From contig NZ_JAUTAR010000001.1 of NCBI RefSeq assembly GCF_030818695.1, forward strand, positions 796,001-860,000: DNA of 64,000 nt. The letters run 5' to 3'. Below are positions 1 through 64,000 of the stretch, one piece after another. This DNA is from Chryseobacterium sp. SORGH_AS_0447. Lineage in GTDB: Bacteria; Bacteroidota; Bacteroidia; Flavobacteriales; Weeksellaceae. The stretch's first letter is position 1; the number at the start of each line of letters is the position of its first letter. The translations under genes and the position numbers were made by a program. The notes under the pieces were generated by a model, which saw only the letters and a program-made list of their open reading frames with translations, was not told where the DNA came from and did not search any database.

Positions 1-710
1 CGCTGAAATCTATTCTGCCGGGCATTACCTTTATCAACAACAGCATCCTGGAAAAGGTTTTCCAAACTGATTTTCCGGTGCTGGAACTGTCTTTCTGGTC
101 CCTGTTTGTGGAGGTGAAATTTTATATTATTTTCGGTGCACTTTACTTTTCATTCAATAGAAATGTGGCTTTGGGAGGGATTTTTTTAATCTATCTTTCG
201 GCGCTTGGCTTACAGCTTTTGTGTTTAGGGAATGTTTTGCATGAAACATCCTGGATGAAAATCTACATCGGCTCCTTTATTCATTTCGGGTGGTTTGCTG
301 CCGGTGCGCTTGCTTATATCTATTTTTACAACAGGGAAAAGAAATACCTATGGATGATTGTAGTTACAATGGCCTGTTCGCTTCTTTATGTTATTAAGTT
401 CCAGGATCCGATCATGCTGGTGTATCTGGTCGTGCTTTCCCTTATCTTTTACTTTGCACTTTTCCATAAAAGCTTTGGGGCTATTTTCTCAACCCGGTTT
501 TTTAAATTTGTCGGTTTTATAAGTTATCCATTGTATTTGCTTCATGAGAATATGCTGGTCGCACTGATTATCAAGTTGAACCATCACTTTTCCCAGATTC
601 CTTATTTTTTGCTTCCTGTTATTTCGTGCATCTTCATTGGAGGTCTGGCCAGCATTGTGGCTTATATCCTGGAGCCGGCTTTTCAAAAAGGGTTAAAAAA
701 AATCATATAA
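1..710 (+). CDS. Acyltransferase family 3 membrane protein, 3' part only
   Basis: The reading frame is open to the first base of the window, so this is the C-terminal part (about 235 residues) of a gene that starts upstream; the ATG at 78 is internal. The stretch SFWSLFVEVKFYIIFG is the usual WSLxVExxFY signature of the acyltransferase-3 family (OatA/WecH-like O-acetyltransferases of polysaccharides or peptidoglycan), and the end has the family's SYPLYLLHE motif. About six hydrophobic helices are visible. The N-terminal catalytic His region lies outside the window, so activity and substrate cannot be judged. A 390-base gap separates it from the next gene. Confidence 0.75.
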   Translation, partial: LKSILPGITFINNSILEKVFQTDFPVLELSFWSLFVEVKFYIIFGALYFSFNRNVALGGIFLIYLSALGLQLLCLGNVLHETSWMKIYIGSFIHFGWFAAGALAYIYFYNREKKYLWMIVVTMACSLLYVIKFQDPIMLVYLVVLSLIFYFALFHKSFGAIFSTRFFKFVGFISYPLYLLHENMLVALIIKLNHHFSQIPYFLLPVISCIFIGGLASIVAYILEPAFQKGLKKII

Positions 711-1100
711 CATCTTATCACCTACCTTTTAATCCTGACGGCTTTTGGTTGAGATATACCATACATAAACAAATTAAATTACAGAAATTCTCAAAACTTT
801 ATTCAACATCAAGTGATATCAGGCAGTAGTATTTAGCATTGCCTTCATAGTATTATTTATACTATCTATGAATTTTTACTATTAATATTTAGTAAAATCG
901 TTTAAACACATGATCAATGTATTAAAAAATAATGTATTTTCGTATCGCTTTAGTTTAAAAAAATAATTTTTCATTGATAATTGAATACTTTTAATGCGCC
1001 TTACGTTCTAAATGCAATATGTATTAATTATTTATAAAATAAATTGATTTTTTTTGACAAGGGTTTAAATGTTGTATAAGTATACACAAAGTTTAAAGAA
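711..1100. other. AT-rich intergenic region without a gene
   Basis: I see no credible coding sequence here. The stretch is strongly AT-rich and presumably holds the end of the acyltransferase transcript and the promoter of the large secreted protein at 1101. No clear TAnnTTTG motif and no strong terminator hairpin stand out. Confidence 0.5.
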
Positions 1101-4100
1101 ATGGAAAAGTCAATTAAAAATGTGGCGGCAATTTTATGCTGCCTGGTTACGCATGGTATCTACGCCAAGGAGAGCGTAGGAGAGAAGAAGTCCGGCTATT
1201 TTGAGATGTCACGGAGAATATATTTCAAAACATCGGATTCATTACTTAAACCTTTAATTACAGACAAAAAACAAATCAGTGTTGAAAAAAAATCTACTAT
1301 TTCGAATGAAAATAACCTTATTAATTCAACCGGGAAGGCTGCAGTAGACTGGACCAAGGCACCGAACAGCTATATTTTTGTTCCTACGGAAGAAAACGAC
1401 GGACTTTATATTCCGGTAAGAAAGGCATATGCGATGTGGGAACAGGACAAGTTGATGGGCGGATCAGCAATTCCAAGCGGAAAGATTACTGCTGATGTTT
1501 TATGGGAAGATGTTCATGGCTTAATAAAATCCGGATCCGGATACAATTTAGAAGTCGTAGATGCCGGGCAAAATGCTAAAATTAAAATTCCTATAAACAA
1601 AGCCAAAAAAGGAAATGCCGTGGTTGCTTTCCGGGTAAATGGCCAAATCTACTGGTCATGGCATATCTGGGTAACCGATGATCCTTCCAACGGATCTAAA
1701 TATAAAAGCTATTCCGAGATAAAAAGACAAAGAGCTGATGGAGTTATTGAGGCGATTCCGGATTCCGACTGGGGCTGGATGGACCGTAACCTTGGTGCCG
1801 TAAGCGCTTCCATCACAGCAAACGACTGGAACAGGAACGGAGGACTGCTATACCAATGGGGAAGAAAAGATCCTCTGCCGCCGTTGGTATACCGTGGAAA
1901 TGATTTCTATGAGGTTTCCGGAACGGCGGGAAGAGTAAGACACCGCGGTGCCAAAAATTTTACCGGTGCTACAAATTTTGATAATCTTAGAAAATTCGTG
2001 TTGCTTTCTAATGCAACGATTGCAAACAACCTTCAACTTGCCGTAAGAAATCCGCTAAGCCTCATCTATGTAAATAAAGATGATAATTCCGGACCTGCGT
2101 ATTACAACAATAATACAAACCTTATGGTGAACTGGTTTGGGAGAATGCCGGGGCTTAACGATAGCAAATTACCTGAACTTAATTTATGGTCGGATAATGC
2201 ACAGGGAAGGGTAAATACAAATTATAATGCTGACGATGCCGGTGCACCGTACAGAAATAAATCTTCTTACGATCCGTGTCCGAACGGATGGAGGGTTCCT
2301 TCCGTACTGGTGGCTAACCTGGCTTCCGGAAGTTATGTAGATGATATCCGGGTAGATTATTCGCCATTTGGAGTACGTACGAATACCCCTAAAAATGTTT
2401 TTGAATCCAATAATTATCATATTATAAAGCCTACGGATTCCGGTGTGCCGAGTTTCATGATGAATTTTAAACTGTACCCTAATTTTGGCTTTGACCTTTC
2501 CAATGCAGGAGGATTTAATATGGGAATATTCCCTGGAACAGGAGGAATCTCGATTCTGGCACATCAGGGGCAGTATACAGATCAGCACCAGGTGGCGTTA
2601 TGGACTGCTACAATGCCCAAGTTCTTTGATACGACTCCGGCCGTAAGCGCAAGGGCTCTTTTCATGATTCCGGACAAGCAACAGACAGATGTGCCTGATC
2701 CGAACCAGCCGAATGTAAAAGGAAGATACTGGTACTTCCCGTTAGCTTCTGCCAATACATCGGATGCCAATGCCTGCCGTTGTATCAAAGATCCGCTTTA
2801 TATTGTTAATGATTACGATTTCCCAACCGAATATATTGTTGCTGAAACCAATTATACGGAGGGTCTAAATAATCCAAATACGTATCAGGTAGTAAAAAAC
2901 ACCTCTGCTTTTACGGTTGAAATTCCGGTAAGCAAAGCGTTCTCCGTGCAAAGCGAGCTATTGAATAATAGAGATATCCTTAATGCGCCCAATTTTAACG
3001 ATCTTAAAGCCAATGTGCTTTGGACAACCAATACAAGTTTGGTTAATACGGTAACAGTTGTAAATCCTTCCCCAGGATCATTGGATGCCATTTCGACATC
3101 AAAAATATCGGTTGCCATCAATCCGAATCAGAGTGGAAATGCAGTGGTAACCCTGCATAACGGAAGTATTTCAAATCCGGTATACTGGTCTTGGCATATC
3201 TGGGTAACGGATACGGCTGTCGGTTCTTATAATTATACTACCGAACTTCCGGTATCTTCCGTTACGAATTATGTAAATTACATTCCGAAAGGCGATAATA
3301 TTTTTGAAACGGAATTTATGGACCGTAATTTAGGAGCGACCGATGCATTCCCTGTTGTTGCAAATCCATTGACGCCAACTACGGCAGAACTGGCGAAGAT
3401 CAAGGCTTCTACAGGTCTTCATTACCAATGGGGAAGAAAAGATCCGCTTCCGGTATTCCAGTACGCGGATGACCGTGCCTCTTTTTCCGTGTTTTTAGGT
3501 GCAGCTACAGCAACCGGAACCTTAAATTATACGACGCTGACCAACGCAGCTTATAACAATATGTCTGGAAGTTATATCGTGCCTTACAACACCTACACAA
3601 ATTCTGCAAACGCCAATGTATCATCAACGGATAAAGTTTCAGATAAGGTGGCGAAAGTATTATCATATTCTGTAAGAAATCCTTTAGTGTATATGATCCC
3701 GAGTACTTTTGCACCATATAACAGTACAACACCGGTATATACGAATGGAACCGACTGGTTGGCAAATGAGCCTAATCTGGCACCTGACCGTTGGGGAAGA
3801 GGCGGTAAAAAATCACCTTTTGATCCGTGTCCGGCGGGCTGGAGGATTCCTGACCTTACCGGAGTTGCACCGGGGGGACAGGATTTCGGATTTACCCCGT
3901 ATTATAAAAAAGATAAGATCGTAACCACGGCCTACAGCGTGATCAACGATTATCTGGGCGTAAGGGTTAGAAGAAGTTCTTCTGCGAGTTATACAATCGG
4001 CTATACTTTCAATGATTCATCTTACAGAATAGGTAATTATCCGAATTCAGGATCGCGTGGCTCAAGAAGTGTAACAACCAATCAGTCTGCTTCGGGAACT

Positions 4101-4613
4101 TATAACTTTATCAATTATCAGTATCCGGGAATATGGACGGCTGCTCTTAATTCAAACTATATCGGAAGACCGATCAATGTTTTGTTTGACGCTGCTGCTT
4201 CAGCCAACCGTATGATTGCTTTCCACGATAACAATGATCCGTACTTCGGAATGAACTGCCGTTGCGTAAAGATTAAATACGATGTTAATGGAAATGAAGA
4301 AGGAGTAATTCCAAAACTTCAGATCACAGCTTTACCAGCTACGGCACCTGCTGCACGTTTAAGTTCGGATGAGGTTCAGGCGGTTAAGAAAGAGAAAGTG
4401 TCCTTTTTCCCAAATCCGGTGAAAAATGATTTGTATATTAAGACCAATGATAATAGAGAAGGATATTATTATCAGGTTTACAACATGTCCGGACAGCTTG
4501 TAAAATCAGGAAAGTTTGAAAACAATAAAACGGATCTTTCTACCCTAACTTCCGGTGCTTATCTTTTAAGAATTAATGATTCTAAAGAAATTGTAAAGAT
4601 TATCAAGGAATAG
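1101..4613 (+). CDS. Large secreted two-repeat protein with T9SS type A sorting tail
   Basis: A 1170-residue protein with an N-terminal signal peptide ending near ...THGIYAKES. It consists of two diverged copies of a roughly 510-residue unit: YWSWHIWVTD occurs near residues 184 and 695, MDRNLGA and YQWGRKDPLP recur in both, and DPCPNGWRVP (residue 391) is matched by DPCPAGWRIP (residue 908). The DPCPxGWR signature is that of the Fibrobacter succinogenes major paralogous domain. The last 70 or so residues (FFPNPVKNDLYI ... SGAYLLRI) are a Por secretion tail, which directs export through the type IX system and removal of the tail at the surface. SprA and a PorG-like protein of that system are encoded in this window. 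Function of the repeat unit is unknown; adhesin-like or surface-layer roles are guesses. Confidence 0.85.
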   Translation: MEKSIKNVAAILCCLVTHGIYAKESVGEKKSGYFEMSRRIYFKTSDSLLKPLITDKKQISVEKKSTISNENNLINSTGKAAVDWTKAPNSYIFVPTEENDGLYIPVRKAYAMWEQDKLMGGSAIPSGKITADVLWEDVHGLIKSGSGYNLEVVDAGQNAKIKIPINKAKKGNAVVAFRVNGQIYWSWHIWVTDDPSNGSKYKSYSEIKRQRADGVIEAIPDSDWGWMDRNLGAVSASITANDWNRNGGLLYQWGRKDPLPPLVYRGNDFYEVSGTAGRVRHRGAKNFTGATNFDNLRKFVLLSNATIANNLQLAVRNPLSLIYVNKDDNSGPAYYNNNTNLMVNWFGRMPGLNDSKLPELNLWSDNAQGRVNTNYNADDAGAPYRNKSSYDPCPNGWRVPSVLVANLASGSYVDDIRVDYSPFGVRTNTPKNVFESNNYHIIKPTDSGVPSFMMNFKLYPNFGFDLSNAGGFNMGIFPGTGGISILAHQGQYTDQHQVALWTATMPKFFDTTPAVSARALFMIPDKQQTDVPDPNQPNVKGRYWYFPLASANTSDANACRCIKDPLYIVNDYDFPTEYIVAETNYTEGLNNPNTYQVVKNTSAFTVEIPVSKAFSVQSELLNNRDILNAPNFNDLKANVLWTTNTSLVNTVTVVNPSPGSLDAISTSKISVAINPNQSGNAVVTLHNGSISNPVYWSWHIWVTDTAVGSYNYTTELPVSSVTNYVNYIPKGDNIFETEFMDRNLGATDAFPVVANPLTPTTAELAKIKASTGLHYQWGRKDPLPVFQYADDRASFSVFLGAATATGTLNYTTLTNAAYNNMSGSYIVPYNTYTNSANANVSSTDKVSDKVAKVLSYSVRNPLVYMIPSTFAPYNSTTPVYTNGTDWLANEPNLAPDRWGRGGKKSPFDPCPAGWRIPDLTGVAPGGQDFGFTPYYKKDKIVTTAYSVINDYLGVRVRRSSSASYTIGYTFNDSSYRIGNYPNSGSRGSRSVTTNQSASGTYNFINYQYPGIWTAALNSNYIGRPINVLFDAAASANRMIAFHDNNDPYFGMNCRCVKIKYDVNGNEEGVIPKLQITALPATAPAARLSSDEVQAVKKEKVSFFPNPVKNDLYIKTNDNREGYYYQVYNMSGQLVKSGKFENNKTDLSTLTSGAYLLRINDSKEIVKIIKE

Positions 4614-4748
4614 AATAAGAATTAATAATTCTCTAAGGAGAAATAAAACAGCAATTAAGTTAAATTCATTATTTTTGAATATTAAAATGATGAAACAACC
4701 CAAAGCTGTTTTGTTTCTCTTTTTTTTGTTCCAATTTCAAAACACATT

Positions 4749-5897
4749 ATGAGGCTAGACAAAGTCGTACCGTATTTTAACATTAAAATTTTTATTTACT
4801 TTTTAATTGCAGTAACGGCTGTCTACACACTTGCTTTTACCTATTATTACAATTTTAAAGATGACGGGTATATTCTTGCCGACTGGCTTATCAATTACCA
4901 GGATGGCGGATTCAAACGGAGAGGATTGTCCGGAAGCTTCTTTTTTTTACTACAGGATCTTACAGGCTTAAGTCTGAATTACCTGGTATATGCTGTCCAA
5001 TTTCTTATTATTTCAGGGTTTTTCTGGCTGTATACAAAGCTGATCCGTTATAAGATAACCGATCTTCTATATCTGTCGCTTCTCTTATCGGCCCTTGGTT
5101 TTGTAGGATTACTCAATACTGTAACCTATGTGGGAAAAAAAGAATTTATCGTTTTCCTGCTTTTTACATGGTTTGTATATCTTCTGGATCGGAATAAGCT
5201 TACGAAAAATAGAGAATATGTTTTCTGCATAGCGCTTTTTATAACTACTTTTCTCCATGAAGTCGTTTTATTTTATGTGCCTTATTTTGCCATCGCATTA
5301 TATCTGAAAACAGGAAGATTTAAATTTAAAAGATATATTAAATATTTTGTGGCGGTTGGTATTCCTACGGTGTTCATCCTGCTGCTTGGAAAAAATGTTA
5401 ATGAAGGAATGTCGCTGCAGATTCTGGCAGAAAGAGGTGTGCATCCGACGTACGGAATTTTTTACTGGAATATTAACGAAAGAGAATATATAAGACAGCA
5501 CAGCAGCGAATATGTTTTGTATCTGCTCAGTTTGGCAATTAGTATTTTTCATATTGGATATTATTTAAAATTTCTAAAAGACCGAAAGATTTTATCTATA
5601 CTTCTGATTGGTACATTTTTATTTTCTCTTCCATTATTTTATTTAGCCATCGACTGGGGAAGATGGATGTATATCCACATGATGCTGATGATCATACTTT
5701 TTGCCCTGCTGCTAAGGAACGGACAGTCTGTATGCGCATTTGAAAAAATTAGAGTAAATACAAAATTCTACATTACACTGTTCATCATTATTTTCTCTTT
5801 GCTTTACAGGGTGGAGATGTCCGGAAAGGGCTTCACGTTCGAAGGGATTCTATACAGGATCTTCATTGCACCCGTAGAATTGCTAAATAAAATGTGA
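4749..5897 (+). CDS. Polytopic membrane protein of unknown function
   Basis: A 382-residue protein with about nine or ten hydrophobic helices and no signal peptide other than the first helix. A soluble stretch after helix 1 (DDGYILADWLINYQDGGFKRRG) and conserved-looking charged loops recall polysaccharide polymerase or GT-C-type proteins, but I do not recognise a diagnostic motif. It stands alone between the T9SS substrate and topA. The protein at 23182 has a similar size and layout (first helix, then an acidic/aromatic loop), and the two could belong to the same broad class of envelope enzymes. No function is assigned. Confidence 0.6.
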   Translation: MRLDKVVPYFNIKIFIYFLIAVTAVYTLAFTYYYNFKDDGYILADWLINYQDGGFKRRGLSGSFFFLLQDLTGLSLNYLVYAVQFLIISGFFWLYTKLIRYKITDLLYLSLLLSALGFVGLLNTVTYVGKKEFIVFLLFTWFVYLLDRNKLTKNREYVFCIALFITTFLHEVVLFYVPYFAIALYLKTGRFKFKRYIKYFVAVGIPTVFILLLGKNVNEGMSLQILAERGVHPTYGIFYWNINEREYIRQHSSEYVLYLLSLAISIFHIGYYLKFLKDRKILSILLIGTFLFSLPLFYLAIDWGRWMYIHMMLMIILFALLLRNGQSVCAFEKIRVNTKFYITLFIIIFSLLYRVEMSGKGFTFEGILYRIFIAPVELLNKM

Positions 5898-5926
5898 TTC
5901 GAAAAAGCTATCTGATAAAAAAACTT

Positions 5927-5934
5927 TACTTTTG
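5927..5934 (+). promoter_or_regulatory. -7 promoter element for topA
   Basis: TACTTTTG matches the Bacteroidota -7 consensus TAnnTTTG and lies 14 bases before the ATG of topA at 5949. A clear -33 TTG at the expected distance is not seen, so this is a one-box call. Confidence 0.5.
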
Positions 5935-5948
5935 CAAAAATTTTTAGA

Positions 5949-8522
5949 ATGTCGAAAAATTTAGTAATCGTCGAATCACCGGCAAAAGCAAAAACTATTC
6001 AGAAGTATTTAGGCAAGGATTTCGATGTGAAATCCAGCTTCGGTCATATCCGGGATCTGCCTAAAAAAGGAATGGGAATTGACCTGTCGACCTTTAATCC
6101 GGATTACGAAGTTTCTGCCGACAAAAAGAAATTGGTAACCGAGCTGAAGGCTGCTGTGAAGAAAGCCGACATGGTATGGCTGGCTTCCGATGAGGACCGC
6201 GAAGGAGAAGCGATTGCCTGGCACTTGGCAGAAGAATTGAAATTAAAGCCTGAAAACAGGAAAAGAATTGTTTTTCACGAAATTACAAAAAATGCCATTC
6301 TAAAATCAATTGAAAACCCGAGAGATATTGATCAGAACTTAGTGAATGCCCAACAGGCCAGAAGAGTACTGGACAGGATTGTAGGTTTTGAAATGTCTCC
6401 GGTTCTCTGGAAAAAAGTAAAGCCGGGATTATCTGCCGGTAGAGTACAGTCGGTAGCTGTACGGCTAATTGTGGAAAGAGAAAAGGAAATCCGCGAGTTT
6501 GTACCGAAAGCCAGTTTCAAACTGGATGGGATTTTCCTGAATAAGGCCGGACAGGAAATTTCAGCAAAACTTAAAAAAGATTTCGACAAGGAACAGGACG
6601 CTGAAAAATTTCTGGAACAGTCGAAAACTGCCGAATTCAAAGTTTTAAATGTTGAAACCAGGCCGGGAACCCGTTCTGCATCCGCTCCTTTTACCACTTC
6701 CACTTTACAGCAGGAAGCTTCTTCAAGATTAGGATATAACGTAACCAATACCATGCGTCTTGCTCAAAGGCTGTATGAAGAAGGGTATATTACGTATATG
6801 AGAACAGACTCGGTAAACCTTTCCCAGGAAGCTATTGAAGGAGCAAAAAAACAAATTGTCTCAGAATACGGTGCAGAATATTCCGCACCGAGAAACTATA
6901 CCACCAAGTCCGCTTCTGCACAGGAAGCCCACGAAGCCATCCGTCCGACGGATTTTGCCGTAAAAAGTATTGGTGATGCTCAGCTTAACAGGCTGTATCA
7001 GTTAATTTACAGAAGAACACTGGCCTCCCAGATGGCCAATGCCAAAATTGAAAAAACCGTTATCGAAATCGGCAATGCAAAGCTTCCCCAGCATTTTGAA
7101 GCGCAGGGAGAGGTTATTATCTTCGACGGTTTCCTGAAAGCTTACGGGATTGTAAAAACTGAAGATGAAGATGAGGAAAACAATGAAAAATTACTTCCGA
7201 AAGTAAAAGTCGGAGAAATTTTAGAGTATAAAAAAATCACAGCAACTGAAAAATTCACAAGGCCAAGTGCAAGATATACGGAAGCCGGACTGGTAAAGAA
7301 GTTGGAAGAACTGGGAATCGGGCGTCCTTCAACATATGCACCGACCATCCAGACCATCCAGAACCGTGAGTACGTAGATAAAAGAGAAATTGAACCACAA
7401 ACAAGAGAGGTGGTGAAAATTTCTCTGGCAAAAGACACCATTAAAAAAGAAGTCCTTGAAGAGAAATTTGGAGGGGATAAAAATAAATTCGTCCCTACGG
7501 ATACCGGGGAAGTCGTGAGTGATTTCCTTACCGATAATTTCAAAGAAATCCTGGATTACGGTTTTACGGCAAGAGTAGAGGAAAGCTTCGACGAAATTGC
7601 AAACGGCGACCAGAAATGGAAGCAGATGATGACGGATTTCTACTCCAAATTCCACCCAAGAATTGAAGATGTGGAAGAAAATGCAGACCGTGCCACAGGA
7701 GACCGATTGTTAGGGGTTGATCCGAAAACCGGAAAAAACGTTCACGCCAGAATCGGAAGGTTCGGAGCTATGATCCAGATCGGAGAAACGGATGATGAAG
7801 AAAAGCCGATTTTTGCTTCTCTGATGACGGGACAGAATATTGCTACCATCACTTTTGAAGAAGCATTGGAGCTGTTTAGGCTTCCGTTTGACCTGAAAGA
7901 AGTAGACGGGCAACCTGTTTCTGTAGGTGTCGGAAGATTCGGGCCTTATGTGAAGTGGGGGGAAACTTTCATCAGTATTCCCAAAGGGGAAGATCCGCTT
8001 TCGGTAGACCAGAAGCGTGCGGAAGAGATCATCAACGAGAAGAAAATTGCCGATGCACCGATTGCTACTTACAAAGGTGAACCTGTAACCAAAGGAAGCG
8101 GCAGATTTGGACCATTTATCAAATACAAGGATATTTTCGTCAATGTTCCTAAACGGTACGATTTTGAGAACCTTTCCCAAAGCGATATCAATGAACTGAT
8201 CGATGCCAAGCTTGAAAAAGAAGCCAACCGCTACATCCAGCAGTGGGAAAAAGAAAAAATTTCCATCGAAAACGGAAGATGGGGACCCTTCGTAAAATTC
8301 GGAAAAGCGATGTTTAAAATTCCAAAAAAAGCGGATGAGACCAAATACGAAGCCGACGAGCTAAAAGAGGTTTCCCTGGATGAGGTGAAAAAATGGATTA
8401 CCGATCAGGACCCTAAAGCGTTTGCCGAAAAGAAAAAACCTGCAGCAAAGAAAGCAACTGCAGCTAAAAAAACAACAGCAGCAAAGAAGCCGGCGGCGAA
8501 AAAACCGTCAGCAAAAAAATAA
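5949..8522 (+). CDS. topA: DNA topoisomerase I (type IA)
   Basis: 857 residues. The protein starts with the Toprim signature (NLVIVESPAKAKTIQKYLG), followed by the acidic DEDREGEAIAWHL motif that binds magnesium. The catalytic tyrosine is Tyr283 in EGYITYMRTDS. It relaxes negative supercoils by cutting one strand through a 5'-phosphotyrosine link. After the core come several C-terminal repeats of the form GRFGPxxK/GRWGPFVKFG (topoisomerase C-terminal repeats; zinc-finger cysteines are absent, as is usual in this phylum), then a Lys/Ala-rich tail of about 30 residues that probably binds DNA. Single gene with its own promoter and terminator. Confidence 0.97.
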   Translation: MSKNLVIVESPAKAKTIQKYLGKDFDVKSSFGHIRDLPKKGMGIDLSTFNPDYEVSADKKKLVTELKAAVKKADMVWLASDEDREGEAIAWHLAEELKLKPENRKRIVFHEITKNAILKSIENPRDIDQNLVNAQQARRVLDRIVGFEMSPVLWKKVKPGLSAGRVQSVAVRLIVEREKEIREFVPKASFKLDGIFLNKAGQEISAKLKKDFDKEQDAEKFLEQSKTAEFKVLNVETRPGTRSASAPFTTSTLQQEASSRLGYNVTNTMRLAQRLYEEGYITYMRTDSVNLSQEAIEGAKKQIVSEYGAEYSAPRNYTTKSASAQEAHEAIRPTDFAVKSIGDAQLNRLYQLIYRRTLASQMANAKIEKTVIEIGNAKLPQHFEAQGEVIIFDGFLKAYGIVKTEDEDEENNEKLLPKVKVGEILEYKKITATEKFTRPSARYTEAGLVKKLEELGIGRPSTYAPTIQTIQNREYVDKREIEPQTREVVKISLAKDTIKKEVLEEKFGGDKNKFVPTDTGEVVSDFLTDNFKEILDYGFTARVEESFDEIANGDQKWKQMMTDFYSKFHPRIEDVEENADRATGDRLLGVDPKTGKNVHARIGRFGAMIQIGETDDEEKPIFASLMTGQNIATITFEEALELFRLPFDLKEVDGQPVSVGVGRFGPYVKWGETFISIPKGEDPLSVDQKRAEEIINEKKIADAPIATYKGEPVTKGSGRFGPFIKYKDIFVNVPKRYDFENLSQSDINELIDAKLEKEANRYIQQWEKEKISIENGRWGPFVKFGKAMFKIPKKADETKYEADELKEVSLDEVKKWITDQDPKAFAEKKKPAAKKATAAKKTTAAKKPAAKKPSAKK

Positions 8523-8540
8523 ATTAATTATTTTAAATAT

Positions 8541-8567
8541 AAAAGCACAGATTCGGTCTGTGCTTTT
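8541..8567 (+). terminator. Intrinsic terminator of topA
   Basis: AAAAGCACAG and CTGTGCTTTT form a perfect 10-bp stem around a 7-base loop, followed by a T-rich stretch, 19 bases after the topA stop. Confidence 0.85.
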
Positions 8568-8599
8568 ACTTTTTACCATTGGTTGAAGGTTATCTGCAA

Positions 8600-8632
8600 A
8601 ACTTTGTCAAAGTTTCAAACTTTGACAAAGTT
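8600..8632. repeat. 33-base perfect palindrome
   Basis: Left arm 8600-8615 (AACTTTGTCAAAGTTT) is exactly complementary to 8617-8632 around a single C. Each arm is itself nearly palindromic (ACTTTGTCAAAGT). It lies between the topA terminator and the promoter of the next gene. It could be a protein-binding site or a member of a dispersed AAACTTTG-type repeat; similar text (GTGACAAACTTTGAAC) occurs after the 23S gene near 30020. Confidence 0.8.
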
Positions 8633-8652
8633 ATTAAGCCGCCAACTTTTTG

Positions 8653-8660
8653 TATGTTTG
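8653..8660 (+). promoter_or_regulatory. -7 promoter element for the arginase-family gene
   Basis: TATGTTTG matches TAnnTTTG and lies 21 bases before the ATG at 8682, just after the palindrome, which could therefore act as an operator. Confidence 0.45.
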
Positions 8661-8681
8661 CGGAAATAATGCGGAGTAAAT

Positions 8682-9752
8682 ATGGATTTCGAAGATTTTA
8701 TCATTTCACCCAGAAATTTCAGAACGGAAAGTTGGCAGATCGGTGCCCGGATTACAAAAGAGATCAAGGAAGACAGCATCGTCCTTCTCTTTGTTTCGGA
8801 TTATAGAGGAGCGGATGGTGATGCGGAAGTTCAGGATTTTACTGGGATAAGAAATGAATTTTATAGATTGTCGCAGCTGGATTTTGAAATTCCTATTGTT
8901 GATCTTGGCGACCTGGTTTCAGGGAAATCGGTCCAGGACTCCCATTACATTCTACAGGAAGTTTTATCAGCCTGTCATCACAAAAGAGCGATTCCCGTTA
9001 TTGTAGGCGGTTCCAATGATTTTTCATTTTCGCTTTTTTCAGCATTAAATTTATTTACGAAAAGCATCAATTATACCCAGATCAGCAATATTATTTCTCT
9101 GAAGCAGGGGGAAACCATTAATGAACATACTTTTTTAAGCAAAATCTTCGGAGCGAAGGATTTTTCCATCAAGAATTATCATCATTTAGGTTATCAGAAA
9201 CACCTGAATGAAGCGGATTCCGTAAGGCTGATTAAAGAAGTGGAGTTTGATATCATCCGCCTGGCAGAAATGATGAATTCTACGGAGAAAACAGAACCTT
9301 TTTTCCGGAAAGCAGATTTGGTAACAGTGAACTGTGATGCTATTGAAAGCTTCGGCGAACCGTTTTCGATGAATCCGCAGGTAAACGGCCTGAACAGAAG
9401 AGAAGTCTGTGCCTACATGAAAGAGATCGGATTAAGCGAAAATCTTAAGTCTGTGGGCATATTTAATTATAATATTTATTCCGAAAATCAACTGAATCAT
9501 CAGCTGCTTGCCCAGATGATCTGGTACCTCATCGAGGGAATCAACATTCAGCGGTCTCATCCCAAAGAAAGACATTATGAAGTATTCTATGTATTGGTTG
9601 ATGAAAGGCAGTATGCTTTTAAACGCGATACCTTCAGCAACCTTTGGTATTTCGGGGATGATGAGAATATAGAAAACTGCATTCCGTGCTCAAGAAAAGA
9701 CTTCGATGAAGCTAAAAAAGGCTGGCTGAACGCACGGCTGACGAAAAATTAA
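8682..9752 (+). CDS. Arginase/formimidoylglutamase-fold protein, metal site degenerate
   Basis: 356 residues with the length and general layout of the ureohydrolase (arginase, agmatinase, formimidoylglutamase) family. Where active members have GGDHS, this protein has VIVGGSNDFSFS (about residue 109). The position of the Mn-binding DAHxD has no such motif (NIISLKQGE), and SxDxDxxDP is replaced by VTVNCDAIES. Most metal ligands therefore appear lost, and a catalytic role is doubtful; a structural or regulatory role is possible. The TAA is followed three bases later by the ATG of the glycosyltransferase at 9756, so the two are probably cotranscribed. Start chosen at the ATG just after the promoter-like TATGTTTG. 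Confidence 0.7.
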   Translation: MDFEDFIISPRNFRTESWQIGARITKEIKEDSIVLLFVSDYRGADGDAEVQDFTGIRNEFYRLSQLDFEIPIVDLGDLVSGKSVQDSHYILQEVLSACHHKRAIPVIVGGSNDFSFSLFSALNLFTKSINYTQISNIISLKQGETINEHTFLSKIFGAKDFSIKNYHHLGYQKHLNEADSVRLIKEVEFDIIRLAEMMNSTEKTEPFFRKADLVTVNCDAIESFGEPFSMNPQVNGLNRREVCAYMKEIGLSENLKSVGIFNYNIYSENQLNHQLLAQMIWYLIEGINIQRSHPKERHYEVFYVLVDERQYAFKRDTFSNLWYFGDDENIENCIPCSRKDFDEAKKGWLNARLTKN

Positions 9753-9755
9753 TGT

Positions 9756-10757
9756 ATGACAAGCACCCTGCCAAAAGTTTCCGTTATCGTTCCGGTTTAT
9801 AATGTCGAGAAATACCTTGCCAAATGCCTTGATTCGCTGGTAAGCCAAACCTGTCAGAGCATCGAAATCCTGGTTGTGAATGATGGGAGTACGGACGGTT
9901 CGGAACAGGTTATTCAGGAATATGCACAAAGATACCCGGAGAAAATAAAGCCTTTTACGAAAAAAAACGGGGGGTTGAGCGATGCCCGTAATTTTGGAAT
10001 CGATAGGGCGACCGGTAATTATATAGGCTTTGTAGACAGTGATGATTATGTAAATCCGTCTATGTTTGAAGAAATGCTGAGCCTTGCTGAAAAACATCAT
10101 GCGAAAATAGTGGTCTGCAATATCCAAAAGGTAGATCAGCAGGGTAAAATTGTTCAAAAACTGACTCAGATGCCCAATATGCCGGAAAGAATCGACCTTG
10201 AAAAAAACTTTTCTGTCTTTTCGGATCTGAGCTATTTTGCCTGTAATAAATTATTTAATAAAGAACTCTTTACAGAAAAACGGTTTAAACGAGGAGTACA
10301 TTTCGAAGATATCCAACTGATTCCTCAGCTTTTACTGGATTGTGAAACGATTGCCCAAACCCAGAATTTTCATTACCAATACCTGGAGCGAACCGATTCG
10401 ATAACAAAAACCCATACGGAAAAAGGGCTTGATATTTTAAAAGCCGTAGAGGATATAGAGATCTTTTTTGAAAAATCCCAATATGCCAATAAGCAGGAAG
10501 GGCTAAAAAACTTTCAAATTTTTGAAGGGGTTTATTCCTACCTGGCGTATCTGGCTTTCGTAAAAAATAAGGAAATCTTTATCTTAATGTCTCAGCAGCT
10601 TGAGAAGTTCATGAAGAAAAGGGGAATAAAATTAAAAGATATATTGGGGTATAGTCGTTTTGGTAAAAATTATCTGTTATCTTTGCCCCTGAAAAAAAAG
10701 ATATTTTATCTGTTGTTTTTTGCAGGTCAAAAAAGATTGATAAGAAAATTAATTTAA
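9756..10757 (+). CDS. Family 2 glycosyltransferase
   Basis: 333 residues. The N-terminus KVSVIVPVYNVEKYLAKCLDSL and VVNDGSTDGS, followed by KNGGLSDARNFGI and the DxD-type VDSDDYV, are the full GT-A fold signature of GT2 enzymes, which transfer a sugar from a nucleotide donor in the cytoplasm. The C-terminal third is a basic, partly hydrophobic extension. It follows the arginase-like gene by three bases and precedes the WecA-like transferase, which suggests a role in surface glycan assembly. Acceptor and sugar are unknown. Confidence 0.88.
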   Translation: MTSTLPKVSVIVPVYNVEKYLAKCLDSLVSQTCQSIEILVVNDGSTDGSEQVIQEYAQRYPEKIKPFTKKNGGLSDARNFGIDRATGNYIGFVDSDDYVNPSMFEEMLSLAEKHHAKIVVCNIQKVDQQGKIVQKLTQMPNMPERIDLEKNFSVFSDLSYFACNKLFNKELFTEKRFKRGVHFEDIQLIPQLLLDCETIAQTQNFHYQYLERTDSITKTHTEKGLDILKAVEDIEIFFEKSQYANKQEGLKNFQIFEGVYSYLAYLAFVKNKEIFILMSQQLEKFMKKRGIKLKDILGYSRFGKNYLLSLPLKKKIFYLLFFAGQKRLIRKLI

Positions 10758-10865
10758 CACAAATGTAAGCACTTCAGTTTCTGTGAAAATCTGATAACGA
10801 TTTTTCAGCGTCGGTGAAACTTTTCTTTTTGACATAAGAAGATGTAAAGTGCTTAGTCTGAAAAA

Positions 10866-11993
10866 ATGGAAAATTTTGAATTGTTCTTAGCTCAGTCCGG
10901 TGTTCCTATTTTCTATATAAAAATAGGGCTGGGTTTCTTGTTCTCATTCCTGATTACTTATTATTCCGTTCCTACCATTAATAAAATCTCCAGAAGAAAA
11001 AACCTGATGGATGAACCTGGAGTAAGAAGTTCCCATCTTAGGAAAATTCCGAATCTCGGGGGTATTGCTATTTTTTATTCTATAGGGGTCTGCACTTCTA
11101 TTTTTGCATATGAACTTTTCGATCTGTACAAGTTTCTTTTTGCATCACTTATTATCCTTCTCTATGTTGGAGTCATGGATGATATTGTGGTAATGAGGGC
11201 TTATAAAAAACTGGTGGCTCAGATTGTTGTATCTTCATTAATTGTTATCGGATCAGATATCCGTATCAGAAGCCTTTTCGGGATTTGCGGAATTTATGAA
11301 CTGGGTTATTTTATAAGTGTCATCTTCAGTATTATTACTTTTATTGTTCTTATCAATGCTTTTAATCTAATTGATGGGATCGACGGCCTTGCCGGAGGAT
11401 ATTCTGTGATTTGCAGTGCGCTTTTTGGGATAAGCTATTACCGGTTAGGAGAATACAATTATCCATTGGTGGTTCTTTCGGTAATTATTATCGGAGCGGT
11501 TTTGGCCTTTTTATATTACAATTTATCCAACTACAGAACAAATAAAATTTTTATGGGGGATACCGGCTCAATGCTATTGGGATTTCTGCTTGCTTTCACC
11601 TCAATCTGTTTTATTGATATTTTTATTGATAGAGATATCGCAGGTGTTCCAAGATATCACCTGCAGTCTGCGCCTGTAGTGGCTGTTGCGATTCTTATTC
11701 TTCCTATTGTTGATACGTTAAACGTGATTATTATAAGACTTCTAAACAATAAATCGCCTTTTGATGCTGATAAAAACCACATCCATCACAAATTATTAAA
11801 GCTGAATCTCACGCACAGAAGATCCAGTTTTTATATTATCGTATATTATCTTCTTATCGTTGCAGTAGCTTATTATTTAAGGCATATCAATATTAATCTT
11901 TTACTGATAATTATTGTTTTAATGGGCTTTTTAGGAGCTTACCTGCCGGATTTTGTTTATCTTTTAAAGAATAATAAGAAGACTATCAATTAA
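10866..11993 (+). CDS. WecA/TagO-like undecaprenyl-phosphate phosphosugar transferase
   Basis: 375 residues with about ten to eleven membrane helices. Family motifs of the MraY/WecA superfamily are present in order: MDEPGVRSSH near residue 56, the Mg-binding MDD at GVMDDIV, NAFNLIDGIDGLAGG, MGDTGSMLLGF, and the cytoplasmic HIHHKLLKL loop. These enzymes join a sugar-1-phosphate (often GlcNAc-1-P) to undecaprenyl phosphate and so start glycan assembly; UppS, which makes the lipid carrier, is encoded downstream. It heads the group with the Wza-like and Wzc-like genes, so an exopolysaccharide or capsule priming role is likely. Confidence 0.9.
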   Translation: MENFELFLAQSGVPIFYIKIGLGFLFSFLITYYSVPTINKISRRKNLMDEPGVRSSHLRKIPNLGGIAIFYSIGVCTSIFAYELFDLYKFLFASLIILLYVGVMDDIVVMRAYKKLVAQIVVSSLIVIGSDIRIRSLFGICGIYELGYFISVIFSIITFIVLINAFNLIDGIDGLAGGYSVICSALFGISYYRLGEYNYPLVVLSVIIIGAVLAFLYYNLSNYRTNKIFMGDTGSMLLGFLLAFTSICFIDIFIDRDIAGVPRYHLQSAPVVAVAILILPIVDTLNVIIIRLLNNKSPFDADKNHIHHKLLKLNLTHRRSSFYIIVYYLLIVAVAYYLRHININLLLIIIVLMGFLGAYLPDFVYLLKNNKKTIN

Positions 11994-11998
11994 ATCTT

Positions 11999-12006
11999 TA
12001 CTTTTG
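11999..12006 (+). promoter_or_regulatory. -7 promoter element for the wza-like gene
   Basis: TACTTTTG fits TAnnTTTG. It overlaps the in-frame TTG at 12004, so translation cannot start there; the first usable codon is the ATG pair at 12022/12025. Confidence 0.55.
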
Positions 12007-12021
12007 CAAACAATTGAAAAT

Positions 12022-12891
12022 ATGATGAAGAACTGTAAATATATATTACTTTTTACCTTACCCTTCTTGATAATGACCTCTTGCATTACGACAAAAGACG
12101 TAAAGTATATGCAACCGAGTGAAAGCCTTGTGATTAATGAAGAAGGCCTTATTCCCTACAATATTCCGGTCTATAGAATTACAAAGAATGATATTTTAAC
12201 GCTTAATATTGTTACGACACCGAAAGGAGATGCAGCACAGTTTTACTCTGCACTCAATACTTCAGGCGGATCCGGCGGGGGTGGCGGTATATCAAATATG
12301 GGTATTGGCGGTATGGGTTCTGCAGCATCTTCAGTAGGAGGAAATGCCAATTTTTATTTCAATGGATTGAAAGTAGATGCCAATGGAGATATCAATGTTT
12401 TTGGTATCGGATTCATAAAGGTTGAAGGACGGACTATCGACGAAGTAAGCAAAGAAATTCAGGATAAAGTAAATGAAAATTTCCAGGAAGGTAAATCAGA
12501 AGTTCGATTAAATACCAACGGAATCACATTCTATGTTTTAGGAGATATAGAAACAACGGGCGTTACGGGTGAAAAGGTAGTCCATAAAAACACTTTGACA
12601 ATCACAGAGGCTCTGGCCATGAGCGGCGGTTTGAACAGGACGGTTGACCGTAAAAACGTTATGATCCATAGAAAACTGCCTGAAGGAATCAAAATTGCCA
12701 GAATTGATCTTACGCGGGAAGATGTGATGAATTCTCCTTACTACTACGTACAGAACGGCGACGAAATTTATTTAAACACAAGAGCAAAAAGCTTGAACGG
12801 TCTCGGAAAAGATCCTATTCAGACTTTAACAACAGGAGTATCGGTAATTACTACCGCATTATCCATCTATCTGCTTCTTAAAAATCTTTAA
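12022..12891 (+). CDS. Wza-like polysaccharide export lipoprotein
   Basis: About 289 residues from the ATG at 12022 (a second ATG follows directly). A lipoprotein signal peptide ends in LIMTSC. The body has the poly-export (PES) domain: YRITKNDILTLNIVTTP, then VDANGDINVFGIGFIKVEGRT, and a SLBB-like segment FYVLGDIETTGVTGEK. A Gly/Ser-rich insert of about 45 residues (SGGSGGGGGISNMGIGGMGS) interrupts the first domain, which is typical for Bacteroidota homologues. The C-terminus ends in a hydrophobic helix, as in Wza, which crosses the outer membrane. The stop is followed after four bases by the Wzc-like kinase, its usual partner. Confidence 0.9.
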   Translation: MMKNCKYILLFTLPFLIMTSCITTKDVKYMQPSESLVINEEGLIPYNIPVYRITKNDILTLNIVTTPKGDAAQFYSALNTSGGSGGGGGISNMGIGGMGSAASSVGGNANFYFNGLKVDANGDINVFGIGFIKVEGRTIDEVSKEIQDKVNENFQEGKSEVRLNTNGITFYVLGDIETTGVTGEKVVHKNTLTITEALAMSGGLNRTVDRKNVMIHRKLPEGIKIARIDLTREDVMNSPYYYVQNGDEIYLNTRAKSLNGLGKDPIQTLTTGVSVITTALSIYLLLKNL

Positions 12892-12895
12892 TATC

Positions 12896-15391
12896 ATGAT
12901 TCCAGGAAAAGACGCCACGGTAGAGAAGGTTGATTCTCAGAAGGAAAAATATGGTTCCTTTGCATTGTTTGATATCGAACATTTTTTAAGAAGAGTACTA
13001 AAGAGCTGGTACTGGTTTGTTTTAATGCTGCTTCTCGGATATAGCATCGCATGGGTTTACAGCAAATATTACGCACAGAATATTTATGCTTCCAACTTAT
13101 CTTTAAGTGTTTCAAACAATACATCAAGTTACTTTACTCCGAACCAGTCCATCAATTTCATCTGGGGCCAGGGAGGAAATCAGGACGGGGTGTATCTTAA
13201 AAAAATGCTTTTATCAAGAACGCATAACGAGTTTCTCGTAAAGGAACTAGATCTTTTTGTAAGCTATTCTACAAAAGGAGCAATAAAGTCAACCTATTTG
13301 GATAAAGACGATTGTCCGGTGATATTTCAGGTGGACAAGAAACATCTGCAGCAGATGAATTATCCGGTTACATTGGTTCCTAAAGGAGCTAATGCTTTTG
13401 AAGTTATCTTACCTGATGAAGGACAGTCAACAAATTTGTACAGTTATGAATCAGAGGGCTTTTCAGCTATCAATTCCTACGAAAGACCGGCAAATAAAAT
13501 CATAAGAATTGGGGAATGGTATACTTCTCCGAATCTTAGGTTCAGATTGATCCGTAATCCTATCGTTCCGAAAATAAAACTGGAAAATATTATCGTTAAT
13601 CTGAATACGGTAAACCAGTCGGTAAATGATATTGTTTCCACCATCGGGATTGAATTCGACAAAGAAATCAACAGTATTATGATTATTACCAAAAAAGGGT
13701 ATAATCTCAACAGTACCGTTAATTTCCTTAATATGTCGGTAAGCCAGCTGCAAAAGAAAAGACTGGCCGATAAAATCACAGTGGATAAAAATACCGACAT
13801 TTATCTGCAGGAAAACCTTGATAACATCAGAAAAAAATTAGACTCAAGTGCTAATGTCCTGAATTACATGAAGACCACTGAGAAGCTTTATGACATAAAG
13901 GACAGGGATGAGAAATCATTAGGTGAGATTAAGGATCTGGAAGCGAAAAAAGCGGATATAGACAGTAAAATTGCCTCGCTGAATGAGATCAGAAGAAGCC
14001 TAGAAGCCCAGAACTTCGAAAAAATGATTAGTACTACGGCGGCAGGCTTTCAGGATGGACTTTTCAGTGCTTCTGTAGCCGAGCTGAAAGCATTGTATAT
14101 GAAAAGACGTGAATTGGCACTTATTTATAAGCCGACTTCTGAACCTATGAAGGAGATCAACAGGCTTATTGATGATGCTAAAATGACTTCCAATACAGCA
14201 TTGAGAAATTACTATTCCGGCTATTACAATGAAATAAATAAAATTAATCAAAAAGTAGCCCAGGCTAATTCAGATTTAGCTACCTATCCTGAAAAGCAGA
14301 GAAGATATCTGGATGCAGAGAGAGGATATAATATGATCGAAGCAACCTATAACAGCTTACTGGGGAGACAGAATGAAACCCAGATGAGAATGGCTGCAAA
14401 TCAGTCTGACATCACAGTTATTGACCCTGCTAAAAATGTAGGCCAACCACCGATCGGCCCGAATGTAAAAGCAACGAAAGCTGCTATCATCGGAGGATTC
14501 CTTGTATTGCCGCTGCTGTTTATTCTTATCGGAGAATTGCTCGATAATAAGATCAGAAATATTAAAGAATTACTTAGTGCTACTAAAATTCCTTTGTTGG
14601 GAGTAATTGGCAATAATGGTAATGATAATATGCTTACTGTTCTTGATCAGCCTAAATCGTCGGTGTCCGAAGCCTTCCGGGGAATTAGAGCAAATATGAG
14701 GTTTCTGGCAGGCGAAAACGGAGGCAGCAAAGTGATCCTGATTACTTCTTCCATTGGTGGAGAAGGAAAAACATATGTTTCCATCAACCTGGCATCGGTT
14801 CTTGGTTTAAGTGACAAAAAGACCATCTTACTGGGAATGGATTTAAGAAAGCCGAAGATTTTCGGAGATTTCGAGATCGATAATAAATACGGTATCTCCA
14901 ATTACCTTACCGGTGAAGTGAATATCAGCCAGATCATCAATAAAACAAGGATCCCGAACCTTGATGTGGCGACTTCAGGGCCTATTCCGCCGAATCCTTC
15001 AGAGTTATTGATGAGCGAAAAAAATATTCAGTTCATCGAAGACCTTAAAAGTCTATATGATTTTATTATCATCGACTCTCCGCCGGTTGGTCTTGTTGCA
15101 GATTCCTATGAACTTATGAAACATTCTGATGCAAATATCTATGTGGTTCGTCATGAATATACCGAAAAGTATATGCTGAAGATGATCACGGAGAGATATC
15201 ACAATGGCGAAATCGATCATCTGGGACTTGTTTATAACGATTACAATACCAAACAGGGTTACGGCTATGGTTACGGTTATGGCTACGGTTACGGTTACGG
15301 CTATGGTTATTTCGATGAAGATAAAAATTATAAAGAACCATTGCTGATAAGAATTAGGAATAAAGTACAGTCAATATTCAATAAAAAATAA
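12896..15391 (+). CDS. Wzc-like polysaccharide co-polymerase / BY-kinase
   Basis: 831 residues. A Wzz-type N-terminal region with one helix near residues 40-60, a long periplasmic coiled-coil part, and a second helix near residue 530 are followed by a cytoplasmic BY-kinase domain: Walker A GGEGKT (Lys625), Walker A' LLGMDLRKPK, Walker B FIIIDSPP. BY-kinases autophosphorylate a C-terminal tyrosine cluster, and this protein has one: nine uninterrupted Gly-Tyr pairs before FDEDKNYKE. Together with the Wza-like protein it should control chain length and export of the polysaccharide. The Gly-Tyr tract is encoded by hexamer repeats at 15257-15310 and could vary in copy number. Confidence 0.93.
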   Translation: MIPGKDATVEKVDSQKEKYGSFALFDIEHFLRRVLKSWYWFVLMLLLGYSIAWVYSKYYAQNIYASNLSLSVSNNTSSYFTPNQSINFIWGQGGNQDGVYLKKMLLSRTHNEFLVKELDLFVSYSTKGAIKSTYLDKDDCPVIFQVDKKHLQQMNYPVTLVPKGANAFEVILPDEGQSTNLYSYESEGFSAINSYERPANKIIRIGEWYTSPNLRFRLIRNPIVPKIKLENIIVNLNTVNQSVNDIVSTIGIEFDKEINSIMIITKKGYNLNSTVNFLNMSVSQLQKKRLADKITVDKNTDIYLQENLDNIRKKLDSSANVLNYMKTTEKLYDIKDRDEKSLGEIKDLEAKKADIDSKIASLNEIRRSLEAQNFEKMISTTAAGFQDGLFSASVAELKALYMKRRELALIYKPTSEPMKEINRLIDDAKMTSNTALRNYYSGYYNEINKINQKVAQANSDLATYPEKQRRYLDAERGYNMIEATYNSLLGRQNETQMRMAANQSDITVIDPAKNVGQPPIGPNVKATKAAIIGGFLVLPLLFILIGELLDNKIRNIKELLSATKIPLLGVIGNNGNDNMLTVLDQPKSSVSEAFRGIRANMRFLAGENGGSKVILITSSIGGEGKTYVSINLASVLGLSDKKTILLGMDLRKPKIFGDFEIDNKYGISNYLTGEVNISQIINKTRIPNLDVATSGPIPPNPSELLMSEKNIQFIEDLKSLYDFIIIDSPPVGLVADSYELMKHSDANIYVVRHEYTEKYMLKMITERYHNGEIDHLGLVYNDYNTKQGYGYGYGYGYGYGYGYGYFDEDKNYKEPLLIRIRNKVQSIFNKK
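15257..15310 (+). repeat. Nine tandem hexamers encoding (Gly-Tyr)9
   Basis: GGYTAY repeated nine times in frame in the Wzc-like gene. Third positions vary (GGT/GGC, TAC/TAT) but the run is regular enough for strand slippage in units of one Gly-Tyr pair. Confidence 0.95.
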
Positions 15392-15554
15392 TACATTTAA
15401 GCCCTCATTTAATGGGGGTTTATTATATGCTGATAATTTTGATTCTATTAAAAAAAGAATAATTTAGCGAGTTTGTCGTTTACTTTATAACAAATTATGT
15501 TTTTTTGTTTATTTTTAACTAAACATTAAGATTATCATTAATATAAAAATGTTT

Positions 15555-15562
15555 TATATTTG
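15555..15562 (+). promoter_or_regulatory. -7 promoter element for the porG-like gene
   Basis: TATATTTG fits TAnnTTTG. It overlaps a TTG at 15560 that is in frame with the following gene, so the real start must lie downstream; the ATG at 15605 begins a clean signal peptide. Confidence 0.55.
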
Positions 15563-15604
15563 CAAAAATTAAATTTTAAAATAACCATAAATCCATATTC
15601 TTTT

Positions 15605-16498
15605 ATGAATAGAAAATTATTGTTTAGCTTCCTTGCCGCTCTAGGAACTGTGGTAAGTGTTAAAGCACAAAGAAACGAACTGGGGGTTCGTCTAGGTATG
15701 AGTAACCTAGTTGGGGATATAGGGAGATCGAATTATCTTTTACAAAAGCCATTGGATTTAAGCAGAGCATCGGATTGGGGAGTTCCGTTTTATGGTGGGA
15801 TTTTATATAGATTTAATTTTAACCCTTATCAGACCGTAAGATTGGATCTTGGATACAACCAGATCCAGTTTAATGATAAGGTTGCTAAAGAAGATTACAG
15901 AAGAAATAGAAATTCATTCGGTAAAAATGATGTATATGAAGCAAGTTTGGTATTCGAATACAACTTTTTCCCGGTGAACAACGAGCAGAAAGGAATGGTG
16001 AGTCCATACATTTTCGGGGGGGTAGGTGCTTTAATGTTTGATGCTCCGAAAGCTACCATTATTAACGACTTCAGAAGAGATTCTGATGGCGTTGCACAGG
16101 CTCCGATTAATGAGCTTGATTTCACCACGACTGCTACATACTCTACAGGTAAGAAGACAACAGCGCATCTTCCTTTTGGAGTAGGTTTAAAATATAAATT
16201 TAATTATAACTGGGCCATTTTTGCAGAAGCTACATTCAGATATACGCTTACAGATCAGTTGGATTACAACAAAGTCCTGAGCAAAGATGTAGTGGCTACA
16301 TACAATGGAGATATCCTAAGCCCGGTTACCAACGGCTCTCTTTTACAAACTGGTGCATACTATGTAGTATCCAAAGAAAGAGAAGCTGCCCTTCTGGGAC
16401 AAAGAACTTTTGGGGATACCCGATCTAAAGATTGGATGAATACCGTAAGTTTAGGGCTTACCTACTCATTCGGGAGACCTCCGTGTTATTGTGATTAA
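15605..16498 (+). CDS. porG: PorG-like outer membrane beta-barrel protein (DUF6089 type)
   Basis: 297 residues from the ATG at 15605. Signal peptide MNRKLLFSFLAALGTVVSVKAQ, then RNELGVRLGMSNLVGDIG, characteristic of the DUF6089/PorG family, and alternating amphipathic strands ending in VSLGLTYSFGRPPCYCD. PorG is an outer membrane partner of the PorK/PorN ring of the type IX secretion system. The gene directly precedes uppS and bamA, the order usual in flavobacteria. The symbol rests on family resemblance, not on an alignment. The stop at 16498 is immediately followed by the uppS start. Confidence 0.75.
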   Translation: MNRKLLFSFLAALGTVVSVKAQRNELGVRLGMSNLVGDIGRSNYLLQKPLDLSRASDWGVPFYGGILYRFNFNPYQTVRLDLGYNQIQFNDKVAKEDYRRNRNSFGKNDVYEASLVFEYNFFPVNNEQKGMVSPYIFGGVGALMFDAPKATIINDFRRDSDGVAQAPINELDFTTTATYSTGKKTTAHLPFGVGLKYKFNYNWAIFAEATFRYTLTDQLDYNKVLSKDVVATYNGDILSPVTNGSLLQTGAYYVVSKEREAALLGQRTFGDTRSKDWMNTVSLGLTYSFGRPPCYCD

Positions 16499-16499
16499 T

Positions 16500-17249
16500 A
16501 TGTCGTTGATAAAAGATAAAATAGATCCTGAGAATTTGCCGCAACACGTGGCTATCATCATGGATGGTAATGGAAGGTGGGCAAAATCCCGTGGCGAAGA
16601 AAGAACTTTCGGTCACAGAAATGCCATTGATGCAGTAAGGAATGCCATTAATGCATGTAATGAAATACACATTCCGTACCTAACCCTTTACACCTTTTCT
16701 TCGGAAAACTGGAACCGGCCTGCTGAGGAAGTAAATACTTTAATGAATTTACTTGTCGAAACGCTGTTGCTGGAAGCGGAGGAAATTTTCAGTAAAGGAT
16801 TAAAAATGCATGTGATCGGGAATCTTGAAAAACTTCCGCCGCTTGTAAAAGATCAGCTTTTGCGTGTGGTGGAACTTACAAAAGAAAACACAAAAGGCAA
16901 TTTGGTATTGGCGATCAGCTATGGTTCGCAGAATGAAATACTCAATGCCGTAAAAAGCATCAGCGAAGATGTAAAAGAAGGAAAAATCGGTACCGAAAAT
17001 ATCGACGAAAAGCTTTTCGAAAGCTATCTTTATACAAAAGATCTTCCGCCAGTGGATCTCCTGATCCGGACGAGCGGCGAAATCAGAATCAGCAATTTCC
17101 TCCTTTGGCAGATCGCTTATGCGGAGCTGCAGTTTTTAGATGTTCTGTGGCCGGACTTTACAAAAGACATTTTCTTTCAGTGTATTGTAAATTATCAAAA
17201 CAAAGAAAGAAGATTCGGGATGACCGGCGAGCAAATAAAAATTCAGTAA
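16500..17249 (+). CDS. uppS: Undecaprenyl diphosphate synthase (cis-prenyltransferase)
   Basis: 249 residues from the ATG at 16500; a GTG at 16491 inside the end of porG is in frame but adds only three residues. HVAIIMDGNGRWAKSRG contains the catalytic Asp22, followed by TLYTFSSENWNRPAEEV and, near the C-terminus, DLLIRTSGEIRISNFLLWQ(I)AY, all diagnostic. The usual RLSNFLLWQ is RISNFLLWQ here. The enzyme adds isopentenyl units to farnesyl diphosphate to form the C55 lipid carrier for peptidoglycan and for glycans started by the WecA-like protein upstream. Cotranscription with porG and bamA is likely. Confidence 0.95.
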   Translation: MSLIKDKIDPENLPQHVAIIMDGNGRWAKSRGEERTFGHRNAIDAVRNAINACNEIHIPYLTLYTFSSENWNRPAEEVNTLMNLLVETLLLEAEEIFSKGLKMHVIGNLEKLPPLVKDQLLRVVELTKENTKGNLVLAISYGSQNEILNAVKSISEDVKEGKIGTENIDEKLFESYLYTKDLPPVDLLIRTSGEIRISNFLLWQIAYAELQFLDVLWPDFTKDIFFQCIVNYQNKERRFGMTGEQIKIQ

Positions 17250-17277
17250 AAATTAAGAAAAGAAAGACTACGATAAA

Positions 17278-19815
17278 ATGAAGTTTAGACTATTACCCAT
17301 CATCATGTTTGTTGCTTCTGCACATTTTTATGGACAGGTAACTCCACAGGACAGCACAAAAGTAAATAATGCTGTACATGCAGAAAACCAGGCAGGAACA
17401 TACACATTGAAAGACATTGTCGTAGATGGGGTTAAAAAATACACGCCGGCTCAGATCCTGAGATTTACAGGTTTGTCAAAAGGGGAAACCGTAGACATTC
17501 CGGGGCAGAAAATCAGTAACGCTGTAAAAAAACTTTGGGATACCCAGTCTTTTTCTGAGGTTGAAGTATATGTTCAGAGTATTGAAGGCGAAACCATCAT
17601 TCTTAGATTTTACCTTCAGGACCTTAAAGACCTTGGAGAAGTAAAATTCACAGGAAAAGGGATTGGAAAATCTAAAAACGAAAAAATGGCTAAAGACAAC
17701 AATCTGAAGCCGGGAACTAAAATTACACAAAACTTAATCTCAAGCCTTAAAACGAATGTCCCTAAAGACTTCGTAAAAAAAGGGTATGCCGATGCGAAGA
17801 TCACTATTCAGGAGAAAGTGAATGCCGGAGATCCTAATCTGGTTGACTGGACGATTGAAGTAGACAAAGGCAAAAGGATTAAGATCGATCATATCGAATT
17901 TGAAGGAAACAAAATGGTTACCGACAGAAAGCTAAGAAAGAAAGCTTTCAAGGAAACAAAACAGAAAAGATTCGGGATCGGCGGTATTTTGAAATCTTCT
18001 AAATTTATTGAAGACAAATACCAGGAAGACAAGCAAAACCTTATCAATTACTATAACTCCTTAGGATACAGGGATGCGACAATTGTTTCAGATTCGGTTT
18101 GGAGAAACAAAAGAAACAATTACGAAATCAATGTAAAACTAAACGAAGGAAAGCAGTATTATATTGGTGATATTACTTTCACCGGAAATACCGTTTATTC
18201 AACCGACTATTTACAGAGACTTTTAGGATATAAAAAAGGAGATATCTACGATGCTGTAGGTTTCAATAAAAAAGTAGGAGAAGACGGAGGTAAGGAAGAT
18301 GATTCCGATATCAAGTCCATCTACATGAATAATGGTTATCTGTTCTCCAATGTAACTCCTGTCGAAAAATCAGTAGACGGAGATAGGGTGAATCTTGAAA
18401 TCAGGATTAACGAAGGAGAAAAAGCAACTTGGAATAAAGTAACTTGGCAGGGGAACACAACAACTCATGACCACGTTATTCTGAGAGCTTTGAGAACAAA
18501 GCCGGGGAATCTTTTCGCTAAGAGCGATATCAAAAGAACCTATTTCGATCTTGCGGGAATGCAGTTTTTTGATCCACAGCAGGTGGGGCAGGACATTCAG
18601 CCAAACCAGCAGGATAACACGGTAGATATCAACTGGAAACTTGTAGAAAAAGGATCTTCACAGGTTCAGTTACAGGCCGGTTACGGAGGTAACAGCTTCA
18701 TCGGAACATTGGGACTTACTTTCAATAACTTCTCGTTAAGAAACTTCCTGAAATTCAAAGACTTTAAGCCGGTTCCTCAGGGAGATGGGCAAACCTTATC
18801 GCTTCAGGCACAGGCCGGACAATATTTCCAGAACTATGGCGTTTCATTTACGGAGCCGTGGTTATTCGGAACAAGACCAACTGCGCTTTCGGTAAGTTTG
18901 AACAATTCAAGAGTTAAATATTCCGATATTTCCGGGAATTCTCAGAAGTTGAATATTTTCTCCGCTTCAGTAGGTTTAAACAGGCTATTGAAATGGCCGG
19001 ATGATTATTTCTCGTTATATACAGGTCTTCAGTACCAGAAGTATGACTTCCAGAATTATCCGTTCCAGTTTGGAAATACTACGGAATATTATGGTTCCGC
19101 AAACAACTTAAGCATCAACTTAGGACTGAGCAGAAACTCGGCAGGGATCGACCCCATCTTCCCGACAACAGGTTCCAACCTGGATTTATCGGTGAAGTTC
19201 ACGCTGCCTTACTCTGCATTCAACAACAAAGATTATTCCACGTTGAGTCCTACGGAGAAATATAAATGGATGGAATTCTACAAGGTGAAGTTCAAGGCTG
19301 ATGTTTACAATGAGATCATTGGTAAATTGGTATTAAGATCTTCTGCTGAAATGGGATTCATGGACGGATACAACTCCAAACTTGGAGCTCCGCCGTTTGA
19401 AAGATTCTATGTCGGAGGTACCGGTCTTTTCGGAGGCCGATACGACGGTAGAGAATTGATTCCGTTGAGAGGTTACGAAAACGCTTCTACTTACGGAGGA
19501 ACTTCTGAAGATATTACACCTGCAGGGGGAGGTACTATTTATAACAGATTTACGTTAGAATTAAGATACCCGATTTCACTGAACCAGACGGCAAAGATTT
19601 ATGCCTTGACGTTTGCTGAAGGAGGGAACGTTTGGAATTCATGGGGCAATTACAACCCATTCCAGTTAAAAAGATCAGTGGGTGTCGGAGTAAGAGTTTA
19701 TATGGGAGCTTTCGGTTTAATTGGGTTTGATTTCGCTTATGGATTCGACAAAACAATTACAGGAACAGAGCCTTCCGGATGGAAGACCCACTTCTTGATG
19801 AACCAGTCATTATAA
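17278..19815 (+). CDS. bamA: Outer membrane protein assembly factor BamA (Omp85)
   Basis: 845 residues. Signal peptide ending ...SAHFYG, then YTLKDIVVDGVKKYTPAQIL begins the first of about five POTRA repeats (residues about 40-430; others begin at LGEVKFTGKG, RIKIDHIEFEGN, YYIGDITFTGN and TWNKVTWQGN). The rest is a 16-stranded barrel with a VSFTEPWLFG strand and a GFDFAYGFDK end, as in Omp85 proteins. BamA inserts barrels into the outer membrane. The gene lies 28 bases after uppS and seven bases before the first skp-like gene, an arrangement found widely in Gram-negative bacteria. Confidence 0.96.
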   Translation: MKFRLLPIIMFVASAHFYGQVTPQDSTKVNNAVHAENQAGTYTLKDIVVDGVKKYTPAQILRFTGLSKGETVDIPGQKISNAVKKLWDTQSFSEVEVYVQSIEGETIILRFYLQDLKDLGEVKFTGKGIGKSKNEKMAKDNNLKPGTKITQNLISSLKTNVPKDFVKKGYADAKITIQEKVNAGDPNLVDWTIEVDKGKRIKIDHIEFEGNKMVTDRKLRKKAFKETKQKRFGIGGILKSSKFIEDKYQEDKQNLINYYNSLGYRDATIVSDSVWRNKRNNYEINVKLNEGKQYYIGDITFTGNTVYSTDYLQRLLGYKKGDIYDAVGFNKKVGEDGGKEDDSDIKSIYMNNGYLFSNVTPVEKSVDGDRVNLEIRINEGEKATWNKVTWQGNTTTHDHVILRALRTKPGNLFAKSDIKRTYFDLAGMQFFDPQQVGQDIQPNQQDNTVDINWKLVEKGSSQVQLQAGYGGNSFIGTLGLTFNNFSLRNFLKFKDFKPVPQGDGQTLSLQAQAGQYFQNYGVSFTEPWLFGTRPTALSVSLNNSRVKYSDISGNSQKLNIFSASVGLNRLLKWPDDYFSLYTGLQYQKYDFQNYPFQFGNTTEYYGSANNLSINLGLSRNSAGIDPIFPTTGSNLDLSVKFTLPYSAFNNKDYSTLSPTEKYKWMEFYKVKFKADVYNEIIGKLVLRSSAEMGFMDGYNSKLGAPPFERFYVGGTGLFGGRYDGRELIPLRGYENASTYGGTSEDITPAGGGTIYNRFTLELRYPISLNQTAKIYALTFAEGGNVWNSWGNYNPFQLKRSVGVGVRVYMGAFGLIGFDFAYGFDKTITGTEPSGWKTHFLMNQSL

Positions 19816-19822
19816 TCAAAAC

Positions 19823-20368
19823 ATGAAAAATTTTAAAATTGTTTTTTCATTCGTATTATTCTTGCTTTTCGGACTAAGCAATGCACAGAAAGTGGGCGTT
19901 GTGGATACCGAATACATATTAAGCAAAATGCCTCAGTACAAAGAGGCGGAAGCAAGACTTAATGCACAGATCGATACCTGGCAGACCGAACTTCAGAATC
20001 TGCAGGCCGAATATGAGCGTAAGCGATCTGCTTTTGAAAGTGAAAAAGTACTTTTAATAGGCGATCAGCTGAAACTGAGAGAAAAGGAAGTGATGGATTT
20101 GGATAAAAACATCAAGACCACAACCAGCTTACGTTTCGGAGCTACCGGAGAGATCAAAAAACTGAGGGCAAATCTTGTACAGCCGTTTCAGGATCAGATC
20201 TGGGAAGCCATTAAAACCATGTCCGAAAAGAACGGCCTCGCGATCGTACTGGATAAAACAAGCAACAATGTAATTTTCCTTCAGAAAAGATCGGATTACT
20301 CAGATAAAGTACTGGCCATCCTGGTAAAGGACAGTGAGCCAAAAGAAAAAACCAAAACAAGAAAATAA
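19823..20368 (+). CDS. OmpH/Skp-family periplasmic chaperone (copy 1)
   Basis: 181 residues with a signal peptide (FVLFLLFGLSNA) and the family start KVGVVDTEYILSKMPQYKEAE, then long charged helices (residues about 45-115) that would form the coiled-coil tentacles of Skp. The C-terminal NGLAIVLDKTSNNVIFLQK strand is also typical. Skp-like proteins hold unfolded outer membrane proteins on their way to BamA, which is encoded seven bases upstream. A second, smaller family member follows. Confidence 0.9.
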   Translation: MKNFKIVFSFVLFLLFGLSNAQKVGVVDTEYILSKMPQYKEAEARLNAQIDTWQTELQNLQAEYERKRSAFESEKVLLIGDQLKLREKEVMDLDKNIKTTTSLRFGATGEIKKLRANLVQPFQDQIWEAIKTMSEKNGLAIVLDKTSNNVIFLQKRSDYSDKVLAILVKDSEPKEKTKTRK

Positions 20369-20430
20369 AAGTTTAACTTTTATTAAATTTACAGATCTAA
20401 AAAACAAATTAAATTATTTATTTACCAATT

Positions 20431-20934
20431 ATGAAAAAATTAAGTGTATTATTTGCAGCGGTAATGATGGTTGTATCGGTAGGTATGGCAAAAGCTCAAA
20501 AAATTGCTACTTTAGACGTTATAGGTGTTCTTAACGCAATGCCTGAAAAGAAAAAGGCTGATACTGATCTTAAAGCTTTCTTAGATACTAAACAAGCGGA
20601 AATCAAGAAAAAAGCAGATGCAGGACAGGCAAAAGTAAAGCAGTATACGGAGGAAGCACCAAAGAAAACTGCTGACGAAAACAAAGCAAGAGAAGCGGAA
20701 TTGGCAAAAATGCAGGAAGAAATTCAGCAAATGAACGACAAAGCTCAGAAAGATTTCGTAGCAAAGCAGGATGCAGCTTACGAGCCAATCGAGAAAAAGC
20801 TTAACGATGCTGTTTCTAAAGTGGCTAAAGCAAACGGATATGACTATATCATGGATGCAAACTCTGCCGCATTTGTTTTCAAAGGAGGACCTGATGCTAC
20901 AGCAGCTGTGAAGAAAGAACTGGGTGTTCAGTAA
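20431..20934 (+). CDS. OmpH/Skp-family periplasmic chaperone (copy 2)
   Basis: 167 residues with signal peptide (MKKLSVLFAAVMMVVSVGMAKA), the start QKIATLDVIGVLNAMPEKKKAD, a Lys/Glu/Ala-rich helical middle with coiled-coil character and the end NGYDYIMDANSAAFVF. It is a diverged paralogue of the preceding gene and is most likely cotranscribed with bamA. The two copies may form mixed or separate trimers; this cannot be told from sequence. Confidence 0.9.
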   Translation: MKKLSVLFAAVMMVVSVGMAKAQKIATLDVIGVLNAMPEKKKADTDLKAFLDTKQAEIKKKADAGQAKVKQYTEEAPKKTADENKAREAELAKMQEEIQQMNDKAQKDFVAKQDAAYEPIEKKLNDAVSKVAKANGYDYIMDANSAAFVFKGGPDATAAVKKELGVQ

Positions 20935-20964
20935 TTTTCAGAAATTAACAAACATTTATAAAAT

Positions 20965-20992
20965 AACCATCTCTCATCGGGGTGGTTTTTTT
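20965..20992 (+). terminator. Intrinsic terminator of the bamA-skp operon
   Basis: AACCATC pairs with GGTGGTT (one G-T pair) around a 9-base loop and is followed by a run of seven T, 30 bases after the second skp stop. Confidence 0.75.
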
Positions 20993-20999
20993 ATTTTTG
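20992..20999 (+). promoter_or_regulatory. -7 promoter element directly before the thioesterase start
   Basis: TATTTTTG matches TAnnTTTG and begins inside the T-run of the preceding terminator. It ends only four bases before the ATG at 21004, so the transcript would be leaderless or nearly so. Confidence 0.45.
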
Positions 21000-21003
21000 C
21001 AGA

Positions 21004-21489
21004 ATGGAAAAAGAAGTATCAACTAAGGTAAAGGTCAGATTCAGCGACTGTGATCCGATCGGGCACTTGAATAATGTGAAATATCTGGACTATATGTTCA
21101 ATGCCAGAGAAGATCATGTTGAAACGTTTTATGGTTTTACCTATGAAGAATACACAAAGCTTACCGGCTGTACCTGGATTGCCATTCAGAACGAAATCGC
21201 CTACCTGAAGGAAGTAAGATACAATACATCGGTGGTGATCAGCAGCAAGACCATTGAAGTAGGAGACCGGACGGCAAAAGTGGAAATCCTGATGAAAGAT
21301 CTGGATGAAAAAACCATTCATGCCGTATTATGGGTGACTGTAATTTATTTCAATGTTAAAACAAGAAAGTCGGAAGTTCATCCTGAAGATATTAAAGGAA
21401 CATTCAACAAATTTTATGTAGAGCTGGAGCAGAAAGACTTCCAGTCCAGAGTTAAATTCTTAAGATCACAAAACGCAAAAAATTCATAA
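21004..21489 (+). CDS. Acyl-CoA thioesterase, YbgC/FadM-like hotdog fold
   Basis: 161 residues. KVRFSDCDPIGHLNNVKYLDYMFNARE is the family active-site region (Asp in SDCD, then GHLNNxxYLxY), and the rest fits one hotdog domain (IQNEIAYLKEVRYNTSVVISS, VLWVTVIYFNVKTRKSE). Members cleave acyl-CoA or acyl-ACP thioesters in the cytoplasm. Its stop codon overlaps the ATG of rmlD by one base (TAATG), so the pair is translationally coupled, although the functional link is not obvious. Confidence 0.85.
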   Translation: MEKEVSTKVKVRFSDCDPIGHLNNVKYLDYMFNAREDHVETFYGFTYEEYTKLTGCTWIAIQNEIAYLKEVRYNTSVVISSKTIEVGDRTAKVEILMKDLDEKTIHAVLWVTVIYFNVKTRKSEVHPEDIKGTFNKFYVELEQKDFQSRVKFLRSQNAKNS

Positions 21490-22355
21490 TGAAGAAAATA
21501 TTAGTTATTGGAGGGAACGGACAATTAGGAAACTGCATCAGAAAAATCGCTCCTGATTTTGAGCTGGACTACGAATTTATCTTTACCGATTCCCATACAC
21601 TGGATATTACGAACGAAGATCAGATTAATACGTTTTTTGCAGAGCATAAACCGGATTATTGCATCAATGCCTCTGCCTACACCGCGGTAGACCTTGCCGA
21701 AAAAGAAAAAGAAAAGGCATTTGCCGTAAATGCAGATGGGGTAGGATATCTGGCACAGGCCTGTAAAGATAGCAACACAATATTCATTCATGTTTCTACA
21801 GATTATGTTTTCGACGGAGAAACCAATTTAGACTACTCCGAAGATGATTTTACAAACCCGATCGGCGTTTACGGTGAATCCAAATTAAAAGGGGAAGAGC
21901 TTGCGTTGGAAATTAATCCGAAAACAATTATTTTACGAACATCATGGTTGTATTCCGAATTCAACAAGAATTTCGTAAAAACAATGCTGAACCTTTTCTC
22001 CCAGAAAGATGAGCTGGGAATTGTCGGCGACCAGTTCGGCCAGCCGACCAATGCCAACGATCTTGCAGAGACCATCATGATGATTATCGAAACCAAGGAA
22101 AAAAAATACGGGATTTTCCACTTTTCCAATTATCCTGAAATCACATGGTTTGAATTTGCAAAAAAAATTGCAGATTTCTCCGGATCAGAAATAAAATTGA
22201 ATCAATTGACGACAGAGCAGTATCCGACACCGGCAAAAAGGCCGAAAAGAAGTACGATGTGCCTCGATAAAATTGAAAAAATTTATAAAATAGAGCCCAA
22301 GCATTGGGAAAACAGCCTCGAAGAATGTGTGGAAATTCTTCAATCTAACATATAA
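21489..22355 (+). CDS. rfbD: dTDP-4-dehydrorhamnose reductase
   Basis: 288 residues. KKILVIGGNGQLG is the NADPH-binding Rossmann motif; NADGVGYLAQACKD, HVSTDYVFDGETNLDYSEDD and YGESKLKGEE (catalytic Tyr-x3-Lys) are the extended short-chain dehydrogenase pattern of RmlD. It makes the last step of dTDP-L-rhamnose synthesis, a precursor of surface polysaccharide. The other rml genes are not in the window. It is coupled to the thioesterase upstream and two bases from the secreted unknown downstream. Confidence 0.92.
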   Translation: MKKILVIGGNGQLGNCIRKIAPDFELDYEFIFTDSHTLDITNEDQINTFFAEHKPDYCINASAYTAVDLAEKEKEKAFAVNADGVGYLAQACKDSNTIFIHVSTDYVFDGETNLDYSEDDFTNPIGVYGESKLKGEELALEINPKTIILRTSWLYSEFNKNFVKTMLNLFSQKDELGIVGDQFGQPTNANDLAETIMMIIETKEKKYGIFHFSNYPEITWFEFAKKIADFSGSEIKLNQLTTEQYPTPAKRPKRSTMCLDKIEKIYKIEPKHWENSLEECVEILQSNI

Positions 22356-22357
22356 AA

Positions 22358-23029
22358 ATGAAAAAAATACTTATCGCGGCCTTAGCTTTTTTGATACAGC
22401 TTTTCAGTGCTCAAAACGTATACCTTACAAAAGTTGAAAAGACCCATGAAAATACAGATAAATTCCTGTATAAAATTGACGAAGTGAAGGAGGCAGAATA
22501 CCTGGGCGAAATTGAAGTCCAGGGTTTCTCCAGATATGATGATGAAGTTTTTGCATTAGTCTATAAAAAAGCGAAAGAGATCGGGGCCAATGCTTATACC
22601 CTGAAGCCTTTTGAAAATATTGACGGAACAAAACAAAATTTTAATCCTTCAAATTACAGACTAAGCCTATATTATTTGCCGAAAAATAAATCGACGGAGC
22701 AAATGGGATATATGTATATTTTTGCCTCTTCGGATAAAGACCAGAAAATTGCAGTCAATAAAAAAGATTACCTTATTTCCCCAAGATCATATCTGATGCT
22801 GAAAACGGTTCCGGGCGAAGTGTATACGATTTCCACAAAGAAACTTTTGGGATCTACCATTAAAATACAGCCTAAAGATAACAGCTCCAATCAATATTTC
22901 CAGATTTCCGCTACTAAAATTAAATCCGATAACACTGGAGTAGGAGGCCTGAACTTAAAGAGCGGCGACATCATTGGCCTTGAAGCTTCTTACGGTGATT
23001 TTCTGAGGACCATTTACAGCAAACAATAA
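22358..23029 (+). CDS. Secreted protein of unknown function
   Basis: 223 residues with a signal peptide (MKKILIAALAFLIQLFSAQN). The mature part has a mixed alpha/beta look, with YLGEIEVQGFSRYDDEVFALVYKK and KEIGANAYTLKPF recalling small periplasmic stress-type domains in which a Lys-rich helix follows a beta-strand (the 'GANA' motif is also seen in YbjQ/YdgH-like domains, a weak similarity). The C-terminal half (SYLMLKTVPGEVYTI) looks like a beta domain. It follows rmlD after two bases. No function is assigned. Confidence 0.6.
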   Translation: MKKILIAALAFLIQLFSAQNVYLTKVEKTHENTDKFLYKIDEVKEAEYLGEIEVQGFSRYDDEVFALVYKKAKEIGANAYTLKPFENIDGTKQNFNPSNYRLSLYYLPKNKSTEQMGYMYIFASSDKDQKIAVNKKDYLISPRSYLMLKTVPGEVYTISTKKLLGSTIKIQPKDNSSNQYFQISATKIKSDNTGVGGLNLKSGDIIGLEASYGDFLRTIYSKQ

Positions 23030-23181
23030 AGAAAAGGTTGTAGAATCTTTTACAACAATGGCTTCAGTACGAAATACGCTTTGCTTCAAAAAAATTCTAC
23101 TGATAGCTGATGTAAACAATATTTTCTGTTGCAAATTTTACATTCAAATTGTAAATTTTACGCATAATTCAACTTAATACA

Positions 23182-24333
23182 ATGCATGCAAAAAAAATAA
23201 ACTCATCATATCTTAAACAATATGGTGCAGTTGTTCTGATCTACCTCTTGATCCTCTCGGTATTTTTATTTAAAACAAGATTCGTACTCTTGGATCCCAG
23301 GTTATGGTATGAAGAAGGTATTGTTTATTTGCATGATTCAATTTTAAACGGATTTCCATCCGTTTTTTCCAACCATCAGGGATATTACAGCATAATTCCA
23401 AGTGTGACTATTTATCTCAGTTCTCTTTTTCCAACAAAATATATCCCGTATTTCACGGTTTATGTTTCGTTATTATTCTGGGGCTATTTTTTTTATGAGA
23501 TCTTTTTATATGTTACTCATAGATATCCTAAGAATTCTATCGGGAAAATATTCTTCGTGCTCACAATATTCCTGATTACGGCAAGCGGGCAGGAAATTCT
23601 GTTAAATACGATAACCTTGCAGTTTATAACCCCCTTCATTATCTATTTTATCATTAAGAATCATCACGAGCTTTCTGTATCAAGACAGATATTGATATGG
23701 GTGTGCCTTCTTAGTGGCGTAATGGGGCTACTGTTTATCCCGCTACTTTATTTGAAGTATTTTAAAAAATATAAAGTTCTGTTTCTTTTTATAGCAGTCG
23801 GAGTTCTGTTTCATATATACTCAGTAATATTTTATACATCTGATAACAGAACCACAATTACGGAAAGGCTGATGTGGAATGTTTCATACAAATTACAGCT
23901 TTTAAAAGACAAAGACTATTTAAAGTTTCTCTATAAAAACTATTATTTGATTTTTTTTACGGCATTCTTCTACTACCGGAGAATGAATAGGGAGAAATTA
24001 ATTACCATAATAACATTATTAGGATTGGCCGTATTTGTAGATTTTACACGGGTGTTGCCTAATTTGGATGCAGAAAGATACAATTGCATAATGACAGCGT
24101 CTGTATTTTTGGTATTATGTGAATTGATGAATGGGATCATCTCACCAAAGCTTCATCTGCCATTGCTGATAGTCTCTTTCGGATTAATGTCTTTTAAAAT
24201 TCCCAGACTGTTATATTCCGACTTTATTTATTGTAAAGGAGCAAGCTGGAAAAATGAATACAAGAAATATGATTCTTATCTACCGGCTAAAATACATCCA
24301 TGCGGATTGAATATTGAAAAACCTACAAAATAA
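23182..24333 (+). CDS. Polytopic membrane protein, possibly GT-C-like
   Basis: 383 residues with about ten hydrophobic helices. The first loop (RFVLLDPRLWYEEGIVYLHDSILNGFPSVF) has acidic and aromatic residues in the place where GT-C glycosyltransferases carry their catalytic acid, but no full signature is seen. Codon use is AT-rich compared with the rmlD region. It has a 150-base upstream gap and is the last gene before the rRNA operon. Function unknown. Confidence 0.55.
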   Translation: MHAKKINSSYLKQYGAVVLIYLLILSVFLFKTRFVLLDPRLWYEEGIVYLHDSILNGFPSVFSNHQGYYSIIPSVTIYLSSLFPTKYIPYFTVYVSLLFWGYFFYEIFLYVTHRYPKNSIGKIFFVLTIFLITASGQEILLNTITLQFITPFIIYFIIKNHHELSVSRQILIWVCLLSGVMGLLFIPLLYLKYFKKYKVLFLFIAVGVLFHIYSVIFYTSDNRTTITERLMWNVSYKLQLLKDKDYLKFLYKNYYLIFFTAFFYYRRMNREKLITIITLLGLAVFVDFTRVLPNLDAERYNCIMTASVFLVLCELMNGIISPKLHLPLLIVSFGLMSFKIPRLLYSDFIYCKGASWKNEYKKYDSYLPAKIHPCGLNIEKPTK

Positions 24334-24503
24334 AATTTCTATAAATTAAATAGTTTTTTGATACAACTGTAAACAAGCTGAATCGGTAAAAACTCATTAC
24401 TCTTTAAAATTTTAAACTTTTGTTTAAAAATATTCTTTCTGAAGATCAGCTCTTTAGCTTTAAATATTACATAAATATGAAATTTAAGTTAAATAAACTT
24501 GCT

Positions 24504-24884
24504 TTGTGTAGGTCAGAGTTTCTATCTTTGCCCCACTGAAAACGAGAGTAGTTCAGTAAGCGCAGAAGAGCTTTTAGATAAGCGGACATTATTTTAAACA
24601 AAACTACTTTATATAAAGATAGAGGGTTTGTTTTTTATTTCTTTTGGAATACAGAATAAATACTTTTCTATCGTTATGGAAGATGCAGTTTAATCGGTTT
24701 TAGGATCAAAAACTTTTTTTTAAAAAGAGTTGCGGGAATAAAAAAGATTTGTATCTTTGCAGTCCCGATTAAGGGGAGCGCAGGAGTAGAGGGATTGAAT
24801 GTTAGAGAGGGTTAAGGTTAAGAAAAAAACTTTAAAATTTCTTTTCAAAACATTTGGTCATTTAAAAATAAGTTATTACTTTTG
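24504..24884 (+). promoter_or_regulatory. Three tandem promoters of rRNA operon 1
   Basis: Three matches to the Bacteroidota promoter (TTG/TTTG, about 16-21 bases, TAnnTTTG): P1 with TTTG at 24504 and TATCTTTG at 24524-24531; P2 with TTG at 24730 and TATCTTTG at 24752-24759 (19-base spacer); P3 with TTTG at 24853 and TACTTTTG at 24877-24884 (20-base spacer). All three recur before the second operon. From 24334 to 25030 no gene is seen; the rest is AT-rich leader. Confidence 0.75.
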
Positions 24885-25030
24885 CACTCGCAAATACGGA
24901 GCAACACTGACAGAAACGATTGCTTCGTTACAAAGCGAGAGATAAAGAAGATCATTGACATACAATATAACAACCAAGTAAGGAAAAACTAAAGCGTAAA
25001 AGAAACTTTGAGTGAGCCTGGAACAAACAT

Positions 25031-26547
<1,517 letters not shown>

Positions 26548-26766
26548 TAGAGTCTCGTTAATACGAGAATAAACAAAATTACGGACATGCAAATGTCCAC
26601 AGGACTTACTTAAAGTTCAAGCTTTAGTTTTTTATTGGTTGCTTATATTAAAAATACAAAACCCACTAGAAATTAGTATAAGGGATAAGAGATTGAGAAT
26701 GATAATGAAGAAAAGTATGCGGTATGCAAATATCAATTATAACTCATCAATCATCACTCATAACAG

Positions 26767-26840
26767 AGTCTCGTAGCTCAGCTGGTTAGAGCGCTACACT
26801 GATAATGTAGAGGTCGGCAGTTCGAGCCTGCCCGAGACTA
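26767..26840 (+). tRNA. ileT: tRNA-Ile (GAT)
   Basis: 74 bases without CCA. Acceptor AGTCTCG pairs with CGAGACT; anticodon loop CTGATAA gives GAT; T loop TTCGAGC. Lies in the 16S-23S spacer, as usual. Confidence 0.95.
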
Positions 26841-26920
26841 CTAATTAAGTTGAAGGTTTAAAGTTTATGGTTCAAGGTTAAGGCATTGAACATGAAACCT
26901 TAAACATTAAACTACTAGAG

Positions 26921-26995
26921 GGGGAATTAGCTCAGCTGGCTAGAGCGCCTGCCTTGCACGCAGGAGGTCAAGGGTTCGACTCCCTTGATTCTCCA
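26921..26995 (+). tRNA. alaT: tRNA-Ala (TGC), with one extra G
   Basis: Anticodon loop CTTGCAC gives TGC; acceptor GGGGAAT pairs with ATTCTCC. Between the T stem (AAGGG/CCCTT) and the 3' acceptor strand there is an additional G at 26987 that is absent from the otherwise identical copy at 63807-63880. The extra base would interrupt the T-acceptor stack, so this copy may be defective, or the base may be a sequence error. Confidence 0.9.
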
Positions 26996-27154
26996 CAGTT
27001 TTGGAAGTTTGATTTAAAAGTTACGGATGGAGCCAAAAACAACATCTGTTCATCAGACGGAAGAGAAGAAATTAAGATCATTGACATTAACGGTAAAGAC
27101 ATCACAAAGAGAAAACCGAGCACTTATAAGTGCTTGAGTAACCTAAAAATAGGA

Positions 27155-29908
<2,754 letters not shown>

Positions 29909-30063
29909 TTGCCTATTGGTTCTCAATAAAGCCTTATAAGTGCAACCAAGGTTTTGCCTTTGTGATGAAATTTACCGATAAATTGATTTAAGGTTCAATG
30001 TTTAAAATTCAAAGTGACAAACTTTGAACATAGAACTAAAAACCTTAAACCTATATACAACCT

Positions 30064-30173
<110 letters not shown>

Positions 30174-30180
30174 TTTATTA

Positions 30181-30218
30181 AAAGTCTCATGCATTCATTT
30201 GTATGAGACTTTTTTTTT
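30181..30218 (+). terminator. Terminator of rRNA operon 1
   Basis: AAAGTCTCAT (30181-30190) pairs with ATGAGACTTT (30203-30212) and is followed by a run of T to 30218. Confidence 0.88.
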
Positions 30219-30221
30219 AGC

Positions 30222-30280
30222 CAAGATTCAAGATTCAAGATTCAAAGTTCAAAGTTCAAAATTCAAGGTTCAAAGTGGAG
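30222..30280 (+). repeat. Heptanucleotide tandem repeat (AAGATTC / AAAGTTC)
   Basis: About seven units of seven bases, first AAGATTC and then AAAGTTC, with small changes. The same heptamer family appears in the spacer near 26850-26910 and after 23S near 29995-30050. An apparent reading frame starting nearby is not a gene. Confidence 0.8.
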
Positions 30281-30401
30281 ACTACATAAACACAAAAGGT
30301 AAAGATGCAATCATAACACCACAACCTATACAAAATCTTACCTCATCATTTATTGCCCGAACTTTCTTTACAACAGACCATTGTTCAACTACTGCCAACC
30401 G

Positions 30402-30517
30402 CCCTAGCCCCGATAGCAGCAAATACCCCACAGCAAGTGGTGGAAAGCCAGGCATCAGCAAAGGAAAAGCCAAGCCGTGAGGAGTAGAAACGGATAGCGG
30501 GAAATAGCTCCTGAAAT
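30402..30517. repeat. Dispersed intergenic element, copy A
   Basis: Begins CCCTAGCCCCGATAGCAGC and ends GATAGCGGGAAATAGCTCC. A diverged copy lies in opposite orientation at 60502-60620 (shared blocks: AGGAGCTAT, TACTCCTC, CTGTGGGGTA). From general knowledge, related non-coding elements with these ends recur in many Flavobacterium and Chryseobacterium genomes; function unknown. Nothing else of note is seen between 30220 and 30584. Confidence 0.65.
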
Positions 30518-30584
30518 TATCCCTTAAATTAAATACCGTAGTGGAAAATTGGAATTGTTCTTTGATTCTAAAAACTAAAAAATA

Positions 30585-30609
30585 AACCCGAAACAGCATG
30601 TTTCGGGTT
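30585..30609 (-). terminator. Terminator after the HlyD-like gene
   Basis: AACCCGAAACA pairs perfectly with TGTTTCGGGTT around a 3-base loop; on the minus strand it is followed by TTATTTTTTAG. It closes the peptide-export operon. Confidence 0.88.
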
Positions 30610-30626
30610 ACTATATAAATCAGATT

Positions 30627-31925
30627 TTAACTTTGATATCCTAATAATTTTCTCATCTGGTAGAAGAATCTTTCAATCAGCCGTAAATCTTCCGTTACAA
30701 TTTCAGCACTTCCTTTAAGTTCTTTGTCGAAAGGAAGGGTTTTGTTATAGCTTGTTTTCAATCCTTTCGGGAGAAGTACATCGACATAATAGTTTCCGTC
30801 TTTATCAGGAGAAAGAGAGATGTTCTGAACTTTCCCTTCTACAATTCCATATTCCTGATAACGGTAATTATCCAGTTTGATCAGAACTTTTTCACCTGAA
30901 ATAATTTTTCCTGAATTGGCTGCCGGTACAGACATTCGGCCAACCAACTTTTCCTTATTTTCGGGAAGAATCGATAAAATAACGTCACCTGCTTTTATAA
31001 ACTGGTTTTCCCCGAAGAATTGTTGGAAACTGGCGATTCCGTTTGTATTTGAAATGATCAAGTAATTCTGTTCCCATTGTTTCAGAGACTTTCTCAACTG
31101 CTCGAACAATTGCAGGGTCTGCGAAGAATAAGTAATTTTATCTTTTTCGGTATTAATGGCAGTACCACTTTTGGTCTTATTAAGATTAGATATCGCTTCT
31201 TCCATCTGCGAAAGAGAAATATTAATGTTTTCCAGATTTTGTTGTGCCTGCAGAAATTTTATCTTTTCATTTTCAAGTTCCATGGAAGCAATTACTCCCT
31301 GATTATATAGATCCTGAGAACGTTGATAGTTTTTCTTCGTAATTTCATATTTTGCCTGTTCAAGTTTCTTTTGCTGCTTTGTTGTTGCAATTCTTAATCT
31401 GTACTCGGAAAGGCTCTGATTGGCCGCCAAATTTTCCGGAGCGTAAGGCTGAAGTCTTGTAAATAGGGTTTCGTCCTGAAATGCTTTTGCAAAGCCATTA
31501 TAGTCACTTTGAAGTTCGCCGAGTTTAAAATGAGAGACTTCATTTAGAGGAAACGACAATAACTGATCAGGAGCCATTGAATCTATAATTTTTTTAAGCT
31601 TTAAAACGTCTTCGTAATTCGCCGTTGACTGCATCACCATCAACACCTGATCCTTTTTGACCTGCTGGTGTTCTTTAATAAATATTTTTTCAATTTTCGC
31701 ATTGGTTCTTGCTTCCAATTTCTCAGGAGGATTCTGCGAAGTAACAACAATTGGAGCAGGAATAAATTCCGGATACCGGATGACATAGCTCATCATTAAA
31801 ATTAGCACCAGAATTAAAAATATAATGGTATTTCCCCAACGGATCATCCAATGAGGTGGTTGGGTAAGAATATCCTGAACGCTTTCTGAGCGTAGTTCAA
31901 TATTGTCTAAGACGTCTTTTTCCAT
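30627..31925 (-). CDS. HlyD-like membrane fusion protein for peptide export
   Basis: 432 residues. One transmembrane helix at about residues 31-52, then a lipoyl/barrel-sandwich half (EARTNAKIEKIFIKEHQQVKKDQVLMVM), a long coiled-coil hairpin (residues about 175-270), the second half (IASFQQFFGENQFIKAGDVILSILPE) and a beta-barrel domain. This is the periplasmic adaptor of a type I-like exporter; the partner is the C39 ABC transporter at 32522-34714. An outer membrane TolC-like protein is not encoded nearby and must come from elsewhere. It is the last gene of the minus-strand cluster and is preceded, 13 bases before its ATG, by a strong hairpin (31938-31965). Confidence 0.9.
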   Translation of the reverse strand: MEKDVLDNIELRSESVQDILTQPPHWMIRWGNTIIFLILVLILMMSYVIRYPEFIPAPIVVTSQNPPEKLEARTNAKIEKIFIKEHQQVKKDQVLMVMQSTANYEDVLKLKKIIDSMAPDQLLSFPLNEVSHFKLGELQSDYNGFAKAFQDETLFTRLQPYAPENLAANQSLSEYRLRIATTKQQKKLEQAKYEITKKNYQRSQDLYNQGVIASMELENEKIKFLQAQQNLENINISLSQMEEAISNLNKTKSGTAINTEKDKITYSSQTLQLFEQLRKSLKQWEQNYLIISNTNGIASFQQFFGENQFIKAGDVILSILPENKEKLVGRMSVPAANSGKIISGEKVLIKLDNYRYQEYGIVEGKVQNISLSPDKDGNYYVDVLLPKGLKTSYNKTLPFDKELKGSAEIVTEDLRLIERFFYQMRKLLGYQS

Positions 31926-31937
31926 ATTTTAAATATA

Positions 31938-31965
31938 AGCAATCTTCAAAAAATTGAAGATTGCT
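31938..31965 (-). promoter_or_regulatory. Hairpin between peptide gene 1 and the hlyD-like gene
   Basis: AGCAATCTTCAA and TTGAAGATTGCT form a perfect 12-bp stem around four A. The minus-strand downstream sequence is only moderately T-rich (TTATATTT), so partial termination or RNA-end protection of the peptide message is more likely than a full stop. Confidence 0.7.
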
Positions 31966-32000
31966 GTTTCATGCATTAGATCGAATCAAAATCTATCTCA

Positions 32001-32210
32001 TTAAAAGCCATCATTACAGACTTGCGACGAATACATATTCTTATGAACACATGAACCTCTTTTCTCGCACCATAGGAGGTTGCTGCAGCCGCAATCAAAA
32101 GGCTCTCCTGGAAGTGGCGGTTCTGTAGGAAAGTAAGCTCCACAAGTACCGATGCCTCCTCCGTTTACTGATTTTAGATTCTCTCTCGTTAATTTTTTTA
32201 AATTTTTCAT
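32001..32210 (-). CDS. Double-glycine leader, Cys-rich secreted peptide 1
   Basis: 69 residues. Leader MKNLKKLTRENLKSVNGG, cleavage expected after Gly18 by the C39 domain of the ABC exporter, leaving a 51-residue core with six cysteines (23, 40, 42, 48, 54, 65). The core has a Pro-rich stretch (PTEPPLPGEPFDCGC). It is a close paralogue of peptide 2: the last five cysteines have identical spacing (2, 6, 6, 11 residues). Last of the peptide genes in the transcript, before the hlyD-like gene. The type is known from Bacteroidota as bacteriocin-like GG-leader peptides; the activity of this one is unknown. Confidence 0.85.
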   Translation of the reverse strand: MKNLKKLTRENLKSVNGGGIGTCGAYFPTEPPLPGEPFDCGCSNLLWCEKRGSCVHKNMYSSQVCNDGF

Positions 32211-32230
32211 AGTATAATTGTTTAAATGGT

Positions 32231-32449
32231 TTAAAGTCGACAGTTTTCAGGGCTGTAAAAGTTTATATGGACACAGGCTCCCATTTTTTCGCACCATGCC
32301 AGAGAACTGCAAGAACAATTGTATGGTTGTCCAGGCATTGGCGGATCTACAGGAAATTGATCGCCGTCGCAGCCTCCTCCTAAGCCTTCTCCATCACTTC
32401 CTTTTACAGATTTCAGGTCTTTTCTGGTTAGTTTTTTAAAATTTTTCAT
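32231..32449 (-). CDS. Double-glycine-type leader, Cys-rich secreted peptide 2
   Basis: 72 residues. Leader MKNFKKLTRKDLKSVKGS: the expected Gly-Gly is Gly17-Ser18, so processing may be different or less efficient; a GGG at residues 24-26 just before the first cysteine is an alternative site. Six cysteines (27, 45, 47, 53, 59, 70); the last five match peptide 1 in spacing. The motif PPMPGQPYNCSC parallels PPLPGEPFDCGC of peptide 1. First gene of the third peptide run, preceded by the repeated element at 32473-32504. Confidence 0.83.
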   Translation of the reverse strand: MKNFKKLTRKDLKSVKGSDGEGLGGGCDGDQFPVDPPMPGQPYNCSCSSLAWCEKMGACVHINFYSPENCRL

Positions 32450-32472
32450 AGTAATTGATTTGTTGATTGACT

Positions 32473-32504
32473 CCTACTCTTTTAAAGCTTTTCGGTTCCG
32501 CTTT
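32473..32504 (-). promoter_or_regulatory. Repeated 32-bp element upstream of peptide run 3
   Basis: Almost identical to 35828-35860: both carry CCTACTCTTTT, then AAGCTTTTCGG, then TTCCGCTTT (plus-strand reading). Both lie between a machinery gene and the first peptide of a run. Could be an internal promoter, an RNA leader or a processing site. Confidence 0.65.
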
Positions 32505-32521
32505 TTATTTATGAAATAAAC

Positions 32522-34714
32522 TTAATTTCCAAGTTCAAGCTGATTTTTCACCAACCTATAATATTCGCCTCTTAAATCAACCAATTCGGCATGGCTCCCT
32601 TCTTCTACCAATTTTCCTTTGTCTAAAACAATAATCTTATCGGCATGTTTTACGGTTGAAAGGCGGTGGGCAATTACGATTGCTGTCTTTCCTTTGAAGA
32701 ATTGCTCAAGATTTTCCATAATGACTTTTTCATTATTGGCATCCAATGCCGATGTGGCTTCGTCAAATAAAATATACTCGGGAGATTTGTAAACTGCTCT
32801 TGCAATAAAGAGCCTTTGTTTTTGTCCACCACTTACTCCAAGGCCTTCATTTCCGATTTTTGTATTGTAGCTTAGGGGCAGTTCTTCTATAAAATCTTTA
32901 ATATTCGCAATTTCTACAGCTCTTCTCAGTTTATTTTTATCGACATAATCTTCACCGACAGCAACATTATTCGCTATGGTATCGTTAAAAACATAACCTT
33001 CCTGCATGACCACACCACAGTGATCTCTCCAGAAGCGGGCAGAAATATTTTTAAGCTTTGTATTTCCTAGCCGTATTTCTCCTTCGGAAGGTTCGTAAAA
33101 CTTCATGAGCAATTTCAGCAAAGTCGTTTTACCACTTCCACTGGCTCCTACAATAGCCGTGGTTTTCTGATAAGGAATGGTTAAACTTAAATTTTCAAAA
33201 ACAGGAACATCCGAGCCGGTATATCTGAAAGACAGATTTTCAATTTCAATATCTTTTCCTGGTAGCTCATGGCTATACTGCTCGTCTTTATTTTCTTCAT
33301 CCTCTTTATCATGAATTTCACCCAGTCTTTCCAAAGAAATTTTGGCATCCTGTGTCTGTTTAATAAAATCAATCAATTGCAATAAAGGACTGTTCAACTG
33401 TCCGATGATATATTGCACGGAAAGCATCATCCCCAGTGTAAGATTCCCTTCGAGAACCAATTTTGCGGAGAGAAAACTCACCAAGATATCTTTCATTTGA
33501 TTAATGAAATTCCCGCCGACTGATTGCCACTGCTCTAGAGAAAGGGACTTTATTCTTATTTTAAAAAGTTTTACCTGTAAAAATTCCCAATCCCAGCGCT
33601 TTTGCTTTTCAGCATTGTGCATTTTGATTTCTTGCATCCCGTTGATAAGCTCGATGACTTTGCTCTGCTCCTGAGAAATCTGGGAAAACCTTTTATAGTC
33701 CAGTTCTTTTCTTCTGCCCAGAAAGAAGCTGATCCATCCGATATAAGCTGCTGCTCCGATGATATAAACAATAAACAGCCTGTAGTCATAGAATAAAAGG
33801 ACAATGCTGAATATAATAAGATTGACTAATGAAAACAGAGTGTTCAGTGAAGAACTCGTTAAAAGCTGCTCGATTCGGTGATGATCATTGATCCGCTGCA
33901 TGATATCTCCTGTCATTCTTGTATCAAAGAAACTGATCGGGAGTTTCATCAGTTTGATGAAGAAATCTGAAATGATGGAAATATTGATCCTTGCCGAAAG
34001 GTGTAGTAAAATCCAGCTTCGGATAATTTCAATACCCATTCTTCCCATAAACAACATGATCTGGGCTAAGAGGACCAGATAGATGAAGTTAAGATCCTGA
34101 TTCTGAATCCCAACGTCCACAATACTTTGGGTAAGAAAAGGAAAGATTAAAGAAAGTAAACTTCCTGCCAAAAGGCCTACGGCCAGTTGTATGACAAGCG
34201 ACTTGTATTTCAATAAATATTTGGAAAGAAATGAAAAACTGGCTTTACTTTCTTGGTCATCAAATTCCGTCTGGAAAAATGCCGGAGTGGTTTCTAAAAT
34301 CAATACAATACCTTCTTCCGTTTTTTCATTTGCATTTTCGCCGATCCACAATTTAATGAATTCCTCTCTGGTGTAAGTTATTAAGCCATAGCCTGGATCA
34401 GAAACATAGACTTTGTTATTTTTATCAATTTTATAAACTACAACAAAGTGATTTTTGTTCCAGTGTACAATACAGGGAAGCGGTACTTCTTCAGCGAGAG
34501 ATTCAAAATTAATCTGAACTCCTAAAGAACGGAAGCCCAGGTCTTCAGCTGCATCGCTTAAACCTAGTAAGCTGCTGCCCTCACGGGTCGTTTCTGAGAG
34601 ATTACGAATTTGTTGTAGAGAAATGCTTTTTCCGTAATGTTTACTTACGATACGAAGGCATGTAGGACCACAGTCTTTAGAATCCGGTTGGCGATAGAAA
34701 GGAAAGGATTTCAA
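32522..34714 (-). CDS. C39-peptidase ABC exporter for GG-leader peptides
   Basis: 730 residues in three parts. Residues 1-130 are an active-looking C39 peptidase: Gln9 and Cys15 in RQPDSKDCGPTCL, His89 in KNHFVVVY and Asp106 in VSDPGYG. Residues about 160-440 hold the six membrane helices of a type IV ABC exporter. Residues about 490-730 are the ATPase: Walker A GASGSGKT (Lys529), signature GVSGGQKQR, Walker B YILFDEATSALD and H-loop AHRLSTV. Such transporters cut the leader after Gly-Gly and export the core in one step. It sits inside the peptide cluster, after the five-gene peptide run. Confidence 0.96.
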   Translation of the reverse strand: MKSFPFYRQPDSKDCGPTCLRIVSKHYGKSISLQQIRNLSETTREGSSLLGLSDAAEDLGFRSLGVQINFESLAEEVPLPCIVHWNKNHFVVVYKIDKNNKVYVSDPGYGLITYTREEFIKLWIGENANEKTEEGIVLILETTPAFFQTEFDDQESKASFSFLSKYLLKYKSLVIQLAVGLLAGSLLSLIFPFLTQSIVDVGIQNQDLNFIYLVLLAQIMLFMGRMGIEIIRSWILLHLSARINISIISDFFIKLMKLPISFFDTRMTGDIMQRINDHHRIEQLLTSSSLNTLFSLVNLIIFSIVLLFYDYRLFIVYIIGAAAYIGWISFFLGRRKELDYKRFSQISQEQSKVIELINGMQEIKMHNAEKQKRWDWEFLQVKLFKIRIKSLSLEQWQSVGGNFINQMKDILVSFLSAKLVLEGNLTLGMMLSVQYIIGQLNSPLLQLIDFIKQTQDAKISLERLGEIHDKEDEENKDEQYSHELPGKDIEIENLSFRYTGSDVPVFENLSLTIPYQKTTAIVGASGSGKTTLLKLLMKFYEPSEGEIRLGNTKLKNISARFWRDHCGVVMQEGYVFNDTIANNVAVGEDYVDKNKLRRAVEIANIKDFIEELPLSYNTKIGNEGLGVSGGQKQRLFIARAVYKSPEYILFDEATSALDANNEKVIMENLEQFFKGKTAIVIAHRLSTVKHADKIIVLDKGKLVEEGSHAELVDLRGEYYRLVKNQLELGN

Positions 34715-34738
34715 TGATTATTTTTTTATTTATAAATA

Positions 34739-34763
34739 AGTTGCCGCCGGTCTGACGGCAACT
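34739..34763 (-). promoter_or_regulatory. Hairpin between peptide run 2 and the ABC exporter gene
   Basis: AGTTGCCG (34739-34746) pairs with CGGCAACT (34756-34763), followed on the minus strand by TATTTATAAAT. It lies 22 bases after the stop of peptide 3 and before the exporter start at 34714. It fits a leaky terminator that keeps exporter messages below peptide messages. Confidence 0.65.
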
Positions 34764-34784
34764 ATTTTATTCAAATCTTGTGGC

Positions 34785-34985
34785 TTAGAAATAGCAATAT
34801 TTATTGCAAACTCTTTCACAGCCGGATAAGGTAACATCAGGATTGGATGAATTTGGATCAGCCTGACATGCTGCAAGTGTAGTGTAACATGCAGTTGCAG
34901 ACTCCTGTCTCTGTACACATTCAACTGAAATTCCTCCCTTAATAGATTTCAAGTTTCCTCTTGATAACTTTTTTAGATTTTTCAT
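34785..34985 (-). CDS. Double-glycine leader, Cys-rich secreted peptide 3
   Basis: 66 residues from the ATG at 34985; longer readings that start upstream run into the previous gene's region and lack the family start. Leader MKNLKKLSRGNLKSIKGG, 48-residue core with cysteines 23, 33, 40, 56, 60, 64. The end (CERVCNKYC) and the first half (VEC-x9-C-x6-C) show it to be a paralogue of peptide 5 (CIQVCNKYC). Last gene of the second run, followed by a hairpin and the exporter gene. Confidence 0.85.
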   Translation of the reverse strand: MKNLKKLSRGNLKSIKGGISVECVQRQESATACYTTLAACQADPNSSNPDVTLSGCERVCNKYCYF

Positions 34986-35011
34986 TGTCAGGTTTGTTTT
35001 GTGCTTTTTAA

Positions 35012-35200
35012 TTAAAATCCATATGCGGATACACATTCTCCTCCAACTCTGCAGCCCAATCTGTTTCCATTCTGATCCGGTGCAGACATTAAGCATGGAG
35101 CCGCATCAAAATTATTATGGCATAGTTGTGTATGTTCTTGGGTAAAACCACCTTTAACATTTCGAAGAGCTTCTCTTGAGATTTTTTTGAGATTTTTCAT
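35012..35200 (-). CDS. Double-glycine leader, Cys-rich secreted peptide 4
   Basis: 62 residues. Leader MKNLKKISREALRNVKGG, 44-residue core with four cysteines (27, 36, 50, 56) and two histidines. Not obviously similar to the other cores. It lies in the middle of the five-gene run between peptides 5 and 3, with gaps of 18 and 26 bases. Confidence 0.83.
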   Translation of the reverse strand: MKNLKKISREALRNVKGGFTQEHTQLCHNNFDAAPCLMSAPDQNGNRLGCRVGGECVSAYGF

Positions 35201-35218
35201 AATAAGATTTAGGATTAA

Positions 35219-35401
35219 TTAACGACAATATTTGTTACATACTTGTATGCAGAGTTCATCAAGATTAGGATCAATATTAGCTTGACATGCACTTAGGCTT
35301 GAAAAACAAGTCATTGTTGCTTGGGCTCTTGCACATTCTTCAGTAATTCCCCCTTTTACGTTTTTCAAATTCTCTCTTGAGATTTTTTTTAAATTTTTCA
35401 T
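35219..35401 (-). CDS. Double-glycine leader, Cys-rich secreted peptide 5
   Basis: 60 residues. Leader MKNLKKISRENLKNVKGG, 42-residue core with cysteines 23, 32, 39, 51, 55, 59, ending CIQVCNKYCR. It shares the cysteine order and the C-terminal C-x3-C-x3-C motif with peptide 3 but has shorter loops (8 against 9 and 11 against 15 residues), which suggests a duplicated and diverging pair. Confidence 0.85.
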   Translation of the reverse strand: MKNLKKISRENLKNVKGGITEECARAQATMTCFSSLSACQANIDPNLDELCIQVCNKYCR

Positions 35402-35431
35402 AGTACTAATTTGTTTTAATTTGTTTTTATA

Positions 35432-35593
35432 TTAAAAAGGACATTGATCGGCACTTCTGCACAGTCCATCAAATCTTCCTCCGTTTCTACAGCAGATGGA
35501 TGTTCCGGGACAATAATCATCACCGGTCCTGCAAGCAATTCCGCCAATAACTGTTTTTAGCTGGCTTCTTTCAAGTTTCTTTAGATTTTTCAT
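35432..35593 (-). CDS. Double-glycine leader peptide 6, knottin-like cysteine pattern (53 aa)
   Basis: A 53-residue frame that falls below usual length cut-offs. Leader MKNLKKLERSQLKTVIGG, then a 35-residue core, IACRTGDDYCPGTSICC up to residue 35 and ending CRSADQCPF. Six cysteines at 21, 28, 34, 35, 45, 51 give C-x6-C-x5-CC-x9-C-x5-C, the order seen in inhibitor cystine knots. It is framed by peptides 7 (16 bases upstream) and 5 (30 bases downstream) and has the same leader, so it is very likely real. The knot is an inference from spacing only. Confidence 0.85.
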   Translation of the reverse strand: MKNLKKLERSQLKTVIGGIACRTGDDYCPGTSICCRNGGRFDGLCRSADQCPF

Positions 35594-35609
35594 ATCAATA
35601 AGTTTTTAG

Positions 35610-35807
35610 TTATCCGTAAATAGGATCCCAACAGTCTGATGGCTTGCACTGCGTTCCACTCATACATAAGACATTACAGCCTGACAGGCACATTACTTCG
35701 TTACGATTTGGGCAATACCATCCGCCCATACCGTCACTTACCGGCGGACCATAGCCACCCTGAATCATTCTCAGATCCTCTCTGGGGATTTTCTTTAGAT
35801 TTTTCAT
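35610..35807 (-). CDS. Double-glycine leader, Cys-rich secreted peptide 7
   Basis: 65 residues. Leader MKNLKKIPREDLRMIQGG (with Pro8 where the others have Ser/Thr/Glu), 47-residue Gly-rich core with cysteines 32, 40, 44, 48, 54, 59. First gene of the five-peptide run, directly downstream of the repeated element at 35828-35860 and of the redox gene at 35885. Confidence 0.85.
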   Translation of the reverse strand: MKNLKKIPREDLRMIQGGYGPPVSDGMGGWYCPNRNEVMCLSGCNVLCMSGTQCKPSDCWDPIYG

Positions 35808-35827
35808 TGTAATTAATTTTTAGATTT

Positions 35828-35860
35828 CCTACTCTTTTCAAGCTTTTCGGATTCCGCTTT
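35828..35860 (-). promoter_or_regulatory. Repeated 33-bp element upstream of peptide run 2
   Basis: Plus-strand blocks CCTACTCTTTT, CAAGCTTTTCGG, ATTCCGCTTT match 32473-32504 with one substitution and one inserted base. It includes the short palindrome CGGATTCCG. It lies 20 bases upstream of the ATG of peptide 7. Confidence 0.65.
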
Positions 35861-35884
35861 AAATTTGTCCTAATATAGTGAATA

Positions 35885-37429
35885 TTATATATCAAAAACT
35901 ATTTGAGAATTAATTTCTTCATCCTCCGTTAATTCGTCGATGAAGTAATAGATATCTTCGCGGTCATATTTGTCAGGAAACTGGTAACCGTTGATTAAAA
36001 TGATGGGTGTAAAATTAAGGCCTGCATTTCTGTTCTCTGTCGACATTTCAATAAGGGGTGTCAGATCTTCATTGTTTGAAGCGGCTCCAGCTTTTTGTCT
36101 TATTTTATTTTCGTTTTTGTTTTCAAACCAGTATTCAACCAGATGTAAAAATTCCTGCGTCGACTTGTTTTTATAAGTATACATGAAATCTGACATAAGA
36201 TGGGTGAACTTTTCATTCTGCTTGTCAGGGGTATAATTAAACCTCATCTGTACGGAAATCTCATTCGGATATTTACTCAGTAAATTTTCCATGATTTTGT
36301 GTGCATCTTTACAGAATCCGCAATAGGGATTGGAAACAATCGAAAGGTGAAGCTTGGCGTCTCTGTTTCCTACAAAGAACGTTTCATTATCACTGAAACT
36401 TATTTTTTCATTTTCCACAAGTTCTCTCTTGAACAGCTCGTAGTTTCTTTTAAACCTTAAGTTTTTGGCATTAGATTTTTGCAGGGTCTCTTTATCTTGA
36501 AGGGTATTATTTAAATATAAGACTACCGAAAATACAGCAATCCATAAAATAAGGCTTAGTAAAGCAGTCCGTATATCAAATACAGCATTTTCAAACAATA
36601 GAAGTCCTACAAACAATTGGACAATTAATACAGAGATAATCAGCAGGCAGACGCGGCAAAATGTTTTTTCTATGAATCCCTGAATATATAGCGAATAGCC
36701 AATTGCAATAAGAGAAGCGAAGGTGAATCCTTTGATGATAAATGACGTAGCAGGTAAAAATAATCCCAGAACGGTTATTCCAATAAAATAGATTAATGAA
36801 AAATCAGAGAATTTCAAACCTAGAATTCTGGTTTTATCCTGATTGATAATTTTATTACAGGAATTTACATTTTGATTTCCGGCGGCATCCCCGCAGATAC
36901 TCCCGATAACGTTAGAAGTATTTCCAAATTTCTGATTGAAAATTTCCAGGGAAATATAGACTCCTGCCAGAGAAAGAATGGTAAAGATAGCTTCGTACCA
37001 TGCCTGGCTTGTAATAGAATAAAGTAAAATTACTGCAAAAACAGCATAGATAAAAGGTTTGTAACTCGTAACAGATTTACTTTCCACTTTATCTTTTTCA
37101 AAAAGCAAAACAAAATCTGTGGATTTTTTGTAAAGCTCATCTTTATTTAATGTTTTTGCTTTGTCGGAATATATTGAATATTGGCTGCCATTTTTCTTTA
37201 CTAATGAAAACGAGTTGTCAACAATGGCAATAAATTCTTCCGGCAGCTCGTCCCAATATTCTTTATCCAATTCATAGGCATCGTTTCTTACGCCCATGAA
37301 ATTAAGAGTATCACTGAAGGCTAATGCTGAAGGGTAGTTGGGATGTGAGTTGAACTGAAAAAGAAACTCTTGTTTGTCGAGTTTTAAATGGTTAATAAGT
37401 TTGTCCAATAGCATATTAATATTTTTCAT
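35885..37429 (-). CDS. Three-domain redox protein: C39-like, VKOR and thioredoxin-like
   Basis: 514 residues. The first 110 residues resemble a C39-peptidase domain (HPNYPSALAFSDTLNFMGV, then a beta core) but lack the catalytic Cys, so they may bind rather than cut leaders. Next come about five membrane helices with the VKOR centre FCRVC (Cys258, Cys261) and a loop pair of cysteines (SICGD, NSCNKI). The C-terminal part is a periplasmic thioredoxin-like/DsbA-like domain with NPYCGFC (Cys370, Cys373). VKOR-thioredoxin fusions pass electrons from substrate thiols to quinone and so make disulfides. In this cluster the obvious substrates are the Cys-rich peptides. Confidence 0.88.
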   Translation of the reverse strand: MKNINMLLDKLINHLKLDKQEFLFQFNSHPNYPSALAFSDTLNFMGVRNDAYELDKEYWDELPEEFIAIVDNSFSLVKKNGSQYSIYSDKAKTLNKDELYKKSTDFVLLFEKDKVESKSVTSYKPFIYAVFAVILLYSITSQAWYEAIFTILSLAGVYISLEIFNQKFGNTSNVIGSICGDAAGNQNVNSCNKIINQDKTRILGLKFSDFSLIYFIGITVLGLFLPATSFIIKGFTFASLIAIGYSLYIQGFIEKTFCRVCLLIISVLIVQLFVGLLLFENAVFDIRTALLSLILWIAVFSVVLYLNNTLQDKETLQKSNAKNLRFKRNYELFKRELVENEKISFSDNETFFVGNRDAKLHLSIVSNPYCGFCKDAHKIMENLLSKYPNEISVQMRFNYTPDKQNEKFTHLMSDFMYTYKNKSTQEFLHLVEYWFENKNENKIRQKAGAASNNEDLTPLIEMSTENRNAGLNFTPIILINGYQFPDKYDREDIYYFIDELTEDEEINSQIVFDI

Positions 37430-37547
37430 CTAAAATAAGCAGATGTTTGAAAAAAACAAATACTTTTTTCAAATTAACGTGATTTATAATTGTTTTATTG
37501 TTTACAGGTATGCTATATGCGACTAGCGAGTAATAGATTACATTTTA

Positions 37548-38639
37548 TTATTTTATAAAATTCTGTAAGTCTTTAGCTGTAGATAAGCCGACTGTTGCCT
37601 TTATGATCTTAAAATCATTATCAACAAGAACCGTATAAGGAATCGCCCCGTTCAGCCTGAAACGCATCTGGACTTTTTCGTAATCCGGATCTTTTTCATT
37701 GATAACGAATTGCTTCCAGTTCATCTGCTCTTCTTTTAAAGCTTTTTTCCATGCATTTTTATCTGTATCGATGGAAATTGAGATAAATTCTAAATCTGAA
37801 TCCTTACTGTTGTAAATTGTCTTTAAAAAAGGAATCTCCTGTCGACAAGGTCCGCACCAGCTTGCCCAGAATATAACCAGATGTTTTTTATATCTGAAAT
37901 CGAGAACCGCAGATTTTTTGCCGGTAGTGTCTTCAAGCAAAGGCATCGCCGAATTCTTTTCATTAGATCTTTTCTTATTATAGGCAGATAGTTTTTTAAA
38001 AGATTCACTTTCCGTAATATCCCCTTTGAATAGCTTTAAAAATTCATCGACCTGTTGCGGTGAAAAGCTGTTTTTGTTGTCCTCAATATTATATAATAGA
38101 TGATAAGAAAAGGGATATTGTTTAATTTTATTTTCTATTAATATGATATTTTTTGAATTAGTATCATCAAATAAATCACAATCGATATTATACAAAGCAT
38201 TCGTCTGCATTCCGGCAGAAATTTTTGGGCTTGTCACAATTTTGTATTTAGGATCTAGAGTCAAATCCTTTGGATTAAATTCCTTTAACTGACCATTAAT
38301 TGAAATAATAGAATCAGAAAAGAAATATTGAGACTGACAACCCGATCCTTTGTAGTTAGCATTAGTGGGAAAGGAAAAGGATCTTTTTATCCCATTATGA
38401 TCTATATGTTCTATTCCTAAATATTGTGGCTCAGCAGTTTTCCGGATGTATATTATTTTAAATTTTCCTTTTTTCGTTTCTACACTATCTATACGGTTAT
38501 TATATTTGTCTTTGTACAAATATAGTGTACCATCCTGTAGATTAGGAATATTGCCTTGGATTACAGTTTTATATTTATTATTACTACAAGATAGAGTAAA
38601 GAAAGCAATAATTAGTGATAATAGTAATTTATAATTCAT
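37548..38639 (-). CDS. TlpA-like thioredoxin lipoprotein
   Basis: 363 residues. Lipoprotein signal ending FTLSC, an N-terminal DUF4369-like beta domain (VIQGNIPNLQDGTLYLYKDK), a middle helical region, and a C-terminal TlpA/AhpC-type thioredoxin fold with WASWCGPCRQEIP (Cys262, Cys265) and the cis-Pro strand GAIPYTVLVD. Such proteins usually reduce or isomerise disulfides in the periplasm. It lies between peptide 8 and the VKOR fusion, so a role in shuffling the disulfides of the exported peptides is plausible; a general thiol function is the alternative. Confidence 0.88.
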   Translation of the reverse strand: MNYKLLLSLIIAFFTLSCSNNKYKTVIQGNIPNLQDGTLYLYKDKYNNRIDSVETKKGKFKIIYIRKTAEPQYLGIEHIDHNGIKRSFSFPTNANYKGSGCQSQYFFSDSIISINGQLKEFNPKDLTLDPKYKIVTSPKISAGMQTNALYNIDCDLFDDTNSKNIILIENKIKQYPFSYHLLYNIEDNKNSFSPQQVDEFLKLFKGDITESESFKKLSAYNKKRSNEKNSAMPLLEDTTGKKSAVLDFRYKKHLVIFWASWCGPCRQEIPFLKTIYNSKDSDLEFISISIDTDKNAWKKALKEEQMNWKQFVINEKDPDYEKVQMRFRLNGAIPYTVLVDNDFKIIKATVGLSTAKDLQNFIK

Positions 38640-38660
38640 AACTCATAATATTTAATTATA

Positions 38661-38691
38661 ATGAAGTTTGCCACAACTTGGCAAACTTCAT
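38661..38691 (-). promoter_or_regulatory. Hairpin between peptide 8 and the tlpA-like gene
   Basis: ATGAAGTTTGCCA (38661-38673) is exactly complementary to TGGCAAACTTCAT (38679-38691) around a 5-base loop. On the minus strand it is followed by TATAATTAAATATT. Same position (after a peptide run, before a machinery gene) as the hairpins at 34739 and 31938. Confidence 0.75.
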
Positions 38692-38720
38692 ATATTTAAT
38701 TATAAAGGTGAAAATTTAAG

Positions 38721-38960
38721 TTAGCATCTTGATTGACCACCATTAGACGTGACATTAGTGTGCCCTAAACCTGTATCACAATAACTGCTTTTAACTGGTA
38801 CGGAAACATCACCAACCTGTTGCCATTCTACCGTAGTAACACATTCTCCGTCTCTTCTAATCCACTGTCCATCAGTTGATTGTATAAAGTGAGAACATGC
38901 CCGTCTTCCACCAAATACATCTTTCAAATCTTGTCTTGAAAGTTTCTTTAAATTTTTCAT
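38721..38960 (-). CDS. Double-glycine leader, Cys-rich secreted peptide 8
   Basis: 79 residues from the ATG at 38960; an in-frame ATG 42 bases upstream would place 14 unrelated residues before the leader. Leader MKNLKKLSRQDLKDVFGG, then a 61-residue core, the longest of the set, with four cysteines (22, 40, 61, 79), the last being the C-terminal residue. First gene of the cluster, next to the divergent regulator gene at 39217. Confidence 0.82.
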   Translation of the reverse strand: MKNLKKLSRQDLKDVFGGRRACSHFIQSTDGQWIRRDGECVTTVEWQQVGDVSVPVKSSYCDTGLGHTNVTSNGGQSRC

Positions 38961-39069
38961 TTGCTTTATTTTTTGAATTAATAATTTGCTTTCGCCATAC
39001 AATCCCTGGCATGGGTTTCACTGATCAGTAGTTCAAAATATATCTGTACATATATACTTTGAGTTTTTA

Positions 39070-39079
39070 AAAGCGCTTT
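39070..39079. promoter_or_regulatory. Candidate operator palindrome
   Basis: AAAGCGCTTT, a perfect 10-bp palindrome in the 256-base divergent region between peptide 8 and the XRE regulator. XRE proteins commonly bind such sites, but no second copy was found, so this is tentative. Confidence 0.3.
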
Positions 39080-39168
39080 ATCAATATTGAATTTTCAAAT
39101 CTATAAAATTTTTTTTCACTTTGTATGGATAAAATTTGCGATTTTTTTGCGATTCTTAAACATTTCGC

Positions 39169-39200
39169 TTGCAAAATTTGCATTCAGTTTTATACATTTG
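39169..39200 (+). promoter_or_regulatory. Promoter of the XRE regulator gene
   Basis: TTG at 39169-39171, 21 bases, then TACATTTG at 39193-39200: both Bacteroidota boxes, 16 bases before the ATG at 39217. Confidence 0.6.
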
Positions 39201-39216
39201 CTGAAAACCACAAAAA

Positions 39217-39582
39217 ATGATACAAGGAAGATTAAGAAATCTCCGAAAGAAAAAAGGGATAAGCCAGAAAGAAATAGCAAGAATATTATCTATAGACATT
39301 TCTAGCTATTGCCGTAAAGAAAACGGGAAATCGAAAATTCATGATGATGAGTGGGAGAAACTGGCCACCATCTTAAATGTTTCTGCTGATGAGATTAAGG
39401 AAAAAGAGAATAGTGGAATGGTGTATGATGACAATCCAACATCTAGTACAAATTCTGGAAATTATAATCAATATTTTAATCTTCCCAATTCAATACTTGA
39501 AAATTTGCATGATTACATAAGCATTCTGAAACATGAAAATGAATCTTTAAAAGCAGAATTAGAAAAATTGAAATATAAATAA
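39217..39582 (+). CDS. XRE-type helix-turn-helix regulator (paralogue 1)
   Basis: 121 residues. N-terminal HTH (RLRNLRKKKGISQKEIARIL ... YCRKENGKSKIHDDEWEKLATILNV), a linker with NQYFN, and a C-terminal coiled-coil helix (ILKHENESLKAELEKLK), probably for dimerisation. It is transcribed away from the peptide cluster across a shared upstream region, so it is the first candidate for its regulator. A protein of the same plan is encoded at 44378-44746. Confidence 0.85.
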   Translation: MIQGRLRNLRKKKGISQKEIARILSIDISSYCRKENGKSKIHDDEWEKLATILNVSADEIKEKENSGMVYDDNPTSSTNSGNYNQYFNLPNSILENLHDYISILKHENESLKAELEKLKYK

Positions 39583-39583
39583 T

Positions 39584-39612
39584 AAGCATCAGCCAGGATG
39601 CTTTTACTTTTT
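39584..39612 (+). terminator. Terminator of the XRE regulator gene
   Basis: AAGCATC pairs with GATGCTT around six bases, followed by TTACTTTTTG, directly after the stop. Confidence 0.7.
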
Positions 39613-39904
39613 GTAGGAATGCAACATTATGATTATGATATTTCACTTTAAGAGGATTTTTTTTGACTTGCCGTCTAATCATATTCTGAAAATAACTAAA
39701 AAATTCATTTATGCTAAACGGCGTTTGATCTTATACTGTATTTTTCAATTGCTGTAAATCCCAATGATCGTCTGATCAAGTATTTATGTCTATCAATAAT
39801 GAGTGAGTAGTTCTATTAACTTAATGAAAAGTTTGAAAATTCTTAAAGTTTTCATAAAGTTTTAAAAAACAGTTTAATTTTTTTTTTTATTCTGAAATAT
39901 ATTG

Positions 39905-40003
39905 TACTTTTACAAAGCCTTGAATGAGGGAACAAGTCAAGGTAATAAATTTTTTTTCATCATTTGTGTTTTTAGAATCGTATCGCCTGATACGATTCTT
40001 TTA
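39905..40003 (+). ncRNA. Candidate small RNA with its own terminator
   Basis: A promoter-like TACTTTTA (39905-39912) is followed by a hairpin CCTTGA...TCAAGG (39918-39942), a T8 run, and a strong 11-bp hairpin AGAATCGTATC / GATACGATTCT (39974-39999) with a T-rich tail on the plus strand. No frame is coding. The last hairpin faces the wrong way to serve the convergent minus-strand gene at 40006, which argues for a short plus-strand transcript. No known RNA family is recognised. The rest of 39613-39904 shows nothing. Confidence 0.35.
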
Positions 40004-40005
40004 TT

Positions 40006-41094
40006 TTATACCCTTTCGTAATTTAATAAAAGATCAATGAAATAGGAATAGGTAACGGATCCTTCCTGTTGATTACTCTTTAAAAAAAGGTTATTGGTAA
40101 ATCCGAAAAAATCATCGAGCCAACCCTGATGTTGTAATACAAATGCTTTTTCATAAGCTCTGTCTCTCTTCATCTGAGGGGAATAATTTTCCAGCATTGT
40201 TTTTACAAATTCCGGATCTTTTTCTACAATAAAATTCAGCAGGCTTTTTAAAGTAAAATATTCTGTGCTGTAACGCAGTTCCGAGTTTTTAGAATTGATG
40301 CCGATCAGATAACCTACAAAATTGGCTTCCTGTTCCCGGGCAAAACCGAGCTGATGAGAACTCTCGTGAGCCGATGTAAAAGGAATATAAGTATTGGGCA
40401 ACTGCGAATTGTACTGCGCTTCTGCGGTAAACGGATTATAATATCCCAGAATACCTGTAAAGCTCATTACGTTTCTGAAAAGACTGGGTTTAAATGAATT
40501 GACTTCAGGAGCTTTTTTACCGGAAATGGATTTTGGAAGACTGGCCTGCCCGGCAAGAATTTCTTTTTGTATGGATCTTAGATCTGTGATAATAAAAATT
40601 CCGTTTCGGTCTTCCTTCACCAGACTTCTGGTTTTTTTACACTTTTCCAGGTATTTTAGAGCCAGAACTTTTGCTTTTTCAGTAGTTGGTTCTTCCTGAG
40701 TAGAAAGTTTTTTGATGATTGGCGTCTGGAAATACAGCATTCCCCAGAATATCTGATATAGAAAATAGAAAATATTAACCCCAATTAAAAGGGTAAGGAG
40801 AGAAAAATGCCTGCGTTTCTTTTTAAATGAAATAACAATATAATAAAGGAGAAAAACTCCTATCAGGATATAAAAAACATCTCCGAAGGAAAACGGGATC
40901 CACGCAAAAACTGCCTGATGGACTTCCTTCTGAATTTCAAAAAAGCTTTCAAAAAAAGAAACTACCATTGCTGATTTTGAAAACAGGTAGAACAAAAGAA
41001 ATTGGGCAAGTAATATACCTGCCCAACATCTTTTCTTATGTATTATTTTTGTTTTATTAGTGACCACTGCCTTTTGTGATTTTGTCAAGATCAA
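40006..41094 (-). CDS. DUF3810-type membrane protein with HExxH motif
   Basis: About 362 residues. Three membrane helices in the first 130 residues, then a large domain with TSAHESSHQLGFAREQEANFVGYL, an HExxH-type zinc-binding motif with a downstream Glu, as in zincin metallopeptidases; this matches the DUF3810 family of Bacteroidota. The start is unsure: the longest frame begins at a TTG at 41094, overlapping the sugar permease by 38 bases, and a GTG at 41067 is another option. No ATG fits before the first helix. Substrate unknown. Confidence 0.75.
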   Translation of the reverse strand: MILTKSQKAVVTNKTKIIHKKRCWAGILLAQFLLFYLFSKSAMVVSFFESFFEIQKEVHQAVFAWIPFSFGDVFYILIGVFLLYYIVISFKKKRRHFSLLTLLIGVNIFYFLYQIFWGMLYFQTPIIKKLSTQEEPTTEKAKVLALKYLEKCKKTRSLVKEDRNGIFIITDLRSIQKEILAGQASLPKSISGKKAPEVNSFKPSLFRNVMSFTGILGYYNPFTAEAQYNSQLPNTYIPFTSAHESSHQLGFAREQEANFVGYLIGINSKNSELRYSTEYFTLKSLLNFIVEKDPEFVKTMLENYSPQMKRDRAYEKAFVLQHQGWLDDFFGFTNNLFLKSNQQEGSVTYSYFIDLLLNYERV

Positions 41095-42502
41095 TTCCCT
41101 GGGATTTCAGGATTCCGCTTACTCTTATGGCGTAGAAAGCAAGATAAGCAAAACAAATTACTCCTACAATATAGCTGAAGTGAATATTGGTAAGATCGGC
41201 AACATATCCCTGGATCAGACTGACGATACCGCCTCCCATAATCATCATGATTAATAAACCGGAGCCTTGGTTGGTGTGTTTCCCAAGACCATTGATCGCG
41301 AGGGCGAAAATACACGGCCAAAGGGTAGAGCAGAATAAACCGACACTTGTGAATGCATATACGGAAACCATGCCGTCGGTAAACATACCTATTAATAAAG
41401 AAGCGATACCTGCTACCGAGAAAATCAGAAGCATTCTCGCTGGATTTCCTTTGCTTAAAATATCACAGATGATCATTGCAATAATAATCAGTCCATAAAT
41501 GTAGAAGTGGGAAAGATCGTGCTTGGCAATGGCATTTACCAGTAAAAAAACACCGAAAGCCAGGTAAGGCGCCAGGAATCTTAATACTTTTTTGAATCCT
41601 GCACTGATGTCAAAAGCTTCAACGGCACCGGTCCATCGGCCGATCATCAGAGAAGCCCAGTATAAAGAAATGTAAGGCGCTACGTCTTTGGTTTCGAAAT
41701 TCAGGTTTTTTTCCATGTAAGCAGGAAGATTACTTGCCGTAGAAACTTCTACTCCTACATAAACGAAAATAGCAATCATTCCCATCACAAGCTGCGGATA
41801 GGCCAAAGCCGATTTGCGGTGTTCTCCTTTTACAACATCATCCGTATTTTCCGTGTTTGTCGGGGTTACAGCTGGAAGCGAAGAAAATTTCAGCATAATA
41901 GCTACCAAAACAAATGCTACTCCTAAAATTAAATAAGGAACTTTCACACTTTCAACACTTACATCATTCGTAGCTGCCGCTGCCGATCCGAAGATGGCAA
42001 AAGAGACGATAAGTGGACCGATGGTTGTTCCCAGGTTGTTGATTCCTCCCGCCATGGTCAATCGCTGAGATCCTGTTTCGGAAGGTCCTACCTCAATAGC
42101 TAAAGGGTTGGCCACGATCTGCTGGAGCGAAAATCCAAGCCCCACAATGAACAGTCCTGAAATCATCAACAGGAAAGAGTGCAGGTTGGCGGCCGGATAG
42201 AACAGCAAAGTTCCTGCGGCAGAAATCAGAAGCCCTACGATAAGCCCGTTTTTGTATCCGATTTTATTAACGAGATCCTGCTTTAATCCTGCAGAAATAA
42301 GCATATAAATTAAAGAACCCACCGTATACGCTACATAGAAGCAGATCTGCACAAGCATACTTTCGGTTTGGGATAAATTAAAGGCTTTTTGGAAAACAGG
42401 GATCAGGATGTCGTTACTTGCAGCGATGAATCCCCAGAAGAAAAATACAGTCACCAGCGGAACGAATTGTCCCCAATTAGTTTGTTTAGAATAATTTGAC
42501 AT
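41057..42502 (-). CDS. FucP/GluP-type sugar:H+ symporter (MFS)
   Basis: 481 residues with twelve helices. FFFWGFIAASNDILIPVFQKAFNLSQTESMLVQICFYVAYTVGS at the N-terminus and GLGFSLQQIVANPLAIEVGP, GGINNLGTTIGPL are typical of the fucose/glucose/galactose permease family. The exact sugar cannot be told. It overlaps the DUF3810 gene at its 3' end and has its own -7 motif upstream. Confidence 0.88.
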   Translation of the reverse strand: MSNYSKQTNWGQFVPLVTVFFFWGFIAASNDILIPVFQKAFNLSQTESMLVQICFYVAYTVGSLIYMLISAGLKQDLVNKIGYKNGLIVGLLISAAGTLLFYPAANLHSFLLMISGLFIVGLGFSLQQIVANPLAIEVGPSETGSQRLTMAGGINNLGTTIGPLIVSFAIFGSAAAATNDVSVESVKVPYLILGVAFVLVAIMLKFSSLPAVTPTNTENTDDVVKGEHRKSALAYPQLVMGMIAIFVYVGVEVSTASNLPAYMEKNLNFETKDVAPYISLYWASLMIGRWTGAVEAFDISAGFKKVLRFLAPYLAFGVFLLVNAIAKHDLSHFYIYGLIIIAMIICDILSKGNPARMLLIFSVAGIASLLIGMFTDGMVSVYAFTSVGLFCSTLWPCIFALAINGLGKHTNQGSGLLIMMIMGGGIVSLIQGYVADLTNIHFSYIVGVICFAYLAFYAIRVSGILKSQGIDLDKITKGSGH

Positions 42503-42524
42503 ATTTGTTGAAAATTTCTGAAAA

Positions 42525-42532
42525 CAAATATA
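42525..42532 (-). promoter_or_regulatory. -7 promoter element for the sugar permease
   Basis: On the minus strand TATATTTG, 22 bases before the ATG at 42502, matching TAnnTTTG. Confidence 0.45.
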
Positions 42533-42543
42533 TATTATTTCTA

Positions 42544-43269
42544 CTAATTATGGTGTTGAAGCAATGTTTTTTTTATTGTCTCAAATGAAGACAATTTAAG
42601 CTCTTTCGGCGATGCGGAAGGGGGAAGAATCCCATTGAAATAGACCTTGGCTTTTCCTGGATATCCTTTGGCTTTATCAAACGGGAACATTTCCTTTAAT
42701 CCGATAAACGTAAAGATAACGATCGGTGAATTGTGCTTCGAAGAAAGGGTGAATGCGCCATCCTTAAATTCATCCAGAATAATAGAAGTATCGTCCGGAA
42801 CGCCTCCTTCCGGAAAAATAACGATGCTGTTGCCTTCTTCCATTTTTTCGGCACACCTTCTGTAAACATCTGCACGGCTTCTGGCACTTTTCCGGTCTAC
42901 CATGACACATATCCTTTTATAGATGGTCCCGAAAATCGGTATTTTTACCAGCTCTTTCTTACCTACAAAACAGATCGGGTGCTCACAGAGAATGCACATC
43001 AGCATAATATCCATGATCGACGTATGGTTTGAAATAAAAACATACTGCTGGTTCTTATCAAGTTTCTGCTGGGAAAGTTTCGTTAGTTCATACCGTAAAC
43101 CCATTCCGTAAAACATGCAGTAGCTCCAGCAGCGTATAAATACATAGGCGTATTTATAATGTTTTTTACTGAATGATAAAAGATAAACCGGGATCCCGAA
43201 CAGAATCGTAAAGACAAAGGCGAGGATCATCATCCATACTCTCCAGAGGTAATTTAAAATCTTTGTCAC
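42544..43269 (-). CDS. plsC: 1-acyl-sn-glycerol-3-phosphate acyltransferase
   Basis: 241 residues. One or two N-terminal membrane helices, then the catalytic NHTSIMD box (His82, Asp87), the GTIYKRICVMVDR block and FPEGG (residues 152-156). It acylates lysophosphatidic acid to phosphatidic acid at the inner membrane. It follows the GtrA-like gene by three bases, so the two are probably cotranscribed. Confidence 0.9.
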   Translation of the reverse strand: MTKILNYLWRVWMMILAFVFTILFGIPVYLLSFSKKHYKYAYVFIRCWSYCMFYGMGLRYELTKLSQQKLDKNQQYVFISNHTSIMDIMLMCILCEHPICFVGKKELVKIPIFGTIYKRICVMVDRKSARSRADVYRRCAEKMEEGNSIVIFPEGGVPDDTSIILDEFKDGAFTLSSKHNSPIVIFTFIGLKEMFPFDKAKGYPGKAKVYFNGILPPSASPKELKLSSFETIKKTLLQHHN

Positions 43270-43272
43270 TGC

Positions 43273-43731
43273 TTATCCGTTAAAAATTACTTTTTTCTTT
43301 ACTGAATAATTCAGGATCGATACCAGCAGGATGGCGGCGATCTTACTGATCATTTCCGGACTCAGCGTGTAAATCATCAGATCGATATTATCCTTAAATA
43401 TATAACTGTAAAAAATCTGGAAAAAGGCGAGGCTTAACAGGGTGGAAATAAAAGATACCAGCATAAAATAAGCAAACTCCTTTTTCTTTGAGTGCTTTCC
43501 CCGCTCAAATACAAACCAGATGCTCAGGAAATAATTGCTGATGATCCCGCAGCTGGTTGAGAAAATATTGCTCAGCGGATAATGGATCCCGTGAAAATTG
43601 GTTTCCCGCGTAAAAAATTGGGGCAGAGAGGTACTGAAGAATTTGAAGCTCCCGATTTCTACAATGGCGCTCAGCCCTCCGGCAATGATGAAGAACAGCA
43701 CCTGTTTCTGACGTAGTATTAAATCTCTCAT
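43273..43731 (-). CDS. GtrA-like membrane protein
   Basis: 152 residues with four helices. FFIIAGGLSAIVEIGSFKFF and ISNYFLSIWFVFERGKHSKKKEF are the GtrA signature (first helix and the NFxxxxxWVF helix). GtrA-type proteins are thought to help move undecaprenyl-linked sugars across the membrane for glycan decoration. Upstream of plsC in the same transcript. Confidence 0.85.
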   Translation of the reverse strand: MRDLILRQKQVLFFIIAGGLSAIVEIGSFKFFSTSLPQFFTRETNFHGIHYPLSNIFSTSCGIISNYFLSIWFVFERGKHSKKKEFAYFMLVSFISTLLSLAFFQIFYSYIFKDNIDLMIYTLSPEMISKIAAILLVSILNYSVKKKVIFNG

Positions 43732-43963
43732 CCGATTTTTATGATATGCAAATTTATAACTATATGTTAAACACTTAAAAAAAGATGTTAAATATTTTTT
43801 TTGATTCGAAATTATTTCTAAATTTAGTTTTCGGAAAGATGCAAGCGCAACCTGATAATAAATTAATTTTCAACTGTTTATGTTGACGGTTTTTTCCTAT
43901 CTTGTCATATGACCCCAGTCATATCATCAAAAATTTTTAACGGTCCCATTTAATAATATTTGT

Positions 43964-44227
43964 ATGAAACGTCAAAACAAATACAGAAAATTCCAGCTTC
44001 AGCAGCAGAATATTGAAGCTTTAGAAAGAGAAAATACCCGCTTCAAACGGGTTTACTCCGAATATGAAAATATGTCCAACGAACTCTGGAACCTCGAAAA
44101 CTCCAGCGGCGAACCGGTACCCGATGATTTTATCAATGCCATGATCCTTCAGACCTCCTACCTTGAAGAAGAGATCGAAGACTGGCTGATTCAGTTTAAC
44201 GATAACAAAGCAGAGCTAAAACAATGA
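43964..44227 (+). CDS. Small helical protein of unknown function
   Basis: 87 residues, charged and helical (ALERENTRFKRVYSEYENMSNELWNLE), probably a coiled coil in the first half and an acidic second half (YLEEEIEDWLIQFND). No signal peptide and no known domain. It has its own terminator and no operon partner; it lies back to back with the GtrA-like gene across a 232-base gap. Confidence 0.7.
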   Translation: MKRQNKYRKFQLQQQNIEALERENTRFKRVYSEYENMSNELWNLENSSGEPVPDDFINAMILQTSYLEEEIEDWLIQFNDNKAELKQ

Positions 44228-44251
44228 GGATGAATTTTGTACTGGATTACT

Positions 44252-44292
44252 AAAAAGAGAACTTACTGAAATGTTGGTTCTCTTTTTTTATT
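44252..44292 (+). terminator. Terminator of the small helical protein gene
   Basis: AAAAAGAGAAC (44252-44262) pairs with GTTCTCTTTTT (44277-44287), continuing into a T-run. Confidence 0.85.
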
Positions 44293-44342
44293 TTATAGTA
44301 GTATCAGTAATGTCCTGCTAATAAAAAACATTTGGTATTCGC

Positions 44343-44376
44343 AATGTCATGCTGAGCCTGTCGAAGCATCCGCAAA
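44343..44376. repeat. Short intergenic repeat of the GTCATGCTGAGCCTGTCGAAG type
   Basis: ATGTCATGCTGAGCCTGTC followed by GAAGCATC: from general knowledge a text that recurs between genes in many Bacteroidota. Only one copy is in this window, so its repeat nature is not shown here. Confidence 0.35.
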
Positions 44377-44377
44377 C

Positions 44378-44746
44378 TTACTTACTTTTTAACGCTTCAA
44401 TCTCCGCTTTGAGATCTTTAATCTGCTGCTCGTAAACCTCAATCAGCTTTTTTGAAACCTCAGAGTATTCGTAGTAAATATTTTCATTGTCGACTGCCTG
44501 GTAGCCTGTTGCATTTTCACGGATCTCTTGGTTAAAATTTTTTTGAGAATCGGTTTCTAATAATTCATTCAGCGGGGTTTCCAGGATTTTGGAAATATCC
44601 ACCAGCCTTTCTACCGTCAGTTTTGTTTCACCCGTTTCTATTTTGCGGTAAGCGGAAGTGCTGAGATCCAGATCATGCGCCATGTTCTCGTAAGAAAAGC
44701 CTTTCTTGCTTCTGATCTCTGCGATCTTCTTAATAATCTTTTCCAT
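44378..44746 (-). CDS. XRE-type helix-turn-helix regulator (paralogue 2)
   Basis: 122 residues with the same plan as the protein at 39217: an HTH (KIAEIRSKKGFSYENMAHDLDLSTSAYRKIETGETKLTVERLVDISKIL), a linker (ENIYYEYSEVS) and a coiled-coil end (YEQQIKDLKAEIEALKSK). It is divergent from the lipoprotein gene at 44850, 103 bases away, and could control it. Confidence 0.85.
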   Translation of the reverse strand: MEKIIKKIAEIRSKKGFSYENMAHDLDLSTSAYRKIETGETKLTVERLVDISKILETPLNELLETDSQKNFNQEIRENATGYQAVDNENIYYEYSEVSKKLIEVYEQQIKDLKAEIEALKSK

Positions 44747-44849
44747 AATAGTAAAAATATTTTTCGTAAAAGTAATAATTTTTCCGGAAAAGTGTGTTGT
44801 ACATCAAGGAATTTACTTTAGTATTGCAGAAAATTAATAATCAAAAAAC

Positions 44850-46847
44850 ATGATGAAAAAAATCAATTTTCTGTTTTCGTTTCTGCTGATACTGTTTCTT
44901 TCTAATTGTAGATCGGAGGATCTTTCCGAAAAAGACAACCTACCGGGATTACTTGGAAAATTTACTTCGAGAAAAATATTGCCATCAGAATTTCAAAAAA
45001 TTGACGGATTAAATGAAAAGTTTGGTAAAAGTGAAAAATTTCTAGCTCAAAAGCTTTCTACTGGAAAAAATATAATGGATGGAGCTGTAATAGACTCTGC
45101 TTATGCTTTAGAAGCAACAGATGGTAATATCGTTTCATATACTTTTCCTGTCTACAGAAGTAATCAAAAAGGGTATTTTGAGAATTTGGTTCTTCAGAAA
45201 AAAGTAGGTGAGCATAACTTCAAATCTCTTTTATACAGATATCAACGTATCGGAGCAAGTAAATATAATACGCAAAATATTGAAGTTTATAATCTGGATA
45301 CTATTACTTCAAGCGTAGTCGGCAAAATAAAGTATACCACCGTATCTTCTGCAACCGGTTGTTTTGAATTCCAGACTACAAGTGCTGACTGTGGTTTTAA
45401 AGGTCATCATACCAATGGACAATATTGCCCTCAATCCGGCAGCTATATGCCGTATGATTATGTAACTGTTTTCGACAATTGCCCACAGAGTGGAGGTGGT
45501 GGAAGCGGAGGAGATGGTACTCCTGGCAATAATAATCCATCTCCGGGTGGAGGGGGTGGAAATTATGGTGCAACAATTCCCATTCCCAATTATCCTAGAT
45601 GGGGGATATGCAGTGAGAGAACCGGTGCCCACTGGGATGCATTTGGCCTGAATTCAGATCAGTTAGCCTTTATTAATGGCTATGCCCAAAATGCACTCCG
45701 TGGTGAGATGGTGTCATTTTTGGGAAATAATGAAGTTTTTACCTTCGATTGTGACGCTCCCAGAACCATCTCACCTGAAGTAAAATCTGTAGGGCTATGG
45801 ATTATTAATTCGGCTATGACAAATCCGGACTTTCTGAATTCAGAATTCTGGGCAGATTTTGTGAATGGCAATTTGCAGGTACAATTAGCTGCCATTAGCT
45901 ATTTATCTCAAAATAATTTAAGCTGGTCACAAGCAGAACAAACAATTAGTTCTATAATAACATTCGTAAATGAAAACCCTGACACTGATGACATACCGAA
46001 TATTTTCAATCGTGTACAAGCTTTAGACAATGCCTTAACTCAAAATCCTAATTTATTGTTGGACATTCCTTGTGGGGAATTATCTAAATGGCAAGAATTG
46101 GCAACACATCCTGTTCCTGTATCTATTAAAAATCGACTTTTCCAAATCAATGGGCTTACGCATTGGTATCAAGACGATTTCGCAATACAAAATTTAGATT
46201 TCGCATCTGGGCCAGGAGTAAACATGGACTTATTTCCAATCAGAATTACGAGTATGCCATTTAAACCTGGAACAAATCAAAAATATACACATGCTGAGTT
46301 TTTTGATTTTTTCCGAAGGAATATTAATCAATTCGCTGAGAGTTTTACTCCAATTGTTGATAGTTCTTATGGTATTGATGATACAGCTTTATGGTTTTCA
46401 AATAATCCATTAGGTGCATTAATCCATATAGAAATACCTGGCGATAATGGAACTGTTGTTTGTTCTGGATACAATACACAAGCATGGATATTTACCACAA
46501 TCAAAGCTCCAATTACTTTGGATGGTCTACATCCTGTTAGCGGAAATAGACTTTTTGGATATTATGAAGACTCTAATGGTTTTATGTATATTTACACAAG
46601 AGGAGTTGATAGATTTACAAAACCATTAGGAAGCGTAGCAATTAACTATTTAGCTGAAAACTATGCATTTTCAAAGGCTGATGAATTATGGAAGGGTATG
46701 CAATCTAAATTAGAGAATTATATTAATTCTATTCAAAATGGAGGTTTAGCAAATAAACTAGAGCCTAAAACTTACAGACCTGCATATGCAAAAGTCAAAG
46801 AGTACTTAAAAGGTCAGACCCCATTATCAAGTCTGGGATGTCACTAA
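44850..46847 (+). CDS. Large lipoprotein with Gly-rich hinge, possible effector
   Basis: 665 residues. Lipoprotein signal ending LFLSNC, a roughly 190-residue N-terminal domain with four paired cysteines near its end, a hinge of Gly/Ser/Pro/Asn (residues about 212-245), a helical middle, and a C-terminal domain (from about residue 420) with a SNNPLGALIHIEIP strand, HPVSGNRLFGYYE and YTRGVDRFT. The last third is visibly more AT-rich than the first part, as are the two following genes. This modular layout is reminiscent of polymorphic toxins in which the tail varies and an immunity gene follows, but no known toxin motif is recognised. The start is one of two adjacent ATG codons. Confidence 0.7.
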   Translation: MMKKINFLFSFLLILFLSNCRSEDLSEKDNLPGLLGKFTSRKILPSEFQKIDGLNEKFGKSEKFLAQKLSTGKNIMDGAVIDSAYALEATDGNIVSYTFPVYRSNQKGYFENLVLQKKVGEHNFKSLLYRYQRIGASKYNTQNIEVYNLDTITSSVVGKIKYTTVSSATGCFEFQTTSADCGFKGHHTNGQYCPQSGSYMPYDYVTVFDNCPQSGGGGSGGDGTPGNNNPSPGGGGGNYGATIPIPNYPRWGICSERTGAHWDAFGLNSDQLAFINGYAQNALRGEMVSFLGNNEVFTFDCDAPRTISPEVKSVGLWIINSAMTNPDFLNSEFWADFVNGNLQVQLAAISYLSQNNLSWSQAEQTISSIITFVNENPDTDDIPNIFNRVQALDNALTQNPNLLLDIPCGELSKWQELATHPVPVSIKNRLFQINGLTHWYQDDFAIQNLDFASGPGVNMDLFPIRITSMPFKPGTNQKYTHAEFFDFFRRNINQFAESFTPIVDSSYGIDDTALWFSNNPLGALIHIEIPGDNGTVVCSGYNTQAWIFTTIKAPITLDGLHPVSGNRLFGYYEDSNGFMYIYTRGVDRFTKPLGSVAINYLAENYAFSKADELWKGMQSKLENYINSIQNGGLANKLEPKTYRPAYAKVKEYLKGQTPLSSLGCH

Positions 46848-46857
46848 AATTTTTATT

Positions 46858-47277
46858 ATGAAATTTGTAGAAAATTTACACAAATTAATATTAGTAACAC
46901 TTAGCTTTATTTTTGCAAAAAATATTCTGCAGATATTTTTTGGAATAGTTAGTAATTCTCCTAATAAACAATATGATAGTCTAATTCTAATTAATCCTTC
47001 AAACTTTACTGGATCAACCTTAGAGTTTTATTTTTTTTATTTTTTTCTTTATGAGATTTTGATTATCGGATCAACTGCCTATTTATTATTATACATCGCT
47101 TTATTTTTCATAACTAAAAAATTAGGAAATAGTCTTTGGTTACAAATATTATATTTATTATTCACCTATTTTATTGCAACAATATTCTATAATACATCAG
47201 TAAACTTCTTCTGTATATTAATAAGTATAATATTAGGTGTTTTAAATTGGAATATTTTTAAAAGATATATTAAATAA
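46858..47277 (+). CDS. Small membrane protein, unknown function
   Basis: 139 residues with four hydrophobic helices, very rich in Phe, Ile, Leu and Tyr, AT-rich codon use. It follows the large lipoprotein by ten bases and precedes the secreted protein at 47280 by two. In a toxin-type reading it would be a candidate immunity protein; this is speculation from position and size. Confidence 0.6.
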   Translation: MKFVENLHKLILVTLSFIFAKNILQIFFGIVSNSPNKQYDSLILINPSNFTGSTLEFYFFYFFLYEILIIGSTAYLLLYIALFFITKKLGNSLWLQILYLLFTYFIATIFYNTSVNFFCILISIILGVLNWNIFKRYIK

Positions 47278-47279
47278 AT

Positions 47280-48014
47280 ATGAAAGAAAAAATTTTGTTT
47301 ATACTACTATTAGTAATCAACATCAACATAGATTCACAGATATTCAAAGAACCTTATTATTTTGTTGGCCCCGACGAAATGCACGTCTATAAAAAATCGA
47401 ATGATACCTTATATACATCAACAGCATTTTCTGTAAAGTTGCCGGAAACCACAAAATATAGAGAGCATTATAAAATTTGGAGTGTAAAAGAAAATCCATC
47501 TGATATTACTATAATGAAGCTGGAAAATCTTGACAGTATTCCATTAACAACGGACCCATATCCTGAAGACAGATTCAGAATTTTTGTATTTAAGAAAAAT
47601 AGTGAGAAGGAGGCGGTGTTAATTAATGACATCGGCCATTTAACAAAACAAGAACTGGCGAATTATAATACAGATACAATTCAGTCAAAAAAGAGTATAG
47701 GTATGAAATTATATAGCTTGTCTTATATGAAGGAATTAATGAAACTGAAAAAAGTTGTTAGTAAAAGTGATGTTGATAAAATTAATAATGAGCTCAATAA
47801 TCCCAAGTATTTAAATCTTATAGAAGACTACAAGAAGGAAAATAAATTGTTTGATCCATACGCTTCGATTCTAGCTGCGGATTTAATAAATACTGCTTGC
47901 TTGAATCTTGGATATAGTCCGATCGGAGCGAGTTTTTCTATGAATATTATTAATTCTGATAAAAAAGAGAAAGAAAAAATAATTAAAGAATTTTATAAAC
48001 GATTAAGTCAATAA
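47280..48014 (+). CDS. Secreted protein of unknown function
   Basis: 244 residues with a signal peptide (KILFILLLVININIDSQIF). The mature part is charged, with a beta-rich first half (MHVYKKSNDTLYTSTAFSVKLPE) and a helical second half, ending in a Lys/Glu-rich tail. Codon use is AT-rich like its two upstream neighbours. Last gene of the three-gene unit. No family recognised. Confidence 0.6.
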   Translation: MKEKILFILLLVININIDSQIFKEPYYFVGPDEMHVYKKSNDTLYTSTAFSVKLPETTKYREHYKIWSVKENPSDITIMKLENLDSIPLTTDPYPEDRFRIFVFKKNSEKEAVLINDIGHLTKQELANYNTDTIQSKKSIGMKLYSLSYMKELMKLKKVVSKSDVDKINNELNNPKYLNLIEDYKKENKLFDPYASILAADLINTACLNLGYSPIGASFSMNIINSDKKEKEKIIKEFYKRLSQ

Positions 48015-48054
48015 AAAAAGAAAGATTCCAGGAATTCCTGGAATCTTTCTTTTT
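48015..48054 (+). terminator. Long perfect-hairpin terminator
   Basis: AAAAAGAAAGATTCCAGG pairs perfectly with 48037-48054 around AATT; the T-rich end on either strand could allow termination in both directions. Confidence 0.88.
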
Positions 48055-48293
48055 ATGGATTATTATGATCTTTTTGATGATACTTTAAAAATTGTCTGTT
48101 TAATTTAAATAAGAAGTGTAATAATCAAAACCACAAATACTTATCCCTGAAACGCCTCATGAATAAATAACTGAATAAACCCAGAATTCCATCGGTTCAA
48201 GACAGGCAACAGACTTGATAAATAACACATATGTCATGTTCATAATCCGTCATCTTACAAGATAAATTCATAATTTAGCATCCTTAAACTAAA

Positions 48294-49154
48294 ATGGAAA
48301 TTATGGTTGCTATTGTTGATAGTGGTTCTACGAAATCGGATTGGGTGATTCTGGATGATTTTAAAAAAGTCTTCCTCAAGACGGAGACCATTGGTTTCAA
48401 TCCGAATTTTATCAGCAAAGAACTTATTGTTCCGGAAATCGAAAGCAATACCAGCCTTACAACGGTTAAAAATTCCATCAAGAAAATCTATTTCTACGGT
48501 TCCGGATGTGGAGTACAGCAGAACTGCGATACCATTATCGAGGAACTGGGCCGGGTATTTACCCATGCGGAAGTTATTGTAAAAGAAGATCTTACGGCAG
48601 CTGCGTATGCTGCTTATCGCGGAAAGCCTGCTATTGTATGTATTTTAGGGACAGGTTCCAATTCATGTTATTTCGACGGTGAAAACATCAAAATTCAGTT
48701 ACCATCATTAGGTTTCCTGGTAGGAGACGAAGGAAGCGGAAGTGCTATCGGGAAACAGTTGGTACGCAGATTCTTTATGCAGAAGCTTCCCGAAGACCTT
48801 TCCGTAGAATTTGAAAAAACGTATAAGCTGACGGTAGATGAGGCATTGAAAAACATGTATCATACAACACGGCCGAATGCGTATCTTGCCGATTTCAACA
48901 AGTTTGTAGTAGAAAGGAAAGATCATCCGTACTTTCAGAAAATGGTTTTTGAGGAAATGCTCAACTTCTTCGATTATCAGGTGCTTCCTTATCGGGAATC
49001 AAAAGATGCTGAGGTTAATTTCATTGGTTCCATTGCTTATTATTACGAAGATATTTTACGTTCTGCTGCGTCAGAGCTTCATCTGGAAGTAGGACAGATC
49101 GTCCAGAAGCCCATCGAGAGCCTGGTCGATTACCATATCCGGTATATTCTATAA
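48294..49154 (+). CDS. BadF/BadG-type ATPase, N-acetylglucosamine kinase-like
   Basis: 286 residues. The phosphate-1 motif AIVDSGSTKSDWVIL, the middle VCILGTGSNSCYFDG and LVGDEGSGSAIGKQL are the signature of the BadF/NAGK branch of the actin/hexokinase fold; members of this length in Bacteroidota are usually amino-sugar kinases. The start may be 48294 or the ATG at 48303. It precedes the malic enzyme gene by 22 bases. Confidence 0.85.
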   Translation: MEIMVAIVDSGSTKSDWVILDDFKKVFLKTETIGFNPNFISKELIVPEIESNTSLTTVKNSIKKIYFYGSGCGVQQNCDTIIEELGRVFTHAEVIVKEDLTAAAYAAYRGKPAIVCILGTGSNSCYFDGENIKIQLPSLGFLVGDEGSGSAIGKQLVRRFFMQKLPEDLSVEFEKTYKLTVDEALKNMYHTTRPNAYLADFNKFVVERKDHPYFQKMVFEEMLNFFDYQVLPYRESKDAEVNFIGSIAYYYEDILRSAASELHLEVGQIVQKPIESLVDYHIRYIL

Positions 49155-49176
49155 TTTAAATAACAAAATTCATTAT

Positions 49177-51471
49177 ATGTCAAACAAAACCCACCGCGAC
49201 GAAAAAAACTTTAATCAGGCCGCGCTAGATTATCATAAAGCCGAGCCTAAAGGTAAGATCGAAGTGATCCCTTCAAAACCGCACTCATCTCAGAGAGATT
49301 TGTCATTGGCTTATTCTCCGGGGGTTGCAGTTCCTTGTATGGAAATTCACGAGAAGCCTGAAACCGTGTACGATTACACCGGGAAAGGCAATCTGGTAGC
49401 TGTTATTTCCAACGGGACGGCAGTTCTTGGATTGGGAGATATCGGGGCAGAAGCTTCGAAGCCTGTGATGGAAGGGAAAGGTCTTTTGTTCAAAATTTTT
49501 GCCGATATCAACGTGTTTGATATTGAAATCAATGAAAAAGATCCTGATAAATTTATCGATATTGTAAAAGGAATTGCCCCGACATTCGGAGGAATCAATC
49601 TGGAAGACATTAAAGCACCAGAAGCATTTTATATCGAACAGCGATTAAAGGAAGAGCTGGATATTCCGCTGATGCACGACGACCAGCACGGAACGGCGAT
49701 TATCTCTGCGGCAGCCCTTATCAATTCCCTTAAAATTGCCAATAAAAAAATCGAAGAGGTAAGGATGGTAGTCAACGGAGCGGGAGCTGCGGCCATTGCC
49801 TGTACCAACCTTTATATTTCTTTGGGATTAAAAAGAGAAAACGTTTTGATGTGCGACAGCAAAGGTGTGATCAATCATAAAAGAGAAAACCTTACCCCGG
49901 AAAAACTTGATTTCATCGTTGAAACGGATATCGATACCCTTGAAGATGCTGTAAAAGGCTCGGATGTCTTTGTAGGACTATCCAAAGGAAACGTAATGAC
50001 GTCTGAAATGCTGCTCGGGATGAATGAAAACCCTATCGTTTTTGCTTTGGCCAACCCGGATCCGGAAATTGCCTATGATGTTGCGCTGGAAACCCGTAAA
50101 GATGTTATCATGGCAACCGGAAGAAGTGATTATCCGAACCAGGTGAACAACGTTCTCGGATTCCCTTACATTTTCCGTGGAGCACTGGATGTCCAGGCAA
50201 GAGGAATTAACGAAGCCATGAAGCTGGCTGCCGTTCATGCAATTGCAGATCTGGCGAAAGAACCTGTTCCTGAAGCGGTCATTTTAGCATATAACGTTCA
50301 GAACTTACAGTTTGGAAGAGAATATTTTATTCCGAAGCCATTTGATAACCGATTAATTACCAAAGTTTCAAGTGCTGTAGCCAAAGCAGCCATCGAAAGC
50401 GGAATTGCCAGAAAAACCATTACTGATTTCGAAGAGTATGAAAACAGTCTTCTTGACAGAATGGGAAGAGACGAAAAGCTCGTGAGAATGATGCAGAACC
50501 GGGCTAAGGCAAACCCGAAAAGAATTACCTTGGGAAATGCTGAAGAATACAACGTTCTGAAAGCAGCCCAGATTCTGTATGAAGAAGGAATCGCTTATCC
50601 GATCCTTTTGGGAAATAAAAAATATGTCACAGAGCAGATGGAGCGTTTCGGAATCAACATCGATGTTCCGATTATCGATCCGAGTGATGACGATCAGAAA
50701 GCCAACAGAAAAAAATACAGGGAAACCCTTTGGAAGCTTCGTCAGAGAAAAGGGATGAACGAATATAAGGCTAAAAGATTCGTGCGCCAGAGAGATTATT
50801 TTGGCCCGTTGATGCTAAAGCATGGAGATACGGACGGTTTGATCGTCGGATTCTCAAAAAATTATGTTTCTACATTAAGACCGGTGCTGGAAGTTATTGA
50901 AAAAGATAAAGGCGTAGATAAAGTAGCTGCCATGATGATGATCTTATCTGAGAAGAAACCGATCTTCTTTGCCGATACCTCCATCAATCAGAATCCTACT
51001 GCTGAAGATCTGGTGAACATTGCTAAAATGGCGGAATTTACCGTAAAATCTTTTGCCATCGAACCGAGAATCGCGATGCTTGGATTCGAAAACTTTGCAG
51101 CTATTTCCGAAACATCGAAAAAAGTAGCGAAAGCCGTAAGCATTCTTCATGAAAAATATCCGAAGATGATCGTGGATGGAGAAATTCAGCCGGATTTTGC
51201 TATGAATGCAGACCATTTAAGCGATTATCCTTTCTCAAAACTGGGAACAATACCTGCCAACACCTTTATTTTCCCGAATCTTGAAAGTGCCAACCTCTCT
51301 TACAAAATCATTAGGGGAATGAAAACCGCCCAGGTTATCGGACCGATCCTGATGGGATTAAAGCAGCCGGTACACGTGCTTCAGATGCGTTCCAGCGTGG
51401 ATGAAATTGTAAACCTGGCTACTATTGCAGTGCTGGATGCACAGCGCAGAGAAAAGAAAGACAAGAAATAA
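49177..51471 (+). CDS. maeB: NADP-dependent malic enzyme with phosphotransacetylase domain
   Basis: 764 residues. The malic enzyme part (residues about 1-425) has [12 protein letters not shown], the catalytic region [36 protein letters not shown] and the NAD(P)-binding [11 protein letters not shown]. The C-terminal part (about 430-764) is the phosphotransacetylase-like domain of MaeB enzymes ([43 protein letters not shown]), which mostly serves regulation by acetyl-CoA. The enzyme decarboxylates malate to pyruvate and supplies NADPH. Its own terminator follows. Confidence 0.95.
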
Positions 51472-51493
51472 TTTATTTTAATTATATAACATT

Positions 51494-51522
51494 AAAGACT
51501 CCTGCCCAGGAGTCTTTTTTTT
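51494..51522 (+). terminator. Terminator of maeB
   Basis: AAAGACTCCTG and CAGGAGTCTTT form an 11-bp stem around CC, followed by T. Confidence 0.9.
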
Positions 51523-51730
51523 GAATAACCTCTAAAATCCCTTCGGAACTTGCTTGATGTGTTTAATAACTCTTCGAAATGAATGTAGCAACCTTGATAA
51601 TTATTTCATTCATATTTCCAGGTCAATTCCGAAGTTTCCTGTATTTATGCCTCATCATTAAAATTTTAAATAAAAATTAAGTTAAAAATCATTCACCCAT
51701 GAAATGAAAACATTAGTTAGTTTAATTTGC

Positions 51731-51738
51731 TATATTTG
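51731..51738 (+). promoter_or_regulatory. -7 promoter element for ruvA
   Basis: TATATTTG, 18 bases before the ATG at 51757. Confidence 0.5.
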
Positions 51739-51756
51739 GGTGCATAAAAATTAATA

Positions 51757-52341
51757 ATGATATTTTCACTACAAGGCATTGTTCAGGAACTTACGCCTAC
51801 TTACGCAGTGATCAATGTGCAAGGCGTTGGTTACTATGTAGGTATCAGCCTAATGACCTCACAAACACTTACTGTAAACAAAGAAACCGTACTTTTTATT
51901 CAGCAGATCATCAGGGAAGATGCGCATTTACTGTTCGGATTTAAGACCCGTTCGGAAAAAGAAATGTTTAATCTGTTGATAAGCGTTAATGGAGTAGGTG
52001 CCGTATCAGCCCTTATTTTACTTTCCACGCTAAGCCTCGATGAGATCGCTTCGGCCATCCTTTCAAAAAACAGTGCGCTGATTCAGAAAGCCAAAGGAAT
52101 CGGGGCAAAAACCGCTGAAAGGATCATTGTAGATCTTAAAGATAAAGTGCAGAAATTCAGCAATCCGGAAGAAAACATTTCTACCATTGCGAATAATAAA
52201 GTGAAGGAAGAATCGTTATCTGCATTAGAAGTTTTGGGCATTCCGAAACGGATGAGTGAGAAGCTTGCAGATAGAATCATAAAACAAGATCCTGACATTT
52301 CGGTCGAAGCGTTGGTAAAACAAATCTTAAAAAACATTTAA
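51757..52341 (+). CDS. ruvA: Holliday junction DNA helicase subunit RuvA
   Basis: 194 residues with three domains: OB-fold (residues about 1-62, IFSLQGIVQELTPTYAVINV and GVGYYVGIS), two helix-hairpin-helix motifs (LISVNGVGAVSALILL and KAKGIGAKTAERIIVDLKDK), and a small C-terminal domain (ALEVLGIPKRMSEKLAD) that contacts RuvB. RuvA binds four-way junctions during recombination. The sprA start follows after seven bases, an arrangement common in Chryseobacterium-type genomes. Confidence 0.96.
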   Translation: MIFSLQGIVQELTPTYAVINVQGVGYYVGISLMTSQTLTVNKETVLFIQQIIREDAHLLFGFKTRSEKEMFNLLISVNGVGAVSALILLSTLSLDEIASAILSKNSALIQKAKGIGAKTAERIIVDLKDKVQKFSNPEENISTIANNKVKEESLSALEVLGIPKRMSEKLADRIIKQDPDISVEALVKQILKNI

Positions 52342-52348
52342 ACATTTG

Positions 52349-55300
52349 GTGGCAAATTATAAATACCTCAACTTATTTCTTTTCCTGTCGTTTTTGCTGG
52401 TCTCGGTAAGTACCTTTGCTCAAAGGCGTCCTGCTGCACAGGCACAAGATACTGCAATCATCAAAAAAGATTATGAACTAGCCGATCCTACACAGTATGA
52501 GGCCTATTATGATATAAAGAGCGGGATGTATTTTGTATATCCCAAGATAGGAAATACAATAACCGGACCACCGACAGCCATGTCTCCCGAAGACTATAAG
52601 GAATTCATGATGGCGGCCCAGACAAAGGAATATTACAAAGAAAAATCCGACCGTTACAGCCTCATGTTCCGGAAAGACAAAAGTGATGCGGCTAGAAAAG
52701 GTTTAATACCTTCCTTACGGATCAACAACAGGCTTTTTGAGACCATTTTCGGAAGCAATAAAATTGAAATCATTCCATCCGGATATGCATCTTTCGATTT
52801 TGCAGGACTGTACCAGAAGATCGACAACCCGCTGATCCTGCCTCAGAACAGGACCAGTTTTACTTTTGATATCGACCAGAGAATTCAGCTTGGTCTCTTG
52901 GGAAAGGTAGGAGAAAATCTTCAGCTGAAAGCCAATTACGATACCCAGAGCGGTTTCGCATTTGAAAACAGGATGAATCTCGTCTGGCAGGCCAAAGGAA
53001 GTTGGAAAGACCTTCAACAGAAAGGCCTGAACGATGTCGACAAGCCAAGTGCCGGAGGAGAAGATAAAATTATCAAAAGAGTAGAATTCGGTAACGTCAA
53101 TATGCCATTGTCAACCAGTTTGATACGGGGCTCGCAGTCATTATTCGGGGTAAAGACCGAATTCCAGTTAGGAAAAACTTACGGAACCGTTGTGCTTTCC
53201 CAGCAGCAGGGAGAAGCCAGAAATATTACCGTTCAGGGTGGTGGGGTAATGAATACCTTTAAATTGAATGCGATTGATTATGAAGATAACCAGCACTACT
53301 TTTTAGGACAATATTTCCTGAACAGCTATGACAATGCTTTATTAAACTACCCGCAGATCAACTCCAAGATCAGCATTACCAGAATGGAAGTATGGGTGCT
53401 GGACCAGGGGAACAGCAATTTGCAGTACCAGAAAAGTATCGTCGGAGTAAGGGATTTAGGGGATGCTCCAGGCGTTTTGCCTAACAACGACCAGCCCGGC
53501 TTCGGACTCTATTCTGCCGTAAATGCCCTTCCGGGATTAAGGGATGCCAGTACCGCGTACAATGCTATCAAAGGGGCGACTCTTCCGGTAGCTTCCGGAG
53601 GAACAACCACCTATCAGGATGGAGAACATTTTATCTTTAATAAAAAGGCAAGAAGATTAAACACCAACGAATATATCCTGCAGCCGCAGCTGGGGTATAT
53701 TTCATTAAATCAGAAATTAAATGACAACCAGCTCTTGGCGGTGTCATTCTCCTATACCGTAAACGGAAGCAATCAGGTGTATAAAGTAGGGGAGTTCTCC
53801 GAAGAAAGTACCGTACTGATGGCCAAATTGCTGAAACCGAATACAACAGTAAAGACTTCTTCCCCGATGTGGAACCTGATGATGAAAAACATCTATTCGC
53901 TGGATGCGGGACAGGTAACCCAGGATGGATTTATCCTGAATGTTTTATACCGCGATCCTCAGTCCGGAGGTAAAGTCAATTATCTTCCGGTAGCCAATAA
54001 CCCGCAGGTAAACAATGTTCCTTTGATCAAATTACTCAACTGGGACAGGCTGAATGCCAACGGCGATTTACAGAGTAACGGAACCACAACCGGAGACGGA
54101 ATTTTCGATTTCGTGAACGGAATTACGATCCGTCCGGAAACCGGTAGGGTAATCTTTACAAAAGTGCAGCCTTTCGGAAGTTATATCCAGAATGTCTTGG
54201 GAACCAATGATCCACAGTATGTATTCTCGGATCTTTACAGCCAGCAGAAGCAGGTGGCCACTTCAAGCAACCTGGCACAGCGTTATACCATCGAAGGCCG
54301 TTATAAAGGAACGCAGGGACAGGGGATCTCTTTAGGTGCCGTAAACGTTCCGCAGGGATCCGTAAAAGTTTCTGCAAACGGGGTTCAACTGACAGAAGGA
54401 ATTGACTATACCGTAGACTACATGCTCGGAACCGTGACGATCATCAACGAGCAGGTAAAACAGTCTGGCCAGGCAATTAATATTTCTTTGGAAAACCAGC
54501 TTACGTTTAATACTCAGCGTAAGAGATTCCTCGGATTGAATTTAGAAAGAAGATTCAACGAAAACTTTATTTTAGGTGGAACGGTAGTCAACTATTCCGA
54601 GTCTCCGCTTACCCAAAAGGTAAACTACGGGCAGGAAGCCGTGAATAACACCATGGCCGGAATCAACCTGATGTATAATAATCAGCTGCCATTCCTAACC
54701 CGATTAACCGATAAAATTCCATTGGTAAATACTGAAGCGCCCTCCAACCTTAACTTCAAAATGGAGACGGCCTATTTGCTTCCGGGATTAAACAAAGGAA
54801 TTAACGATCAGTCGTATATCGACGATTTTGAACAGACCACTTCAAAAATCACTTTGAAAGAGCCGACAGCATGGAGCTTAGCTTCAAAACCGGAAAAGAA
54901 CCAAGCTGATCCTCTATTTACGGGAGCCGGTAAAAACAACGACCGCTCAGAAGGCTACGGAAGGGGTTTGTTATCATGGTATAATATCGATCCAAGATTC
55001 TGGGGCGTAGGTGGAAAAGCACCGAACGGCATCACGCCGCAGTCGGTTTCCAACCATGCATCAAGAAGGGTTCAGTTCTCCGAGATTTTCAACAATAGGG
55101 ATTTCGTAGCAGGTGAGCAGACGTTTACCAATACCTTCGATATTTCATACTATCCGACAGAAAAAGGACCTTACAACTCAAATCCTGCAGCAGAAACTAC
55201 AGCAGAGCGATGGGCAGGGATTATGAGACCGATTTCAGTATCTAACTTCGTCAATTCCAATATCGAATATGTGGAATTTTGGATGATGGATCCGTATGCT

Positions 55301-58300
55301 GATGGAAATACCCTGGGAACCGCACCAAAAATGTTGTTGCAGTTGGGTAACGTTTCGGAAGATGTTTTGAAGGATGGACAGATGCAGTATGAGAACGGAT
55401 TGCCGACTCCTTCCGCACCTTCTGTAACCACAACTTCCAATTGGGGAACACAGCCTAAACAGCCGCCGATTTTGTATGCTTTTTCAAGTGAAGGAGCTGA
55501 CAGGACTGCCCAGGATTTAGGATACGACGGATTAAGCTCAGATCAGGAATCTGCTTTATTCGGAAATACATTCGTTAATCCGGTAACCAATGTGAATGAC
55601 CCTGCAGTGGATGATTTCGTATTCTATATGTCCGATAAATTTACCGGAAACCAGGCTTCATCCCTTATTCAGCGGTACAAATATTTCAGAGGACCAGAAG
55701 GAAATTCCCAGAGCAACTCATTGGAAGTAGCTTCTCAGACTCCGGATGCAGAAGATATCAATAAAGATTACAATCTGGATCAGACCGAAAGCTATAACCA
55801 GTACGAAGTGAATTTAGATCAGGGAAGCCTTGCTTTAGGACAAAATAACATTGTTGACGTAAAAACCGTTCAGGCAACTTTCCAAAACGGGCAGACTTCG
55901 CAGGTAAAATGGTATTTATTCAGAATTCCGGTTTCGCAATATGTAAACACGGCAGGAGATCATGATGCTTCCATCCTGAATAATGTACGATTCGCCAGAT
56001 TATTATTAAAAGGTTTCGACCAGACTTCCACCTTAAGATTCGGAACGATGGACCTTGTACGTTCGGACTGGAGAAAATATCCAAAAAATATTGCGGCTAC
56101 AGGAAACACAGGTGCCACTGATGAAGGTACGCTAACTACGAATAACGATAATTTTGAAGTAGGTAGTGTAAATATCGAAGAAAATGCATTGAACAAGCCG
56201 CCTTATGTTTTGCCTCCGGGAATCGACAGGCAGGTATTAAGCGGAAATGCAGGTGCCCAAAGACAGAACGAAGCTTCTCTCTACTTGAAAGCTACGTCAC
56301 TTGTCGCTTCCGAAGCGAGAGGAGTATTTAAAAATACATCCCTGGACATGAGAAGATATAAAAAACTAAAACTTTTTGTACATGCTCAGGATCCTACAAA
56401 CAGATCGTTCGGTTTTAATAAGGAGACCAAGTTCTTTATCCGTTTCGGTAGTGATGCGACAGACAACTATTACGAATATGAATCTTCATTGGTGATTACG
56501 CCATCTACCGCTACGACTCCAATGGAAATCTGGCCGATGGAAAATGACGTGGATTTAAATATCCAGGATTTTGTAGATGCTAAAATCAGAAGAGATAAAA
56601 ATCATCCGACACAAATTGTACAACGATTAAAAGATGAGGTTTTTGATCCAGGAAATACCTTTAAAAGTCTTTATATCAAAGGCCGTCCGAGTTTAGGAAA
56701 TATTACCACGATTATGATTGGGGTGAGAAATGGAAACGTCAGTGGAACAGGTCTCTCAATGGACCGGATTCTTTGGGTAAACGAAATCCGCCTCTCTGAA
56801 ATTGAAAACGACGGGGGATATGCCGGAAATGCAAGTTTGAACTTTAACCTGGGAGATTTTGCTACGGTAAATACCAGTGCATCTTATACCTCGGTAGGTT
56901 TCGGAAATATCGATTCAAAGCCGGCGGAAAGGACCCAGTCGACCCAGTCGGCTTTCAGCATCAATACAGCTGTAAATGTGGATAAATTCCTTCCGGCGAA
57001 AAGCGGGGTGAAGATTCCGGTAAACTACTCTTATTCCCAGACCATCGAAGATCCGAAGTATAATCCGTTGGATACCGATGTCGAGTTTAACAAAGCCGCT
57101 AATAAGGAGCAGCTTAAGAAAGTTGCCAGAACTTATACCCAGCAGAGAAGTCTTGGAGTTGTGAATATGCACAAAGAAAGAATGAATCCGAACAGGAAGC
57201 CGAAGTTCTACGATATCGAAAACGTATCGGTAACTGCGGTTTACAATGACGATTATTTCAGGGATATTTATACCAAGAAAAATTACAGACAGTATCTGAG
57301 AGGGTATATCGATTACAACTATACCTTTAAACCTTGGGTAATTCGTCCGTTCAATAAAATGATCAGTGATACGGCGAAATCTACAAAGTATTTAAGATGG
57401 GTGAAGGAATTCAATTTGAATCCGATTCCAACGAGATTCTCTTTCAGAACTGAAGTAGACCGGAATTACAATGAGCTTGAATTCAGAAATATTGATGCGA
57501 TCCTAAACGGGAATTACGGAGACGATTTCGGTGCGATCCGCAATAGGAACTTCTATTTCGGATGGCAGTATGGATTAGGGTTTAATTTTACCAAATCTTT
57601 AAAATTAGAAATCAATTCGGCAACCCGGACACTGAATGACAATGTTGATGTTAATACCATGGATAACACGGCCATTTTTGGAAATGTATTCAGAGCGGGA
57701 AGACCGGTGTTGTATAACCACAGGGTTCAGCTGAATTACAAGCTGCCGTTCCAGTATCTTCCGTATCTGGATTTTATCGATGCGGAATTAGGCTATGGCT
57801 TTACCTACAACTGGAATTCAAGATCTACAGTGCTTCTGGCTAGTCCGGATGGAAGCTTAGGATCGATCGGTCAGAATACCAACGTTATTCAGGCAACGGC
57901 AACGGCAGACTTCACGAAGTTCTTCGGTCAGTTTAAATATTTTAAAAACATTTCTGCGAAACTTCAGAAACGTAAGCAGGAAATAGATTCGTTAAACAAT
58001 GTCTATACGCAGCAATGGGAGAAAAACCGGTATGCATACAAAAAGTATAAGTTCAGAAACCGATTGACTCCGCTTCAGAGCTTAGCTTATCTATTGACTT
58101 CCATGAAGCAGCTGGATATCAATTATTCTGAAAATAACGGAACTGTACTTCCTGGATTACTATCCGCTCCGAACTGGTACGGGTATGGACAAACCTTAGG
58201 TGGTCCTACCATTGGATTCCTTTTAGGTTCACAGGCTGATATCAGAAGAACCGTAATGGAGAATGGTTGGGTAAGTGATTCCGACTTTATGACGGATCCT

Positions 58301-59434
58301 TATATCCGGATGTCGACAAGAGAATTGCGAGCAAATCTTCAGATCATGCCGATGAATGACCTTCGGATCGATGTAAGTGCGCTGCATAATTACAACAGGA
58401 ACTTTACCCACACCGGATTTAATTACAGGGATCCTGTGACAGGAGTCGCGAACCCGAATTATACATTTGCCAATGATTTTGTAACCTATTCCAATTCCGT
58501 AGTTTTATTAAAAACGGCATTTAAAGATGGCGCGGCCATTTATCAGGCGATCAGGCAGAATGCGCGGATACTTTCCCAGCAGATGCCGGGCGCATTGGAA
58601 CCAAACGGATTTAAAGATGGATATGGAATTTCAAATGCGTATATTTTAATTCCGGCATTCAGAGCCGCGGTAGAAGGAAAGGCTCCTAAAGAGATGAGCA
58701 ATCCTAGAAAAGCAGGACTTCCGATTCCGAACTGGAAGATTACCTATTCAGGATTGAAGAATATCCCGATCATCAACGGGCAGTTTTCGAAGTTCGACCT
58801 TTTGCATTCCTATCAGGCTACATATACCGCAACGGGAATCCAGTCGAGCATCGATTATTTCAACAGTCTGAATGCCTATGATGCTACCAGGAGGGATATT
58901 AATGATGATTACATCAATCCGTTTACTTTCGCTCAGGTGGGATATGTAGAAAACTTCTCACCGCTGATCGGAGTGGACATGACGATGAGGAACAATATCC
59001 AGTTCGGACTTCAGTACAACAGGCTGCGTACTTTATTGTTGGGATTGGTCAACCATACTTTAACGGAAGATTCCAATAGTGAATATGTAGTAAGAGTAGG
59101 GTATATCATCAGAAACTTCAGACTGGGAATGACGAACGTAGGAGGAAGAGGAAAGGCTAAAGGAAGTGATCTGAACATCAGGGGAGATTTCTCTTTGAGA
59201 GACAGCAAGACCAGTATTACCAACATTCTGCTGGACGATTCGCAGGTAACAGGAGGACAGCGATTACTGAACATTAAAGTTTCCGCAGACTACAATGTCT
59301 CTGAAAACCTTAACCTAAGAGTATTTTACGAGCAGATGACTTCCAAATACAAGATCTCGACGGCATTCCCGCTGTCAACGATCAGAGCGGGGATTTCCGC
59401 AACCTTTACCTTCGGGAATTCGGGAGCTTTCTAA
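52349..59434 (+). CDS. sprA: SprA, outer membrane translocon of the type IX secretion system
   Basis: About 2361 residues, the expected very large size. Signal peptide (LNLFLFLSFLLVSVSTFAQ); the frame has no ATG at its start, so GTG at 52349 (or TTG at 52346) is used. FLGLNLERRFNENFILGGTVV, SYIDDFEQTTSKITLKEPTAWSLAS and many long barrel strands ending in GISATFTFGNSG fit SprA (also called Sov), a 36-strand barrel through which T9SS cargo passes. It is needed for gliding and protein export in relatives. The protein at 1101, with its sorting tail, is a likely cargo. Probably cotranscribed with ruvA. Confidence 0.96.
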   Translation: MANYKYLNLFLFLSFLLVSVSTFAQRRPAAQAQDTAIIKKDYELADPTQYEAYYDIKSGMYFVYPKIGNTITGPPTAMSPEDYKEFMMAAQTKEYYKEKSDRYSLMFRKDKSDAARKGLIPSLRINNRLFETIFGSNKIEIIPSGYASFDFAGLYQKIDNPLILPQNRTSFTFDIDQRIQLGLLGKVGENLQLKANYDTQSGFAFENRMNLVWQAKGSWKDLQQKGLNDVDKPSAGGEDKIIKRVEFGNVNMPLSTSLIRGSQSLFGVKTEFQLGKTYGTVVLSQQQGEARNITVQGGGVMNTFKLNAIDYEDNQHYFLGQYFLNSYDNALLNYPQINSKISITRMEVWVLDQGNSNLQYQKSIVGVRDLGDAPGVLPNNDQPGFGLYSAVNALPGLRDASTAYNAIKGATLPVASGGTTTYQDGEHFIFNKKARRLNTNEYILQPQLGYISLNQKLNDNQLLAVSFSYTVNGSNQVYKVGEFSEESTVLMAKLLKPNTTVKTSSPMWNLMMKNIYSLDAGQVTQDGFILNVLYRDPQSGGKVNYLPVANNPQVNNVPLIKLLNWDRLNANGDLQSNGTTTGDGIFDFVNGITIRPETGRVIFTKVQPFGSYIQNVLGTNDPQYVFSDLYSQQKQVATSSNLAQRYTIEGRYKGTQGQGISLGAVNVPQGSVKVSANGVQLTEGIDYTVDYMLGTVTIINEQVKQSGQAINISLENQLTFNTQRKRFLGLNLERRFNENFILGGTVVNYSESPLTQKVNYGQEAVNNTMAGINLMYNNQLPFLTRLTDKIPLVNTEAPSNLNFKMETAYLLPGLNKGINDQSYIDDFEQTTSKITLKEPTAWSLASKPEKNQADPLFTGAGKNNDRSEGYGRGLLSWYNIDPRFWGVGGKAPNGITPQSVSNHASRRVQFSEIFNNRDFVAGEQTFTNTFDISYYPTEKGPYNSNPAAETTAERWAGIMRPISVSNFVNSNIEYVEFWMMDPYADGNTLGTAPKMLLQLGNVSEDVLKDGQMQYENGLPTPSAPSVTTTSNWGTQPKQPPILYAFSSEGADRTAQDLGYDGLSSDQESALFGNTFVNPVTNVNDPAVDDFVFYMSDKFTGNQASSLIQRYKYFRGPEGNSQSNSLEVASQTPDAEDINKDYNLDQTESYNQYEVNLDQGSLALGQNNIVDVKTVQATFQNGQTSQVKWYLFRIPVSQYVNTAGDHDASILNNVRFARLLLKGFDQTSTLRFGTMDLVRSDWRKYPKNIAATGNTGATDEGTLTTNNDNFEVGSVNIEENALNKPPYVLPPGIDRQVLSGNAGAQRQNEASLYLKATSLVASEARGVFKNTSLDMRRYKKLKLFVHAQDPTNRSFGFNKETKFFIRFGSDATDNYYEYESSLVITPSTATTPMEIWPMENDVDLNIQDFVDAKIRRDKNHPTQIVQRLKDEVFDPGNTFKSLYIKGRPSLGNITTIMIGVRNGNVSGTGLSMDRILWVNEIRLSEIENDGGYAGNASLNFNLGDFATVNTSASYTSVGFGNIDSKPAERTQSTQSAFSINTAVNVDKFLPAKSGVKIPVNYSYSQTIEDPKYNPLDTDVEFNKAANKEQLKKVARTYTQQRSLGVVNMHKERMNPNRKPKFYDIENVSVTAVYNDDYFRDIYTKKNYRQYLRGYIDYNYTFKPWVIRPFNKMISDTAKSTKYLRWVKEFNLNPIPTRFSFRTEVDRNYNELEFRNIDAILNGNYGDDFGAIRNRNFYFGWQYGLGFNFTKSLKLEINSATRTLNDNVDVNTMDNTAIFGNVFRAGRPVLYNHRVQLNYKLPFQYLPYLDFIDAELGYGFTYNWNSRSTVLLASPDGSLGSIGQNTNVIQATATADFTKFFGQFKYFKNISAKLQKRKQEIDSLNNVYTQQWEKNRYAYKKYKFRNRLTPLQSLAYLLTSMKQLDINYSENNGTVLPGLLSAPNWYGYGQTLGGPTIGFLLGSQADIRRTVMENGWVSDSDFMTDPYIRMSTRELRANLQIMPMNDLRIDVSALHNYNRNFTHTGFNYRDPVTGVANPNYTFANDFVTYSNSVVLLKTAFKDGAAIYQAIRQNARILSQQMPGALEPNGFKDGYGISNAYILIPAFRAAVEGKAPKEMSNPRKAGLPIPNWKITYSGLKNIPIINGQFSKFDLLHSYQATYTATGIQSSIDYFNSLNAYDATRRDINDDYINPFTFAQVGYVENFSPLIGVDMTMRNNIQFGLQYNRLRTLLLGLVNHTLTEDSNSEYVVRVGYIIRNFRLGMTNVGGRGKAKGSDLNIRGDFSLRDSKTSITNILLDDSQVTGGQRLLNIKVSADYNVSENLNLRVFYEQMTSKYKISTAFPLSTIRAGISATFTFGNSGAF

Positions 59435-59457
59435 TTAGAACGAAAATAAATTTAATG

Positions 59458-59486
59458 GTCCTTCAAATTTTGAAGGACTTTTTTTT
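59458..59486 (+). terminator. Terminator of sprA
   Basis: GTCCTTCAAA pairs with TTTGAAGGAC, followed by a run of T. Confidence 0.88.
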
Positions 59487-59495
59487 TGCCCGATA

Positions 59496-59526
59496 TTTGA
59501 AGCTTCTGGAATTTTGAATACATTTG
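59496..59526 (+). promoter_or_regulatory. Two-box promoter of gcvH
   Basis: TTTG at 59496-59499, 19-base spacer, TACATTTG at 59519-59526: a full match to the Bacteroidota promoter, 19 bases before the gcvH ATG. Confidence 0.75.
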
Positions 59527-59545
59527 TACAAATAAAAAATTAAAA

Positions 59546-59923
59546 ATGAACACACCATCAGAATTAAAGTACACCAAAGATCACGAATGGATCAGAATCA
59601 AAGGTAATGTTGCTACAATCGGTATTACAGACTTTGCTCAGGGAGAGCTTGGCGATATCGTTTACGTAGATGTAGATACTGTAGATGATGAGTTGGAAGG
59701 CGGTGCCGTTTTCGGAAGTGTAGAAGCTGTAAAAACAGTTTCGGATTTATTCTTGCCAATTTCAGGAAAAGTAATCGAGTTCAACACCGAGCTTGAAGAT
59801 CAGCCTGAGTTATTGAACACGGATCCTTATGGAAACGGATGGATCATCAAATTGGAAGTTGCTGAAGGTGCAGATCATGCAGAATTGCTTTCTGCCGAAG
59901 AATACCAGGAGATCATTGGATAA
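59546..59923 (+). CDS. gcvH: Glycine cleavage system H protein
   Basis: 125 residues. The lipoyl-lysine motif [13 protein letters not shown] places the lipoylated residue at Lys63. Start [25 protein letters not shown] and end GWIIKLEV are typical. The H protein carries the aminomethyl group between the P, T and L proteins; those genes are not in the window. Its stop overlaps the start of the VanZ-like gene. Confidence 0.96.
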
Positions 59924-60275
59924 CCTTTCAAAAATATTCAGTAAGATTTTGCCCATTTATTGGGCATTTCTTACTTATATGCTCCTCCGACCGGGAGAAG
60001 AAAACCATGAATACTGGTTTATGTTCAACGGCATCGACAAGGTGTTGCACCTGAGCATATTCGCCGCATTAGGTTTTTGTTTGATAGCATCATTTCCCAA
60101 AATCAAATTTTCATATTATATTCAGATCATCCTGATCTATGCTTTTCTTACAGAGATTCTGCAGGAAGAAATGGGCCTCGGCCGATCCATGGAAACATTA
60201 GACGTGGTTGCAGATACCATCGGTTGTCTTATCGGATATTATACGTATAAACTTTCTATCAAAAGGTTTTTCTAA
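59916..60275 (+). CDS. VanZ-like small membrane protein
   Basis: About 119 residues from a TTG at 59916 that overlaps the gcvH stop; a longer frame reaching back into gcvH is not credible. Four hydrophobic segments; [49 protein letters not shown] match the VanZ family (KxxHxxxF and E.xQ....R..xxxDxxxNxxG). Family function is unclear apart from teicoplanin resistance in some members. Coupled to gcvH. Confidence 0.85.
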
Positions 60276-60501
60276 TCATTCACTATTGATTCTTTACCAA
60301 GATCCTGACTTATCTATATTATCTTCATTAATCATTTGGTCCTTCTTAATAAATTTCAGCCAATCTAAGTGTTAAATAGAAAGTCTTATTCTTTCAGTAT
60401 CCCAAAGCTCTATTACTAGAAAACTATTCAATTCCAATACTTTCATCCATACTTTACAAACTCTTTCAACTCTGCAACTCTACAACTTCTAATTTTTGTT
60501 T
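60276..60501. other. Non-coding stretch with short CAACTCT-type repeats
   Basis: No gene is seen. Near 60465-60490 short repeats of the form CAACTCTGCAACTCTACAAC occur just before the dispersed element copy B. Confidence 0.5.
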
Positions 60502-60620
60502 AGGAGCTATCTCCGGCTCTATGCTTATACTCCTCGCGCCTGGCTTTCCAGCGGCTGATCCTCCAGCTTTGCCTTTGCGTACTGTGGGGTAGCCGCTACG
60601 ATCCGGGCTATGGTGGTCGT
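60502..60620. repeat. Dispersed intergenic element, copy B
   Basis: Begins AGGAGCTATCTCCGGCT and ends GATCCGGGCTATGG; inverted relative to copy A at 30402-30517 and clearly diverged from it (shared AGGAGCTAT, TACTCCTC, CTGTGGGGTA, GGGCTA blocks in the same order). Confidence 0.6.
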
Positions 60621-60738
60621 CTTTTATGACAGGCAGTCTATAACAATCTGTCTTTTCCCTTTTTCTTTAATATGAATGCATCTATCTTTTATACTAATTA
60701 TGAACACCTATAATAAACACCAACCTCAAATAGCCTTA

Positions 60739-60895
60739 AGTCCTGCAGGGGCGGTTTACATCAGCCCCGGGCGCAGCCTGGGGTAAGAACAGTTATTTAA
60801 TAAGTCGAGCCCTGCAAGGGCTTTATCAATAGCCCCGGGTTGATCTCGGGGTTAAAACCGCGGTATTAATCCAGCCCTGTAGGGGCGTGATCCTG
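60739..60895. repeat. Tandem GC-rich palindromic repeat, 2.4 units of 65-69 bp
   Basis: Units begin at 60739 (AGTCCTGCAGGGGC), 60808 (AGCCCTGCAAGGGCT) and 60873 (AGCCCTGTAGGGGC). Each full unit contains two short inverted repeats, one around CCTGCAGG/CCCTGCAAGGG and one of the type AGCCCCGGG...CTCGGGGT. Confidence 0.8.
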
Positions 60896-61009
60896 TATAC
60901 AGTTATTATGGATCTGCGGTTATCTATTCCATTTATCTATTTACTTCATTCCTCCATACTTCATTCCATGCTTATTTTTCCTTCTCACTTTACAGTCTTT
61001 CCTTTTTTT

Positions 61010-61290
61010 TCCATTCTCATAATTACTCTCTTCCTTTCCCGAATCTCCATTCTCTCTTGCTCTTCCTCTCTCTTCCTCTCTTCACTTCCTTTTATCACCC
61101 TCACTTTCCCTCTTTCCTTCCCGCCACCCCTTCCGCATCGTTCCGCGATACCGTTTCACCCTCCAACGCTCCAACGCTCACTTCCCCTTTTTCCTTCCCG
61201 CCACCCTTCGCATCGTTCCGCGATACCCTCTCACCCTCCAACGCTCCAACTCCACACCCCTCTCACCCTCCTTTCCCCTCAATGTGGATA
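61010..61290. repeat. Polypyrimidine tract with a 77-bp tandem repeat
   Basis: The plus strand is almost only C and T over long runs. Within it, the block starting CCTTCCCGCCACCCC at 61116 recurs at 61193 (CGCATCGTTCCGCGATACC and CACCCTCCAACGCTCCAAC are shared). The Ser/Pro/Phe-rich frames read here are by-products of composition, not genes. Confidence 0.75.
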
Positions 61291-61384
61291 ACTACCGCCT
61301 TCCCCTTAACCGCCGTTCCGTTAGTGTTTTACTGTCCATAGTTTCCCAAAAAGAGTAATTAATATGAATATTATGTTAACAATA

Positions 61385-61771
61385 TTTGGAGGATTGGGTA
61401 ATAAGTTTCTATCTTTGCCCCACTGAAAAACGAAAGGGATTCAGTAGCGCAGAAGAGCTTTTAGATAAGCGGACATTATTTTAAAGAAAACTACTTATGT
61501 AAAGATAGAAGGTTTGTTTTTTATTTCTTTTGGAATAAAAAATAAATACTTTTCTATGGTTATGGAAGATACGGTTTAATCGGTTTTAGGATCAAAAACT
61601 TTTTTTTAAAAAGAGTTGCGGGAATAAAAAAGATTTGTATCTTTGCAGTCCCGATTACGGGGAGCGCAGGAGTGGAGGGATTGAATGTTTAGAGAGGGTT
61701 AAGGTTAAGAAAAAAACTTTAAAATTTCTTTTCAAAACATTTGGTCATTTAAAAATAAGTTATTACTTTTG
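61385..61771 (+). promoter_or_regulatory. Three tandem promoters of rRNA operon 2
   Basis: P1: TTTG at 61385, TATCTTTG at 61410-61417. P2: TTG at 61616, TATCTTTG at 61638-61645 (19-base spacer). P3: TTTG at 61740, TACTTTTG at 61764-61771. Same arrangement as operon 1; P1's -33 region is not conserved between the copies, as it lies at the edge of the repeat. Confidence 0.75.
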
Positions 61772-61916
61772 CACTCGCAAATACGAAACGAAACTGACAG
61801 AGAAATTAGTTTTGTAGGAAGCGAAAGAATTAAGAAGATCATTGACATACAATATAACAACCAAGTAAGGAAAAACTAAAGCGTAAAAAAACTTTGAGTG
61901 AGCCTGGAACAAACAT

Positions 61917-63433
<1,517 letters not shown>

Positions 63434-63652
63434 TAGAGTCTCGTTAATACGAGAATAAACAAAATTACGGACATGCAAATGTCCACAGGACTTACTTAAA
63501 GTTCAAGCTTTAGTTTTTTATTGGTTGCTTATATTAAAAATACAAAACCCACTAGAAATTAGTATAAGGGATAAGAGATTGAGAATGATAATGAAGAAAA
63601 GTATGCGGTATGCAAATATTAATTATAACTCATCAATCATCACTCATAACAG

Positions 63653-63726
63653 AGTCTCGTAGCTCAGCTGGTTAGAGCGCTACACTGATAATGTAGAGGT
63701 CGGCAGTTCGAGCCTGCCCGAGACTA
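63653..63726 (+). tRNA. ileT: tRNA-Ile (GAT), operon 2
   Basis: Identical to the copy at 26767: anticodon loop CTGATAA, acceptor AGTCTCG/CGAGACT. Confidence 0.95.
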
Positions 63727-63806
63727 CTAATTAAGTTGAAGGTTTAAAGTTTATGGTTCAAGGTTAAGGCATTGAACATGAAACCTTAAACATTAAACTA
63801 CTAGAG

Positions 63807-63880
63807 GGGGAATTAGCTCAGCTGGCTAGAGCGCCTGCCTTGCACGCAGGAGGTCAAGGGTTCGACTCCCTTATTCTCCA
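63807..63880 (+). tRNA. alaT: tRNA-Ala (TGC), operon 2, regular form
   Basis: 74 bases. T stem AAGGG/CCCTT is joined directly to acceptor strand ATTCTCC, giving a normal cloverleaf; the extra G of the first copy is absent. Confidence 0.95.
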
Positions 63881-64000
63881 CAGTTTTGGAAGTTTGATTT
63901 AAAAGTTACGGATGGAGCCAAAAACAACATCTGTTCATCAGACGGAAGAGAAGAAATTAAGATCATTGACATTAACGGTAAAGACATCACAAAGAGAAAA

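Follow-up and report, generated by a model that had tools for sequence, protein, structure and literature searches.

The closest described systems are the bacteroidetocins of Bacteroides, which, like the locus analyzed here, come from Bacteroidota and combine a GG-leader peptide (with four cysteines in their case), a C39 ABC exporter, and a thiol oxidoreductase (Coyne et al. 2019, PMC6671954). In the passages of that paper considered here, a protein with five transmembrane segments is also encoded, the deletion of which attenuates activity, and disulfides were inferred from the migration of the peptides with and without reduction (PMC6671954). The bacteroidetocin regions consist of four genes and encode a single peptide whose leader has 15 residues, whereas the locus in this study is a putative hub for many dispersed peptides; the oxidoreductase and the five-transmembrane protein are separate genes there, with no C39-like-VKOR fusion described in those passages (PMC6671954). 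The likeness is one of gene set and leader features.

The Synechococcus VKOR (3kp9/4nv2) shares with the fusion protein of this locus a VKOR bundle, a loop cysteine pair, a CXXC motif, and a joined redox domain, while the fusion adds an apparent N-terminal C39-like domain, an extra transmembrane helix (TM0), and a DsbA-like partner domain. The C39-like domain (CLD) of HlyB-type exporters is part of an ABC exporter, whereas here it would be joined to a disulfide-forming enzyme. Dedicated disulfide helpers also occur in bacteriocin clusters, namely the PedC/BdbB-type oxidoreductases of class II bacteriocins and sublancin, which to our knowledge are without a leader-binding domain. Likewise, we know of neither recognition of a peptide leader nor an export partner for cytoplasmic-side VKORs, whether that of Aeropyrum pernix, which reportedly acts on the cytoplasmic side as is proposed for the fusion, or the engineered inverted VKOR of CyDisCo. 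In the latter, as described in the passages considered, VKOR chemistry takes place on the cytoplasmic side (PMC5471842). A search of the open-access PMC literature found no paper joining a VKOR-C39 fusion with GG peptides.

Cluster layout and leader peptides

The window, which is the whole stretch of 64,000 nucleotides analyzed from Chryseobacterium sp. SORGH_AS_0447, contains a cluster spanning 30627..39582, and all of the genes called in the sequence-only reading were confirmed in place. The features are as follows, with bit scores of peptides referring to NF047798.

30627..31925, minus strand: HlyD-family adaptor of the exporter (PF13437, E 2.8e-12; PF13533)
32001..32210, minus: GG-leader peptide 1, 69 aa, 6 core Cys (37.9 bits)
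32231..32449, minus: leader peptide 2, 72 aa, 6 core Cys, leader ending in GS (34.4 bits)
32471..32504, minus: DUF805b RNA element, 21 nt 5' of the peptide 2 start (RF02914, 47.4 bits; gathering threshold 35.6)
32522..34714, minus: peptidase-containing ABC exporter (PF03412, E 4e-35; PF00664; PF00005)
34785..34985, minus: GG-leader peptide 3, 66 aa, 6 core Cys (35.5 bits)
35012..35200, minus: GG-leader peptide 4, 62 aa, 4 core Cys (34.4 bits)
35219..35401, minus: GG-leader peptide 5, 60 aa, 6 core Cys (37.4 bits)
35432..35593, minus: GG-leader peptide 6, 53 aa, 6 core Cys (32.7 bits)
35610..35807, minus: GG-leader peptide 7, 65 aa, 6 core Cys (23.7 bits, barely above 23.5)
35826..35860, minus: DUF805b RNA element, 18 nt 5' of the peptide 7 start (RF02914, 53.0 bits)
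35885..37429, minus: C39-like/VKOR/thioredoxin fusion, 514 aa (PF07884, PF13462; AlphaFold model)
37079..37429, minus: apparent degenerate C39-like domain of the fusion, residues 1-117, without Cys
37007..37060, minus: predicted extra transmembrane helix TM0 of the fusion, residues 124-141, before the VKOR bundle (AlphaFold model; solved VKORs align later)
36578..37006, minus: VKOR four-helix domain of the fusion, residues 142-284, with loop Cys 179/191 and CRVC at 258-261
35918..36415, minus: DsbA-like thioredoxin domain of the fusion, residues 339-504, with CGFC at 370-373
37548..38639, minus: TlpA/ResA-like protein (accessory), with a lipobox-like start by eye (PF13905, PF08534, PF14289)
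38721..38960, minus: GG-leader peptide 8, 79 aa, 4 core Cys (35.4 bits)
39217..39582, plus: divergent XRE-type regulator (accessory; PF01381, E 3.2e-10)

The eight small leader genes (starts at 32210, 32449, 34985, 35200, 35401, 35593, 35807, and 38960; all on the minus strand) lie among exporter and redox genes and have unlike, cysteine-rich cores, as first described. Pfam domains confirmed the identities of the large proteins: C39 and ABC in the exporter, HlyD in the adaptor, VKOR and Thioredoxin_4 in the fusion, DUF4369 and thioredoxin in the TlpA-like protein, and HTH_3 in the regulator. The reported absence of a modification enzyme also stood, as no lanthipeptide, radical SAM, YcaO, or MNIO enzyme was found by Pfam in the five large proteins and the DUF3810 neighbor.

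The leader family is already named: all eight window peptides score above the curated cut-off of 23.5 for NF047798 (leader_Chryseo, "bacteriocin-like protein"), with 23.7-37.9 bits, in a model that describes the 18-residue leader only and is silent on maturation, exporter, and oxidase. Five of the eight were scanned with Pfam and remained below the gathering threshold of 27.1 for the class IIc bacteriocins (PF10439), the best reaching 15.3 bits. Seven leaders end in GG, and that of peptide 2 ends in GS. To call them near-identical was too strong, since pairs have 9 to 16 of 18 residues in common, with a mean of 12.1. Nor is the cluster self-contained with eight peptides; it looks rather like a processing hub for at least 25 leaders above the cut-off genome-wide, 17 of which lie elsewhere and were missed in the first reading. 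At E<=0.001, the leader profile matched 25 places in this genome and none in 14 control genomes; at E<=1, two of the 14 control genomes contained matches, and none contained a match above the cut-off.

The cores of the eight window peptides contain four or six cysteines. In the 33 leader peptides read out from this genome, all cores have four to eight cysteines, and the number is even in 32. Among 131 distinct cores grouped into 58 clusters, counting only leaders that score >=20 on a purpose-built profile, 55 clusters were even, two odd, and one Cys-free; weaker leaders outside this count include cores with seven (L054, L057) and two cysteines (L067, L082, L083). The Cys-free core, from L073/L092, has a short tail and resembles a broken copy; it was entered as zero and kept in the count.

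DUF805b elements, reportedly first described by Weinberg in 2017, were related to leaders by a script that missed five of 37 elements. Three of these five precede leaders outside the pattern of the script (L012, L079, and L088), which would make 35 of 37.

The exporter and the VKOR fusion

The C39 domain of the exporter is the only one above cut-off in the genome. The protein combines a C39 domain with catalytic cysteine, transmembrane segments, and an ATPase (PF03412, PF00664, and PF00005, all over cut-off), as in C39/PCAT exporters, and C15, H89, and D106, which we take to be its catalytic residues, are invariant in five aligned exporters. Of the 33 leaders, 24 were tested; all 24 carry hydrophobic residues at positions -4 and -12, and 20 carry one at position -7. 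In the LahT C39 protease, according to the portions of the paper considered, these three positions lie in a hydrophobic groove (PMC6363468). The leader residues fit cleavage after GG by the exporter, which would be its role going by its family.

The fusion is the sole VKOR above cut-off in the genome, and no DsbB match was found there. It has the four-helix fold, loop cysteine pair, and CXXC motif of the VKOR class, and, judging by family membership, it would carry out VKOR chemistry with quinone as electron acceptor. In an AlphaFold model with a mean pLDDT of 79.1, the protein matches solved VKORs, with the solved chains aligning only from residue 142 onward. The N terminus appears to be a C39-like domain lacking the catalytic cysteine, followed by the extra helix; PF03412 matches it weakly (E 0.14, below cut-off), which had escaped the first reading. 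All of the 30 closest copies contain exactly six cysteines, every one within the redox motifs, with none ahead of the VKOR loop pair, and four distant rows have a single cysteine at positions 51-66, outside the first helix. Sequence searches of the PDB returned nothing for the N domain and one chance match only for the VKOR part alone. A database note on C39-like domains in some VKORs may exist. According to the abstract of the LahT paper, degenerate C39-like domains recruit substrate (PMC6363468), and by analogy the domain in the fusion may bind the peptide leader.

Proposed side of oxidation

We lean slightly towards reading the cluster as a processing and export hub for many disulfide-bonded leader peptides, which would be oxidized before export by a leader-guided, inverted VKOR fusion. 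The precursor would be made in the cytoplasm, and its leader would dock on the peptidase-dead C39-like domain. The CGFC motif of the thioredoxin domain would then oxidize the core cysteines, and the VKOR would pass the electrons to quinone, as the chemistry of these families suggests. Oxidation is predicted to occur on the cytoplasmic side because TM0 would invert the VKOR bundle. The folded precursor would finally reach the C39 exporter, where the leader would be cut and the peptide exported with HlyD.

The conventional order is a possible, if doubtful, alternative: the exporter would cut the leader and export reduced cores, a periplasm-facing fusion would oxidize them, and the C39-like domain would dock on the exporter or be periplasmic. 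The solved VKORs that the model matches have active sites facing the periplasm or lumen, which agrees with this order. Bacteroidetocin disulfides are also thought to be due to the thiol oxidoreductase of the cluster, with the side left unstated in the passages considered (PMC6671954). However, TM0, if real, would require 109-179 residues (upper bounds) without a recognized signal to cross the membrane, and a leader-type domain outside the cytoplasm would encounter no leader. The charge distribution also speaks against it: in a comparison confined to Bacteroidota VKORs of predicted topology, 50 of 51 fused proteins have the greater lysine and arginine density on the redox side, as do none of the 14 non-fused ones, in all of which positive charges favor the opposite side. 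The helix-placing script put four fused A2 rows in the class without TM0; we counted them as fused because they align within that family, and the loops printed for them likewise favor the redox side. The script failed to parse 11 of 30 loci (L172-L176, L183, L186, L188, L191, L195, and L199). A search with a non-fused VKOR returned 29 DsbA/thioredoxin-type sequences and no VKOR. A periplasmic C39-like domain, as first read from helix parity, was demoted after this charge comparison. The usual order of export followed by periplasmic oxidation is thus disfavored because of the degenerate C39-like domain and the predicted inversion, and we infer that the C39-like domain, VKOR site, and thioredoxin of the fusion face the cytoplasm, with peptides oxidized before export.

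Apparent dedication to the leader peptides

In a sample of 118 genomes of the genus, leaders were found in 108 of 111 with the fusion and in none of seven without it (Fisher p 2e-9, ignoring phylogeny). At E<=0.001, the 108 genomes contained at least 1-48 leaders each, only part of the candidates having been scored in rich genomes. The seven fusion-less genomes had no PF07884 match, no DsbB match at E<=0.01, and no such leaders; members of the genus can thus do without the enzyme, and the fusion looks dedicated to the leader peptides. These genomes led us to demote the reading of the fusion as a general disulfide oxidase of the cell, merely located in the cluster. Although its standing as the only VKOR, with no DsbB match beside it, would suit that role, and other oxidases may exist in the seven genomes, such a role is very improbable, as leader peptides also accompany fusions elsewhere. 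Among 16 stretches of genus genomes that carry paralogous fusions, nine contain Cys-rich leader peptides by profile, and none of these nine has an exporter match of >=35%. Outside the genus, Cys-rich GG-leader peptides were found at 15 of 15 fused loci examined, in contrast to none of five non-fused VKOR loci, while in shuffled controls 15 loci gave 0.5 peptides on average; the 20 stretches represent 21 of 53 VKOR places, with long open frames as the main ground for their choice. An initial peptide pattern had detected such peptides at 12 of the 15 loci; it was widened after a second look, and the fused, non-fused, and shuffled loci were all scanned with the wider form, two of whose 35 leader calls (L207 and L211) look misplaced by eye.

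Among 71 full-length named relative loci, collected with the VKOR fusion as query, tblastn matched HlyD in 71, the TlpA-like protein in four, and the XRE regulator in eight. Least probable of all is that the cysteines serve metal binding or later modification and are kept reduced by the redox proteins, for while four- and six-Cys cores could bind metals and a TlpA-like protein, of an often reductive type, occurs in the cluster, the TlpA match is confined to those few loci and cysteine counts are nearly always even. A dedicated pathway for disulfide peptides, as originally proposed, is well supported by cysteine parity, co-occurrence in the 118 genomes, and neighborhoods both within the genus and beyond it.

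Probably the peptides leave the cell to act in competition between bacteria or in signaling. Bacteroidetocins are said to be antibacterial on Bacteroidales with BamA as target. Since an immunity gene, not recognized in the present cluster, was likewise not found for them in the passages considered, a missing one decides neither for toxin nor for signal (PMC6671954).

More tentatively, with somewhat less than an even chance in our estimate, the fusion may represent a new class of peptide maturase in several Bacteroidota families, a leader-guided, cytoplasm-facing disulfide synthase acting before export and composed of a dead C39 leader-binding domain, an inverted VKOR, and a DsbA-like domain. 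The C39 fold would then be used twice, once for reading the leader for folding and once for reading and cutting it for export. This reading hinges on a topology question that is directly testable. If true, disulfide formation would be a leader-directed modification within the reducing cytoplasm, parallel to the thioethers of lanthipeptides, which are made in a leader-directed manner, and the fusion would be a possible tool for disulfide peptides in the E. coli cytoplasm. It could also explain the retention of VKOR in bacteria without general Dsb machinery, and it would open up a sizeable, scarcely explored group of secreted peptides rich in disulfides, along with the enzyme responsible for their folding.

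Gene content of the cluster and its relatives

The domain assignments proposed for the large proteins by the sequence-only reading agreed with Pfam, and NCBIfam matched all eight leaders, which share 9-16 of 18 residues with one another. On the minus strand, read from right to left, the gene for peptide 8 is followed by those for the TlpA-like protein, the C39-like/VKOR/thioredoxin protein (the fusion), and peptides 7 to 3; next comes the C39 ABC exporter, then peptides 2 and 1, and last the HlyD adaptor. The XRE gene is divergent from peptide 8. Other features in the window were:

25031-30173: complete rRNA operon (16S, two tRNAs, 23S, 5S), directly adjoining the cluster
30402-30508: Flavo-1 RNA match, 33.0 bits, below the gathering score of 42 bits
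32471-32504, minus strand: DUF805b RNA (RF02914)
35826-35860, minus strand: DUF805b RNA (RF02914)
40006-41094: DUF3810 protein (PF12725), a conserved neighbor

Ribosomal RNA was also found near the cluster elsewhere: locus L073 has a 5S gene and L081 an entire operon.

Of 71 full-length named Chryseobacterium loci, every one had matches to the exporter and to HlyD, 59 had leader peptides (counted with an in-house profile), and 57 had the DUF3810 neighbor. XRE was matched in eight and TlpA in four; these two are therefore accessory.

The DUF805b RNA was positioned 17-23 nt upstream of leader-peptide start codons for 32 of 37 elements, in a scripted count over loci selected around the cluster. 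Other sites included L088 (10065-14909) and contig C1 of the strain's own genome (2107036, 289829, and 269545). In that genome, where scoring covered 150 of the 4023 first-look candidates, five of six elements precede leader starts and two of six fall below the gathering score. The element also occurs in genomes without these leaders, and hence is not exclusive to them.

Co-occurrence of the fusion and leader peptides

Across 118 genomes of the genus, a VKOR-fusion match was found in 111, leaders (E<=0.001) in 108, and an exporter match (E<=1e-100) in 115. Leaders were absent from all seven fusion-less genomes, yet an exporter-like match (E about 1e-207, irrespective of the C39 part) persists in four of them (G011, G059, G104, and G115). 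Leader presence is thus better predicted by the fusion (p 2e-9) than by the exporter (p 4e-4; both with phylogeny ignored). Three fusion-bearing genomes had no leaders (G028, G052, and G089); the fusion in G052 is a distant copy only (28% identity), and the Cys-rich GG peptide adjoining it belongs to a different type. At E<=0.01, no DsbB match was found in the ten leader-less genomes and no VKOR match in the seven fusion-less genomes. The fusion gene is seemingly in pieces in two genomes with leaders (G037:C1:4131904-4133435 and G062:C1:1647093-1648611).

Outside the genus, GG-leader Cys-rich peptides were found in 15 of 15 fused loci (nine from one family) and in none of five non-fused VKOR loci, including L215, checked by eye. 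The fused loci contained 35 peptides, 32 with an even Cys count; after shuffling, sets of 15 loci averaged 0.5 peptides and never had more than three.

Sixteen stretches carried paralogous fusions (23-33% identity). Cys-rich leader peptides were identified by profile in nine (L054, L057-L060, and L062-L065), often with a different leader type and with no exporter match >=35%. L066 had one leader peptide by a looser pattern, L067 had one with two Cys, and none was found in L052, L053, L055, L056, and L061. In L057-L060 and L062, the fusions are paired with a distinct leader and a single type of Cys-rich core, whose end resembles GNGDSYCNGTFCCG; each oxidase may thus belong with its own class of peptide.

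Leader peptides across the genome and cysteine parity

In the strain's own genome (one contig, 4.37 Mb), 25 NF047798 leaders exceeded the cut-off and 37 matched at E<=1. Thirty-three were read out (25 over and eight below the cut-off), leaving aside two matches in frames of 1712 and 869 codons, a second match within one of the frames read out, and match 13782. All 33 were short peptides with 4-8 core Cys, an even number in 32. Only one C39 domain and one VKOR exceeded the cut-offs; the other VKOR match is weak and falls within a frame resembling, by eye, a cytochrome bd oxidase subunit. The exporter and oxidase of the cluster are therefore the plain candidates for serving all leader peptides of the genome, and the cluster looks like a hub for peptides beyond its own eight.

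Two core sets, overlapping partly in genomes, were compared. Clustering 131 distinct cores from the examined loci (leader score >=20 on the in-house profile) at 50% identity yielded 58 clusters, with four Cys in 18, six in 35, eight in two, five in two, and none in one. The 142 distinct cores of 80 named relative loci included 31 with four Cys, three with five, 106 with six, one with seven, and one with none. The main departure from even parity was a conserved five-core-Cys family, with relatives in other species (L084, L085, L086, L091, and L167-L169), to which the sole odd peptide of the own genome belongs (C1:290030, L012). Its members may form disulfide-linked dimers. Two further families, marked by the motifs GGQLCLI and CCPPP, are kept across species (L013, L086-L089, and L091), which hints at a maintained role and not at fast-changing toxins.

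Orientation of the fusion and the proposed maturation

Solved VKORs align to residues 142-284 of the fusion, preceded by a helix at 124-141, and no signal peptide was apparent by eye in the N domain. Should the N domain remain cytoplasmic, this additional helix would flip the VKOR bundle. In a sample of 198 Bacteroidota genomes, 42 had a VKOR. Charge was compared between VKORs with and without the C39-like domain. In those without it (non-fused), K/R lie on the loops facing the cytoplasm in standard VKORs, while in fused VKORs they lie on the redox-Cys loops: K/R density favored the redox side in 50 of 51 fused and none of 14 non-fused proteins, and the single fused exception is a near tie, taken as one of two L206 proteins. 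This comparison agrees with a flipped bundle.

According to a published study (PMC6363468), a C39 domain reads particular leader residues, and the leaders here carry residues of that type. The C39-like domain of the fusion has no catalytic Cys and is unable to cut; the simplest reading is that the fusion reads the leader. Were it on the cytoplasmic side, core oxidation would come before export. The analysis established the genes, their domains, the missing catalytic Cys, the Cys parity, the co-occurrence, and the charge bias; leader binding, electron flow, the sequence of steps, secretion, and a biological role are inferred from these.

The leader family and the exporters are already known, as are disulfide helpers in the vicinity of bacteriocins, and the nearest experimentally tested system is that of the bacteroidetocins. 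A C39-like-VKOR-thioredoxin enzyme acting as a leader-guided maturase was absent from the open-access literature searched. The apparently new element is this enzyme, read as a putatively leader-guided and probably inverted maturase.
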